Position numbers and translations under genes: made by a program. A stretch of DNA of 64,000 bases from Capsaspora owczarzaki ATCC 30864 (taxonomy: Eukaryota > Opisthokonta > Filasterea), in NCBI RefSeq assembly GCF_000151315.2, contig NW_011887294.1, forward strand, positions 1,037,951 to 1,101,950. Direction: 5' to 3'. The first letter of the stretch is position 1; each line of letters opens with the position of its first letter. Under the pieces are notes generated by a model. The model saw only the letters and a list, made by a program, of their open reading frames with translations. It had not been told where the DNA came from and ran no database searches. This document shows, one piece after another, positions 1 through 64,000 of the stretch.

Positions 1-99
1 TGTTCGTTTTCCGTTCTGCCTCGAGGTCGTCTCGAACCCGCACTCTCACTCGTTGACGCACCCTTACACACACACACACACATACATACGCAGCAAAGC

Positions 100-302
100 A
101 TGTTTGCCTTGTCACAGACGGTGGCGCAGAACGGCTTGATACCGTTTGGCAGCACGGCTGTGCCATACATTGCATGTGCTGAGATTACATTGCAGCAATC
201 AGGAGCAGTATCACCGTCACCATTGGGGCCATACAGTCACCCGTCCAAGCGATCGCAGTCGCATACATCGGTGAGCACTGCAGCGCGGCCAGAGCAGCAC
301 CC

Positions 303-336
<34 letters not shown>

Positions 337-1898
337 AACGACAACGACGGCAGCGGCAAGGACGCTTTGACAGGTCGCAGCATTGCCGCTACGTCGGACA
401 CGGCGCGCGATGCACACGCCGCACAGGCAAGACAAGGCTCGCCACGAAGCGAAACTACAGCCCCCGCCAGGCTGGACGACGAGGACGAGGAGGAAGCCGT
501 CGCAGCATCATCGCGTCCAGCTCGACTGGCTGCTGCAGTCCCGACCGTGTCGCTGGTGGCTGCAGGCTCGCTCGCGCCACCTCGACTCGTGCCAATCAGA
601 CTCGACCTTGAAATCGAAGGAATCAAGCTGCAAGACGTGTTCACTTGGGATCTCGGTGGTACGTGCTCTACATCACTAACTGAAGCGATTTCCCGCCAAT
701 TCTTTGATTCTTGGTCCTCACACTCACTCTGCTGTTGCTTGGAATCATCTCCAATGACTCTCACGGAATCCATTTTCTTTTTACCTCCCCTGTGGTCGCG
801 CATTGTCGCAGAAACGCAAACAACACCGCGACGCTTTGCTGAACTGCTCTGCGCCGAGCTTCGCTTGCCAACTCCCACCTTCGTCCCTGCCATTGAATCT
901 GCGGTTCAGCAACAGCTCTTGGAATTTGCTGCTCTACCAATGCCTGATGTCGGCGGAGACCATCGCATCATGATTAAGGTATGTGGCATGAAGCATAACG
1001 TTTTTTTTTTTTTTTTGGTTTGCTTTGCCAACAATGCTAACTTTTGGCTTGCCATTCGATTTACGCCCCTGTTGTGTCGTCGAGCAGCTGAGCATACACA
1101 TTGGCAGCATTTCGCTACGAGACCAGTTCGAGTGGCAAACTAGCCCCTGGCTGAACGATCCAGAGGCGTTCGCCGTCAATTACTGCGCCGAGCTGGCTCT
1201 CGGTGGCGAGTTTATTTCGGCTGTTGCCCACAGCATTCGTGAACAATTAGTCGGTCACGCTCGGTTGCTGATGCACGGTGGCCAAAAAGGAGATGCTGGT
1301 AGGTGATGTTGGATTTTTGGAAGCCACTCCCGTCCATTGTTTTTGTCTCAACGATTTTTTTGTGTGTCTTTTTGTTGCCGCAGCGATCGCCCAGGGTCTA
1401 GTGCCTCCAATCAACGTTGTCTTCCGGCCAACAACACTGCTTAACGACTGGTCACCGCAAATAGAAATGCTATCGGAAACAGAAATGATGCGATTACGGC
1501 AGAATACCGAGCGCGAAACGCGGTACGGAGCTCGAGCGTGCTAATATTGAAGCAGCTCGTTTGTTGTGTGTTTGTTGCCAGTGTGTGGATGGCAAGCGAC
1601 ACGCACCTTGCAGCATATAGCATCCCCCACAATTGAAAACTTATGCTTCGACTTTGTGCTTTTTGACTTTGCTGCTCACACCACCCACAGACGGATACGA
1701 CGTTTGCAGAAAAAGCCCACTTCGGGTCACGAAGCTCAGCAGCCTACATTTTCCAGCACTCTGCCTCGCACACAGGCTGACATTGACGCTTTTCGGGAGC
1801 CGGTCGACGAGGACACTGTCTTTACACGCAGTGGGCGCCTGACTGGCCCTTCTCGGAATCGGGCCGGATACACTGGGTTCCGAAGCAAGCGCGGTTGA
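100..1898 (+). CDS. SMARCB1: SNF5/SMARCB1/INI1 core subunit of SWI/SNF chromatin remodeller
   Basis: Five exons: 100-658, 812-978, 1088-1298, 1384-1522, 1691-1898, giving 427 aa. The C-terminal half carries both SNF5 repeats. Repeat 1 runs from 'VPIRLDLEIEG' (about residue 165) to 'HRIMIK'; repeat 2 starts at 'LSIHIGSISLRDQFEW' and includes 'ALGGEFI'. They are followed by the conserved tail 'RLRQNTERETRRIRRLQKK'. In this family the repeats bind other remodeller subunits and transcription factors in the nucleus. The start 'MFALSQTVAQNGLIPFG' resembles the human N-terminus (MALSKTFGQ...), which supports the ATG chosen. The animal winged-helix region is not evident; in its place is a low-complexity region with a pure Asp run encoded by GAC repeats (about 303-337). 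The third intron position is typical of the phase changes inside the SNF5 domain. The product is confident; only the extreme N-terminus is uncertain. Confidence 0.93.
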
Positions 1899-2311
1899 GC
1901 AAAAGTGCTTGTTAACACTGTCATGCTCCACCATAGCGTGCCCACGACGAGCGTTACCGTTGTTGTTGGCAGGAACTGAAAATTCCATGCCGAACAACTC
2001 AAGGTCTCACAGTTACAAATTCTACTTGTTGTGTTTCGCCTATCATTAGAGCACATTGAGCAATACACCATTCCTCATGAACACTCTTGCAATGTCTGTG
2101 ACAACAGCGAGTTTTGCATTGTTTGTTGATAAAGTCTGAAAAACGTCATAAAACTTGGTTTGAATACTTAATAATTTCTCGTGACAAGACTAAAATGGGA
2201 CCCTCAACACCACAAGAAGCAATAGCAATACTAAAGATATGAAACAACAAGCAAACAACAAACTACCGAAAAAGAAAACAAAACGCTAAGTGGTAGCGCC
2301 AAACAAACAGA
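1899..2311. other. convergent intergenic region between SNF5 and SLC41
   Basis: AT-rich 413 bp between two convergent stop codons. It probably holds both 3' UTRs. I see no ORF with coding character and no repeat. Confidence 0.5.
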
Positions 2312-5181
2312 TTACTCGCCCACATCATCATCGCCATCGCCAAGCGAGCGAAGAATCAAGAACGAGGCAGCAAGGGTGCCAGTGCCAATCAAGTCGCCGA
2401 CAGAGGTGAGGTATGGCAAAACAACATTGTCCGGATCCATGCCCCATCGTATAACGGCGTGGACCAGCCAGTGGGAGAAGGAAATCATGATGCCAAGCTA
2501 CGTGTAGTTTGAAAAAATCGATGCAGAGGGAGGCGCAAAAGGACACGAAGGTGAGAGAAGGCAAGCTAGAAAAAAAACAAACAAAAAAACGACAACAACA
2601 AATGACATACCTGCACCAGTGAGCAGACAATGTAGCCAGTAATGAAAAACAGCGTGATTGACGTGTGGCCGGCACCAAACATGCGAATCACCCACAAAAA
2701 GGCCAGTTGCAGAGGAATCACGAGCGTCATCAGGACAATGACAATCTTCCGTTCTGTCGCTGCGTGCGCGGTTCGGCCCAAGTTCAAATTGGTAGATAGA
2801 CGGCTTGCATGGATGGCAACAATGTTACCACCGATGCCACACAGCATTGGCACGAGAGCGGCTAGGCCAGGGAAATCATCGATCTGTCGCTCAAGAATAA
2901 CACCGCCACCACTATCACAAGGATGGTCCACAAGGTCACATCCAAGCCAGATACGGTGTGTGCGTGTATCAGGATAGGGAACGGGGGGAGGTTTCGAGAA
3001 ACGATGAGACGAATCAATGATCACATTAAAGTCAGCCACACCCGCCATATGACTCGCAAAATGCTCAAAATCTGAAGTCCCCGTGCTCACCTGCTAATCA
3101 GCATGGCAACAAGAATCGGAGACCAGCCTGTCCGAAGAACTGTGGCAATGGACTGATCACGCTTTGCCATGGCGATAAAGAGGGGCAGACTCAGCACCAA
3201 GGAAGCGATGAGCAAGGACGCGACCACAAGGGAGGTTGTCTCATCTAGAATTCCAGACCGCCAAAAGTCACTCCAAGTGAGTTGTGCACGAACAACAACC
3301 CACAAAAACGCAGCCAGGATCAAATCACACACCTAGAACCGTCACCATGAACTGCCCAACAAGAGCGAGAATGGCAAGAGTCACAAGATCGCCAAGAGAG
3401 GCAGCAATGGGCGTTGCAACATTGGTCGGATTGATGCTGCACTGGCGGCTCATCACAATGATGCCAGTCATGATGACGCCCAGAACCAAGCTGGACAGGA
3501 AGCCGGTGACCATGCTGCAGACAAACAGCAACACAGTGTGGAAGGCGCTCAAGTCGCCATTCAGCAAAACGCCAAACACCACGGCATAACCGGCCGCAAC
3601 AGCGCCGACGACAATGGCCTGTGTCAAAACGAGAGCGAGATTGCTAAGTGCAAATCTCCAGCGGGTGGATGGGTCGTCAAGTTTGCCTCCTTCAGCCTAG
3701 ATGTCAGCCAAAAAGCCATGCACACGAGATGGACGGCAACCATATGAGTGTCGCAAAAACGAGGTCCAATTGCGAGCGCCAGCATCAACAAAACGAACCG
3801 AAGACAAAAAATTAGAAAAGTTGCTCCTAAAAAAACTTACCGCTGTCGAAAGGCGGCAAGCAAGCGTCATCTCGAGATTGCCCTTGAGCCCAAGCAGCGC
3901 AGGTACAAGGATGAACATTTCAGAGAATCGCTGAAACACATCCCAGTGCTGCACACGATCGAGGAGAATTCCGGCCGAGACAAGACCAAACCCGGCAATC
4001 ACAAGCGCGGGGACAATCTGGAAGATGAAGACCCACAGACCGCCATCGTGCTCTTGCAAAGGATCGTCGCTCGTGCCATCCGAGAGCCCGTGCGGGAGGT
4101 GAATGACATGGCGGCGGGGCGACAGCGGCGGCTGGACCGGATTGTCCGGGTTGTCGCCACCACCACGAATGGTCGAGTGCAGCGCGTCCTTTGGCTGCAG
4201 CAACCCTTCATGCTGCTCTTGGTACTCTTGAAAGTGGCTCTCGAAGGACGCGTCTCGTCCAACAAGCTGCTCGCGTTTGTGGTTGGTGGCCAGCGAATTC
4301 GAGGAGCCCATCATCTCGAGGTGGATGCTGTCAACGGCGCCGCCGTTCGTCCGTGGTGCGCCACCCGTTCTGCCGTCCGTGTACGGACTTGCACTGACGA
4401 ATGCTCTTGCGTCTGCCGCGTGCCCACTGCTGTACGAATGGATTCCAGTCCCAGCGCCCCAGTCTGCCGCCGAACCACCAGCGTTTCCAGCTCCAAAGCC
4501 GCCGCTGCTGCTGCTGCTGCTGCCGTGGTCATGCCGGCGGTCGCTGGTCTCGTCTGCAGTGCCAAGTCGCTGGTACCCATGTGTCGCCACAGTCAACCGC
4601 GCGAACGGATTGAGGCGCTTTTGCCACGGCCGCACCGACCCTGCCACCGCTGTATTATGGTCGTCGTCGTTGTCGTCGTTGTCGTCGTTGTCAACCTGTT
4701 CGAGCATCGTCGAGTCTGACAATCCGCGCGCGTCCTTCGCTGAATGTGCCTGCTGCCTGTGTGCTGATAGTGTGGTTGTTGCTATTGGTGTTGCTGGCTG
4801 CTGCTTCGGCCGTGTTGATGTTGTTGTTGCTGGCAGATCGGTTACGTCCTCAACTCCCAGCCCCAGATCGTAGTCGTCGTCCGCTGCAGACGGGTTGTTG
4901 TCCGCTCGCGATGCTGCTCTGCTGCTGCTGCCGCTGCTACTGGCACTGAGCTCGGCATCTATCATGCGCAACAAGTGGTCGCTGCTGCTGGGTGACGTTG
5001 ACCCCGACGAGTGTGTGGTTGTGCGAGGAGGAGGAGGAGGATTGTTGCTCGCACTGCTCGGACTGCTACTGCTCGGGCTGCCGTTGTCGCTGCTCACACT
5101 GGCCCAATGGCTACTACTGTGGTGCGGCTCTCGGCTGCTGCTGGGACTGGCGTGCCGCGCACTGCCATCCACCGCGAGCAT
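2312..5181 (-). CDS. SLC41/MgtE-type magnesium transporter with long low-complexity N-terminus
   Basis: Five exons read on the minus strand: 5181-3841, 3696-3329, 3270-3091, 2911-2611, 2497-2312. The membrane part follows animal SLC41A1 along its length: '[36 protein letters not shown]' (quoted here in two parts, QHWDVFQRF and [17 protein letters not shown]), then '[16 protein letters not shown]', '[16 protein letters not shown]' and the last helix pair ending '[16 protein letters not shown]'. The two halves are the duplicated MgtE fold, expected to carry Mg2+ across the plasma or an internal membrane. The first about 370 residues are Ser/Pro/Asp-rich with no recognised domain and are much longer than in animals. 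I chose the ATG at 5181 because the frame upstream is homopolymeric leader. The end of exon 2 (3329 versus 3333) was decided by phase and is the least certain junction. Confidence 0.9.
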
Positions 5182-5501
5182 CCCCCCCCCAAAAAGAAAA
5201 AGATTGAAAAAAAGCCAGAAATAAATAAAAAAAAAACTGAAAAAATCTAAGAAATGAAAAAAAAAAAAAAACAAAAAAAAATCACAAAGCAAAGAAATCA
5301 AGAGAAGGAAGATCGAAGCAGCAACAACAACACCAACAATGAACGGCTCGTTGAACGGATTGCGTCTGCAATACAACACTAAAACACCAATTCGAACAGA
5401 AAGACGAGCAACAAAGACAAACATCAAAGATTCGAAAAAGAGAGGCTGAATGCGCCCCAATCCGTCGTCAAGTAGACGACGCACCCCAATCCGTCGAACA
5501 G

Positions 5502-5571
<70 letters not shown>

Positions 5572-5663
5572 CGCAACAACGGTTTTCGCAACGCTAGCGA
5601 CATTCCCTGATTGCTTGGCCAGGCGAACAATGAGCGCCCTCACCTTGCTCACTGTGCCATGTT
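5182..5663. other. 5' leader/promoter of SLC41 with poly-A tracts and an AAC repeat
   Basis: Contains A-rich runs at about 5220-5280 (T-rich on the transcript strand of the minus gene) and a pure AAC trinucleotide tract at 5502-5572. No coding region is supported; the open frames here are repeat artefacts. Confidence 0.5.
5502..5572. repeat. (AAC)n microsatellite
   Basis: About 23 perfect AAC units (GTT on the SLC41 strand). It lies about 320 bp upstream of the SLC41 start and just downstream of the NTPase-like ORF. Confidence 0.95.
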
Positions 5664-7205
5664 TCAGAGCATGCTCGCGAGCAGGCCGGCAAGGCTGTAA
5701 GGAAAGTAGTCGCCCTCGACCTCGATAAGCACGCCTTCGTCAAGGAGGTGGCGGAGCGTTCGAGGCAGCGGCGCTTGCAGATCCGACGCGACTTTGAGAT
5801 GGTCTTGAAGCTTTTTCCAGAGTGCATCGATCTCTATCTCGTCGACCGGCAGAAAGCGGGAAGGCCAGTCTACGCTCTGAATCTGGCTCGGAATTGCCTT
5901 GAGAACCTTCATGTCGACAAGCTCTTCTAACAGCTCCTTGTTCTTGTCAATGAGCTTGTCCAAGATCGCCGTGAGGAGTGGACGAGCGCACTTGTGGTAC
6001 TGATGAGGGCCATCCTCCAACTGCTCCAGGTCGACCTCCGGCATCGGATGTTTCGCATCGGAGAGATGAACGTGAAGAGAACGAATGTTGGTTCCCGCCA
6101 AGTAGAGGAGGTGGCGCTGGTTGACAAGAGTGCTGGGGCAAAGTTTCGTTTGACTTAAAATGGAAGCCACAAGCGACTCGTCGAGAGGCGATGGCGAAGG
6201 AATGCGAACGAGAGAAAATTTGGTGCTGTTGAGGTTCGGCCATCCATCACGGAAGCCATCTTTGCGACGACCACAGATGAGATCCGGCAGAGAAGAAGAC
6301 GAGCCGCACAGGACCACCGCGACACGTCCACTGGTGCTGTTGCCCAATGCTTGCAATCCAGCGAGCGTTGAACGAAAAGGGGCGTCACTGGCATGACGAT
6401 AGCCCTCATCCAGCTCATCGATGATGAGGAGCACCCTGAGGTTCAAATCCCACAACTGGTCGAGCAGGACGTTGTGTGCACACCTGTTGTCGCACTGCCG
6501 CAGTACCTCATCAGGGGCGCCCAGCAAAGAATGCGCCATGGCGATGATTCAGCGCATGATTTGGATTCGCGGCACCAGTGTAGTTGATGTAGACTGGAAG
6601 AACACTCGGCCATTGATGAAACCCATGCACGTCTCAGACTTGCCGATGCCTCTCGCACCAACAAGCGTGCGAGTCGCGGTGCGGCCATTCGACCTGCGGC
6701 CATTCGACCCGAAATGAGCACCATTGCTGAGCTGAACAGCCAACTTGGTAAGGAATTCAAGTATTTCGAAGAGGTGCGGGGCGAAGCCGCGTACCTCGTT
6801 CACGGTAACTGCACTCGCCGACGGGATAGTCAGTGGGGTACCTTGTGGCAGCGTGCGAGTTACAAAAATTCCACCTTCCACACGCCGTGCGATCTCTTCA
6901 CGCTTGTACAAGGGCACAGAAACTGCCAGAGTCGCAGGTGGGGAGATCGTTCGGGTTTCTGGCAGCGCAACCATTCCAGAAGCAGCCGGCGCTGAGCTCA
7001 CAGGACCGAGAAACCTGGGACTTGTTGTGGAGGGAGCTGAAGAATCGACCGTCAGCGCGGTGATTGCAGTACTCACAGGCGCCTGAATCGGACTAAGAAT
7101 GGACGAAATTAAAGGTGCCGCGATGGTCGCGGGCACAGCCGAGACAGCCGTGGCAACGACGGTTGCGGCGAAACCGCCGCCACCGAAGTTCCCAGTCGTG
7201 TACCA
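5664..7205 (-). pseudogene. P-loop NTPase of unknown family, interrupted; possible pseudogene
   Basis: Two open stretches in one register, 7205-6552 and 6539-5664, are separated by a single TGA at about 6549-6551. The first part has a low-complexity Ala/Ser/Thr start, a conserved-looking block ('VPLYKREEIARRVEGGIFV') and a Walker A loop 'GARGIGKSE'. The second part opens with 'LLIIDELDEGYR' (Walker B), then 'VAVVLCGSSSSLPDLI', which looks like a sensor-1 strand, and ends in a helical C-terminal domain. This order suits an AAA- or STAND-type ATPase. I do not recognise the family. No intron that would remove the TGA was found. The upstream end is unclear: an acceptor-like site near 7201 hints at a missing 5' exon. 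It could be a decayed copy, a sequence error, or two short genes; the second part does have its own ATG at 6539. Confidence 0.5.
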
Positions 7206-7286
7206 GAGGTCTAAGGTCGTGGCTCAATAACTCTTTTATTTATTCACTATTTTAAAGCAGGGTGGCCGACTTCAAACAACATGTTC

Positions 7287-7745
7287 CTACTTTGGGATGT
7301 CATCATAGTCATCATCATAATCATCATCATAGTCATCATCATAATCATCATCATACCCCTCGACAGCAAGGTCGGAGCGCAGTTGTTGAAGCTCCTGCTC
7401 TTTGGCGGCAAGCTCCTGCTCTTTGGCGGCAATCATCTGATCTTTGGCAGCGAGCATCTGTTCTTTGGCAGCGAGCATCTGGTCTTTGGTAGCGAGCATC
7501 TGGTCTTTGGCAGCCAACTCCAGGTTTTTGGCAGCCAGCTCGGAGCGGAATCGCAGAGTTTCAGTCGGAAGAGTGACTGAAGTTTGAGACTCGGTGTATT
7601 TCCGAGCACGAACAGCAGTCCGCTGGCTGTTCAGTGAAGTTTGAAACTCGGTGTACTCCTGAGCACGAGAAACAGTCCGCTGGCTGTCCAGCTCCCTACT
7701 CGCAAACCGATTTTCGCCACAACAAGTGAATGGTTTGCTTTTCAA
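7287..7745 (-). CDS. hypothetical coiled-coil protein with heptad and YDDD tandem repeats
   Basis: An open frame whose start is unclear (no in-frame ATG at the listed start). It contains two copies of a 26-codon unit ('DSQRTVSRAQEYTEFQTS' and 'NSQRTAVRARKYTESQTS'), then about eight heptads of the form LAAKDQM/LAAKEQE predicted to form a coiled coil, and finally repeats of YDDD before 'DIPK' and a stop. AATAAA lies about 40 bp downstream on this strand. It begins about 40 bp after the stop of the LRR gene on the same strand, so it may be an alternative 3' part of that gene or an independent gene. An acceptor-like TAG just before 'ELDSQRT' would suit an exon start. I do not recognise a function. 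Confidence 0.4.
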   Translation of the reverse strand: MKSKPFTCCGENRFASRELDSQRTVSRAQEYTEFQTSLNSQRTAVRARKYTESQTSVTLPTETLRFRSELAAKNLELAAKDQMLATKDQMLAAKEQMLAAKDQMIAAKEQELAAKEQELQQLRSDLAVEGYDDDYDDDYDDDYDDDYDDIPK

Positions 7746-7782
7746 CTGACTTCATACGACAATTCAATAAACATGCAAAGTC

Positions 7783-8996
7783 CTACTTCAGCTTGCAAGT
7801 GGTATTGCCCGATCGCCGGAGCGCAGAGACTCCAACCTCGGTCAAGTAATTCTGAGGCAAGCTGGTGTTGTCGGTTACATGGTCAGACTGTGGCATGAGT
7901 CCAACGACCGTCAGAGAAGCATGAAGAAGCAATCGACACTTACTAGATTTCGGTCAGCGTTCTGTTCACTTTGAGTGCCTCAGCAATCGCGCTCGCTCCA
8001 CCATCGCCAATCTGATTGTAGTTCAGACTGTCCGTCCCCTCCGTACGTGAGCACTCGATATGCCATGGGCTGGATCCCTCAACTATGTTCTCGTGAAAGT
8101 GAGATGACTCACCGGAGCTTAGACAGCCTCTTGTTTGCTTTGAGTGCCTCTGCAATCGCCCTCGCTCCATCATCCTTGGTCAGACTGTGGCATGAGTCCA
8201 ACGACCGTCAGAGAAGCATGAAGAAGCAATCGACACTTACTAGATCAAGGGAGACGACGTACGAGAGCTCAGTCAGCGTTGTGTTCACTTTGAGTGCTTC
8301 AGCAATTGCCTGCGCTCCGGCGTCGCCAATCTGATTGTCGTACAGACTGTCCGGTGACTTGCATCATTCAGAAAGACCGTTGCTGGAGCATTCACAGTGC
8401 ATCGGTTGAAAGTGAGACGACTTACTTGAGGTAAGTCAAGCTCATGTTCACTTTGAGTGTCTCGGCAATCGCGCGCGCTCCAGCATCGCCAATCTGATTT
8501 TGGCCCAGACTGTCCATCGCCTCCATCAGTGAGCATTTTGACTACCCTCTGTTGAAATCACCCACTCGAATGCATCAGTGATTGCAAAATGACTTACTGG
8601 AGCCAGTTCAGCGTCGTGTTGACTTTGAGTGTCTCAGCAATTGCGCGCGCTCCAGCGTCGCCGAGCTGATTCTCTCGCAGACTGTGCGTCCCCTCCATCA
8701 ATGAGCCACTTTGAATACCCTGCTTGTGACGACCCATTCACACGCATCAGTGATTGCGAAATGACTTACTTGAGATCGTTCAGCGTCCTGTTCACTTTGA
8801 GCGCCTCGGCAATCGCCCACGCTTCATCCTCGCCAATCTGACTGCAATCCATGCTGTCATCCATATCGTCAATATGCGCGTTTGCCACACTGTCCAATAA
8901 CCTCGGCTTTTTCTCTTACTCGAGCGCTTTGCACGCATTCTCGACTTTGTCAAACAACTCGCGTTGTCTCTCGCTCATATTCTGGCACGACAGCAT
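7783..8996 (-). CDS. leucine-rich-repeat protein, one repeat per exon; related to ROCO N-termini
   Basis: Eight exons: 8996-8920, 8853-8770, 8681-8598, 8509-8426, 8346-8263, 8184-8113, 8027-7944, 7861-7783 (215 aa). Exons 2-5 and 7 are exactly 84 bp, all introns are phase 2, and each exon encodes one 28-residue ribonuclease-inhibitor-type repeat of the form 'NQIGDAGA.AIAEALKVN.TL'. Exon 6 is 72 bp and has a degenerate repeat ('TKDDGARAIAEAL'). The last exon ends 'SALRRSGNTTCKLK'. The N-terminal exon ('SERQRELFDKVENA') matches the first exon of the ROCO gene at 48904 ('TPEQRKLFEQVKNA'), so the two are paralogous at their N-termini. No GTPase domain follows. Such repeats form a protein-binding solenoid; the partner is unknown. 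A second ATG 18 bases downstream could be the start. Confidence 0.75.
7881..7948. repeat. 68-bp direct repeat, copy A
   Basis: Identical to 8178-8245, offset 297 bp. It covers the end of one LRR-gene exon boundary and the adjoining intron. Confidence 0.9.
8178..8245. repeat. 68-bp direct repeat, copy B
   Basis: Identical to 7881-7948. It shows a recent duplication or conversion of an intron-exon unit in the LRR gene. Confidence 0.9.
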
Positions 8997-9762
8997 TGCA
9001 AGAGCGTTCAATCAAGGTATATCTAACGATAAAAACAAAGACTGCGCCCTTTTCCACTCAAAGCTGACGTTTCGATTCTTCTTGGACCAAAACGCAACGT
9101 CGAACATTCGACTCTCGACAAAGTACAGTACAGTATTCAATCAGGCAATCACCATGCACATAGAAGCGAATCCGACAAGCGCCTACCGTATCAAGTTGGC
9201 TGTGCGATCTTTTGTGACCTGCCTGAGCGTTCAAATGCTGCAGATCAACGATTTGCGCTGGGTTGGCGATCACAACAACGCAAAATGTTCCCCGTGCTTC
9301 TAGTCAGTATATTCTGACTTTTTTCTCCTCAAAGTCGAAACTCGATGGTTGGTTTTCTGCCGTTTTTGTTGTTTTGCGGTGTATTCGCCTTTTGTTTGTT
9401 GTCTTGCTGTGTTTTGCGAGCCTTTTCTTTTTGTTGGTGATCTTGTTTGGTTTTCGATGATGTTCACTTTGATCTTCTTATTTTTTGTTTGATTGTCTTG
9501 TTGTTTGTCTGATTATTCTTGAAGCAAACAACCCTTCCAATCTGCACTGAGAACAGCTCCATTCCGGAGCAATTGCAACAACCACCGATCGACCTTTTCG
9601 AATTTCACGACTTTTCGCTCGCTTGAAATCAAAAACCCAATGATACGGTAAAATCAAAGTACAAATGAATTTACAAGCATAACAAATCAATTACAAACAC
9701 GGTGCAACGGCAAGAGATCGTCGAGCCCGGGGGAGCAAGACGAACCATCTGCTGTGCGGCGC
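8997..9762. other. intergenic region upstream of the LRR gene
   Basis: 766 bp, T-rich on the plus strand at 9300-9530. Small open frames here show no domain or codon bias. It should hold the LRR gene promoter and the 3' UTR of the CDGSH gene. Confidence 0.4.
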
Positions 9763-10257
9763 TTAGGCCGGACTGCTCGGAGTGGTGGCCGCAGCATCGC
9801 TACTACGCGCCAGACTGCCACTCGCAGTGTTGCTGCTACTACTACTACTACTACTACTCGAAACAGCCGCGGGGGACGCCTCCACTGGCTTTGGCTTCCA
9901 CGGCCCGGCGGGAATGAATTTGGGATCAATGTTCACATGCGATCCGTCACAGTACGGCGGCGTCGCTGTCTGCTTGCATCCGCAAAGCCACAGCGTCTCA
10001 GCCTGCGCAGGGACAAACTTGAGGCTTTTGCGGCGGTGCTCTTCGGGCAGCTGCTCGTTGAACTTTTTGTGGATGCCGTCGCACAGCGGCTGCTTGTTGG
10101 AGTGGCCGCAGGTGCACCACGAGTAAGTCTTGCCAGCGACCACGTCAATCGGAAAGGGCTCGGCTTGGGCCACAACGGTGCCTGGTGCCGGGCGAATCGC
10201 ATACGCCGCTCGGGACGCCAGCGAGCTGATGGCGCGGCACGCGACAGAACGGAGCAT
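9763..10257 (-). CDS. CDGSH iron-sulfur domain protein (CISD3/MiNT-like), mitochondrial
   Basis: Single exon, 164 aa. Residues 1-30 ('MLRSVACRAISSLASR...') form a basic amphipathic presequence without acidic residues, typical of mitochondrial import. Two CDGSH motifs follow: 'CTCGHSNKQPLCDGIH' and 'CGCKQTATPPYCDGSH'. Each supplies three Cys and one His for a 2Fe-2S cluster. Having two motifs in one chain is the hallmark of the soluble matrix CISD3 class, whereas CISD1/2 have one motif and a membrane anchor. The first motif has Ile where Ser, Ala or Thr is usual. The C-terminal 35 residues are a Ser/Ala/Thr tail including a nine-serine run encoded by AGT repeats, absent from animal CISD3. The upstream minus-strand frame is poly-Phe leader, so the ATG at 10257 is preferred. 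Confidence 0.9.
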   Translation of the reverse strand: MLRSVACRAISSLASRAAYAIRPAPGTVVAQAEPFPIDVVAGKTYSWCTCGHSNKQPLCDGIHKKFNEQLPEEHRRKSLKFVPAQAETLWLCGCKQTATPPYCDGSHVNIDPKFIPAGPWKPKPVEASPAAVSSSSSSSSSSNTASGSLARSSDAAATTPSSPA

Positions 10258-10447
10258 TTCGAAACACACAGAGAAACTCAAAAAGACTGAGAATGCGCAA
10301 AAAAAAAAAAAAAAAAAAATAGTGTAATCGAATGGACGAAAAAGCAAACGACATCAGAGACGGGAACGATGGAACACCAAACAACACATACACACAAGAA
10401 CAACGATAGATAGGCGATTGGGAGCGGTCGAGAAACAGGAGTGTTTG

Positions 10448-11580
10448 TTACACCTTCGTGTAACCCGAGTTGCCGCACGAGAAGACAAACTTGAAACCAT
10501 CCTACACGCGGGTGATCAAACAACAAAACATAGAGCCAGTCAGTGACTCGATGGGATGGCGAAAAGGCAAGCCCTGCGCGCCTTCCTTACCTTGATCAAG
10601 CCGGGAACTTCTCGCCAGAAGGCAATGTTGGGAATAGCATCGGTGCCAGTCGCACCACCTCGTCGCTTGATCAGCACACCGACAACCAGGTAGACAAACA
10701 CCGACGGGAAGAAGCTGCGCAAATTTCCAATGAATGTGAGCGCTTGTGTTTGTTGGACGGACACCAAGAACGAAAGGAAATCATTACATTGCGAGAAGAA
10801 TCGAACCACCGCTGATACCGCCGCCTTCACTCGCAACGGGGCAAACACCAGGGCACGCGCATTGATGAGAAAGCGTGACAACCTATTTGCAGAGGCAAGG
10901 TCGAGCAAGGTTAGCACTCTGATTGGAAACAGCCAGAGAGAATCGAGCAAGCCATACCCATGTCAAGCTACTCTTGGTCAAGGTCATTGAGGGCGCTCCG
11001 GTAATGCTCTTGTCGCAGTTCAGATGGAGTCGGGAGGATGTGGCGGTATCACCAGAAAAATCGACCTGAAAAAATCGTAGCACATCTGTGAGTCAAGCAG
11101 CTTCTTGGAGCACTCGCTGGGTTTCGGGGCGTGGCAGGGGGGGGGGGGGCAAATACCACCAAAACAGGGACGTACATTGAGGCCTGCAACATTCGTCAGA
11201 GTCGTTGCGATGGCTGCGCCAGTCGACAAGCACATCTGAATTCCAGAGGACGAAAGGTGAGCGCATGTCCATCTAAACCACCACCATCACACAACCGAAC
11301 GACAGGAGATACACACAATAGCATCCTTTTTGCAGGCTGGGATGGGACTGCTGCCAAGGTTGGGGCAAAAGTTGTAATAGACGTAATAGGTGATGGAACC
11401 GTCTTGGAACGGCCCAACCCTGAGCGGAGTGGATTGACGGAGGCCCGCAATGTCAATGATTTCGTTTGTGGACGTAGTGTACTTGCACTGCTGCAGGTCG
11501 AACGAGTCGGCGGCAGCGAGTGTGACGATCGCGGCCAGCACCACGAGCAACGTTGGTGCCAATCGAGCCATCATCATCAT
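10448..11580 (-). CDS. MRH-domain receptor related to the cation-dependent mannose-6-phosphate receptor
   Basis: Six exons: 11580-11317, 11235-11176, 11065-10958, 10882-10788, 10714-10591, 10501-10448 (234 aa). Residues 1-24 are a signal peptide. The lumenal part is a small MRH-like beta domain with paired cysteines and 'SRLHLNC', which matches the Arg-bearing strand of CD-MPR. The clearest match is the membrane-to-tail region: 'GGGISGGSILLA', one transmembrane helix, then 'IPNIAFWREVPGLIKDGFKFV', which parallels the CD-MPR cytosolic tail ([21 protein letters not shown]). Family members carry lysosomal hydrolases from Golgi to endosomes. The Glu and Tyr that complete the sugar site in CD-MPR are not obvious, so M6P binding is doubtful; it may be a sorting receptor of the fungal Mrl1 type. 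Four ATGs occur in tandem at the start. Confidence 0.8.
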
Positions 11581-13001
11581 CGTTTGTCACGGTCTGGTTT
11601 TCAAGCAAGTCAATCAGTCAGAGCCAGAAACCAAGCAAATGCAAGACGAGCAGAGAGCCGACCGCTCCAAACAAGACAAGGTCTCAATAGGGAAACAGCG
11701 AGGAGCGAGAGTGACATGAGGAGAAATGGAAAATGGAAACCAAGTGAAACCGAATTTAAAAAGAAATAATAACAAAAGAAACGTGTGGCTGGCGAAAGGG
11801 GGTGGGGATCAGGAGATGGACGTGGAGGAAGAATGATGAAGAAGACAAACAAAGATGAAAGAGACATGGCAAACGATCGAACGAGCGAGGTGCTGCAGAG
11901 GAATGAATGAAGGGCTGGGAAAAAAAAAAAAGAAGAAAAAAAAAAGAGCGAAATTAAAGAAAGTCACAGTCACGAGTAGCCACGCACGTTGTGTGGTGCA
12001 GACAGACAGGGTCTCCAGACAGACTTGGCGGGCTGTTGCTAGTGATGGGATGGGTGCAACGAATGAAGCGGCAGCGGTTGTGGACGAGAATCACCAACGG
12101 AGAAAAAGCAACCAAAAAGCACGAGCGAGAGCCAAGAAAAAAAAAAAAAAAAAAAAGCCCCAGCCAACCAATGCGAACCAACCTGGAAAAGGAGAAAGAC
12201 TGAGAAGCGCAAAGACTGGATGGAAATGGCAGGTAGAGCCAAGATCTACGAAAACGATTGCACAGAAAACTACAGAGAAAGGCTCCAGGGACTAGGGTGA
12301 TGACTGCGATTCAGCCATCGCACAAACCGCTCGCGCTGTGGCTTTCCATTCCCTTTCAGCATCGTCCGTTGCCTCCAAAAACGTTCAGTGACGACGTACG
12401 ACGATCGTCAATTACAAATCAAAGCCGTTATGGCATGGAGGGGACTGCGATCGCGGTGGATTACCGATTTCCACCAGCAAAAAGCAAACCCACAATCGAG
12501 CAGGAGGCAAAATGAGAATCCCGTTTCTTTGTGAATGTCGCCTCACTCGCTCACACCCTCCCCTCTTTGCCTCATCGTCCTCCTCCCGTGCTCGCGTGCA
12601 CTCGCTCGCCCGTGCACCACACGAAATCATTGACTCGGCATCTCACGCCTGGAGTTTCGACAGAACTTATTCGCGCTACGTCTTTTTCTTAGCGCGACAG
12701 TGTCGAAACTCGCTTAAGGGCGCTAGTTCAATTTTTAAAACTTCTCGTGTGCTGTATGCGCGCGAGCTGTCTCTTTCCTCTCAACCGCCTCTTCGACTCG
12801 ACAACACGAATGAAAACCTTACTTGATCCTCCTTTTTGACGATCGTGCATATCCCCATCAGATGTCCACTTTTGCCCAAACCTAAAAAATCGACTTCTCA
12901 ACGTTCAAACTTTCCACGCTTGAGCAAACTACTGTACTCCATTGATTGTACAACTCCCACACACACAAAAAGCCAACCTCTCTCTTTCTCTCACACTCAC
13001 T
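11581..13001. other. 1.4-kb intergenic region with A-rich tracts and an imperfect cruciform
   Basis: Contains A runs at about 11921-11945 and 12136-12157 and a long nested inverted repeat at 12652-12711. No ORF shows a recognisable domain. It holds the promoter of the M6PR-like gene and the 3' UTR of the BAHD gene. Confidence 0.4.
12652..12711. repeat. nested inverted repeat able to form a hairpin
   Basis: Outer arms GAGTTTCGACA (12652-12662) and TGTCGAAACTC (12701-12711) pair over 11 bp. Inner arms CGCGCTA (12672-12678) and TAGCGCG (12690-12696) pair over 7 bp around a T-rich loop. Function unknown. Confidence 0.85.
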
Positions 13002-14584
13002 TTACGGCGTGTCTCGGAACTGACGGAACGCGGGATCGCAGTCCAACAACTCCCAAAGCGGCTCGATCAAGGCGATCGCCACGTCCACGGACTGCGTCGT
13101 GGTGGTGCTTGCAGAGACAGAGAGCTGGTCTTCTGTCGCGAGAAAGTACGCGAGCCCGTCAATCAGTGAAATGGGCGAGAACGGCGTGGAAACGAGCGTG
13201 GGCGGAATGGGCGCAGAGTCCGCCCCGACATCGAAATCAAGCTGCGGATACATGTCAAACTTGTTCCACTGAGACACCATAAAGCCGCCGTTGAGCGGCC
13301 TGAAATGCTGGGCAATCCGCCGCTTGTCCGACTGGACACTCATCCAGCGCAGTGTGTCAACTGCTTCTTGCTTGGTCATCTGCCGCATCGCATCGTGGAT
13401 TGTCGCGGCGACCGCAGAGAGCGGCGCAGTCGCGAAGGAATCGGCCGGGTAGGTGAACACGGCGCAGGACACGGCGTTCGGAAAGTAGCGCGCAGGCAGA
13501 CCGAGGCGGCCTCGCAAGTTGAACGGCGACAAAAAGTCCGTGGAGAGCTGCGAGGGATCGGCGCCTCTGCTCTTTGCGTACTGGACACGAGCGACATGTG
13601 TGCGCTGGTAGAGGTGAGCGGCAAGCACGTCGAAGGTGGAAAGCCACTGTTGGCCAAATTCCGCAGCCGTCAAAGTGGCGTGGGCCTTCAAGCGCTCAAG
13701 CTCGCGGCCAGAGAAGCGGAGGATGCGACCCACCACAGGAGGCGGCGGCACTGCAGGGGTAGAAGTTTCGGCTTCAGTGCCACCACTGGTGGCAGCGGTT
13801 GCGGCGGTTGCGGCGGGTGCAAGCAGGTGGTAGGCGGTTGGAAGTCGAGCGCCGCTTGCCGCTCGTCGTCCGAAAGCCCTGCCATTGACAAGTAAGATCG
13901 GATGGTGGGCTGATGCTTGAGATGGGGAATCTCCAAAGGCAGTACACGTCGCTGCCGGTACAGTTCTGCCAGGTCTCGGAGCAGCTGGAAGCAGCCATCC
14001 GCATCCGTCACGCAATGGCGCACTCGCACGCCCAACGCCACGCTGCCGCACGCAAAGCGAGTGTGCTGCAGTGTAAAGATGTGATCGCCACAGCCATCGT
14101 CGTCCCACGGGTTGAACGCACCCAAGAGCGCGTTTCCGCCGTCGGGGAGCTCGGTCACCACCAGTGGTTGCGTAACGCCCCCGCACGTGTCAGGAAGCCG
14201 CGCATCGCAGGTCGCCACGCGGAACTCCATGCCAGCGCCGAGCTGCACCACTTCAACCGTGTTGTCTGCCTTGTTCATCTGGAGGCGGCCGGTCAGGTGC
14301 GGATAGTAGTCGAGCAGTCTGCTCAGCGCGAATTGGAGCCTGTCCACCTCGAGCAGACCGGGCGCTGCGGCCGGGGAGGTCGGACGGTACACCAGCACGA
14401 CAGCCACAGGAATAAAAGGCAGCGCCAACTGATCGAGCGGGCCCAGCTTGAAGACGGGCGACTCCCCCAGCGCAGGGAGCGAGACTGCTGGATTGGAGCA
14501 CGTTACTACGGCCTTTGACACAATGTGGACGGGCGACAGGGCATTGGCCGTCGCGCCGGGGTGTTGCTGCGCAGGGTTGGTCAT
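13002..14584 (-). CDS. BAHD/HXXXD-type acyltransferase, with one apparent frame break
   Basis: Two overlapping minus-strand frames together look like one transferase-family protein of about 525 aa. From the ATG at 14584 the first part reads 'SKAVVTCSNPAVSLP', then 'FALSRLLDYYPHLTGRL', typical of the N-lobe of plant and fungal BAHD enzymes, and the catalytic 'HCVTD' (HXXXD) in 'RVRHCVTDADGCFQLL'. The matching C-lobe ('RFSGRELERLKAHA', then 'LRGRLGLPARYFPNAV', and 'QWNKFDMYPQLDFDVG' in place of DFGWG) lies in another frame. The switch falls between about 13790 and 13860 in a GCC/ACC-repetitive stretch, and I found no GT-AG intron to explain it. These enzymes move acyl groups from acyl-CoA to alcohols or amines; the substrate here is unknown. 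The break could be an assembly indel in the repeat or real decay. Confidence 0.75.
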
Positions 14585-15172
14585 CTGTCGTAGTACTACT
14601 AATAATAGTGGTGGTAGTGAGGCAGGTGAGGTTGGCGATGGTGGTGCTGCGATTTCAGGTTCAGACGCAAACAAGACAACCCAGCGACTGACAATGCTCA
14701 CACACACACACACACACACTGGTGACTGCGCGACTTGGCAAATAAAAAGATGAGTGATGCTCGCCCGCTTTTGTTCTTATTTTGGCCGTAGTACAACAAG
14801 AAACACAAGTTGGTGTCTGAATTCATTCACGAGCAATTGCAATGGTGATTTCCACTTGAAGCCGGCGAGACGACTTGTACTGTATTCACTGCATGTTGTA
14901 CTAGCTCAATATACGCAAATTCAACCCATCTCCACTGGTCCACCCGATTCCAAGTCATTTCCAAGTCGATCTCTGAACTTTGCCCATTACCTTGCCCCCT
15001 CCCGCTCTCACCCAGCCCTCCATCCACTTTCCCCAAATTCAACAAGCACATTGACTCAAACCTTCCTACACAAAACAAAACAAAACAACGCCGCTGAATC
15101 AAACACAGATCCAAATACAATCAACTCTCTCAGTCCTTTAGCTTTCGTCCCTTACTTTTTGACCTTTTTTTG
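14585..15172. other. divergent promoter region of BAHD and WDR24 genes
   Basis: 588 bp between oppositely oriented start codons, with a CA repeat at 14699-14719. C/T-rich in the half nearest WDR24. No coding region seen. Confidence 0.45.
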
Positions 15173-18100
15173 ATGAATCCGTCCGGTGGCGGTGCCGGTG
15201 GCGCGTCCGCTTCTGGTGGCCATCCTCACCTGTCCACAGCCTCACTGAGTGCCTTTGGTGGCGGCGGTGGCCCCGTGGTCGGCGGCACAATGCATCCCAA
15301 TCCAACCGGCAGCCTTCAGAACTTTGCCTCGCAGGCGAACACAGCGGGCAGCGCATCGCCAGGAAGCATCTCGTCCGGCAACGCGGGCCACAACGCATCG
15401 TCGTCGTCCATCTCGACCATGGCCAGCGCGGCGACGACGGCGCAGATCACGGGCGGCACGGCGTCTGCTGGCGCTTCCATTGCAAGCGGCCTCGGCCAGT
15501 ATCCAGGGTCGCAGGGGCTCGGCAGCGCGTCGTCGCACGCGTCGTCGTTCTCCACAGCCAGCAGTGGCAACAGTCTGGCTGCCGCGGGGCAGGGAAGCTC
15601 ACCCGCACCAGCAGCAGGACTGACGCTGGGCGCTTCCGGTCCGATCTCGGCCGCCACAACCAGCACGCTCCTCCACCCGACTGTTCCCATGTCCAGCTTC
15701 GACTTGATGCGCCGTCTCGCGATGGCCGATCCCAAGCGCGCGGCGGTGATTGCAGCCACTCCAGTCTCCCCGCTCCGGCCTGGCGCTAATGCCGAGCAGC
15801 ACTTGTACGCCCAAGCTAACGCCTCGCTGCCAATGACGATGGTGTGCACCGTCAACGGTCCCATCAACTCGTTTAGCACAAGTCCGGACGGAACCATGGT
15901 CGCCGTGGCTGGTCGCGACGGTAAGGCGATGTGCCCAAATTTTTGCTTTCAAACTTTTGTCCTTGTTGCTGTTTGGTGTCGAGGTTTCCATTTATTCTCC
16001 CATCCTCTGGGAGGGTCATCATACTTGCTCACCCCGTTACGTTATTGATACCATCTTGTTTTTGGAACAGTGCTGAAAGTCCTCAGCATGTCGAGCGACC
16101 GGTGTGAAGAAGTGTACAACATGCGCTCCGGCACGCGCGTCACACTCAATTACAGCAGCATTGACGTGTGCTGGCATCCTCTCGAAAGCTACAAGAACAT
16201 AATGGCAACGGCCGCTACCAATGGAGCCGTTGTGCTTTGGGACATTACGCACGCAGTCAGCCGATCGAGCCGCGTCCTCACCGAGCACACACGCACTGTC
16301 AACCGCGTCACGTTCCACCCTTCCGACCCACATCTCCTCTTGAGCGGCTCGCAAGACGGCTCTGTGAAAGTCTGGGACACGCGAAATACCACAAAATCCG
16401 CCATCACGTTCGACGGGCGCTCGGAAAGCATCCGCGACATTCAGTTCAATCCATTCGACCACAACCTGTTTGCGACTGCGTCAGAAACGGGTCTTGTGCA
16501 GCTATGGGACATGCGAAAGCACGAATCTTGCGAGCGGCGCATTTCCAGCCACCACGGCCCGGCCTTTACAGGTGCGATTGCTGTTGTTGCCTTCTTTTTT
16601 TTTTTTTGGTTTGTTGTTGCGCTACTTTTCCTTTTTTTCGAGAAATGTTGATTCTTTTCCTTCTTTGTTTGTTGCCTCATTTGCCCCATATCTTGGCTCA
16701 CTCCCACTCTCTTGATCCAACCGTCTAGTCGACTGGCATCCGGAAGATCGTTACGTCCTTGCTACTGGTGGCCGCGACAAGACCATCAAAGTTTGGGAGT
16801 TGTCGGGCAAGCCGCACACTTTTGCCAACATCCAGACCATTGCTGCCGTTACACGCGTCGCCTGGCGTCCTGGTTTCCGATGGCAACTTGCTAGCGCGGC
16901 CCTGTTGACGGAAAATAGCATCCACTTGTGGGATTTGCACCGTCCGTCTTTGCCTGTCGCATCCTTCCAAGAGCACCGCGATGCCGTCACCAGGATTGCG
17001 TGGCGCAACTCGTCCTCCTTTTTGTCGTCAGCCAAAGACTCGACCCTCATCGTGCACAGTTTCCGCGACGCCGTCTATCCGGCAGACTCTGTCAACCCGG
17101 TGAGCTTGTCGTGGAGTCCGCGGGGCGATCTTGGGTTTGTTTCCGTCCGTGAGCGCGACGTCCTCCAAGCCGGCGCGCCGCTGCCAATCATTGCCTCAAT
17201 GGGACCTCATCACGTCCTAACCGGCAGTCAGATTGCAGCGCGAGACACGCCCCACCCCAGTGGCGCCAACCCCCCTTTCGTGTCCCAGCTGTTCAACTCT
17301 GCCGGTGGCGAGTACAGTCCGTTCATCTGTCGACCAAAGCAGAATCGCCGCGGCCGTGCTGTTGTCCAAGATCCCGCCGTGCGGATTGCTTCCGGTGGTC
17401 TTGCCACCCCTTCATCCAATCATGTCGCCACTGCCGATTCGTTGGCCACATCCTTGTCCCGGACAGAGCGCGCAATGACAGCAATGTCAGTCTCGTCCGG
17501 TACGACGCCCGGCGCTGCGTCTGCTGAATTCAAGGTAGGCATTTTTGAATGCTAAGTGATTGTGGGTGATGGGCAAGAAACAAACAATTGCAATTATAAC
17601 AAACCACGTCTTTTGTTGAAACTGCGAACTGCTGCTCACCTTTGTCTGTTCTCTGCCACAGTTCCCTGATTACGTGGCGGCCATTTCGAATGGAGAGACC
17701 GCACCCAATAGCGCTCTTGATTCAGCCCGCCGTTCCGGGACTGTTTCGCCGTTTTCGCCTGCCTCAGTCTTGAGCTCTGGCGTGATGTCGCCGCGAGATG
17801 GCCTCCGCGCCGCAGTTGGTGCCAAGGCTGCTGACGTGGGGCCGCCGGCATTAAGTGTCAGCTCTTTACTGCTTGGGTTTGATGAGCGCGTCTTCCAGTA
17901 CTTGGCCAACCATTACAAGTTGCACGGCGAGCCAGTGGGCAAACTGTGCGAGCACAACGCCGGCGTGGCGAATGCGTGCCATCAAGTTCAAGTCGCGCAG
18001 TCCTGGCAAATTCTCAAGCTGTTTTTCGCAACGGAGGTCCCTGTTGCACCCGCGATCGCCTCGGAAGACCTGCACGCACATCCAAACGATTCATCCTTCC

Positions 18101-19660
18101 TACGACCAGCCTCAGCGGTCGACAATGATGATCCTCATCGCAACTTTAACATGATAGACCAAGGTAAGGCTTTTGCCGTCAGCGGGTTTTTTTTGCTGTT
18201 GTTATTGGCGACATTCTTCTTGCTGATCCGGTCTTTGGGTTGATTTGTTGTTTTGCAGAACCAGTTGGCTTTTCCCTTCCAATTGTATCCGATCAGCAAA
18301 TGGTGCACGAACTAATGGCCGACAGTAGCAATAACTGGGTTTTGCAAAATGTTCGTGGCGAGCCTGGTTGTTCTTGCAATGTTGTGTTTTGACTGGAGTG
18401 GCCGCCCGATTGTTTCCTCACTCAACCTGTTCTGCAACACCTCTGCATCCGTTCTACGTCGAACAGGAGGTGATTGAGCGCCTTACACCCATTTCTAGTC
18501 GACCGTCAAGTCCGACCTCAAAGCATTCGCTTTCCCGGCCAATGTCGCCCACCCTGTAAGCAAATCCGCTGTTGGAATTGGACGCTTTTGTTTCAACGTT
18601 TTACGTTTCACCCTGAGTGACTGACTCAATGATCGACACTTTTGCAGTGGGATGAATGGCCAGAGTTCCAGCGCCGCAAAGTCACGCGAAGGGATTACGC
18701 CAGATCCTGCGAGCACCAGTGCGCTCGGGACATACTCTGGTGTACCAAACGGCGCTAAGAGCACCACCCTCCTCGGAGGCTGGAACCACCAACCCATGGT
18801 GGTTGCACTTCTGCACTACTATGCCGAGCGTGTAAGTCAACCTTCAAGCGAAAAAGCTTTGTGATGCGCTTCGAGGAATGTTTGTTGATTCACCTCCTTT
18901 ATTTCTTTTGGTTGTTTGAACAACACGCAACAACCTCCACCACCACCACCACCACCACCACCACCACCACCACCACCACCACCACCACCACCACCACCAC
19001 CACCACAGGGAGACGTTCAAACTGCCGTCACCATGCTCACAGTCCTGAATACCGTGCTAGCGGAAGATGCCGTCCCCAGCAACACTCAGGAGCAGTGGTA
19101 CATTGCTTACATTGACTTGCTGCATCGCTTCGAGCTATACTCGATTGCAGCTGATGTGATGAGGAGCAGCACCAACACAACTGTGCAAGGCTTGAATCAG
19201 GTAAGCACTTTCTGTTTTTTTTTTTTGATCGTTTTCTTTGTTGTTCAGCTACAAACAACTTGATTCTCAACTTGGTGCTCTTACACACGCCCTTTGTCTT
19301 TGTGACAGGACACCACGACTGTTCATACTAGCTGCAGCAACTGCAAAAAGCCATTGTTCAAGTCTGGTTGGGTGTGCGACCGATGCCTGAAGCTCACCAA
19401 CAGCTGCTCAGTGTGGTACGGTATCTGGCTCTTTCTGTGTGCACATGTGCTCCACCGTGCAACAGTGTGGTTGGCCAACTCAACGTTGGGATGGGCATCT
19501 TTTTTTCTTTTCTGTGTTTCGCAGCCATCAAACGGTCAAAGGGCTCTACGTCTGGTGCCAAGGTTGCGGCCACGGCGGTCATATTACGCACATGCAGGAT
19601 TGGTTTTCCAAGCACACACTCTGTCCTGCCGGGTGCTTGCACCACTGCGAGTTTATTTGA
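15173..19660 (+). CDS. WDR24: WDR24, GATOR2 subunit (WD40 propeller plus C-terminal RING-like zinc domain)
   Basis: Ten exons: 15173-15920, 16071-16571, 16729-17534, 17662-18163, 18259-18350, 18467-18555, 18648-18831, 19009-19200, 19309-19415, 19525-19660; 1118 aa. After about 215 Gly/Ser/Ala-rich residues comes a WD40 propeller with clear blades ('ATNGAVVLWDI', 'GSQDGSVKVWDTR', 'ASETGLVQLWDMR', 'GGRDKTIKVWEL', 'ENSIHLWDL'). The C-terminus matches animal WDR24: 'GDVQTAVTMLTVL', 'WYIAYIDLLHRFELY', 'CSNCKKPLFKSGWVCDRC', then 'VKGLYVWCQGCGHGGHITHM' and 'LCPAGCLHHCEF'. GATOR2 relieves GATOR1 inhibition of TORC1 at the lysosome; the WDR24 RING is needed for this in animals. The donor after 18350 (GTTCGT) is weak and the exon 5/6 junction is the least certain. 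The intron before exon 8 ends in a CAC repeat. Confidence 0.93.
18937..19006. repeat. (CAC)n microsatellite abutting a 3' splice site
   Basis: About 22 CAC units run directly into the ACAG acceptor of WDR24 exon 8, leaving no ordinary polypyrimidine tract. Confidence 0.95.
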
Positions 19661-19874
19661 TTTGTTTGTTCTGAATGCAACTCTCCAGATTGTCAAAAGT
19701 GGATTCATGGAACGAAGCAAAGTGCAGAATTATCGAACAACAGGTGGCAGCACACAAAACACACAACACCAAGACAGAATCACAGCGAAAGAATCAAGCG
19801 ACGATGGGGAACAAAAAGAAAAGTAGGACAAACACAAACAAATCACAAAAAATCAAAATAGAGCCAATACTCGC

Positions 19875-20884
19875 TCACAAGATCGTGCACTTTTTCTTTC
19901 CACCGCTGGTTTTGGTGCTGGAGGCATGGCTAGCTTTGTGCTTTTGAATAACGCGGAGGAGATCGTAAAAGGCCTTTTCAACATTGTGTTTGCTCTTGGC
20001 CGACGTCTCGATGTATGCAGCTCGCCACTCGGCTGCCCTGCGCTGAGCTTCATCTGACGAGACTTTGCGCTTGTCTTCCAAATCGCACTATAGGCAAGGA
20101 AAAGAAAAGAAAAAGGGGAGTCGGAGTAAGTTGGTAGCAAAATCAACAACAGACACGTTGAGAACACTGAACATGCACAGCACTCAACTTGCCCCGAACA
20201 AGCAGCAGCAGCACAATACCCTTTCCCCCCCCCCTTTTTTGGTTGATTTCTTACCTTGTTGCCCACCAAAATGATGGGTGTTTCGTTGCCCTGTGCGGTT
20301 TCATTGTTTTCAAGAACTCGCAGGATTTGGTCGCGGAAGTGGGTGGTTTCGTCAAACGATTCGCGCTCAGCCAGCGAGAAGACAATCAAAAAGCCCTCGC
20401 CGCTGCGAAAGTAGTTGTCACGGATGGCTGCATAGTCTTCCTGGCCAGCCGTGTCGAGAATATCAATCTGGCATTCTTGGCCGTCGACGCTGACCTTCTT
20501 TCGGTACGAGTCAGCCTTGGTCGGTTCGTAATCCTCGACGAACTGTTGAGAAAGCAGCAGCGTGTAACGTGGCAAGTTGGTCAGTGAAGCCGCACACCAA
20601 CCAGACAACAATCAACCGACAAAGTAGGTGCAAAGGTTTGGCGTCGCATCCGAATTCGCAAACACAAGCAGTGGGAGTGGAACGGAGGCGAGCTGTTTCA
20701 TGTTGCAAAGCAAGCACTGCAGTGGAGCTATCGCAACTCGGCACCAAACAGCCATCACCCAGACGATGACACATAAAAAAAAACCCGATGCAATGGAAAC
20801 GAATGTCATAAACAAAAGTGAAAAAGCGAAAGAAGACGAACAAAGTCCAAAAAAAGAGTGTCCAGCCAACCATGCATCACACAA

Positions 20885-20967
<83 letters not shown>

Positions 20968-22264
20968 TGATGTGATTGAGACAGCCAGCGTAGTTCAAAA
21001 CCAAGTGGTACTTTGAGCCTCTCATCGTTCATCACCATCATCTGAACGGGGAATAAAAATAAAAATAAAAAAAAAAAAAAGAAAAAAAAGGGCCACAACA
21101 ATCGCATCGCTTGAACGCTGCAGTCATCGCTGGGAGGTCATGACACGTTCGTTGAATGGTAGCAATGGTAAGGCAGACGAGAGGCACAGGTGGGAGGGCG
21201 AGATGGGCGGATGGTGCGAGGCAGAGAGCTGTTGCAAAGAAAACAACTGGGAAAAGAGCAAAAAAAAAAAAAAAAAAAAAGGCCAGCCGAACAAAACGAC
21301 ATACAACTGTGCCTGCTCGTCAAAGGAAGAGGACTCGGAGGAGGACGGGCAAAGTGAAGGCACTGGCGTCGAATAAAAGCAGACAAGTGCTCCCAAACAC
21401 AGGACCCCAGCACCCCAGCACCAGCCAACCCCACACAGGCCAGCGCTGCGATCGAACGCCACAGCGGAAAGGACTCGGCTCAAGGCTATGACACACTCAA
21501 ACGGACGTCACTGCTGCCAGCGGCGCGATCGGTTCAGGCCAAGCCGCCGGATCTGGCGTCCTGCAGCAAGCCAGCACGCCTCCAAACACCCGCTGTCAAG
21601 GCCTGACGAGCCTGCGCGAGGTTTACTTTGGGAAAAGCTCAACACTTTAGGAGGAAGTTTTTTTTTTTTTTTTTTTTTTTTTTTTCCAATTCCTCGTCAG
21701 CGAGCGCGACGTCAATCCTCCGCATCGCAGGGCGGCCTCCCAGCCCAGTCGTCGTCGTGAATGCAATCGCATGCACAAGGAACTGCAGAGACGGGATCCC
21801 CAAAACCACCCGCTCCACGCGCTCTCGTGACGGCGGTGCTGGAGCGCCTCTGATTTCTTGCTGCGGTCTTCTTTTTTTTTTTTTTTTTTTTTTTTGTTTC
21901 CTTCCACTGAGTTTCGCAAACCACACTCAGTTCGCAGAGCAGTCGTCGCTGCAGTGGCTGCCTCACAGAACTCCTGCTGCAGCTATTGCCCAGCCCCCCA
22001 GAAAGCACTTGCCCGAAGGTGCCCACTGGTGACAGAGGCCGCCCCCAACGCCAAACACGATTGCTTATTGAATGTTGTGGGCTCTTTTCTTTTTTTTTTT
22101 TTCTTCTCTTTCGTTCTTCCTTGCCGTTTGCCTACTTGTCTGATGCGTTTCCGTTGTCTTACCTCGCCATACATGAACTGGAGTGTGAGTGCTGACTTGC
22201 CGACACCGCCGGCGCCGACCATAATCACTTTGTGAAGTGGCAACGCCTTGTTCTCCTTGACCAT
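19875..22264 (-). CDS. RAL: Ral-type small GTPase
   Basis: Three exons: 22264-22163, 20542-20255, 20087-19875; 200 aa. Starts '[18 protein letters not shown]', nearly as in animal RalA/B ([17 protein letters not shown]). The effector loop '[12 protein letters not shown]' is that of Ral and distinguishes it from Ras and Rap. G3 is '[19 protein letters not shown]', G4 'VGNKCDLEDKR' and G5 'ETSAK'. The C-terminus 'GGKKKCTIL' is a polybasic stretch plus a CAAX box ending in Leu, so geranylgeranylation and membrane attachment are expected. In animals Ral acts through the exocyst and RalBP1 in secretion and actin control. A small insertion ('NNETAQGN') sits before G4. Intron 1 is 1620 bp, an order of magnitude longer than most introns in the window, and is full of simple repeats. 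Confidence 0.95.
20888..20965. repeat. (CA)n microsatellite inside Ral intron 1
   Basis: About 39 uninterrupted CA units (TG on the Ral strand). Confidence 0.95.
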
Positions 22265-22470
22265 GGTCGAATCTCGATTGAGCCAAAATAACTGAAAAAA
22301 GACTGAGCGCGAGCTTAGCTCGACAAGTCAGGGTCAGCCTCTCAGATGCTCACACCGACGTAGATCTATGACTGGGATGTAGAAAGGAGGGCATATCGAG
22401 GACTTTCATTTTGCGGAACAATGAATTGCATTTTGCGCTTTTTCGAGCTTTCGAGCCTTCAAAGCTCGCT

Positions 22471-23946
22471 TCAAGCATTCGCGCAGCTCGCACACACCCA
22501 GGCACCCTCAGCCGTGCTGGGAAGACCAACACAGGTGTGGTGAAACCAAAGATGACACACATCGCAATCGAGCATGTTGGAGACGCCATCCCAAACCAGG
22601 TTGCAAACCATGCACGGCGCGTCAAGCTCGTCTTCGGTGAAATTCACAAAACCAAAGCCATCCAATAGATGGGCGGGCTGCTCGTCAGCCATGCCAGTAC
22701 GGTTTTCGGCAGCTGCGAGAGAGGCGGAAAGCCCCTGGGCGAGGTCAAAGTCGTCGTCGTCGTCGGCGGCAACTTCGGACATGTCTTGCGTGCGCGCCAT
22801 TCGCTGGGCCTCTTTGGCAAGCAACATGGCCTTCCGACTTCCGTTGGGTGCTTTTCGACGAGCAGCGGGAATGCTCCCCGGCTGTTCGGCTGCGGCTTTC
22901 GCCCGTTTCATGCGCCGGTAGGCAATGTTTGTCAGACGAACCATACGCACGCCCAAGCCCATACTCGTGCGCAGGCCCACTCCAGGGCCCAGTGGTACCG
23001 TGGTTGGTGATGCTGCGGCTGGAGTGGCGCCTGGCGACGAGGACCCTTCGTCCAATCGTGCCCGTTTTGGTTGCAAGACCGCGTCGTTGGCGCTGTCGTC
23101 CGAGTCTGTTGTCGAGTCTGGTCGGTTGGCGTACTCTGCTATTTGAAGTTCAAGGTCGCTCAATTTGTATCTGAAGGTGAGAAGCGGGAGGGGGGGGGCG
23201 GAAATGTCAGAAGGCGGAGGATGTCGCGGAATCAGTTATCAAGCGACAGAGCAAAGAGCCAGCCAAGACACGCACAATGCAAGGCAAGCATCGCAGGGCA
23301 TTGCTTCATCATCGCAAGGAGAGTTACCGTAGCCGAATCAGCTCTTCTTTCTTTTCCTCCAAGGAGACTAACAGCGAACTCAAGCTCATCGTCGTGGCAG
23401 CAGCAGGTGTCAACTCGGCCACGACCGCGGTCAAATCAATTGCCTTCCAAACCTCTTCTGGCAGTTCATACCTATCGAGATTGCAAATCGACGTGAGAGC
23501 AGAATAGGGCGAATCATCCCAAAAGCCGAATCACCAGGCTGGCACTCCATCAGTTTGCACAACCTGCATGCACTCACTTTTGTCTATTGATCTCTATCCG
23601 ACGAAGAATCTCGTCTCGAGAGGGCTTTGCTCCAGTGTTGATAATGACACCATGCCGGCGAGTAGCATTCAAGATTCGCGCGTTTTCCAGTCCAATCCTG
23701 TTGAAAGTTGTGTCATATTCGAACCCACCCCCGCCAAACATGTGTGCATACATGCAAACAATAGCCAAAAACATTCACGAGTAGTGGATGAGTGATTGCA
23801 CCTGCGATTCTGCTGCTCGCGTCTGCTTACACGGTCGGATCCATGTGCAGGCCGGCAAACTCGGCGGTCGATTGCTGACCCAAGATACGTTGCGTTTGTG
23901 ACGACAGCTGTGCGACCGTCTTACCCTGCAGACAGCCGCTGCGGAC

Positions 23947-23982
<36 letters not shown>

Positions 23983-24340
23983 ATTGAGTGAAACAGCAAA
24001 GCGCGCACCAGAACAGAACGCTCACGCTTGGGGGTTTGCACCTTCGCACAATGTCCGACCATTGGCCCATGCCAAACTTCATCAATGCTTTGCACAGAAT
24101 CTGCGAGTCGCGTGCCTCCCATCCTGCGAGCATCAGAACAAGCACAAGCGACGAACGTGAACTGAGTGTTTTTTTGCGCGGTTTTTTTCGTTTTGGCGCC
24201 AAAAACTGCAAGGCTGTCTTCTCGGTGCAGTCTGGCTTTGCCAGCACAGCAAGGCCGACGCTACATTGTGACAAACCTGGTGACAACGACACATTATAGA
24301 GCGAGCTGCTCGCGTTACTGCGAACGACCAGCGATCGCAT
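22471..24340 (-). CDS. SANT/Myb-like and PHD-finger protein, probable chromatin factor
   Basis: Six exons: 24340-24277, 24123-24026, 23925-23831, 23697-23578, 23471-23328, 23170-22471; 406 aa. Residues about 20-60 look like a SANT helix-turn-helix ('WEARDSQILCKALMKFG' then 'GQWSDIVRRC'). A conserved-looking block follows ('VAQLSSQTQRILGQQST'), then a coiled segment, an acidic region with a DDDDD run, and a C-terminal PHD finger. The finger is C4HC3: 'CMVCNLVWDGVSNMLDCDVC' continuing 'HLWFHHTCVGL' and 'WVCASC'. PHD fingers of this kind read histone H3 tails. I do not recognise the orthologue: ING proteins have a C-terminal PHD but no SANT. All junctions keep phase from ATG to TGA, so the gene model is good although the name is not. 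Confidence 0.8.
23951..23979. repeat. (GA)n microsatellite in an intron of the SANT-PHD gene
   Basis: About 14 GA units (TC on the gene strand), forming part of the polypyrimidine tract before the exon that starts at 23925. Confidence 0.9.
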
Positions 24341-24687
24341 CCGACTGTTGAAACAACGAGACTGCGAGAGAGACTGAGCTCCCGTATGTGTACCGTTCTC
24401 GCATCTCCGCTTTTGGTGCCTTTGAATTTTATTTTGATTCTGGCTGGTTTTGGCGTTTACCACACGAATTCGCGACTCGTCCAACTGACACAATTCGCGA
24501 GACAGAGGAGAGGGGTCCTTTGATAGCGTTTTCATTGGAGTGTTTTTTCCAACCAATAATTCGCCTTCTTCCCCACTCCCCACCCCATTGTGTCGCTTCG
24601 TGATGACTGATACGTGCGCTTCCCCATCCATCCATCTCGAATTTCCCCCCTTTCACTCGATCGGATCGTTGTTGACGTGGCTCATTC

Positions 24688-24738
<51 letters not shown>

Positions 24739-24821
24739 CTTACTGATTTTTCCAATTCCAATCGTTTTTCCTCTCATTTCTTTCGTTTCGTTTTGTCGAT
24801 TCTGCACAACCCAACCACACC
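24341..24821. other. divergent promoter of SANT-PHD and ORMDL genes with a 48-T run
   Basis: 480 bp between divergent start codons. An uninterrupted T run spans 24691-24738, about 85 bp upstream of the ORMDL ATG; such tracts exclude nucleosomes in yeasts. No coding region seen. Confidence 0.5.
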
Positions 24822-25096
24822 ATGTCTGGCGACGAAGCGTCTTCTTACAACAACCCGAACGAGGTCTGGCTGCACGGCAAGGGCGCTTGGCTCGCGTACA
24901 TCCTGCTGCTGGTCGTCCTGCGACTCGCGTTCGCGTCCGTCCCGTTCCTCTCGGTTCCCGTCTCCTTCACCCTGACCAACGTCGTTCACAACATGGTGAG
25001 TTTCTTTGTTCAAGTCGTTTGAAGTCCATTCAGTTCGATTCGCTTCCCTTTCCCTTCATATCCAGCTTGGTCTGGAAGAAGTGCAATGGAGACGTG

Positions 25097-25132
<36 letters not shown>

Positions 25133-26072
25133 ATTTATTGAATGTATTTCGGAGCTTTGAAGCTGCTGCTAGTGGAAGGAGGCTGGAGAGTCAGCCAAGA
25201 TGTGCCTTGCTTTCGCTAGGGTGACTGGGAGTCAAATGGGGTGCAGGGAATCGGCGAAGATCGTGTTAAACGGGGCTTTTTGGGAAAGTCGCGGCACAGC
25301 AAAGGCTCTCTCTGCTCATCACAGCCCCTCAGCCACTGGGGATCAGTAGAGATGGCGAGTGGCAGAGTGATGCTGACGTCGATGCCAGTGCAAGCGTTGT
25401 GGGCATGGATCCGATGGAACTGCACAAAAATGTCGAGCGTTTGTCATCACTTTGATTCGTCCCGCCGTCTGATCGTTGATGACCGGGCATAGGGTGATGA
25501 TGGAAACTAGAATCATGGTGATTTTGGTGGTCGTGCTTGTGTATCTCAGTGCTATTGGGACTAGTGGCACCAGGGATGTGGTGTCATTCTGCAATGATCC
25601 TTCGCACTCACCTCATCTCTCGATCACGCCAAAATCGATCTGCCCTGTGACTCTACAGCTGTCGTTCTACCTGTTCCATCTGATGCGAGGAACTCCATTC
25701 GTATCTGCGGATCAGGGCGAGTCGGCTCGTCTGACCCAATGGGAGCAGATTGATGCTGGCGCGCAATTCACCAACACGCGCAAGTTCCTGGCTGCCATCC
25801 CGATCGTGCTGTACGTGACACGAGCTCTTGTGTGCAAAGCCTGCCGAGCGGCTCGTTTGCAGTACTCATCTCCCTCTCTTGATTTTCTTGGTGTGTTTGT
25901 TTTCTGTTGTTGCAGGTTTTTGTTGACAAGCCACTACACCGAGTACGATCCCGTCCTCTTTGCCATCAACTTTGTGTCGCTGTGCATTGTCATGGTTGCC
26001 AAGCTGCCCCAGATGCACAAGGTCCGGTTATTCTGGTTTTTCGGACGCAAGTTTGTCGACCACGAAAAGTAA
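24822..26072 (+). CDS. ORMDL: ORMDL/Orm family ER protein, regulator of sphingolipid synthesis
   Basis: Three exons: 24822-24995, 25659-25810, 25916-26072; 160 aa, the usual family length. Matches human ORMDL3 throughout: 'NPNEVWLHGKGAWLAYILL', 'FLSVPVSFTLTNVVHNM', 'RGTPFVSADQGESARLTQWEQ', 'GAQFTNTRKFLAAIPIVL', 'YTEYDPVLFAINFVSL' and 'LPQMHKVRLFW'. Four hydrophobic segments are visible. In animals and fungi ORMDL binds serine palmitoyltransferase in the ER membrane and restrains it when ceramide is high. Intron 1 is 663 bp with T runs at about 25100-25131, which is long for this region. The stop is followed by an AATAAA at about 26382. Confidence 0.96.
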
Positions 26073-26418
26073 AAATTCGCAGCAAAATCCATCTTTGCAC
26101 GGCCCCCCCTTGCTGTTGATGTTCTACGTTGCACTCTCGCCGATACCATACTAGTGTGCATGTATTCAGTCGTTGTGTGCACGCGTTTGTGCCAAACAAT
26201 TCGTATTTGTTGTGACTCGCGTTGTTACGAAACTATTGTCTTGTTTCTGTGTTTCATGTTCATTGATGTAGTACGAAATAGCTCATCGCCTTCATTTTTC
26301 GGACAAAGCCATTTTAGCACAAGAGCGCAAAAACCCCTCCATTCAAGAGAGACAGACAAACAGACACTGTAATTGATGGAAAATAAAAATACAAGTCGAG
26401 CAAAACCAAATACCAGAG
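26073..26418. other. 3' UTRs of convergent ORMDL and RBBP6 genes
   Basis: 346 bp between convergent stops. AATAAA at 26382-26387 on the plus strand could serve ORMDL. Nothing else seen. Confidence 0.5.
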
Positions 26419-29400
26419 TCACTTTTTGCTGCTCGAGCGATCTCGATTCCGGCCGTCTCGCCCCGAGTCGCGACTCGAATGGCGAGATGAATCTTTGCTG
26501 GATGAGTGCCTGTCGCTTGAGCTCAAAGCTCGATCGTGATCATGGCGGCTGCTGCTGCTGCTGCTGCTCGAATTTCCGTGGCTGCTCGAATCGTTGTCGC
26601 TCCTTGTACGGTCCTTGGAGGAAGAGGAGGACGAGTCGGATCGATGGCTATGACTGCGGTCGCGATCGCGCTCAGAATCGCGACGACTGCTGGAACTGGA
26701 GCGGTCGCTCTTGGAGTTGCGGCTAGAGTCTTCGTCATCGCGCTCTCGCCTCGACTCGGATCCATCGCGCTCCCGCCGTGAGTCTTTCGACGACGATCGC
26801 TCGCGGTCATCCCGACTCGAGGTTCGACGCGACTCGCGGCTCGAATCTCGGCGCCCATCCTCGTCTCGGCCGCTTCGCTCGTGCGACTCGCGGTCTGCTC
26901 TCTGCTCGGAATCGTCGCGCTCGACATCTCGACTTGAGCTTCGGTGTCGATCGCGCTCTCTGTGCTCAGGGGACGAAGACCGCTCGCGTTTTCTGTTGCA
27001 AAAATAGGGTTTGGCACAAAAAACCGACAAACAACAACAACCGAAAAAAAAAAAAAAATGAGCCATCAGCAAAAAATATCACAGTTTCCACTTCCAACAA
27101 TTTATTTGCACTCCTTCATGTCTAACCTGGGGTGGTCCGATCCGTCTTCATCGTCATTGCGTCGCCGACGACGATCTTCGGAATCGCCGCCACGGGTTCC
27201 GCGGGTTTGATTCTTTTGCTGTAGTTGCTGCTGGTAGCGCATTTGCTGCGCAACCCACGGTGGAATGCCTGGGTACCGCGGTCCTCCAGGTACCATCCCG
27301 GGTGGTGGAGGCATGCCAAACGGCGGCGGCCGGAAGCCTGGCGGGACCATGAACGGCGGAGGGAATGGCATGCCACCGGGGCGCGGCATAAATCCAACTG
27401 GCATTGGCATGAATGGGGTGGGGTGGAAGCCTGGTGGGAATGCTTGCATGGCGGCAGCTGGGTAGGATGGGTGAGATTCCGCATTTGGTGCCGGTGAACG
27501 TGAGCGTGAACCAGAGCGCGAGTGTGAACCAGAGCGCGAGCGCGAACGACCTCTTGGTGATTCAGGCGAATCATTGTCGTTGCCATCTTGTTGCGGCGAG
27601 CACGGGGAGCGTGGTGAGCGTGGTGAGCGTGGTGAACGCGGTGAACGCGGTGAACGTGAATCGGAGTCGGCCATGGGAGAAGCAGGAGCAGATGTCGAAG
27701 CTGCATCTCCCGCGGTCACAGAGTCGGAGGAATGGACAGCGACTTCAGATTCGGCGACTTCCTTGGCTTCAACAGCCATGGGTTGTGGCGCCTCCGCCCT
27801 TTCGGCAGGAACACTCGCGTTCAATGGCTCGGCCTTGGCGGGAGGTGCAGCCAGTTGTGCAGGCAGCGGTGCAGGCAGCGGTGCGGAGAACATTGGAGCA
27901 AGAAAGTCTGCATCAAGCTCTGTCGGAGCGTTCACAGATGGGTGTGCTGGGGCGGATGCCGGGGCTGTGGCCAGCGGTGCAGGAGGGACAGGCACCTCGA
28001 CAGTTTTGCCGGCTTGGAAGAGCGCAATTTGACGTCGCAGTTTCTGGTTTGGCGCGACATCGTCCTGGCTGACGTCTTGCTTGCACATGAAGCAATGAAA
28101 GTGTTCAGATATGTGGTTCCGGATGCCTGCAAGGGGGGGGTGATTCGTGTGCCATTGGTTTTTTTGATTGATTTAGGAAAGCACAAGATGCAGATTGTGT
28201 GGTTTTCGAATTGGAACAAAGTAAGCAATTCCAGCAGTAGCGGTAGCAGCAGCAGCAGCCCCTCAACTCTTGGTCAAGGAACATAAGCAAATCCACAAAT
28301 GTTTGTACCCTCTCGCTCGCCCCTTTCAACTTACACGAATCACAAAACGTCGTCGAGCAGCAATCAACAGAGACAGCGTTGTCCATGATCTGGGTGCAAA
28401 TAGGGCAGCGAAGTTCTTCAGGCACGTCGTCAGGAAGTGCGCTGGGTGCACTTGCAGCGAGCTGGCGTTCAAACAAGTCACTGCAACAGGAAAGGCAAAA
28501 AACAAAAACCCAAATCCAAGACACAAAGACCAAGATTAGCAGCAAATCCCTGTAGAATGTAAATTGGCTGCACAGCAATCTCAGTATTCCTAACAATGGA
28601 CACGTACTCGTTCACAGTGGTAATAACAAACGTGCCATCGGCAGCCAACAGGGCACCAGGATTCGCCTCCACCGTTGTCGTTTGCAGGAAACTTTTGGGG
28701 ATGCCAGTCGCACGCTTTGCCTTTGGCTGGTCGTACAGAGGGTCACCGTTCGTCGGGCAGTACTGAATAAAGTGACCTATCCAAGCAAGCACACAAAGGA
28801 GAATGCCATGTTTTCCCCCCAAGCATTGTTGAGCGATTGCACCAGAACAAGAAGGTAGACCCAGAACAACAAGCGGAGGGTTCGGCATAGAGTGAGTGTG
28901 TAAAGAACGGTCAACAAAGAAAAGCATCACCAAAGGAAGCCAGAAGAAAAAAAAAACCCCTCGTAGCAAGAATCGCCGTCGCATCCACGTCCAAGACAAC
29001 AATCACCGCCTCTCCCTTGTTTCTGCCAGGACAGAAACCAAAGAGCAAGAAAGACCAAGCCTAAACCCCCTGCTCATCGGAAGGAAAGACGGTAAAAAAC
29101 AACAACAACAACAACAGCCAAAGACGACAAGCAAATCCAAAGACACGATTCATTGGGATTGCAGAAGCACGACGCTGAAGACGAACACCACAGTGGGACA
29201 GCAGTGGGGTTGGCGAGACAAGGGCAAAGCGCCAACCCCAACGACAGCAGCAAGAATTCACAAGAGAAGCGCAATCACCTGCATATCCACATCGGTTGCA
29301 AACGTAGGTCTCGGGTGGGCGATCCATGGGTCCTGGCATGCGGAAGCCAGGCCGAGCGCCAAAGCGCGGGCCCCCAGCGACGCCTCCGCCTGGGGCGTGG

Positions 29401-29946
29401 AAGGTTGGTCGATGGCCGCCCATTTCGGACGCCGCCAGCGGTCGGTTGGCCGCCGCGGCCAGTGCGGCAGCATTGAACGTTGCTCCCGACAGTGAGCTCA
29501 TCGCCTTGATTCGCTCGTCTTCTGTAGCATTCGGGTTGTGCAAGCTGGCTGTCGCGGCCGCAGCAGCCTTCATGCTCTGTGCTTGAGCGGCAGCAGCCAC
29601 GGCGGGTTTGATCTCGTACCAGTTTCGCTGTGTGGTTGCTGGAATTCGCTTGACTTCGACGGACGTGTTTCTTGCCACGAGTGCGGACTCGTTCGTGTAT
29701 GCTACAAGTGCAAGATTGACGATGAGAGTGGAGCATGAGTGAACAGGAAACCAGACAACGCAGCAAATGGTTCCTTGTGTTACCTTGCTTTGTCTGTGCG
29801 TCAATCACCTCGAGGTCTTCGTTCTGGCCCAGCTTGCTCTGCGTGATGATGGCGCGCTTGAGCTCGAGCAGCGTGATGCCGACGCCGTCAAACTTGACGG
29901 TCGAGCTGTCTGTGCGCGTCTTGAACTTGAAGTAGATGACCGACAT
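26419..29946 (-). CDS. RBBP6: RBBP6/Mpe1-like E3 ligase: DWNN, CCHC zinc knuckle, RING
   Basis: Six exons: 29946-29784, 29701-29279, 28776-28608, 28480-28335, 28126-27127, 26992-26419; 824 aa. Residues 1-75 are a DWNN ubiquitin-like domain ('SVIYFKFKTRTDSSTVKFDG'). The zinc knuckle 'CNRCGYAGHFIQYC' is assembled across the exon 2/3 junction and fits CX2CX4HX4C exactly; it is followed by 'RATGIPKSFL', as in human RBBP6. A RING-type module starts 'LRCPICTQIMDNAVSVDCC' and closes with 'HFHCFMCKQDV'. The rest is Pro/Met-rich, then a tail of about 190 residues of Arg-Ser/Asp/Glu dipeptides. In yeast and humans this family belongs to the mRNA 3'-end cleavage and polyadenylation factor. It is much shorter than human RBBP6 (1792 aa) and lacks obvious Rb- and p53-binding regions. 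Confidence 0.94.
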
Positions 29947-30465
29947 GATAATGAAGATGATGATGCGAGGGGGGGGGGCTTTGGAGGGACGGCCAATCAA
30001 GCGCGATTCACAAGAAGGGCAACTGGGTTGTCTGTGTGTGGTTGGTGGTGGGCTTGGACGAGGACGATGATGGTGATGAAGGTGATGATGATGGAACGTT
30101 GCGAGATCGTTCGTTTATTCGGGATAGTGTGTGCGTTTTTTCACAAAAGCCAAACCACAACTTTCCGTTTCCCAGGTGACTTTTTCTTGCGTCTCTCTGT
30201 GTTTGCTCAACCTTCCATAAGCGACAAACAGCAGACCAACAGAGACCGACCAGAGAAGGGGGAAAAACACAACGCCAATAGAACACTCAATGGAAAAACA
30301 AAAGGAAAAAAAAAAAAAAAGGAAAAAAAAAAGGAAAAAAACAAAAAAAAAAAAAAAAAAAAGGAATAAGCCAAAAACGATTATGGAAGGAGGATGGATT
30401 ATTTTATTATTTTATTATTTTTTCTTTTGTTTGCAGTCCACAAAATCGCATTCAAAACAGACAAA
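29947..30465. other. divergent promoter of RBBP6 and ARPC2
   Basis: 519 bp. A-rich runs at 30305-30363. A T-rich stretch ending TTTGCAG at about 30436 resembles a 3' splice site, so ARPC2 may have a 5' UTR intron. No coding region seen. Confidence 0.45.
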
Positions 30466-32473
30466 ATGATTCTGCTCGAGTTCCAGAACCGCATCATCAA
30501 GGAGGCCCTCCTCGCCCGCGTCGGCGTGTACGTCTGTCTCATGTCTACGTTGCTGTCCTCTGCGCTGCGCACCACTCTAGGCAGGATTGCCATCGCGAAG
30601 GGATTGGTTGAAAAGCGCTTTCCACACCAAAAAAAAAAAAAAAAAAAAATTCTCGCTTTTTTTTTTTATCCAACCCGACGTTGTTGCCGTTCCGCTCTTG
30701 TCGCTCTGCTCTACACGGAGCCTGCTACACCATCCAGCGCTCTCGCTCCTGCGTCTTCGTTGCGGCTGTCTGGGGTGTCTGAGCGTCGATGGCAGCGTGA
30801 AATCGAACGGCACAACCGAAAAAAAAATATGAATGAAAAAAACCCCTCAACCACATCAAAAAGCTGGTCATTCTTGATCGCGATTTCGGCGATCCAGACA
30901 GCGGACGTCACTGGCTGTCGTGCGTGGCGGTTTGAGCAAAGTCATCCATCGCTCGCATCCGCTGGCGCGTGTCCGTCGGCCCTCGTCTGCCGCTGAAATC
31001 TGCAACGATTTCCATCCTTCAATTGAAAAATACTTGGATCGCTGTTTTTTTTTTTTTTCCATTGCCGTTTTATTTTCAAGGTTTTTGTGTGCGTTTGCGA
31101 GCGATGCTGCCGCGACTGCCATCAGGTGCTGCCTGTCATGGTTGTCTCGCCACCTGCGGCATCTGTTTGACGTTTGACGCGAGCAGAACCATCCCTTTGA
31201 GCAGCTGATTTCCATGACTTTTTTTATTTTTTATTTTATTTTTTATTTTTTGATTTTTTATTTCCATTTTGTTTTTCTTCGTTCCTTTTTTTTTTTTTCC
31301 ACTCTCGCGGCATCTCGTCGTCCTCCACTGAATCACTCACTCGCTTGAAAATTTTGCCTTTGTTTGATCCGTGCGTAGTGACAAGCCCGATTCGATCGAC
31401 CTCACGGTCGCAGATTTTGACGGTGTTACCTTCCACATCTCGTCGACTGGCGAGAACAAGTCGGTCGTTCAGGTCTCGATCAGCATCCGCTGCTTCGCCG
31501 AGCTCCAGGCTCACGGCGCCGACGAGTACCTCAAGAAGGTCTACGGCTCGAACGTTGCCCCCACCGAGAACGGCTACAGCTTCACTATTGCCCTTGATTT
31601 CGACAAGCTCCCCGCCAACAAGGGTAAGTTTTTTTTTCCGTGCTTTGGAGACGCTGTTTGCTGATCTGGGGGTGGATGGGTGTTGGAGAATTGGAAACTA
31701 CTCGGCTTTTGATTCATTCTCTGCTGGTTTGAGTGCTGACTTTTTTTGGTGTCCATCACTCTATTCTTTGACTCAACAGACGAGGTCATTAACGATTTTG
31801 CTCTGCTCAAGCGTCACTGCCTCGCTGCTCCTATTGGCAAGTATTTCGACTTGTGCGACAAGGGCGGCGCTGGTGGCGACAAGACTGCTGTTATTTCATA
31901 CCGCGAGGACGAGAAGATCTACCTGAACGCAGAGAAGGACCGTGTTACTGTTGTCTTTTCGGTTCGTTTCCGCGATGCGGACGATGTTGTTCTCGGCAAG
32001 GTCTTCCTGGCCGAGTTTGTTGATGCCCGCAAGCGCCTCAACCAAGCACCCCAAGTGCTTTTCAGCAAGGAGCCCCCGCGTGAAATTGCCGGCGCTGGCG
32101 CATCCGTTGCCGACAACATGAGCTACGTCACCTTTGTGCTCTTCACCCGCCACGTCAAGGGCGCCGAGCGCGAGAACTCGATCTCGCTCGTCCAGACTTT
32201 CCGCGACTATCTCCACTATCACATCAAGTGCTCGAAGGCCTACCTGCACTCGCGTATGCGCGCTCGTGTCACCTCGCTGCTCAAGATTCTCAACCGCGCT
32301 CGCCCTGAGCCTGTCGTGGTAGAGCGAAAGACTGCAACGTACGTAACAACTGGATGGTTGTGTTTTTGGTGTTTTGCGCTTTGTTGTGTTTTCAATTTTT
32401 GCTCACATTGCGCGACCCGCATTGACTCACTCTTGCACATTTTCACAGTGGCAAGACCTTCGCCAAGAAGTAA
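30466..32473 (+). CDS. ARPC2: Arp2/3 complex subunit 2 (p34-Arc)
   Basis: Four exons: 30466-30527, 31379-31623, 31780-32338, 32449-32473; 296 aa, close to the human 300. Conserved blocks include 'MILLEFQNRIIKEALL', 'VADFDGVTFHIS', 'LQAHGADEYLKKVYGS', 'KDRVTVVFSVRFRDADDVV', 'APQVLFSKEPPREI' and 'FRDYLHYHIKCSKAYLHSRM'. ARPC2 and ARPC4 form the core that clamps the mother filament in branched actin nucleation. Intron 1 is 851 bp with several A and T runs. The last exon codes for only eight residues ('TGKTFAKK'), matching the human tail TGKTFSSR. Confidence 0.97.
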
Positions 32474-33194
32474 GCGAAAGTTGGCCGCTGGACCGATCTC
32501 CTTTTGTCTTTTTTTGCTTGAACGCGGTTTGGTTGTCGGAAAAAAAAAAGAAAGAAAAGCTCATTGCTGCTTCACCAACCGTGTTTGTTTCTTGAGTCGT
32601 TTGTTTGTGTCTACTCCCTCTCCTCCTCCTCCCCCCAAATGTCGTGTTGTGCACCTACCCTTATGTGTATTGTGCGTTCTCCTGTACGACCATTTTTGAA
32701 CAGTACATGTCTCTCATTTTTTTTCCCCCCGTCCAGTCGCATGTGTTCTCGATCTGTTTTTCTTTTCTCGTGCATGTAAAACCAAGCATCCAATCTGACC
32801 CAGCAACAAAAAGAAGAGGCGAATGGACGTGTAGTTGGGTTGGCAAAGATCGATCGAATCCACACTTTCTTCCTTCCTCCTTTGGTTTTGAAATCTCCCG
32901 AACGCCCGAGCACATGTTCAGATTTTCAACAAACTCAAAGCCACGCGACGTATTCGCCATCGCAGTTTGATCAAACATGCAAAAAGGCGCACATCCATCA
33001 ACAAACCCAGCCTAAGTCAAACAGAAGGGCGAAAAACAAGAACGCCAACGTTCACTTTTCCTACCTGTCCGAAAAGAATCCTTTATTCGGAATAAATCCA
33101 GGAGCTGCTCACTCCTTCCACGCAGTCCTACCATTTGCTCCTAGTACTTTAAAGTAGGATAGAGCGAGATTGAAAACGACCGTCTCTGACAGCT
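32474..33194. other. intergenic region between ARPC2 and the GT6 gene
   Basis: 721 bp with T/C-rich 3' UTR-like sequence near ARPC2. No ORF with recognisable content. Confidence 0.4.
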
Positions 33195-34262
33195 ATGGTG
33201 GCATTATCTGGTGTATCTCGTCGAAAGCGGCTCGCGTTATTGTGCACCGCAGGGTTTCTGATCTCCCTCGTGCTGAGCTATCTGTTCGCCATTCGCTACA
33301 TTGAAAACCAACGGCGTGCAGAGAAAGAGGCACTGCACGAACGTGTGATTGAGCAGTTTAGTCATGTTCCGACTGCCCAGTGCGCCATGCTCCGTTCCAA
33401 TGCATCGGAGAATGCACATCCTGACGCTGGCAACGCGCAAGCGGCGCCGCTCGTTCCCGGCACAGATCAACTTCGACCCGGCAATCGTTTGCTCACCTAT
33501 AACGCTGCGTGTCCTGTGCCAAAACACACGCTGAACATTGGACTCGTTGTCACTGTCACTGGCCGCTACATGCAGTTCTTCAAGCGCTTTTCGACCTCTG
33601 CCGGCAGCTTTTTCTTCCCGAATCACAACGTGACCATCTTTGTCTTCACGGATCAGCCCCTTCCCCCACTAGATTGGGGCGAAATCTCGCCGACCGTCAA
33701 GGCCATCCCAAAGACCCGGTTGCCCTGGCCGTACGACTCGCTCATGCGATTTGGCACGCTTCTCCAGCACGCCAAAGAGTTTGAAGGCATGGACTACCTT
33801 TACGCCCTCGATGTCGACTTTGCCTTTAATACGTACGTCTGCGAGGACTTTCTCGCAGACCTCGTCGGTGTTCAGAATGGCTACCACCCTGGCACAAAAG
33901 GCACGCCAGACCACAATCCAGCGTCGACTGCGTTCATCGCGCCAGGGACGAACACGCACTACTATGCGGGCGGCGTCTATGGCGGCAAGCATGGGCGCGT
34001 CTTCCAGGTGGCCGAGGCTGTGCACAGCAACATCATGACCGACATGCGCAATCGCGTGATGGCACTGTGGCACGACGAAAGCCATCTCAATCGGTACTTT
34101 GTCGACCACCCGCCATCCATCACGCTGAGCGCAGAGTACTGCTACATGCCATACACCAAGTGGGTGCCGCTTGTGCACTCTTACGCCGAGCTCGGAGTGG
34201 TTGTGCCGCGCATTGTGCACTACGAGTATCTGAAGGCGGATCTTCGCGAGGAGTATGTGTGA
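33195..34262 (+). CDS. GT6-family (ABO/alpha-1,3-Gal type) glycosyltransferase, type II membrane protein
   Basis: Single exon, 355 aa. A short basic N-terminus is followed by a transmembrane helix ('LALLCTAGFLISLVLSYLF'), a stem, and the catalytic domain from about residue 110. The GT6 landmarks are present in order: 'LNIGLVVTVTGRYMQFFK', 'NHNVTIFVFTDQPLP', the metal-binding DXD in 'YLYALDVDFAF', 'HYYAGGVYGGK' and 'ALWHDESHLNRYF'. GT6 enzymes transfer Gal or GalNAc in alpha-1,3 linkage to glycans in the Golgi. The donor-selecting positions cannot be assigned here. Having no intron sets it apart from most neighbours. The family is known mainly from vertebrates and some bacteria, so its history is of interest. 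Confidence 0.88.
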   Translation: MVALSGVSRRKRLALLCTAGFLISLVLSYLFAIRYIENQRRAEKEALHERVIEQFSHVPTAQCAMLRSNASENAHPDAGNAQAAPLVPGTDQLRPGNRLLTYNAACPVPKHTLNIGLVVTVTGRYMQFFKRFSTSAGSFFFPNHNVTIFVFTDQPLPPLDWGEISPTVKAIPKTRLPWPYDSLMRFGTLLQHAKEFEGMDYLYALDVDFAFNTYVCEDFLADLVGVQNGYHPGTKGTPDHNPASTAFIAPGTNTHYYAGGVYGGKHGRVFQVAEAVHSNIMTDMRNRVMALWHDESHLNRYFVDHPPSITLSAEYCYMPYTKWVPLVHSYAELGVVVPRIVHYEYLKADLREEYV

Positions 34263-34719
34263 TAGCCGTCGAGACTCGGAGTGTGTGTTCGATTTCATTG
34301 TTGTTGCTGTCGTTGCTTTTGCTTAGTTTCGATTGTGAGATGGTTGTTCATACTGTAGCTTGTTGTTTTTTGTTCTGTAGCGTGTCGTTTTTGTTTCATG
34401 ATTACATTCAGTGCAATTCCACACCAAAGTCTCCATTACAACAAGGCCGGCTACAGGTTGTTTCTACATTTATCCTGTGCGACCTCAATGGATCGAACTT
34501 GAACTTCCCAAGCCTCGCGCATTTCTCAGAGAATAGCGGACTTGCTGGCAAGATTGTCAGCAACTGGATGGTCGAAAAATGATTTCGATACTCGACATTA
34601 CTGACTCTGCAAGCCGCTTCGATAGCAGTTCGATTTCCAATTCGCCTTCCAATGTCTGTTTTTGTTAAAGTTGGTTTTGTTGTGTTTCTCAGTCACTTTT
34701 ACTTTGTTTTCACAACAGA
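34263..34719. other. intergenic region between GT6 and dynamitin genes
   Basis: 457 bp, T-rich. No feature supported beyond a likely 3' UTR and promoter. Confidence 0.4.
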
Positions 34720-36639
34720 ATGGCAACAACTTCAGCCAAATACGCCAATTTGTCAGGATTGGTACGATTTTGCCCCAGTTCCAACGCACTCCTCCTCCAC
34801 CACCAATTCCAATTTGCATTGCATCTCAACAGTACCCACGTCCCCGCGTCCATCGATCCTTGCGAAAGGGCAATGATGAGACCAACAATCGCTGTTGAAT
34901 GGATTCCAGCAATCCTTCCCTTCCCTTCCTCCCCATGACTCGCTCTCCCTTCGCCATCAGAGCACTCACTGAATGGGCCTTGCTTCACTCCATCACTGAC
35001 CCCCTCCCTTCCTCCCTGTTGTGTGACTCTGTTGCTCCCGTTCCTCGCTTCTTCATCATAGGACACTGGCCCTGAAATTTACGAGATCGTCGCCAAACCT
35101 GCGGCGTCCAAGCAGCAGCAGTCTGCGACGGCCGCCTCGGCAGTGTCGGCTGCATCATCGCCCACGGCCACTGCCACTGCGAGTGGACTGCCTGGCGGCT
35201 CGGGCGCCCAGCGGCTGGACGAGACCGAGAGCCTCGATGTGGCGGCCGCGTTCAAGCGATTCCAGCAATCCTCACAGAGCCAGGCGCAAGCTCAGGCCCA
35301 CCAGGGCGGCTCCAGTCAGTTTGTTGACTCGCTGCGTTCTGCAGGTGCTTCTGCGAGCGAGCGTCTCCAGCGGCTGCAAGCAGAGACACAGGCGCTGCTG
35401 GCCGACCTCGCCGCGATCGACGCCGAGCAGAAGGCATTCCAGGCAGCGCCCAAGCCAGACGCGCAATCAGAGCAAGCACCGCTGCTCGCACAAGCACGCG
35501 CGCTGCAACAGCAGCTCGACCATGTCCGTCTGAGCAAGACGCTGGGCACCATGGCGGCGGAAACGTCCGACGCCGAACGGATTGTCAAGCAGCTCACATC
35601 GCTCAAGCCGAACGCCGCAGCAGCCGCAGCCAATGCGCCAGCAGATGCTACCGGCAACAATAACGGAGTCGTCTACGAGCTATACTACTCACAGCCCCTG
35701 GCCGAGTTGCAAAAGGCTTCCAAGAGCCACGAGCTCGAGCGCCGACTCGCCGCCTTGGAAGCGACGCTTGGCAACCAGGCCAAGACTCTTGTGGTCAGTG
35801 TTTGATTTTAAGATGTTGGTTGGTGATTCCAGCGGAATGAAGGGGAGGGCGAACCTTGTGGATTGACTGATTGGTTGAAAAACAAAATGGGTTTCAATCC
35901 TCGCGTTTGATCTTCTGCTCACTGTTTCAACACCCCCCCCCACACACACATTCTGCCACTGACGTAGAGCTCTGCCGCCGTTGATGTCGGACTGGATGCC
36001 ACTGCGTCACTGCCCACGTTGATCGCTGGCCTCGCACGCAGGGTCGCCCTTCTCGACCCGGCTCGCCTCGAGCAGGCCGAGCGCAAAGGCGCATCTCTCC
36101 TCCAAGTGCTCGAGACGGCTGCCAGCAAGAAGCAGTCGCTGGAAGATGCCGACAAGAACAACAAGGTTTGTTGTTTGTTTGGGCCTTGTCATTTCATTTT
36201 AGGTCGACACGGCGCTTGAACCATATGGCTGAACGAACCATCTCTGCCATCTCTTGAACAGATTCACGAGCTGTATCAGACAGTCATGAAGTGGGATTCT
36301 GTCGTGGACTCGGTTCCTTCAGTGGTCGAGCGTTTGCGCGCTTTGCGGACTCTGCACGAGCAATGCGCGTCGTTCAGCCAATCGTTGATTCAGTTGCAAG
36401 CGTCCGATTTGGACATTGGCAAGCAACTAACTTCTCAACAAGCGGCACTGGCCAAGGTAGGGTCCTCCGGCATGTTTATTGTTTGGTTGCTTTTCTGGAT
36501 GGATTGATAACGTTTTTGTCTCTTGTGCCAGCTTGACACGGCCTTCGCCGAGAACATGAACATTGTACAGGAAAACAGCGCCGCGCTCGTTCAACGCATC
36601 CAATCTCTCAACGACCGTATCAGCAAACTGTCTCCCTAA
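34720..36639 (+). CDS. DCTN2: dynactin subunit 2 (dynamitin, p50)
   Basis: Five exons, all phase 0: 34720-34761, 35062-35793, 35968-36165, 36262-36456, 36532-36639; 424 aa (human 401). The N-terminus 'SAKYANLSGLDTGPEIYE' matches the family's 'DPKYADLPGIARNEPDVYE'. Heptad-rich stretches follow: 'ERLQRLQAETQALLADL', 'LEQAERKGASLLQVLE', then 'IHELYQTVMKWDSVVDSVP' (human [20 protein letters not shown]) and a C-terminal helix 'NSAALVQRIQSLNDRISKL'. Dynamitin forms the shoulder of dynactin, linking the p150 sidearm to the filament for dynein transport. Exon 1 encodes only 14 residues. The N-terminal third is enriched in Ala, Ser and Gln compared with animals. Confidence 0.93.
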
Positions 36640-36802
36640 AAGGCCGGCACGTTTGTGCAAGCGCTGGTTTTATAATTTTTGTGTTGGAGGTTTTTGTTGC
36701 AATATACAGTGAATACATGCTCGTCTTTCTTTCCTCCATTCTTGAAAGTGAGTGCTATGACAAAGTCAAGGCTGAAGGCTGACTACAACTACACCAAAAA
36801 TC

Positions 36803-38605
36803 TCATTGTACAAGGAGGAAGCAGTTGACAAAAAACGGATGCACGGAAGCCGCGCCCAGCACAGCATTCACAAGATGTTCGATATAATTCATAAAGAGCG
36901 TGGTTCGAATGGCCGAGTCTGCAATTTTACCAAAGGCATTCGACAATGCAGCCACCGCTGAAGCCAGGCGAGCAGGATCCAACTCGCCATTTAGCACGTC
37001 AGGTGAGCTCAGGCCGGTGTCCCACTCGAGCAGCTGACGATACAGCAGTGTGGCGGAGGTTTGTATGTGACTGGCGGTCAGCACTGAGGCGCATGTGCCC
37101 TCCACTTGAGAATAAAGGGTCGCATTCTGTAGCATTTCGCCGCTCGCATAGAGACGCCGGTAGCGCTGCTCGACAAGCATTGCCATGAATCGGGCAACCG
37201 GGGCGGCCGTGTCAGCAGCAGGCGCGGGCGCAAACCAATGTAGGCTGTGCTGGGCGTGGACGTCCTCGACCAGCTTGCTGATCAGCAGCATTGCGGCAAA
37301 GACGGTGCCAGTTTGCGACCAATGGCTCTCGAACGGGACAGGCATGCTGTAGACATCGAGCATGACGCTGTACTCTGGTGCGTCCGACCACGCATTCACA
37401 GACAAGCTGTCCGGCTCGAGTGTTTCGACCTGGTGAAACCAGAACGGCGGCAGGTAGAGCATATCACCGGGGCCCAACTCGGCAGTGTAGACTTCCGCTC
37501 GTGCAAAGCCCGGGAAATTCACCAATTCCGCCTGCGGATTCAGCGAACTGATATTCACTTGCGCGTGTCCATAGTGCGGATGCAAGCACGGATACAGGTA
37601 CATGGACGTGGAGGGAGGCAGCAGCGTAAAGCGTTTGCGTCCGCGGAGTTGCACGAAAAAGTTGAATGTGGCATCGTAGTGTGTTGATGTGACAATGCCT
37701 CGTCGACCAATCCACAGGTTGCTAACGCGGCCTTCGTCCGAAACCTGCAGCTGTTCCAGACCTTGCAGATCGCGCAGCAGCGTCTCCCGTTCCTTGAGCA
37801 AGTCGATTGCCGACGTAAAGTACAAGAAGACGCCATCCGTGTTGTCCTTGAGCACCACCGATGGAGCCACGGCAACTAAAGGGAGGGTACACCAAGCACA
37901 ACGGAAAAAACGAAGGATTTAAGACAACAGACCAACCTGAAAGAACTTGCTGCAATAATACACCAAATCACATGTGAGCATGCCAAAATGGCACTCACCT
38001 TGTGCATTGTAGTCCTGCCACCGCTTGGTCGCCAGCAGCGGCTCCATTGGCTTGTTGTCATGGAACGTTGTAAAGAAGCGCCGGTTCTGAGATTGTCGGT
38101 AGACTTTGACCTGTTTGAGCGTCTTGGTCAGGTTGCCGCTCCTGAGATCCCATTCCTTGCGCGCCGTCCACTGATCAGCAAGCGTCTCGTTCATTAGGAC
38201 TGGCATGCGTTGTGTTCGGGCGAGTTGAGCATACGCACTACGACTCTGCGTTTCAGACGTTTCAGGCGGTGAGGACGGAAGGACGCTCTTGGCGCGGACG
38301 ACGGACAGCTGGCGGAATCGCGTGTGGATTGGCAACGGCATCGGGACAATCAGCTGGTTGTCCGACAGTGTAATATGCGAGGGGAAGGTGCCTCGGTGGA
38401 AGGCGTCCTTGGAGGCGATGTGGGAGGAGCTCGAGCCGCCACTGCCGCCGCGACCAAGCAGCCAAGCAGCGACGACAGCGAGGCATCCGAGCAGTTGGAT
38501 GATCTTGAGGCGATTTGGCACGATTCCAGCCGGAGGAGCGTTGTTGCCACGACTGGAGGTGGTGGTTGGAGTGGGAACTGACTCGCGTTGCTGTTTGGGC
38601 GGCAT
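36803..38605 (-). CDS. membrane-anchored JmjC-domain oxygenase
   Basis: Two exons: 38605-37999 and 37875-36803; 559 aa. After about 35 polar residues there is one transmembrane helix ('IIQLLGCLAVVAAWLLG'), then a region with no recognised domain, then a cupin/JmjC fold from about residue 200. Iron ligands are visible as H-x-D in 'GIVTSTHYDATFNFFVQL' and the distal His in 'GDMLYLPPFWFHQVE'. 'RGRKRFTLLPP' supplies the Lys expected to hold 2-oxoglutarate. This resembles the cupin-8 hydroxylases of the FIH/JMJD5/TYW5 group rather than histone demethylases. An N-terminal signal anchor would put the enzyme in the ER or Golgi lumen. The C-terminal 150 residues are helical and unassigned. Confidence 0.82.
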
Positions 38606-38811
38606 CGAGTTTTACATGTACGGATGGGGATGATACAAACCAAAAAGCAAAGAGTGATCCGATTGTGGACGACAAGAGGGTATTGACACTGGTTTGAAAT
38701 CCACAAGTTTGTAATCATTGACCATTTCCCAATCCATCAATCCACCAAAAGCTTCAACCCCAGGCAATACAATCATGCAACCCGACGAGCTTCAACAACC
38801 CTCTCACTTTC

Positions 38812-40506
38812 TCACTTGGGTTGAACGTCGGCGTCTGTGATGCGTCGAATAAAGATGGCATCATTTGGCATGCTATGGATGACACGGAAAGGAAAGGAAA
38901 GGTGAGAGCCCAAATATTACGCATCCAAGCTCAAAACCAACGACAGCAAACTCACTCTTTTTCACCCTCTTCAAAGGTGTAGGAGGATGCAATCGCTAGC
39001 AAGCTTCCGTCATGGTTGAACGCCAGTGAGGCAATGCTTGTTGGATAGGGACGCAGTTGGCAAATACGCCGCTTGTTCAGTCCATCCCAAATTGAAACAA
39101 TACCATCGCCGCCGCCAGAAGCGAACGTGTTGTATCTACCATCAAAACAAAAAGAAGACGAGGAAAACAATGGAGGTGGGTGATGCGATCGGCCAACGTG
39201 AAACCAATCGTGCTCGCCAAAAAAAAAAAAAAAATGACTGGTATTGACGGGGCGTATGATCACCGCCGAGCACAGGGCTCTGGCTACTTACAGTGGATGG
39301 AAGGAGATGGAGTTGACAGGGTAGATTGTGTTGACGCCGTTGATGGGGACGCGATGGCACTTGAAGGCATACTTTTTCTGTTGCACTGCCGGGCTGGGAT
39401 CAATGTACTCGACAGCAATGCGACCTTCAATGGACCCAAGAACGTAGCCTGTCAAGCGTAGCAAGCCGTACCAAAACACGCAAAGGAAGCGTAGACACAT
39501 GAGGGCACAGGCAATTTTCCACACGCACACTCAAAACAAAAAAACCCAATTGCACCCAGCCTTAAACCTCTCTTCCCTCCTTACCATGCCCGTTGGAAAA
39601 GGGCTGAATGCATCGCGTCTGGAACTTGAGCGAGGACTCGCGCCGTTGCAAAACCGATTCCATCTTCCGCAAGTCCCAAATCAGAATGTGACGGTCGGCC
39701 GTGCCAACAATGAGCTTGCTGTCGCTGGTGCATGCCATGGCAAAGACCTTGGCAGATTGCTGGTGGGTACTGACGCAACGCGCTGTGCGCGCATCCCAGA
39801 GCTTGACGCTTTCATCCCAACTGCCCGTCACCACGAGCCCTGTTGCCGGGTCAAATTTAACGCAGCGGATGCCTTGCGCGTGCCCTCCGAGCGTGGACTG
39901 TGCGCCTGTCGTAATGTCACACCTATTTTTGACGCAGGAGCATTTTCGCGAAATGTTATTGGAGTGGATGGAGTGGATGGGTTGTTGAGAATCGCAGTGA
40001 GGTCAGATTGCCCCCGTCTGACAGCAACAAAACAAGCCAAGCTGTTCTACGTACGATGATAACGAGCCATCCACAGCTCCACTATAGCATACTCGTCCTT
40101 CTGGCCCGAACGTGCTGTCGAGCACTGCGCTTGCATGAGCAAAGTTGGCCAGCAGCGTGTTTGTCGCAGCATTGTACAGCCGCAGCGTCTGTCCAAGTGG
40201 GGCCCCACACATTCAGCACAAACAAAAGTAATCAGGGATGGGGTTTCACGAGTGAGCATAGGTTCACAGACTGCAGGCCTGTCGGGAGAGGGGTGAAGTT
40301 CAGTTTTTGGCGCGCGTTTCAAACTCCAAACAGTCGGAAGAGAGATTGGTTGGCTGGCTGGGGGTGGGGTTGAGCTCGAGCTGTACCGAGTCCCAGCACG
40401 AAGCGAGAAGCATGTCCGTGTTCAACGAGCCAGCGGGGGCGAAGGTGACGCTCGAGATGCCGTCGCTGGGCGGCGATGCGAGCTGGAACTCTGCCGGAGA
40501 GGACAT
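38812..40506 (-). CDS. BUB3: BUB3, spindle-checkpoint WD40 protein
   Basis: Six exons: 40506-40387, 40188-40055, 39922-39585, 39448-39292, 39135-38956, 38872-38812; 329 aa (human 328). WD blades are seen at '[16 protein letters not shown]', '[18 protein letters not shown]' and '[13 protein letters not shown]'. The diagnostic BUB3 block reads '[20 protein letters not shown]', '[12 protein letters not shown]', '[17 protein letters not shown]', '[16 protein letters not shown]' and '[26 protein letters not shown]', close to the human sequence. BUB3 binds phosphorylated MELT repeats of KNL1 with BUB1 or BUBR1 at kinetochores; RAE1 is the near paralogue but lacks the 'AVEY' block in this form. The last exon codes for '[20 protein letters not shown]'. 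Confidence 0.96.
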
Positions 40507-42437
40507 GACGATGATGACGATACGAGACGAGAGAAGAGTGAGGATTACAAAAATAGTGCAACAAAAGGACCACGAAAAAAAAAAGCAGCATTCTTGGAGA
40601 AAGCGAGAGAGAGAGAGAGGGAGGGAGGAGAGACACACAAGGAGAAGAAAGAGCGACAGCGATGAAAAGTGTCAAAGAGCTGTCAAAAAACAATTACAAG
40701 CAGCACGTCACTCACCAGCCCTCGTCCGGCTTCGAATCCATCCATAACCAAGAGTCGTTTTGAATGCAGGGATGCATTCGATCGGCTGACTACCGTTTGA
40801 TCCTTTGATCCTCTTTCAGCTGAATCCAGTCTCAGTTCTCTTTTTTTTTTTCCCACTTTGGCTCGTTTGGTAAGCGATCGCTCGTTCTAGGGAGGCCGCA
40901 GGCGCCGGGGGGCTTGATGACACTGTGATTCCAATCGAGACCATTCCACTGAATCAATGGATTGGCGATGCCCGAGCCGATGAGTGATGGCGGGGAGGGG
41001 CTGGAAGAAGCAGAACAGCTGTTCCTGCTCGACGCCTGACGCACGGCCTTTCGATGCTGACGCCATGGCAGATGAACAGTGTGACGCCTAGTTAGCTCCA
41101 GCGGGATGGGCAGCAGCAGCGGAAGCCCAGAGAGCCGAGCGAGGGGAGGAAGAAGAGGGCGGGAAAGGGGGACGGCTGTATGTTTTTATTTTTTTATTTT
41201 TTTATTTTTTATTTTTTATTTTTTTCGATTGCGGTTGGCTTTGAAGCGGAACACTCTGCACTTTTGACGCGACGTGAGGACAACCACATCATCAGCACTC
41301 AAAGCGTTATTCGCACAAGAGTCGCATGACAGAGCAATGAGTGGAGTGGCATCAGGAAACGGGGCCGCGATACAGCGCGCGAGAGAGAAGGCAGCACGCG
41401 CGCGAGAGAGCGAGAGAGCGAGAGTGAAGATAAATAATGGAAAAAATAATAGAAAAATAATGAAAAATAAAAATTTCTCAAAATAGCCAACCCACACCCT
41501 TTGAGGCGTTGGCATCGGCCCACAGCAACCACCTGCGAGTGCCCCAGTTGCAAGGAGATGGGGACATCAAGAGGGATGCAGATGGAGTGGAGACTGAGAG
41601 CAGAGACACGCGAGCATCGACTGTTGCTCGCAAAATCGAGGATTGCCGCAAAATCTGCTCGTCTGTTCGAGCAACCGGTCGTCGCTGTGCTCTGTCGTCC
41701 GTTTTGGGAGGTGGATTTGATCATTCCCGACATCTCCAATCTTCTTCATCTCTTGTCTGTTTGGGGCGGCTTTGCCTGCTCTGGAGACAGCGAAATCGAA
41801 AACAAAACCAAACAAAAATCCAGTAAAAATCCTAAAAAAAAATAAAAAAAATAATCATAAAAAAATAAAACTCACGAAAAACAAACAAACGCAACAGTAC
41901 AAACATCCCATCAGAAACCAACACCACCAATGAAACACACTTGTTTGCCTGCGATTGCGAGTTGAAGGGTCGAATAGGGGAGGGGGGGGGGCCAAGGGCT
42001 TGTGAAGCAGGAAGAAGTGGCGGCAGACGAACGGAACACGCACAAAATAATGTCACAGTGCGGAACGAGGTTTTTTTTTTTTTTTTATTTGATTTCCTCC
42101 GTTCCTGCTCTTGTCTCTGCTCTGCTGGCTCTTGTCTCTTCCACTCACTTTGATCTGTCCTGTGTGCTTTTGCTCGATGAATGACCACATCCACAGAGGT
42201 AGCAGCAGCAGCAACAGCAGCAGCAACCACATTTGAGCCAAACAAGCGACGCGCTGGTTGTTTCGCTTTTTACTTTTCTTTTGTGTTTTCATTTTCCCTT
42301 CATCCACAAAACTCGCATAATAACCAACTCCCCCCTCCTTCGACTCCTTCATCAGCCATAAAAACAAGCAAGATCGGTCCAACCAGCACAGCAGCAATAG
42401 CCTTCCCCCCCCTCCCAAGCAGCAGTCACACACAAAA
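40507..42437. other. 1.9-kb divergent region between BUB3 and the myosin
   Basis: Contains a T5-7A-type repeat at 41182-41225, a GA-rich patch at about 40601-40650 and a T run at 42070-42086. Frames open here are short and without domains. It presumably carries the promoters of BUB3 and of the myosin gene. Confidence 0.4.
41182..41225. repeat. TTTTTAT-type microsatellite
   Basis: About six tandem units of T(5-7)A in otherwise GC-balanced sequence. Confidence 0.9.
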
Positions 42438-45400
42438 ATGGTCGACACGGACAAGCCCGAGGACGCCGTCTTTGACGACATGGTTGAGATTGGCGACCTG
42501 CACGAGCTTTCCATCCTCGCTAACCTCCAGCGGCGGTTTGAGCGCGACATTATCTACACGTACATTGGTAAGGCCCTCAAGTTTTGTTCTTCGCCAGTTG
42601 TTTTTCTTGTCGCCTCGGTTGGACCACCATGTGTCGTCACAAAACCGCAACTTTGTGGTTGTTGATTGTTGATTGTTTCACTTTTGGTTTTGTTCCGCTG
42701 TCAATCTCCTCACACCACGCTTCTTGGTTGTTGTTGTTGTTGTTGTTGCTGTTGTCGTTGTTGTTGTCAACCCCTCCCCCGCTCAATCAACACCAGGCAA
42801 AATCGTACTCGTCGCAGTCAACCCGTACAAGCAGCTGTCGGTCGCGCCACCACAAAACTCGATCAACCCGTTCGCCAAGCTCTCGCTGCATGGCGCCGAG
42901 TTGGCCAACACGTACCGCATGAAGCGCGCCGGCGAGCTTCCGCCGCACATTTTTGCTACTGCCCAGGAGGCGTACCACCACATGATGCGCGATCGCAAGA
43001 GCCAGTGCGTTGTTGTGAGCGGCGAGAGCGGCGCAGGCAAGACCTTTTCGACGCAGCTCATTCTCAACTACCTCGCGAACGCTTCGGCTGCGGCGGCAGA
43101 CAAGTTTGGCAGCGTCCCTGGCCTTCCCACCAGCACCAGCACCAGCACTAGCACCAGCACCAGCACGACGACAGCTGCTGCATCTGTGCAGACTGCCGGG
43201 GCCCTCACCATGAAGGACTCGATCGGCAAGCGCTTGCTCGCTGCTGGGCCCGTGCTGCAGGCGTTTGGCAACGCCACCACCGTGTACAACCCCAATTCCA
43301 GTCGCTTTGGCAACTACATTCAGATTGTGTTTGACAGCAACGGCCGAATTCAAGGCGCCAACATTCAGCAGTACCTCTTGGAAAAGTCGCGCATCATCCA
43401 GCAAGCAGATCGCGAGCGAAACTACCACGTCTTTTACAACTTGTTGACCTTTGAGGACCTTGTCGCCGAGCTCCAGATGGGGCCGCCGTCCAACTATGCC
43501 TATTTGATTCCGCACATTCCTGCGGCGCCCAACGCAGCAGGAGCAGCGCCCCACCTGTCTGCCATGCCTAAGAGCTCGAGCCAGAGCAACTTTTTGAACG
43601 TGAACAGCGGACAGCCAGCCCCAAACCGCAGGAGCAGCATGCGTCGCACGTCCGACGCAGGTCCGTTGATTGACGATGTCGGCGACGGCATCAAGCTGCG
43701 CGCCTCGCTCAAAACACTCGAGTTCACCAACGAGGAGGTCAGCGACCTCTTCCGAGTGGTCTTTGGCGTGCTTCTGATTGGCAATGTGAATCTGGTTGCG
43801 GGCGAGTCCTCCAACATGGAGAGCACGGCCATTCGCAACCCCGTCCTGCTGGACATGATCTCGAAGGTTCTCGGTCTCAGCCAGGCGCATCTCAAGGCGC
43901 TCATGACAGAGCAGGTCTCGCGGTTTTCCACTGGCGAAGTCGTGACGCGCACCATGTCTGTGCAGCAGGCGCTGACGACCCGCGACAGTATCGCTAAAGC
44001 CCTGTACGCATGCATCTTCCACTGGGTTGCCAACCGCATCAACCGCGTGATCAAAGGCGCACTGGGCACCGACCGTCCCGGCGGCAACAGCAGCAGCAGC
44101 ACCAGCGCTGCAGAGTTGGATGTGAATGCGCTCCCCGCTGGCTGCACTGCCATCAACGTGCTGGACATTTTCGGCTTTGAGAATTTCGCCCACAACTCGT
44201 TCGAGCAGCTCTGCATCAACTTTGCCAATGAGCAACTGCACCAATTCTTCTCGACCTACATGTTCAAGGTCGAACAGGCCGTCTATGTCGAGGAGCAGAT
44301 CAACTGGGAGCAAATGTCCTTCCCAGACAACCAGCCGTGCTTGGACCTCATTGGGCATGCCAAGCTCTCCATCTTGTCGCTGGCCGACGAGGAGTGCATC
44401 ATGCCCAAGGCCACAGACCTGACGCTCATGGAGAAGATTACCAAACACAACTCGACCCATCCCTTCTTCAAGGCCAAGGCCAACAAGCTGTTTGGAGTAC
44501 GGCACTATGCCGGCCTTGTGTTTTACGATCCGCAGGGCATCCTCGTCAAGAATAACGACTCGCTTGGCGAAGAGGCCCTCAACTTGTTGCGCCAAAGCAA
44601 AAAGCCGCTCATTGGCGACATGATCAACCTGTACTACGGGCCCGGCAAGTCGTCGACGGCTGGCAAGCGCAAGACCATCGGCACGCAGTTCCGCGACTCG
44701 CTCAAGCAGCTCATGACGAGCTTGTCGGCCTGCAACCCGTTCTTTGTGCGATGCATCAAGCCCAACATTTCCATCACACCGGGCTTGTTTGAGGAGGCGA
44801 TTGTGCTCGAGCAACTCAAGTATCTCGGCCTGCTGGAGACGGTCAAGATTCGCAAGCACGGCTTCCCCTTCCGCTACAAGTTTGACGAGTTTGTCGCCCG
44901 CTACAGGATTCTGCTTCCGCGGCCTCCCAAGCCTGCGACGTCGGCCACGTACGGGCTTGGCCGCACCGCAACCAAAGCTCCGTCCACGCCGGCTCCAAAG
45001 CCACTGGACAGCCGCACTCTCACCCAGCAGCTGCTCGATTCGCTCGGCAAGACTGTGCCCAGCAAGTCCAAAGGAGGCGCCGCGGCGGCGCCCCAGTCGC
45101 TCTACAAGATGGGCAAGACTCGCGTGTTTTTGCCCCTCGAGTACGAAATGAACTTGGAGCAGCTGCTGGAACTGGCCAAGGTGACGTGCGCGCGACGCAT
45201 CCAACGCACCTTCCGCAAGTGGTTCCACACCCGCAAGCTCAACGTCAAGGCGCGTGCCATCCAGCGCTTCTACCGCACCTATCGCGCCCGCAGGTACTTC
45301 CTCAAGGCGCGCGCCATCGCCAAAGCTCTCCAGCCGGTCGCGCGCGGCTACATTGCACGCGTTGATGCAAACAAGCTTCGAACGGCCAAGCGCATCGAGC

Positions 45401-47700
45401 GTGAGGAACGTCTGCGCCGCGAGCGCGAGGAGGAGGAACGTCGAAAGGCTGAGCTTGCCGCTCTCGAGCGCGAGACCAAGGAGCGCCAGGAAGCCGAGCG
45501 TCGCCGCATTGCCGAGGAAGAAGCCGAGCGCCAACGAGTCGAGGCCGAGCGTCTGGCTGAAGAGCGCCGCCTGCGCGAGCAGGAGGAAGAAAAGGAGCGC
45601 CTGGAGCGAATGCGCATTGCCGTGGAGCAAGCCGAGCGCGAGCGCATTGAGCGCGAAAAGATTGACATGCTTGCGGCCAAGGAGCGACACCAGCAGTCCA
45701 ACGCGACGGCGTCCATGGCGGCCCGCTCGTTCCAAGACTTGTCCAAGGAGGTCGACAACGACGCTCGCGCCAATCCGAACGACGAGGAGGCCCCATTGAC
45801 CAGCGGCAACGACGGTGCATCGAGTGGCGACCTTCTGTCCCCGTCATCGTTGGCTGCGGCCGCTGCTGCTGCCGCGACCTCTCGCATGCTCGCCTCGCCC
45901 GTGCACGCCCTGCCGCCCGTGCTGGAGTCCTGCGCTGGGTACCAGATCGAAGGACCGTCCTTGGTTCGTGCGCGTCGTGGGGCTGCTTTCATCGAGGTCA
46001 CCCGTGACAACCGCTGGTGGAAGCACTTTTTCTACCAAAAGGAGCACATTACGGTGGCTGCCAAACACGAGTCCCTGGGCACCGTGCTGGTGTCGATCGT
46101 CGCGCGCTCTGCAGAAGACATTGTCTCGACTGCCGCGACCGATCCCGCCACGTACCGCGCGATTGTCTGGACCAAGCTCGGCTTTGGTCTTGCCAGCTTC
46201 TCTCCTCCCGACCAAGACTACTCTGAGGCCGCCGGAGAAATCGTCAAGGGCAAGAAGAAGCAGTACCGCGCTCACGAGCTGATGGACATGGCTGTGGATC
46301 GCTTTGGCCACACGCTGGGCGACAAGTGGAAGCTCCGCGAGAACTGCTTCCAGGTGCGCAACTCGGACTGCGACGACAAGCTCTTGCGTCTGGAAGAGGA
46401 CAACCACAAGTTCTACTACCCCCAGCACTACAAGTTTGGCGTGCTGCTGATGCGCGAAGGCCAGACGGACGAAACGCTCTTGTTCTCCAACTGCAACGAT
46501 GGGCGTGCGGGCGAGCCTCCACGCTGCCCTTCGTTCGACGCCTTCCTTGATCTGATTGGCACCAAGGTCCGCCTACAAGGCTTTGACAAGTTCCGCGGCG
46601 GTTTGGATGTCAAGACCGACCTCACCGGCACGCACTCGTACGCTGCCACGCGTGATGCTGGGCCATCGACGGATGAAATCATGTTCCACGTCTCCTCCAT
46701 GCTTCCGTTTGCCCGCGACCAGCCCCAGCAGCCCGAGCGCAAGCGACACATTGGCAACGACGTCTGTCTTGTCGTGTTCAACGACGGCACCACGCCATAC
46801 GCGCCCCAGACCGTCAAGTCGCACTTTATCCACGTGCTGATTGTCGTGCACTTGGTTTCTGCAGCCTCCGAGGACGGCAGCGTGCCTGCACAGTACCGCG
46901 TCGGCGTCGCGTACAAGGACACGGTGAGCGAGTTTTCGCCTCCCATCACGCACGAGCTCTGGGCGCACGGACCTGAGCTGCGCGAGTTTTTGATCAACAA
47001 GCTGATCAACGGCCAGCGCGCCGCGCTCAAGTGCGAGTCCTTCCAAGAGCCCTTCCGCAAGTACCGCTCGTCCGTACTGGACCAGCTGTACCATGTTGCC
47101 GCCGAGCAGCGCGGCGAGAAGGCCTGGCGATCGCGCGCGAGCAAGCAGACGGTCAAGACGCATCTCGGTTCGATTCGCAAGTTCAACTCGATGGACAGCG
47201 ACGACCTCCACGCACTCCGCCTCTTGCGCTACGAGCAGGACGAGCGCAAGGCTGCGGAGAAGGATTTCGCCGAGGCTGCCAAGAAAGCCAAGGGCGGCAG
47301 TCTGTTCCTGAGTGGCAAGCGGTCCAGCTCGGCGACCAAACTCCAACTCGAAAACCGCTTTTCGTCCGTCACGGAGGCCACCACCAGCAGTGCTCCCTCG
47401 TCTCCCGTCGCCGTGCCGCGTCGTGGCCGCGCGACCACCATGGTGGGCGCTCCTTCGCCGCTCGCGCTCGAGGGAGGCCCGATCAGCCCGACCAGCCCGA
47501 CTTCTCCCCAGAGCGAGAAGAAGCGGTGGCGCTTGCTGACATCGTTGCGCGGCACTCCCAAGAGTCCCGACGGCTCGTCTCCCGTTGAGCCCCTGTCTCC
47601 TGTCGACACCAACTTTCCCGATGCCAACACGACCCTGTCTTCTTCCCCGCCCATCGTGAACAAGCAAGTTGCGCAGCTTCGGCAGCAGGAGGACATGTGA
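42438..47700 (+). CDS. myosin heavy chain with C-terminal RapGAP domain
   Basis: Two exons: 42438-42567 and 42797-47700; 1677 aa. The motor spans residues 1 to about 835: Walker A 'GESGAGKT' (119-126), switch I 'NPNSSRFG' (208-215), switch II 'DIFGFENF' (about 500-507) and 'CNPFFVRCIKPN' near the converter. About three IQ motifs follow (840-900: 'RRIQRTFRKW', 'RAIQRFYRTYRARR'), then about 100 residues of alternating Glu and Arg likely to form a single alpha-helix. From about 1110 the tail matches Rap1GAP: 'RWWKHFFYQKEH' (human YWRHYFLGKEH), 'HYKFGVLLMREGQTDE', 'LQGFDKFRGGLDV', 'TDEIMFHVSSMLPF' and the catalytic-helix motif 'RKRHIGND' (HIGND at about 1361), retaining the Asn thumb. The C-terminus is Ser/Pro-rich. 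The frame is open throughout, so the fusion is encoded in one exon. The motor class is not settled; there is no SH3-like N-terminus. Confidence 0.95.
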
Positions 47701-48903
47701 TGAGCGAGGGGTTTGAGTGTCACTTGCTCCTCCTCCAGACAACGGATTGTTTTTGCTGCTCGATGCAGCCGTTCGTGTTTGGGGGGGGGTGTGTGTTTTG
47801 TTTCTTCCCACTTTTTGTGTCTGTGTGTTTGTCTGTGTGTGTTTTTGTGTGAATTTGTGTTTTTTTCGTCTGGCTGTACAAATTTGAACAAAATTTCCCC
47901 AAATCACCGCCCACCACCAAAAATGCAAGATCTTCTTCTATTGCCAGACACTCGACGACAGAGGTGTGGGGGCGGGGGTGGGGGTGGGGAGGCTTTGCGC
48001 GTGCTGATGAAAGGGGGGAGAAGCAGCTTTGGTCAGCCTTCGCCTGTTTCAGCAGCCAATCCAGCTATGCTCCTGTCGGAATAGTACTAGCATGCTTCTG
48101 ATGGAATGGGTGCTCGGTCGCGGGACGTGGGGGTGATGCAAAAACCAGTGGATTCAGTCTCAAATTTTGAGATCAGTGGACGTTGTCATGAGCCAATTCT
48201 CTTCCCTCCTTCCCTCTTCTCCAGAGCTGGCTGCAAGGTCACAGGTAATCGTGGATAGTGTAATTACTGCCCTGCTACAAAAGAAACGCTCTTCCGTATC
48301 AGTTTGCCAATAAAAAAGCTCGCTTTTGGTTGGTTTTGGTTACATTTCAATTCACCCACTTCGAAGCTCATGAATCCAACTACAAAATCAGGATAATCAG
48401 AACAAACTCAATGCAGTACAAATGAAGATGTGCAACGTCACAGCTCACTCTTTCTGCAGTGTTGTGACGTAGGTTTGGTTTGTTCACAACATCTCAAAAC
48501 GAAACAAAACAACCAATCTCGTTCAATCTCGTTCAAGATCAGCCGTTGCTTGCTTCTGAGGGCCGCTGTTGGGCTGTCGTCCCAACAACTTTGGAGGGCA
48601 GCTGGTGGACTGTCGGTTCACCAAACGCGAAGCTGAGGTGGGGAGAGGACGGGAGGGAGGGAGGACTGTCCGATTGTAATGCGTGAAGCTTGTGACTTCC
48701 AAACAGCATCAACAAACGGATCAAACAGCTTGTGCCTTGGGGCATGGTGGGGCATGGCTGCTGCTGCTGCGGATGGTGGAGTGACAAATAGAATCGTCTG
48801 CAAAGTTGCTCAGTGCAGCAGCAGCGATCAGAGACTGATGAGCAGGGTCGAAAACACTCAGAGAATCCTCTCATATGTTGTGATTGTTGTGTTCAGGTTT
48901 GCC
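47701..48903. other. intergenic region between myosin and ROCO genes
   Basis: 1.2 kb. Contains G runs (47780-47788, 47969-47990) and otherwise unremarkable sequence. No supported ORF. Confidence 0.4.
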
Positions 48904-51900
48904 ATGTCACTGGATTACGAGGCGATGACGCCAGAACAGCGGAAGTTGTTTGAGCAAGTCAAGAATGCGAGTGGTGAGCTCTAGTAAGAAAGCAAAGACA
49001 AAAGACGAAAGTGCTGAATTATGACACTGACATGCGGCGACAGTTTCCGTTACCGTCACATTGGTGATGTTGAAGCGCAAGCAATCGCTGAAGCACTCAA
49101 GGGGAACACAAAGCTCACCAAGCTCACCAAGCTCCAGTAAGTTGCTTGATCAGCCAGATTCAGACGAGTTCTTTCACTCCATGTCTCGACAGTTTGGGCC
49201 GGAATAGGGTTGGTGACGCTGGCGCTCTTTCTATTTCAGCAGCACTCCAAGAAAATACGACTTTGCAATATCTCATGTAAGCGTTTTCAGTGTTGAGTGC
49301 CCACCAACTGCGCAACTCACTGGGAAATCGTTAGTCTGTGTTTGAATCAGATCGGAGACGCTGGGGCTCTTTCCATCTCAGAAGCACTTCAAAAGAATAC
49401 GACTTTGCAAAATCTAGAGTAAGCGTTTTCAATGTTGAATGCCCAACCGCAGCATTACTCACAGATCAATCGGTAGTTTGACGTACAATCAGATCGGTTA
49501 TGTGGAGGAAACGGTACTGCGCCACAGTATCCATCCAACCTTGAAATTGTAAGTTTTCTGCTTCGTCCGAGATGTTCATTAGCGACTCCATTTGAGCCTC
49601 ACTTTCCTTCCACTTTCAGACACATTGCGAATCAGCATCGATCCGGTTCTGTTCGATGCCAGGAAGTTCGCGTGGTCGTGCTTGGCGATCCTTCAGTCGG
49701 CAAGACCTCGCTTGTTAGGGGAATCGCCGACGGTTACGTGCGACAGACGTTCTCCAACTGGCTCAACATTGCCAATTCCACCGATGGTATTGATATTTCA
49801 ACAGTCGTTCTGCGTGAAAAAGGCGAATCCATGATTTTGATCGTTTGGGATTTCGCCGGTCAAGAAGTCTACCTGGTTTCGCACCAGTTCTTTCTTCGTG
49901 AACGAACAGTCTACCTGGTCTTGTTTGACGTGCGTGAAGACTTGTCACTCAATTCGCGCCTTGCCTTTTGGCTCCGCAGCTTGCACGCTTGCGTTCCAAA
50001 CGCCGATATCATTCTTGTTGGAACACACATTGATGATCCGTCATACACTTCGGAGCGGCAGCAAGAGCAAAAACAAAATCTTGCCAATCTGCTCAGCACC
50101 CTGAAAGAATCAAGTGTTTCGTTTAACGTGCGTTCGACCTTCTACATCAACGCGCGGAACTCTACGGGGGCCCCGAGCATGCTGGAACTCAAGACTGCAT
50201 TGTTTCAAGCCGGACAAAAGATGCCGTTTACAATCAACTGTTGGATGGCCGATATCTTCAGTTCAGAGACTCGCTACAGAAGCAAGCTAACGAGTTGGCC
50301 GCCCAGAACAAACCACCCCTCTGTCGATGGCATGAAATGGTCGAGCTTGGCCAGTCACTGCGTCTCAGCGGGCGAGCAATCGATGAATTCATGCAGCTCA
50401 TGCGTTTTCAAGGCTGGGTCGTTTTCCATCGTCTCGCCAATTCAGCGACCCCAGACACGTCCAGTGTTCCCGCGCTGCAACCTGCAACTCTCCTTGCTTC
50501 GTTGGACGACATTGTCATCTTGAACCCTCAATGGTTCACGAAAACAGTCCTGACTGGAGTGATTACGCAGAAACCTCAAGATCGATGGGTCAAGGATGGC
50601 ATTGTGACTCGCAAGGATCTGCATCGAAACGCTTGGAAGGGCATCGATTCTGCGATCTGTGATCAGTTTGTGCTGCTCCTTCAGCGATACGAGCTCTTGT
50701 ACAAGATGAGCGATGGCGATCAGCCTGGAACCGATTCTTCAAGCGCAGGCACTCGCTATGTCATCCCTTCGTACCTGCCAGCCTACAAATCCGACCCTAG
50801 TAAATGGTCTCTGAAGCATGAAGTTGCCATTGTGATGGAGACAAAGTTTTTGCTGGAGGGATTTTTCTCGAGGCTGGTTGTGCGCTTTCACGAGCGGAAA
50901 TTCCACTTGACGGCGTGGCGAGATGCTGTTCTGGTCAATTACGACGGTCCTCGAGCACTACTCCGTGTTCATCGCAACGCTTCCAGTGTGCGCCTCGAGT
51001 TTACCGCTCGCGGGAAGCATCCAGAGAGGCTGCTTCCAACTCTGATTGAGATATTGGACAGGCTCAGCTCGGATTGGTATCCTGGAATCTCGTGGAAAAC
51101 CTACCTGCGCTGCCCCATGCACGAGCCTAATGACAAACCATGCCTGTGGACACTACGACCTCAAGTTCGCGATGCAGTAATCAACAATGAGCAACCTTTA
51201 TCTTGTTCGCACACGCACATCGCGTTTTCAAAGGAGGAATGGCTTCCAGTTCTCAGCTCGCTTTTGCAGCGTCGCTTGAAGGCGGTTTCGCAACCCACAC
51301 CGGAGGATATCGAAGCGCTACGGCAACTCGAACCGCAACCGGCACCGGCGAGCGAGATCCAAACAGCAGCCGCGGAAGCTGCATCACTTGTTGCAGCACA
51401 ACTGATTGCATCTGGAAAGCAAACATTGCAGGAAGTTGGTGCGGCGGCCATCCATTCTGTTCGCGAAGTCGAGAAGCAAGTGACTTCCTCTGGAGTGCAG
51501 CAGCTTCAAAATATTGCCGCTCAGTCAGCGCAGGACTTGCAGCGTTTCAATAGGGCTTTGGATGGCATCATTGGATCGATTCCAAATGCGGTCAAAACTG
51601 ATCCTGTCGAGTTTGATCGGCTGATCCAGTCTACAGTTTTGAAGCGCATCGATGAGCTTGCCAAAGCTTTGGATTCGCGGTTCGATGCGGCAGAATCCCT
51701 GCACCAGGAGCAGAGAAACGAAATCGCTCGTTTTTTCACGAGTCAAGTCCAAATGCAGCTGGACTTGCTGGACAAACCATGCCCGTTGTTGTTTGTCGTG
51801 GTACCGCCGACCAAGAAGTGGCATTCCAAACTCATGGATCTTTACAAATCAAGCCACACTGCGCACCTGCTATGCGCCCACATGGGTACCAACAGCCAGC

Positions 51901-52476
51901 CCGAGTGGCATCGTATCGACAGTCATCCCGGCTACGAAATTGCCAAGTTTTCAAAGTGGCTGAAAAAGTATGGTTCTCGTGTTCGCAGCCTGCTTGAGTT
52001 TGTGCGTCCGTTCCTGAAAGCAGCCAGTTTGGCTCCTGGTGGACCAGATGTAACGGATGCGGTTGATTCTGCCATTACTGCTTTGGAAGACCCGCTCGAG
52101 GCTCTGCCGTACTTGCAAAGATTGCTCGACCACGCTGATCAGCAAAAGGGGTTCCAGCGCGAAAGGAAAGCAACCAGCGCCCGCATCTGCTGCTTCCTCA
52201 GAAGTCACACACTCGTCCCAAGAGGCAGCACGGGAATGGGCTGCTTTCCTATCCAAGAAAGACGAGTACAAGTCCTTTGCCGGTTTGGAGCGAGCTGTTG
52301 TGCTCAGCACGGGCGAGGTTCGTTGGGTCTGTCCGAAGCATGCGCAAGCGCCCATCTATCGCACCAGCTCCATTTCGAGCAGCTCGTCCGCCGGCTCCTC
52401 TAGCAATGCGCCAAGCAGCTCTTCCAGTGGCAACGTTGCTAGCAGCTCTTCCGCGCCATCCACTTCAACACCGTGA
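48904..52476 (+). CDS. ROCO-family protein (LRR-Roc-COR) with two apparent frame breaks
   Basis: Exons 48904-48983, 49044-49136, 49193-49276, 49335-49418, 49477-49548 encode the N-terminus and four LRR units, then a long exon from 49620. The Roc GTPase has G1 'GDPSVGKTS', G3 'WDFAGQE' and 'GTHID' in place of NKxD. COR follows ('GRAIDEFMQLMRFQGWVVFH', 'HERKFHLTAWRDAVLVNYDG'), then a helical region and a C-terminal block ('PCPLLFVVVPPTKKWHS'). The tail ends 'SFAGLERAVVLSTGEVRWVCPKHA' plus a Ser-rich stretch. The frame shifts once between Roc and COR (about 50222-50240) and once near 52150-52175 at an AAAAGGGG run; no intron explains either. No kinase domain is present. Roc-COR proteins dimerise through COR. 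The gene may be recently decayed, or the sequence may carry indels. Confidence 0.82.
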
Positions 52477-53688
52477 TGCAGGCACGTCGTGTTTTGTCTT
52501 CACTCGCCGTCAAGATTGTGCTTTTATGTCTGATTCTTTTATTGTGTGCATGCGTTGATGTTCAATATTTCCGAATTCGATGCCAAATTCGAACAACACA
52601 ACATTCAGTCCTTAATTTTGAACTTCGTGAGTTGGTATATTCTTTTTGTTTCATTTAAAAGCTGCCCATTTTATACTCTTTTCATACTGTTTTTTTTTTC
52701 TTCTTCTTAATTTCGTTACTGATGATCCAACGGGCATTTGTCTGAACTGGCTCTTTGCTGAGCCAGCGATGACGCTAAAACACCGGCTACCACAAAGATA
52801 GCACGCATTATGGGTTTGCATGGCCTGTCCTCTCCGGAGGGCTGGCGGGCAGAGTGACTGGGCGTCTTGCCTTGGTCCAATGCTGCCCGTCTCGTTTGCC
52901 GTGCGAGCTCGCGTGCGCCCCTTCTGAAACCCTTCTCCTTCTCCTTCTCCTTCTCCTTCTTGTTCTCGTTCTGTGACGTTGTTCATTGTCATCGTTCTCG
53001 TCGTTGCTCACTCTCCTCTCCTTTGATCTCCAATAGAACAAAAGCAGTCAAAAACACATGGTCGACCGCGTGGTTTGACTTTTTTTCTTTTTTTCTTTCG
53101 TCTTTCTTTGATTTCCAAGATTCCCATCCCAGACGACGAGATCCAAATCCAGATCCAGACTGCTGTCCGCGTCATGTCATCATGGAGGCGTGAGGGCAAT
53201 GGTTGGATTCCGACGAAGCTCGCTTTCGTGGATTCCATCCGATCCAGCTGCTCGATGCACTGCCCCACACGTCTGATGTAGTCGGAAAGCTGAGCTTCTT
53301 GCTGCTTACGGCACAAAAGTCGACTTCCTAGCGGGGGGAGGGGGAGGGGGCTGGCGGGCGTTCAAGGAGGCTTTAAACGGTAAGTTGCCGCTTTGTACAA
53401 GCCAAAAGATCATCCAGTGCATGATCTCTGCAATGACAATGGCAGCGTTGCGTTCCGTCTCCAGAGTTGTCGAGTACACGGTAGTATTTCGAACAGTGCT
53501 GGCCTGGCTTGATTGGCAGATTGGCAGCAATTCTCCAGTACTTGGTTCTGATCCAAATACACTCGCTTATTGTCATTCATCCCTTGATTCAATACCATTG
53601 TAATTTCAAGTCATGCACACTCCTCTTCCTTTCTTCATACTACAGTACTGTCAACGTTGACATCACTTTGTTGGTTTTGGAAAGCAAA
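52477..53688. other. intergenic region upstream of the Rab18-like gene
   Basis: 1.2 kb with a TTCTCC repeat at about 52930-52970 and a G-rich patch at 53331-53350. No open frame with a recognisable domain. Confidence 0.4.
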
Positions 53689-54999
53689 ATGGCTGCAGCG
53701 TCACCACGCGAGACGACCTTCAAGCTGCTGCTTGTCGGCGAATCCAACACTGGCAAATCGAGCTTGATAATGCGCTTCACTGACAATGTGTTTGACGAGG
53801 ACTTGAGTGCCACCATCGGTAGGTCTCCAGCCGGTTGTGCTTCGGAGCGTCATCAGTTCAAAGCTGCAATGGGGTTTCTCCCCCCCCCCCCGTCATCCAG
53901 TTGGACACTCCCCCGCTCCTTCAATAGCATAGCGTCTGTGTCATTGCAGTGAAGTGCTTCTTGGTCTTCCGTGGAAGGCCAGAGTGAAGTTTGAGAGAGA
54001 GTCGATCAGCTCGTCCTCTACGCTGCATCACTTCACTCTTACAGCACTATCACCGCACCCTATCACAGTCCTCGCTTATACTTGAACCGAATGTTCATTC
54101 ACTCGACGGCGCCCCTGCTGGCAAACAACCGCGGACTTGCGCTTTGTTCCACTGTTTTCCACCAACTACTCGCTCATACGCGTCCCCGCTTTGTCGTTTG
54201 CTCATAGGCGTCGATTTCAAGGTCAAGCAAATGTTTCTCAATGACACCACCATCAAGCTAACCATCTGGGTATGGTCTCGTTTTTGTTATCACGAAAGCG
54301 AAACATTTGTTTGTTCGATTCACAACTCACACTCTTTGTACAATGTTCATGCTGTGATCAGGATACGGCTGGACAAGAGCGGTTCCGCACTCTGACAAGC
54401 AGCTTCTATCGCGGTGCTCACGGTGTTATTTTCGGTGCGTGCATGTTATCTCAACGCAGTCAAATGCAACGAATGATTTTTTTTTTGGGCGTTTTTTTTT
54501 TTCCCGTTCGCTCACACTGCTCCTATCTTGATCTTTCCCGTTCCTTGGAGCAGTCTACGACGTAACCCGCCGCGAAACATTTGACACGGCGCTGGATACA
54601 TGGCTCACAGAGGTCGACACGTACGCGACAAACGATGTCGTGAAAATGCTCATTGGCAACAAGATTGATCAGGTATCGCACCGACTTCTTCACTCTGCTG
54701 TGCCACTCGTTGTGGAATTTGATTTCTCACCCACCACCCTTCCCCTCCCCAACACCCATCTTCAGACCGAGGAGCGTCAAGTGTCGCGCGCAGAGGGACT
54801 GGCGTTTGCTCAGCGACATTCAATGCTCTTTATCGAATGCAGCGCCCGAACGCGTGTCGGTGTCGAGCAGGCATTTGAGGAGCTGGTCCAGAAGATGTAC
54901 GACACACCTGCATTGTGGCGCACCGGCCCAACAAACAATGTGCAGCTGGGAGGCGCAGAAGAAGCTCCCGCCCTGGACCAAGGCTGCGGTTATTGCTAG
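53689..54999 (+). CDS. Rab18-like small GTPase
   Basis: Five exons: 53689-53818, 54208-54269, 54362-54434, 54554-54672, 54766-54999; 205 aa. G1 is 'GESNTGKSS'. The switch I region reads '[19 protein letters not shown]', close to Rab18 ([18 protein letters not shown]). G3 is '[19 protein letters not shown]', followed by '[18 protein letters not shown]', G4 'GNKID', then '[16 protein letters not shown]', again as in Rab18 (FARKHSMLFIEASAK), and '[15 protein letters not shown]'. Rab18 acts at the ER and lipid droplets. The C-terminus ends 'GCGYC', giving a CXXC arrangement instead of the usual CC or CXC for double geranylgeranylation. G1 has Asn-Thr where most Rabs have Gly-Val. Confidence 0.93.
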
Positions 55000-55388
55000 A
55001 AGTTTTCCACGATTTTCAAATTGCATGGTCTTCTGTTTTGTATTATTACAAGTGCTTGGATATTGTTTCCGACGGCCGTACACGTTCCCCAAGACAAATT
55101 CCAATTCAGACAAGCCAAAAACAACCATTTTTTTACATTCAACATTTCAACACCTTTATTGGCACCAGCTCACTGAACGTAACCATGCAAACGCGCAGCC
55201 AACATAGTGCACATTTCACTCAATGTTTGCAACTGAAGGCGAAGCATCTGTTGGAGGCGAATGACCTGATACCGACAAAACAAAAAGTGACAACCAAAAA
55301 CAACAACAACAAAAAAAAAATCCCACACAGGCTATCAGCTCCACACTCCAAACACCACAGCCCCCTCGCGAACGGTACACACACGAGC
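55000..55388. other. convergent 3' region between Rab18-like and sucrase/ferredoxin-like genes
   Basis: 389 bp. Includes an A-rich patch at 55300-55320. Nothing coding seen. Confidence 0.45.
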
Positions 55389-56516
55389 TTAAAGCGTAAG
55401 CTCGGTGCCACCGCCAATTCGACCACGGAAGTTCTTGGATATCAACTCTGGTTGGTGCTCGAGGTAGGCGTCAATCAACTTGTCGGCATTTCGCCCCGAA
55501 AGCATGCCGTACCAGTCTCCTGGCGGATAGACGACAACGACGCCCGCATACTTGTGGCCGCCGAGATGCGAGCTGCCGCGCACAGCGATCGTGTCGTCGC
55601 CAATGGATCGCTCGGCCATCAGCTCGGCCAGCTTGTCCATCACCTGGGGACCAGAGCGTCCGCATCGTGCGTCGCGCGTGCCGTGTGTGCAAACCAGCAC
55701 GAGATAGCGCTTGTCCACGGGTTCGTGGGGAATGTTCTGCGCAACCACACCGCGAACCACCTGGTACTCGACAAATTCGGGAATCTGCTCAATCGTGACT
55801 CCAAGGTACCGTATCCCTTCCGGATAGACAATGACATCCGTGCCAAAGTCGCCCTTTGTGAGCTCGCTGCACGCAGTGACGAGCGGCACGCTCTGGCGGC
55901 CCTCCGACGATGCATCGGCAGTGACGTTCGCGGTGGTGCTTGTTGTCGTCGATGATGCGGTGGAGATGGTGGACGTCGACTGGGTCACGTCATCCGCCTG
56001 AGCAGACTTGGTCGATGCACTAGCATTCAATGGCAAGCCGACTGCGTCACCATCGCTGCCTGGTGCTGATTGAGGTGGTGCTGGTGCCGCTGCGATTGCG
56101 CCGCTTTGCTTTGCTGCTGACACGTCTGCCGACGAGCTCGACTTGGACGCGGCTGCCTCGCCTGCGCCGGCCTTGGCCTGCTTCTTCTCTTGCTTGGCGA
56201 GCTTCTTGGCGGCCTCGCGCGCGAGCTCGACCAGGCCCGGTTTGGCCAAGTCGTCCGAGCGCTTGGAAATCTCCGCGTCGAGCGCCTGAGCAAAGCTGCC
56301 GCTCTGCTTGTGGATCTTGGAGACCCAGTCGAGCTGGCCGTCGCACAGAATGATGTGGCGATGGTAGGTCTTGATCGACGAGAGCAGCTTTGGGTTGTAC
56401 TCGAGCTCGGGCTTTGGCTCGACGCAGCCGCCTTCCGCCGCAGTCTTGCCGCACTCGCACGTCTCCTCGACCGGCGGGCGCGGCGACTGCTCTTCTGAGG
56501 ACAGTGTGCCACCCAT
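55389..56516 (-). CDS. sucrase/ferredoxin-like (thioredoxin-fold 2Fe-2S) protein
   Basis: Single exon, 375 aa. The C-terminal half has the family signatures 'RYLVLVCTHGTRDARCG' and 'GSSHLGGHKYAGVVVVYPPGDWYG', with the Cys and His positions thought to hold a 2Fe-2S cluster in related Suc/Fer-like and Aim32-type proteins. The N-terminus contains 'CECGKTAAEGGC' and 'HRHIILCDGQLDWVSKIHKQS', matching the first half of the same fold. A low-complexity Ala/Ser/Thr linker of about 100 residues separates the two halves. 'MGG' at the start could allow N-myristoylation (Gly-2), which would place it on membranes; that is only an inference. The catalytic role is unknown in most members. Confidence 0.82.
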   Translation of the reverse strand: MGGTLSSEEQSPRPPVEETCECGKTAAEGGCVEPKPELEYNPKLLSSIKTYHRHIILCDGQLDWVSKIHKQSGSFAQALDAEISKRSDDLAKPGLVELAREAAKKLAKQEKKQAKAGAGEAAASKSSSSADVSAAKQSGAIAAAPAPPQSAPGSDGDAVGLPLNASASTKSAQADDVTQSTSTISTASSTTTSTTANVTADASSEGRQSVPLVTACSELTKGDFGTDVIVYPEGIRYLGVTIEQIPEFVEYQVVRGVVAQNIPHEPVDKRYLVLVCTHGTRDARCGRSGPQVMDKLAELMAERSIGDDTIAVRGSSHLGGHKYAGVVVVYPPGDWYGMLSGRNADKLIDAYLEHQPELISKNFRGRIGGGTELTL

Positions 56517-56851
56517 GCCAGCGTCAAAATGACAACGAGATATGCAGTTCTAAAAAATGAAAGTGAAGAAAAGCCTCCGAGTTAAGTTCCACTAGGATTG
56601 AAGTGGATTGCGTGGACGGTTTCAAATTGGAAACTGACTGAGTTTGCGTTTTTTTTTTTGCTCGGAGTGGAAATAATCAAAGTCCAAAAGAATCATGAGC
56701 ATGAGCAGCACGAGTTGACAATCGCCGATCTGGAGTATGAAAAAGAACGTGTGGATTGCGAAGGGAACAAACTCAAAAAGTAGACTCAAAAGAACAATGC
56801 ATGCAACGCTCAAAGCAAAACAACAAAACGGATCAGACAACAGCCAGTACG
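56517..56851. other. intergenic region between sucrase/ferredoxin-like and MRL-like genes
   Basis: 335 bp, A-rich at 56700-56820. It holds the promoter of the upstream minus gene and the 3' UTR of the MRL-like gene. No feature seen. Confidence 0.4.
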
Positions 56852-59800
56852 TTAGGAATACTGGGACATAATGATGCCAAACATGTTGGCAGTTTCCTTA
56901 GCGATACCCTTCTCAAGAGCTACGATTGAACAAACAACAAACAACAAACGCGCGACCACCGTCAGATCATCACGCAGACACGAATACGTTCTCTTGTACG
57001 AGCACAAAACTTACCCTCTACATCCAGGTCGTCGGTGTCCAAGCCCAAGGACTCCATGAAAACGACCAAAGCACCCCAATTTTCACGAAAATCGATCGGG
57101 AAGGAGGGACTCCTGTTATACTTTGGTGCTGCCATGCCCGAAGCGTTCTAAACAGGAAACAAAAAACCCCAAACAGAGCAAAAGGGGTGAGCACAAAAAG
57201 AATGTCGAGCGCAGAAAACACACACAAACCACAACAAGAAAGCCGCACCTCTAGAGCCTGCAGCATGACAACGCCGTTTGCAATGGTAGAGTAGAGGTTT
57301 GAAATCGGAGCAGCGCTTGGGCAGTGCTTGATGAGCCAGTTGATGTAGCGTTGTTGCTATCAGGCACCCCCCAAATACAAACAAATCAGCAAAAGAACGC
57401 CATGAGTGAACAGGTGCACTTTTGTGCAAAAAAATCGCACAATCCTCAAAAGCATCAAAAACCAATTCTTTACCGCTTGTGCAGCATCATTGCCACCACC
57501 AGCAGTCTTGTAGCGGGCTGCGGCGGCGCGATTGGGCGGAGGAGACTGCGGGGGAGAGGTGGGAGGCGAGGTGGCGGGTTGGGTCTGCGGCTGCGCAGCC
57601 GTCGCACCGCCCTTGTTCATTCCGCCCATGATTGCAGAGGCAAGAGCTGCATTCTGAGCACTCGCTGCACCATGCCGAGCACGACTGGGCGGCGACGTTG
57701 GTGCCGGAGGAGTCGGTTTGGCAGCCTTCGGCGGCAGCGTTGGCGGAGCATCCTCGGCAGCGGCAGGAGGACGCGGGCCAACGGTATCATAAATGCTCGC
57801 GGCTTCTGGCGAAGGGAGCATGGGCTTGCGCGCTCCAGGTTTGGGAGGGAGGATTGGCGGCGGGGCTTCCGCATTGGCCGGCCTTGGCAGCACAGAGTAC
57901 ATGTTGCTTTCGTCGTCTTGTGGCGCAGTGTTTTTCAGAGGTCTGGCAGGCAACTCGGGAGTATCTGAATGGTCCGTCGCAGGCTTGGGAGCACTCATGC
58001 CGGACATTCCGGGCAACGCAAACTTGGGCACAGCCTTTGGCTTGGGTGGAGCCGCTTCGCTCGAGAACGCGTTCGCGCCGCTGGGGCCGAGGCCAGCAGG
58101 AAGCGAGTGATCATAGTCGCTCGAACCGAGAGCTAGGTTGGAATCCAGCGAGTTTTTGCGCTTGACGGCAACGTCCGAGTCAAGACCAACAGTCCTCAAC
58201 TCGTCCATGGATCCGAGGCGGCTGGAGCTGATGCTTCCAGCGCTTGCCGGTGCTACAGGAGCCGGCTTTTTCGCAGGGCCAAGCATGGCGAGCATATCGG
58301 CTGGCAGAGCGTTCGACTCGGAGGACTAAGAGGGCAAAACCTCGCCAAGTGAGAAAACGAATGTTTCCACCAGTTCTCCCCGTCGTCTCTTATGCTACAT
58401 ACCGTCGCCAGATTCAGAGATGAAAAGTTTGCTTGGATGGCGTCATCAAACTGCGGCAGAGGAGAGCGGAGGAGCAGTCAGACGAAGGCAGTCACGAAAA
58501 TTCTAACCCCCCCCAAAAAAAAACAGGCTACCATGACCTTACCCGAGCAACGCGAATGGCTGCCATCCACAGATTGAAGCTCTCTTCAGTGTCAAAGCAA
58601 ATGCTCTTCACGTCATCGAGCGACCGGTACTCTCCAGCAGGCCTCAAGCACAGACAATAGTCCGTCGGTGCTTTCAAGAACTTGCGGTGGTTGTTGCCCA
58701 CGCACAGCTCGTGATCGACAAATGACACAAAGCTCGTCAAATCGCGCGAAGTCTGCAAGAGGAAATGAGGAAGAGGTGAACAAAAAAAGGAACAAAAGCG
58801 TCATGAGAACACAGACTGTACCAGCACATTCGATGTTCTATTCACCCCCAATCTTACCTTGGAGTCGCTCTTGCGAACGTAAATGCCAGAAAGGCGAAGC
58901 ACCACAGACTTTTTCTTCCAGCCTTGAAACTGGTCCTTGAGTTTGCCCAGATTGAGGCTTTTGGCGGAAATGGCCGACGAGCTTTTGCGAACGTTCAAAA
59001 TGGCCTCTAGTTCAATGACAGGTGGTGCCCAGCTCTATCACCACCGTCAAGCACAAATGATTCCGACAAGGATGGACAATGTAAGTTCACAGCATTGCAC
59101 AAGCATCCATCATCCAGCCGCTCGGAGCAAAAAAAACAAAAAACCAAACTCACCGTCATCGGCGAAATAATGCGATACTTGTCAGGAATGTTGCGCAAGA
59201 CCCAAATGTTGTCCGACTCTCGTCCCCACTTCTGTTGCACTTCAATGACCTTCTCGTGGTCTTCCAGCATTCGATCCAAGTGCAGCTTGGGGGTGTTTTC
59301 GACAAGGCTCCAAGTAGCGCTCTCCTCGAGTCGGTTCTTTTGGACAATAATCTGACACACTTGCCGAGCAGTCATGGTCGAATCGACGGCCACAGTCTTT
59401 GCGTTGCCACCGTCCATGTAGACTTTGATAACGAGCTGCGCGCGTTCAAGCGACAATCAGAGTGAATGGTCATGGTAGAAGCACACCGCAAGACCAATTC
59501 CACAAGAGACCAAGACGAATGATTGCGTCGTTGCACTCATGCAAGCAACACCAAACAAAATGCACACTCGTGCCTACCTTGACAATGCTGGCCTCAGCCA
59601 TCTTTTGCATGGCAATCTTGATCTTTTCTTCCTTTCGCACCCGTGCCTCCTCCGCGGTCAGTTCCATCGTGGCTCGGCGTCGCCACGCAGCATCAGGAGA
59701 CATGTCGACTGGAGAGGCGACGGCTAGCTTGCTGGCCACACTTCCGGATTGCGCTGCGGCAGCTGCTGGCTTGGAAGGCGTGTAGCCAATGTCGAGGTCT

Positions 59801-61414
59801 TCCAGCAGAGCGTCGAGGTCGTTGTCAGTCGTGTCTTCCAAAATAGACGCCGCCTGCGTCTTTGCAATCCGCACGTTCTCAGGGTCGGTGGGCAACGCAA
59901 ACGACGAGGCAAATGTGGAAACCGGCCTCGCGGGACCGAGCCCAAACATGGTATCCAAATTATCCAGGTCGGTTGTGAAGGCAGAGTTTGATTCGTCTTC
60001 ATCCGCCAAGGGCGACTGGACAACGGGAATAGCTTTGGGGGGAATGGACGGGGCGCTGCTGATCTTGAACTCCACGTCCTATCACAACCACAACCACAAA
60101 ACCAAGCACAGTTAAAAATAAAAAAAAATAAAAAAAAACGAGCAAAACACGAACGAGCAATCGGGTGAATCAAGTGGCGAACGTACCGATTGAAGTGCGT
60201 CAAGATCCTCAAGCATGTTTCCAAGCATGTCGTCAAGCATGCCGAATCCAACGGATTGCCGCACAGCTGGCGCTTTTGGAGCCGAAATAGCTTTTGGGGC
60301 AGGAGCTTGCTCTACAGCAGGCTTAGGAGTGGGCTTGGCGGCAGCAGGAACGGCTGCTGCGGCTTGGGGACGGGGACCCAGGGCTGGTGCGGCACCGGGC
60401 TTTGGACCGAGTGCGGGCGCAGGCGAGGTCTCAGCCTTGGCGGCAAATGCACCAGTCAGCAGATCGTCAACGTCAATGGACGGCATGTACGATGGCGGCT
60501 GCGGGGGAGGCCTTGCCACGGGTGCAGGGGTGAAATCGTCGTCTTCATCATCGCTTGGCGTGAAAGTGGCGCCTGCCAATAGCTCGTCCAGCGTGGGCAA
60601 TGCCGTAGCTCCTTTGGGCGAAAGAGCAGGTTCCGGGCTCGGAATGTCGGGCTTGGGAACCGCAACCTCGACAACGGGCGCGGCCTGCACTTTTGGTTTC
60701 GCTTCTGCAGCCGACTTTGGCATGGGCGGAGGCGCCGTTCCAAAGATTTTGGCCGCATTGATTTTGCCAGGCGCTGCAGCAGGAGCAGGGGCCGGGGAGA
60801 CAGCAGCAGTAGAAGCAGCAGCAGCCGGAGATTCTTGTGCCACCTGCTTTGGAGCAGGCGCAGCCGCAGTCTCGGGCTTTGGAGCTCCTGGGGTTGGCTT
60901 CAGTGGCTTTGGCGTTAGCGCTGGGGCTGCGGCAGAATCGGTCGGCGGCGATGTTGGTTTGGCAACGGGTGTTGGTTTCAATGCGCCGAATGGTTTCGGG
61001 GTGGCAGCAGGAGTAGCAGCAGCAGCAGCAGCAGCAGCAGCGCTGGGCTTGGGCTTGATTGGAATGGCAGCTTCAGATGCCGTTGTTGCAGCTGCAGCGG
61101 GCTTCGGTTTGATCGGAATGCCGGGTTCGGTGGCTGGCTTTGGCGCACCAGGTTTCGGGGCGGCAGCTGGCTTCGGGGCGACAGCACCCGCTGGCTTGGG
61201 AGCCACGGGTTTCGGTGTCGAGGCGTCGCCGGTTGTGTCGGGGGTTGAGGGCGATTCAGCGCTGGACGGCGGCGAAGTCGGCGGTTTCTTGGTTGCGACT
61301 GTGGGTTTTGGTGCAGCCGCAGCGCCTGGTGCTGGCTTGGGCGCGACGGGTTTGGGTGCTGCAGCAACAGCAGCCGCCTCTGGTTTGGGTGTCGCTGCTT
61401 CTGGTTTGGGAGGG

Positions 61415-61466
<52 letters not shown>

Positions 61467-61701
61467 AGGCAGGAGCAGGAGCAGGGGCAGCGGGCATTGT
61501 TGCGTCGCCGCCAGTCGCCGCATTCTGGAGGGAGAGCAGCAGCTTCTTCTTGTGGCCGGGCAGGGTGATGCCAATGTCGTCGAGGTCCTCCGGGCTCATG
61601 CTACTGAGGAAGGACATGTCGTCGTAGCCATTATCCACGAAATTGGACAGGTACTTTTCGAGCTTGAGGCCCTTCAGCCACTCCTCGACTGCAGACGCCA
61701 T
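56852..61701 (-). CDS. MRL (Mig10/RIAM/lamellipodin)-like adaptor: SAM, Pro-rich, RA, PH, CH
   Basis: Ten exons: 61701-60187, 60078-59578, 59435-59154, 59034-58858, 58752-58543, 58450-58403, 58325-57474, 57356-57249, 57147-57015, 56919-56852; 1297 aa. Residues 3-68 are a SAM domain ('EEWLKGLKLEKYLSNFVDNG'). About 400 Pro/Ala/Lys-rich residues follow. Then come two helices like the talin-binding sites of RIAM: 'LDDMLGNMLEDLDALQ' (about 489-504; RIAM DIDQMFSTLLGEMDLL) and 'NDLDALLEDLDIG' (about 591; RIAM QDLDALMADL). A basic helix leads into an RA domain ('VIKVYMDGGNAKTVAVD', 673-766) and a PH domain (about 770-895, 'KDQFQGWKKKSVVLRLSGIYV', 'FDTEESFNLWMAAIRVA'). This RA-PH unit is diagnostic of MRL proteins, which bind Rap or Ras and actin regulators. 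The C-terminus (1196-1297) looks like a CH domain ('RYINWLIKH', 'NGVVMLQALE', 'FRENWGALVVFMESLG'). Confidence 0.9.
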
Positions 61702-62778
61702 TTGGACGACGGACGGACGGGGCGACGGAGAATGTTGACCGCTGCTACGAACAAAAGGGGAGTAAGCAAAGAAAAATAACACAAGGAAACAGTGAGCTTG
61801 CTGTTGGTGATCAGTGCTGGTTGAATGAATGAATGAAAAAAAAAAAAAAAAAAAAAAAAGACAAGAATTATAAAAATAAAAAAGGCGATGAAACGTTGTT
61901 GCGCCCTGTTGCTGGAGTGCGCAGCTGATCACGAGCACGCAGCGTGTGAAATCGCAGTGACTGGTCACACGCTCAGCTGACGGCTGTAGGGGAAGGGAAG
62001 GGAAGGGAAGGCGAAATTGCGCGGTTTGATGAAGCGATGGGTTTCGCCTTCCAAATCCGCCAATTTTTTTTTTTTTTTTTTTTTTTTTTAGCTGCTGCCT
62101 TCAACGCGGACAGTTAGCGCGGCGAAGAGCGTTGCAGGCGCATTCAAGTAGGAAGTGCAAGCGATGGCTGTCTCTCGTGAAATGGAGGCAAGTCGGGGGG
62201 AACAAGCTCAGAAGGGCGATGACAGTGGATTGACTACAGTGAGCATTGTGGCACACTGTAAGCAGCTGCTTCACTCTTGCCCACGCAGCGTCTGCGCAGG
62301 TCTCATTCACAAGTTCGGGGGTGGGCAATGATAAAGGCGTAGAACCACAATAAGGAGCAACCAGATGGACGAAGCAAGCGACGCAAAATCGCAGCAAGAT
62401 GAAAACTCGCTGTTTCCAACCATCATACTTTGGGGGAAAGATGGACTGACTGATGGCTTGACTCAAAGGGGGTCAGGCAGTTCAGTCAAACAGTGGCTTC
62501 AGTGGTAAGCCATCAACCCGAGGCACTGACGCTGAACACGCGTGGAGATCGCGAACAAAATAATACAAAATCAAAATAAAACAAAAAACAAACAAACAAA
62601 CAAACATAAAAAAAAAAAAACAAACATAAAAACATAAAAATTGTCACGAAAAAAAAAAAAAAAAAAAAAAAAGCTCCGCTGCAACAAACAAACATTGCAA
62701 AAACGATCACAGCAAACAAGAACAGGAAAATACGTTGATAGCAACTCTAGACAAGAAGAAGAGAAAGCACAAAAGCAG
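61702..62778. other. 1.1-kb intergenic region with long A and T runs
   Basis: A run at 61837-61859, T run at 62065-62089, A runs at 62610-62620 and 62650-62670, and a GGGAA repeat at about 61990-62009. The A runs are T runs on the strand of both flanking minus genes. No ORF supported. Confidence 0.45.
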
Positions 62779-64000
62779 CTAGTTCAGAAGGCGGCGAACT
62801 TCAAGATGAACAATCACCTCGAGAAGATTGTTGCCGGCCTTCTGATCGACCTGCGTGTGTGCGTTGGCGTTGCTCAGCACCATCGAGAACGGCGTGTCAA
62901 AGTCGACAGAGCGACTGGCAACGCTCGTGTTGGAGCGCAGCGTGAATTTGTCGTCCGACTCGTGATCGAGCAGCATGACACCGGATTGCAGGTCGATTGG
63001 CTTTGCGCCTCGCAAGTACTGGCCCACAACAGAGCGCACACCTTGCACGCCCTTTGAAACATAGGTGCCGACGTCTTCGGCATGCTCGGGCGCAACAAAA
63101 CCAGTGCCGAACGCGCTGGCTTTCTGCAACAAGCCATCCATGTACAGCAAGTGCTTGCGTTTCAGCACGGTGGCGCTCGCATTGAACGGCAGACCCTCGC
63201 CCCAGGGGCCAAGGTACAGCACCTTGTTGTCAATGCCAAACACGTCGCCCGCGCGGGCTTTGCCGTTCAGCAGCGGCGCTTCGAAGTCATACGTGCTGCT
63301 CAGCTTGCCTGCGCCGAACGTCACATCAAACGCTGCAAGCGTGGGTGTCGGAGGTGGGGGAGGGGAGGGGGAGAGAGAGAGAGACGCACAAAACAAACAA
63401 ACAAACAATCACAACAGTCAGTGCCCTTGCTCTTGCAATCTACTCATCAGTCTCCACGAATTCACGTACAAAGGATTTGGTTTTGCTTGTTCGCCAAGGG
63501 CTTGCGCAGTCCGGGCAGGTTGAGCTGGATGGCCGAGAGAACAATCGCAACGGTGAAGGGCGGTCGGGAGCTGCGAGGGAGCCTTTCGAGCTTGAGGGTG
63601 ACTTGGATGTCAAAGTCAGCGTCGGGCGAGAAGAGATCCTTCGAAGCCAAGTCTTCTGACGACATGCTCTTTTGCAACTTTGGGGTCACGGCCTTGGGCG
63701 ACTGGACCATGGTCGAGAAGCGACTCACATGGTGGTCTCCTTCGTGCACCAGAATGCCCGAGCTGTCAAACTCACCCAAAGCACCGTCGAATCTGATTGT
63801 GCGACGTGTCAAGAGCGGCGGAGAACGAGTGAGCGACAAGCAAACAAACACTGCCAATGAACATGAAAATCGAGCCACCAAGCAAGCGGCCAAATTTACC
63901 GGAGCTCCAGATCATCCAGGACAAGACCGGCAAGATTCTCTGCCAGCGCCGTCGCTACGTCAAAGCCGCGCGAGATCTGGGAGCCGACACCTGGCACGAT
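62779..64000 (-). CDS. unrecognised protein, C-terminal part only (gene runs off the window)
   Basis: Three exons are visible, the first cut by the window edge: 64000-63900, 63792-63470, 63332-62779, giving the last about 325 residues in one open frame. The sequence looks like a beta-rich soluble domain: 'GVGSQISRGFDVATALAENL', 'RFDGALGEFDSSGILVHEGDHHVSRF', 'FTVAIVLSAIQLNLPG', 'FDVTFGAGKLSSTYDFEAP' and the end 'NLLEVIVHLEVRRLLN'. 'SKSMSSEDLASKDLF'-type Ser-rich loops occur in the middle. I do not recognise the family and see no transmembrane segment or signal in this part. Splice phases are consistent, so the gene itself is well supported. Confidence 0.65.

Follow-up and report, generated by a model that had tools for sequence, protein, structure and literature searches.

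The gene at 42438–47700 (+) of the Capsaspora owczarzaki DNA analyzed here (the window, a stretch of 64,000 nucleotides) is predicted to encode an unconventional myosin that carries its own RapGAP. The domain order is myosin motor, about three IQ-like motifs, charged helix, low-complexity linker and RapGAP module, and sequence analysis supports a single protein that contains both the motor and a RapGAP whose catalytic helix is intact. We favor, with moderate confidence, the reading that this orphan myosin acts as a motorized Rap off-switch at actin-rich sites.

A two-exon gene joins a myosin motor to a RapGAP module

Translation of the two exons of this single gene yields a protein of 1677 residues with a computed mass of ~187 kDa. 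The boundaries proposed by the first-pass annotation are correct at both ends, with the ATG at 42438 and the stop codon at 47698–47700. The locus contains the following features:

42438..42567, + strand: exon 1, with the start codon and the first 43 codons plus one base; motor start
42568..42796, + strand: intron 1, 229 bases, GT-AG (GTAAGG...CACCAG)
42797..47700, + strand: exon 2, with the remaining motor, neck, helix, linker, RapGAP module, C-terminus and stop codon
42859..44925, + strand: Pfam Myosin_head, residues 21–709 of translated exon 2
43021..43044, + strand: P-loop, GESGAGKT, with Phe as the next residue
43129..43173, + strand: Ser/Thr repeat in the insert after the P-loop helix, encoded by a CACCAG array
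44164..44181, + strand: switch II motif, DIFGFE
44917..45132, + strand: motor end (converter region) with a low-complexity insert
45187..45360, + strand: about three IQ-like motifs, two fitting a loose pattern and the first degenerate
45364..45696, + strand: charged helix of the single-alpha-helix type, 111 residues (E 31%, R 24%, K 6%)
45697..45990, + strand: low-complexity linker, coding-like in frame
46009..46173, + strand: divergent Rap-GAP dimerization-type domain, supported half only
46525..47067, + strand: Pfam Rap_GAP, 173.6 bits in the genome search and 168.4 bits in translated exon 2
46738..46761, + strand: catalytic helix, RKRHIGND
47104..47697, + strand: Ser/Pro-rich C-terminus without a Pfam match

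The locus had been described as one uninterrupted frame; this holds from motor to GAP, which lie in the open frame of exon 2, but not near the motor start, where intron 1 intervenes. Intron 1 has a codon score below zero in all three frames, and its acceptor has pyrimidines at 9 of 15 positions. The open frame around the start is preceded by a stop just before 42324, and a further exon may lie upstream.

The frame that crosses the motor–GAP join is open for 1675 codons, and codon usage is coding-like in the held-out helix and linker. A search of 45,600–46,100 reveals no GTRAG donor. Weaker GTRNG sites occur at 45968 and 45977, each with one frame-keeping YAG partner, so that an intron at either site would still leave the motor and the GAP joined. 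A hidden intron that lies between the two is unlikely by these sequence criteria.

The motor domain

The Myosin_head and Rap_GAP matches in translated exon 2, at 577.8 and 168.4 bits against Pfam cut-offs of 33.3 and 27 bits, are far above chance; the latter is the outcome of the Pfam search of the tail that the first-pass annotation had recommended. A weak Myosin_head piece starts at 42474 in exon 1 with a score of 23.6 bits, below the cut-off, and is preceded by 12 residues. The head contains the P-loop, switch I and switch II that define the myosin superfamily (GESGAGKT, NPNSSRFG in the exon 2 protein, and DIFGFE), as expected from the earlier description of intact nucleotide-binding motifs. 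Weak AAA and STAND-type Pfam rows fall on the P-loop of the motor and were discarded. The residue that follows the P-loop is Phe, whereas both reference motors have Glu (GKTF vs GKTE). At the alignment position that we take to be the TEDS site, the residue is Glu, the same as in MYO10.

The best matches among solved motors are MYO10 (429.4 bits) and MYO7A (429.2 bits). The motor tree was built with the long branches S and T and then again without both; the Capsaspora motor lies on a long branch in the two builds (1.55 and 1.65 changes per column) and falls in no supported class. Forcing the motor next to the RhoGAP myosin of the same genome gives a p-AU of 0.355, although that grouping is not recovered in the tree, and forcing it next to MYO10 gives a p-AU of 0.467, a grouping that is not recovered with support. 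By its sequence, this motor counts as an orphan.

Neck, charged helix and linker

Both the IQ motifs and the charged helix that had been recognized on first reading are present. The helix contains 60 opposite-charge pairs at i+3/i+4 spacing, compared to 43.1 (sd 5.0) in shuffled sequences, and none of 2000 shuffles reaches 60. A narrower measure, acid-to-base pairs at i+4, shows a mild rise (15 vs 10.7; 111 of 2000 shuffles reach 15). The hydrophobic share is 23% at the best a/d register. An NCBIfam TolA match over the helix (20.3 bits, cut-off 59.45) is put down to composition.

The RapGAP tail

The tail has the Rap_GAP domain, catalytic helix and asparagine thumb that characterize the RapGAP family. 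It matches Rap1GAP (1srq) with an E value of 1.7e-43, with 43.5% identity over 207 positions of the catalytic domain and an identical RKRHIGND; the FRGGLDV sequence is also common to the two. Asn1364 aligns with Asn290 of Rap1GAP, described as the asparagine thumb in a passage that also lists K285, R286, H287 and I288 as catalytic-helix residues (PMC7804450). Six solved chains are matched by the tail, including tuberin and RalGAP, with Rap1GAP at the top (152.3 bits) and the best non-Rap1GAP chain at 57.3 bits.

The tail had been called a complete RapGAP. The Rap_GAP domain, FRGGLDV and HIGND bear this out, but the dimerization domain, which includes the sequence WWKHFFYQKEH, is divergent and scores 15.4 and 17.3 bits, under the Pfam cut-off of 27. 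In an hhalign comparison with three of the six other RapGAP tails of the same genome, this part is supported over its first half only, with a score of 37.5 where the highest of 100 shuffles reached 19.0. Searched alone against solved chains with phmmer up to E 10, it has no match.

The catalytic part is 39–49% identical to seven RapGAPs of the same genome and has no supported sister in the tree; on these grounds, we reject an origin by recent local copying from a RapGAP paralogue. Forcing the tail to group with Rap1GAP carries a cost of 6.54 log units (p-AU 0.133), and forcing it together with the Capsaspora RapGAPs L004 and L007 gives a p-AU of 0.0521.

Relationship to known myosins and Rap GAPs

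Profile search of the genome finds one myosin with motor and RapGAP. Relatives were also sought in viral contigs, where none of 77 pattern matches was confirmed. Rap1GAP (1srq, 3brw) is alike in catalytic domain and helix, whereas the dimerization domain is strongly diverged in the Capsaspora protein; to our knowledge, Rap1GAP has no motor. Class X (MYO10), which with MYO7A is the top solved motor match, shares the neck layout, in which a charged single helix comes after the IQ motifs. Unlike class X, the exon 2 protein has no match to PH, MyTH4 or FERM, the latter two being hallmarks of classes X, VII and XV; the genome contains 13 MyTH4 matches, none of them in or near the window.

Class IX myosins likewise combine a motor and a small-GTPase GAP in one chain, and the RhoGAP fold is unrelated to the RapGAP fold. 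The Capsaspora protein has no RhoGAP or C1 match in exon 2 (Pfam, E 0.1), no N-terminal RA domain in the 12 residues ahead of the Myosin_head piece at 42474, and no large basic insertion in loop 2, whose length does not exceed that of the MYO7A and MYO10 rows (PDB constructs). Membership of class IX with a swapped GAP is therefore rejected, and the motor tree leaves such an origin undecided. The protein is most likely an analogue of class IX, whose members have been termed a 'motorized signaling molecule' (PMC3887004), and not a member.

The first-pass annotation knew of no described myosin class with a RapGAP. No numbered class was found, but the domain pair is already in print as a bare domain listing since 2014 and 2017: Sebe-Pedros 2014 counts Rap_GAP among the domains linked to myosins specifically in filastereans (PMC3942036), and a passage of Kollmar 2017 reports that one orphan myosin each from Capsaspora and Amphimedon has a C-terminal Rap-GAP (PMC5583752). 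The present protein has the myosin head and C-terminal Rap-GAP of these orphans. It is very probably the Capsaspora orphan itself, matched by description alone, with the same domain pair, RapGAP at the C-terminal end and no difference seen. The stated architecture of the unclassified Amphimedon queenslandica protein, from a sponge, is alike when compared by description (PMC5583752). A literature search for a class name or a functional test of a RapGAP myosin found neither.

Proposed role and alternatives

In the favored reading, the head would move along, or anchor to, actin, and the charged helix would serve as a lever or spacer, extending reach by ~17 nm (0.15 nm per residue). The tail would hydrolyze Rap1-GTP where actin-rich adhesions or protrusions form, and two heads may be paired by the RapGAP dimerization domain and not by a coiled coil. 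Rap is a switch controlling integrin adhesion in animals. It is plausible that Rap is switched off along actin to control adhesion in Capsaspora, since Rap1 with DTAGTEQF, integrin-beta (four loci) and talin are encoded in the same genome. In Dictyostelium, RapGAP1 is reported on actin dots, and its loss leads to more adhesion (PMC9197732).

Given the long branch of the head, its GKTF in place of GKTE and the two inserts listed above, the motor may be weak or altered. The head could thus be an actin tether or strain sensor that holds the RapGAP at fixed places with no need for movement, and the RapGAP is the only Pfam domain that could bind cargo or membrane. However, intact P-loop, switch I and switch II motifs together with an acidic TEDS-site residue fit a working ATPase, and we regard a tether as rather unlikely. 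Less probable still is a GAP substrate other than Rap1, such as a Rheb-like, Ral-like or other Ras relative, with no adhesion control via Rap. An asparagine-thumb GAP domain is likewise used in the TSC2/Rheb pair (PMC7804450), tuberin and RalGAP are among the solved matches, and the tail lacks a supported sister and groups with Rap1GAP only at the cost given above; against this stand the wide lead of Rap1GAP over the next non-Rap1GAP chain and the common FRGGLDV. An internal start may exist upstream of the GAP, but an artefact in which separate genes or transcripts for the motor and the GAP are read as one open frame is very improbable given the long frame across the join, its coding-like helix and linker and the lack of a GTRAG donor. 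The domain pair is also recorded for Capsaspora or filastereans in two published surveys (PMC5583752, PMC3942036).

A motorized Rap off-switch encoded by a single gene would be testable by altering one asparagine or one P-loop residue. More speculatively, RapGAP myosins may form an unnamed ancient holozoan class, present in filastereans and sponges and lost elsewhere, that is two-headed via the RapGAP dimerization domain and delivers Rap inactivation to integrin-containing protrusions. If the two-headed reading is true, the cargo enzyme itself would make the motor two-headed. If the proposed role is true, the protein would provide a direct physical link between an actin motor and Rap in a close relative of animals, and, were it to share its ancestry with the sponge protein, it would represent a component of early animal adhesion machinery that has since been lost.

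Gene structure and the motor–GAP join

The myosin-RapGAP gene consists of two exons, which when joined encode a protein of 1677 residues (186.5 kDa) with zero internal stops.

Features of the window
42438–47700, + strand: myosin-RapGAP gene, joined reading (start codon ATG at 42438, stop codon 47698–47700)
42438–42567, + strand: exon 1
42568–42796, + strand: intron, GT-AG
42797–47700, + strand: exon 2
13002–14189, − strand: PF02458 ('Transferase' family) match (31 bits, cut-off 22.7)
33174–34262, + strand: open frame with a match to glycosyltransferase family 6 (Pfam 133.8 bits; NCBIfam Gltr_6 152.2, below the cut-off of 250)
36803–37918, − strand: Cupin_8/JmjC-type domain (Cupin_8 113.7 bits)
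49477–52403, + strand: Roco-type GTPase (Roc-COR), spread over two overlapping frames 3' of the myosin gene (Roc 77.7, COR-A 41.4, COR-B 43.1 bits)
60112–62100, − strand: SAM domain protein (SAM_1 64.2 bits)

The Pfam search with the exon 2 protein identifies both Myosin_head (577.8 bits) and Rap_GAP (168.4 bits), and because the two domains lie far over their cut-offs in one gene, the first-pass annotation of a motor joined to a RapGAP holds. The single uninterrupted frame that it described is correct for the join, which is covered by an open frame of 1675 codons, but not for the whole gene, in which one intron lies near the motor start. A GTT triplet array of 13.7 copies (42727–42767) is located within this intron, 5' of the acceptor.

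An intron hidden between motor and GAP is unlikely. Exon 2 contains three GTRAG donor-like sites, none of them within 45,600–46,100. If acceptors are not required to have 11/15 pyrimidines, a rule that the real intron 1 (9/15) would itself fail, a single frame-keeping YAG partner exists for each of two weaker GTRNG sites (45968 and 45977); even an intron starting at one of these would keep motor and GAP together. Codon scoring, trained only on conserved parts of the motor and the GAP, gives positive in-frame values for the held-out helix (0.40) and linker (0.18) and negative values in their two other frames; the intron scores negative in all three frames.

Glycosyltransferase family 6, matched by the open frame at 33174–34262, is the family of the ABO blood-group enzymes, and a member would be unusual in a protist.

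The motor and neck

The nucleotide-binding motifs of the motor are intact, as first read, with P-loop, switch I and switch II all present. GKT is followed by Phe in the window motor versus Glu in MYO10 and MYO7A. The putative TEDS-site residue is Glu, which MYO10 shares; the site presumably lies 16 positions ahead of the DSIAK-type motif. Inserts follow the P-loop helix and the NYAYL stretch, another lies in the converter region, and loop 2 is short. Queried without exon 1, the motor has MYO10 (429.4 bits), MYO7A (429.2), MYO15 (387.6) and MYO5A (382.2) as its top solved matches among the best 60 of 150.

The genome's 78 Myosin_head matches group into 23 genes, labeled by nearby tail domains as TH1 (8), MyTH4 (6), RhoGAP (1), DIL (1), the window gene (1) and unlabeled (6). 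The window motor forms a long branch with no supported sister in trees of 25 rows and of 23 rows, the latter with the two long branches S and T dropped. Its position in the 23-row tree, weakly supported (78/85), is within a set of nine rows to which the RhoGAP myosin, MYO7A and the class X group belong, and forced grouping with class IX, I, X or V is in no case rejected (p-AU 0.355, 0.255, 0.467 and 0.397, respectively). Its identity is 43.4% to K, a class X-like gene of the same genome, 43.3% to MYO10, 42.5% to MYO7A and 40.7% to the genome's own RhoGAP myosin. By sequence, the motor classifies as an orphan, perhaps close to the VII/X/IX group.

The predicted IQ motifs and charged helix are also present. 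Approximately three IQ-like motifs, two matched by a loose pattern and the first read by eye, precede a helix of 111 residues (E 31%, R 24%, K 6%). The helix contains 60 opposite-charge i+3/i+4 pairs versus 43.1 (sd 5.0) in composition-keeping shuffles, 0/2000 of which reach 60; acid-to-base i+4 pairs alone number 15 versus 10.7, a value attained by 111/2000 shuffles. The best a/d register is 23% hydrophobic, Ala not counted. This pattern is that predicted of a single alpha helix, not a coiled coil.

The RapGAP tail and its relatives

The top solved match of the tail is Rap1GAP (1srq, E 1.7e-43). According to PMC7804450, the asparagine thumb of Rap1GAP is N290, and its helix neighbors are K285, R286, H287 and I288; all five residues are identical in the aligned window tail, and the annotated HIGND motif lies within an identical RKRHIGND. 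GAP catalysis by the tail is plausible.

The N-terminal dimerization half is weaker. The first-pass annotation's dimerization-like part scores 15.4 and 17.3 bits versus a Pfam cut-off of 27, and as sole query it matches no solved chain up to E 10. Its first half is nevertheless supported by hhalign (score 37.5, E 1.6e-5) against a profile of three other RapGAP loci of the genome (L001, L002 and L008; L003, L004 and L007 left out), with 19.0 the highest score among 100 shuffles; a second alignment of this kind gives a comparable result. Among seven RapGAP tails of the genome, 4/7, including the window's, match the Pfam dimerization model at E 0.1 or better, and the seven-tail profile, six rows of which are not the window's, aligns to 1srq residues 11 to 327.

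Eighteen Rap_GAP matches represent 14 loci, of which some may be relatives of RalGAP or TSC2. A myosin adjoins just one of the 14, the window's locus, so that 1/14 RapGAP loci and 1/23 myosins share a gene, both counts being lower bounds. The catalytic part is 39–49% identical to seven of the genome's own RapGAPs and 43.5% to Rap1GAP, and a tree of these sequences gives the window tail no supported sister; a recent copy of an own RapGAP is therefore rejected. With the dimerization part included, identity to six own RapGAPs is 31–36%. L007, on the same contig ~130 kb from the window gene, has the top identity (49% over 134 positions). The stretch before the KFG motif is slightly longer in the window tail, L007 and L004, common to all three; a clade of these three is not recovered in the RapGAP tree.

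The genome also encodes Rap1 at C3:854116, carrying DTAGTEQF and YDPTIEDSY; for a second Rap match, a full Rap is not readable in the frame shown. Genome searches identify integrin-beta at four loci (our grouping of six matches) and talin at one. Together with one RhoGAP myosin and one RapGAP myosin, this gene content agrees with Capsaspora owczarzaki as the probable source.

Prior record and proposed function

The domain pair is already known, as it is reported in the accessible portions of PMC5583752 and PMC3942036. The former gives a C-terminal Rap-GAP for one orphan myosin each of Capsaspora and Amphimedon; for filastereans, the latter lists two new domains associated with myosins, Rap_GAP and zf-MYND. 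The pair thus cannot count as new, although it is striking and testable. No class name or functional work for a RapGAP myosin was found in the literature searched, which covers few subscription journals and some papers in part.

Class IX myosins, termed 'motorized signaling molecules' in the portion of PMC3887004 available, do for Rho the job proposed here for Rap; the GAP of the window protein is unrelated to theirs. In Dictyostelium, RapGAP1 localizes to actin dots and its loss increases adhesion, according to excerpts of PMC9197732. Pairing of heads via a RapGAP dimer, without a coiled coil, is speculation because the dimerization domain has diverged. We infer motion, GAP activity and Rap as the substrate: the head would bind actin or walk along it, the charged helix would lengthen the lever, and the tail would convert Rap-GTP to Rap-GDP at the meeting places of actin and adhesion.
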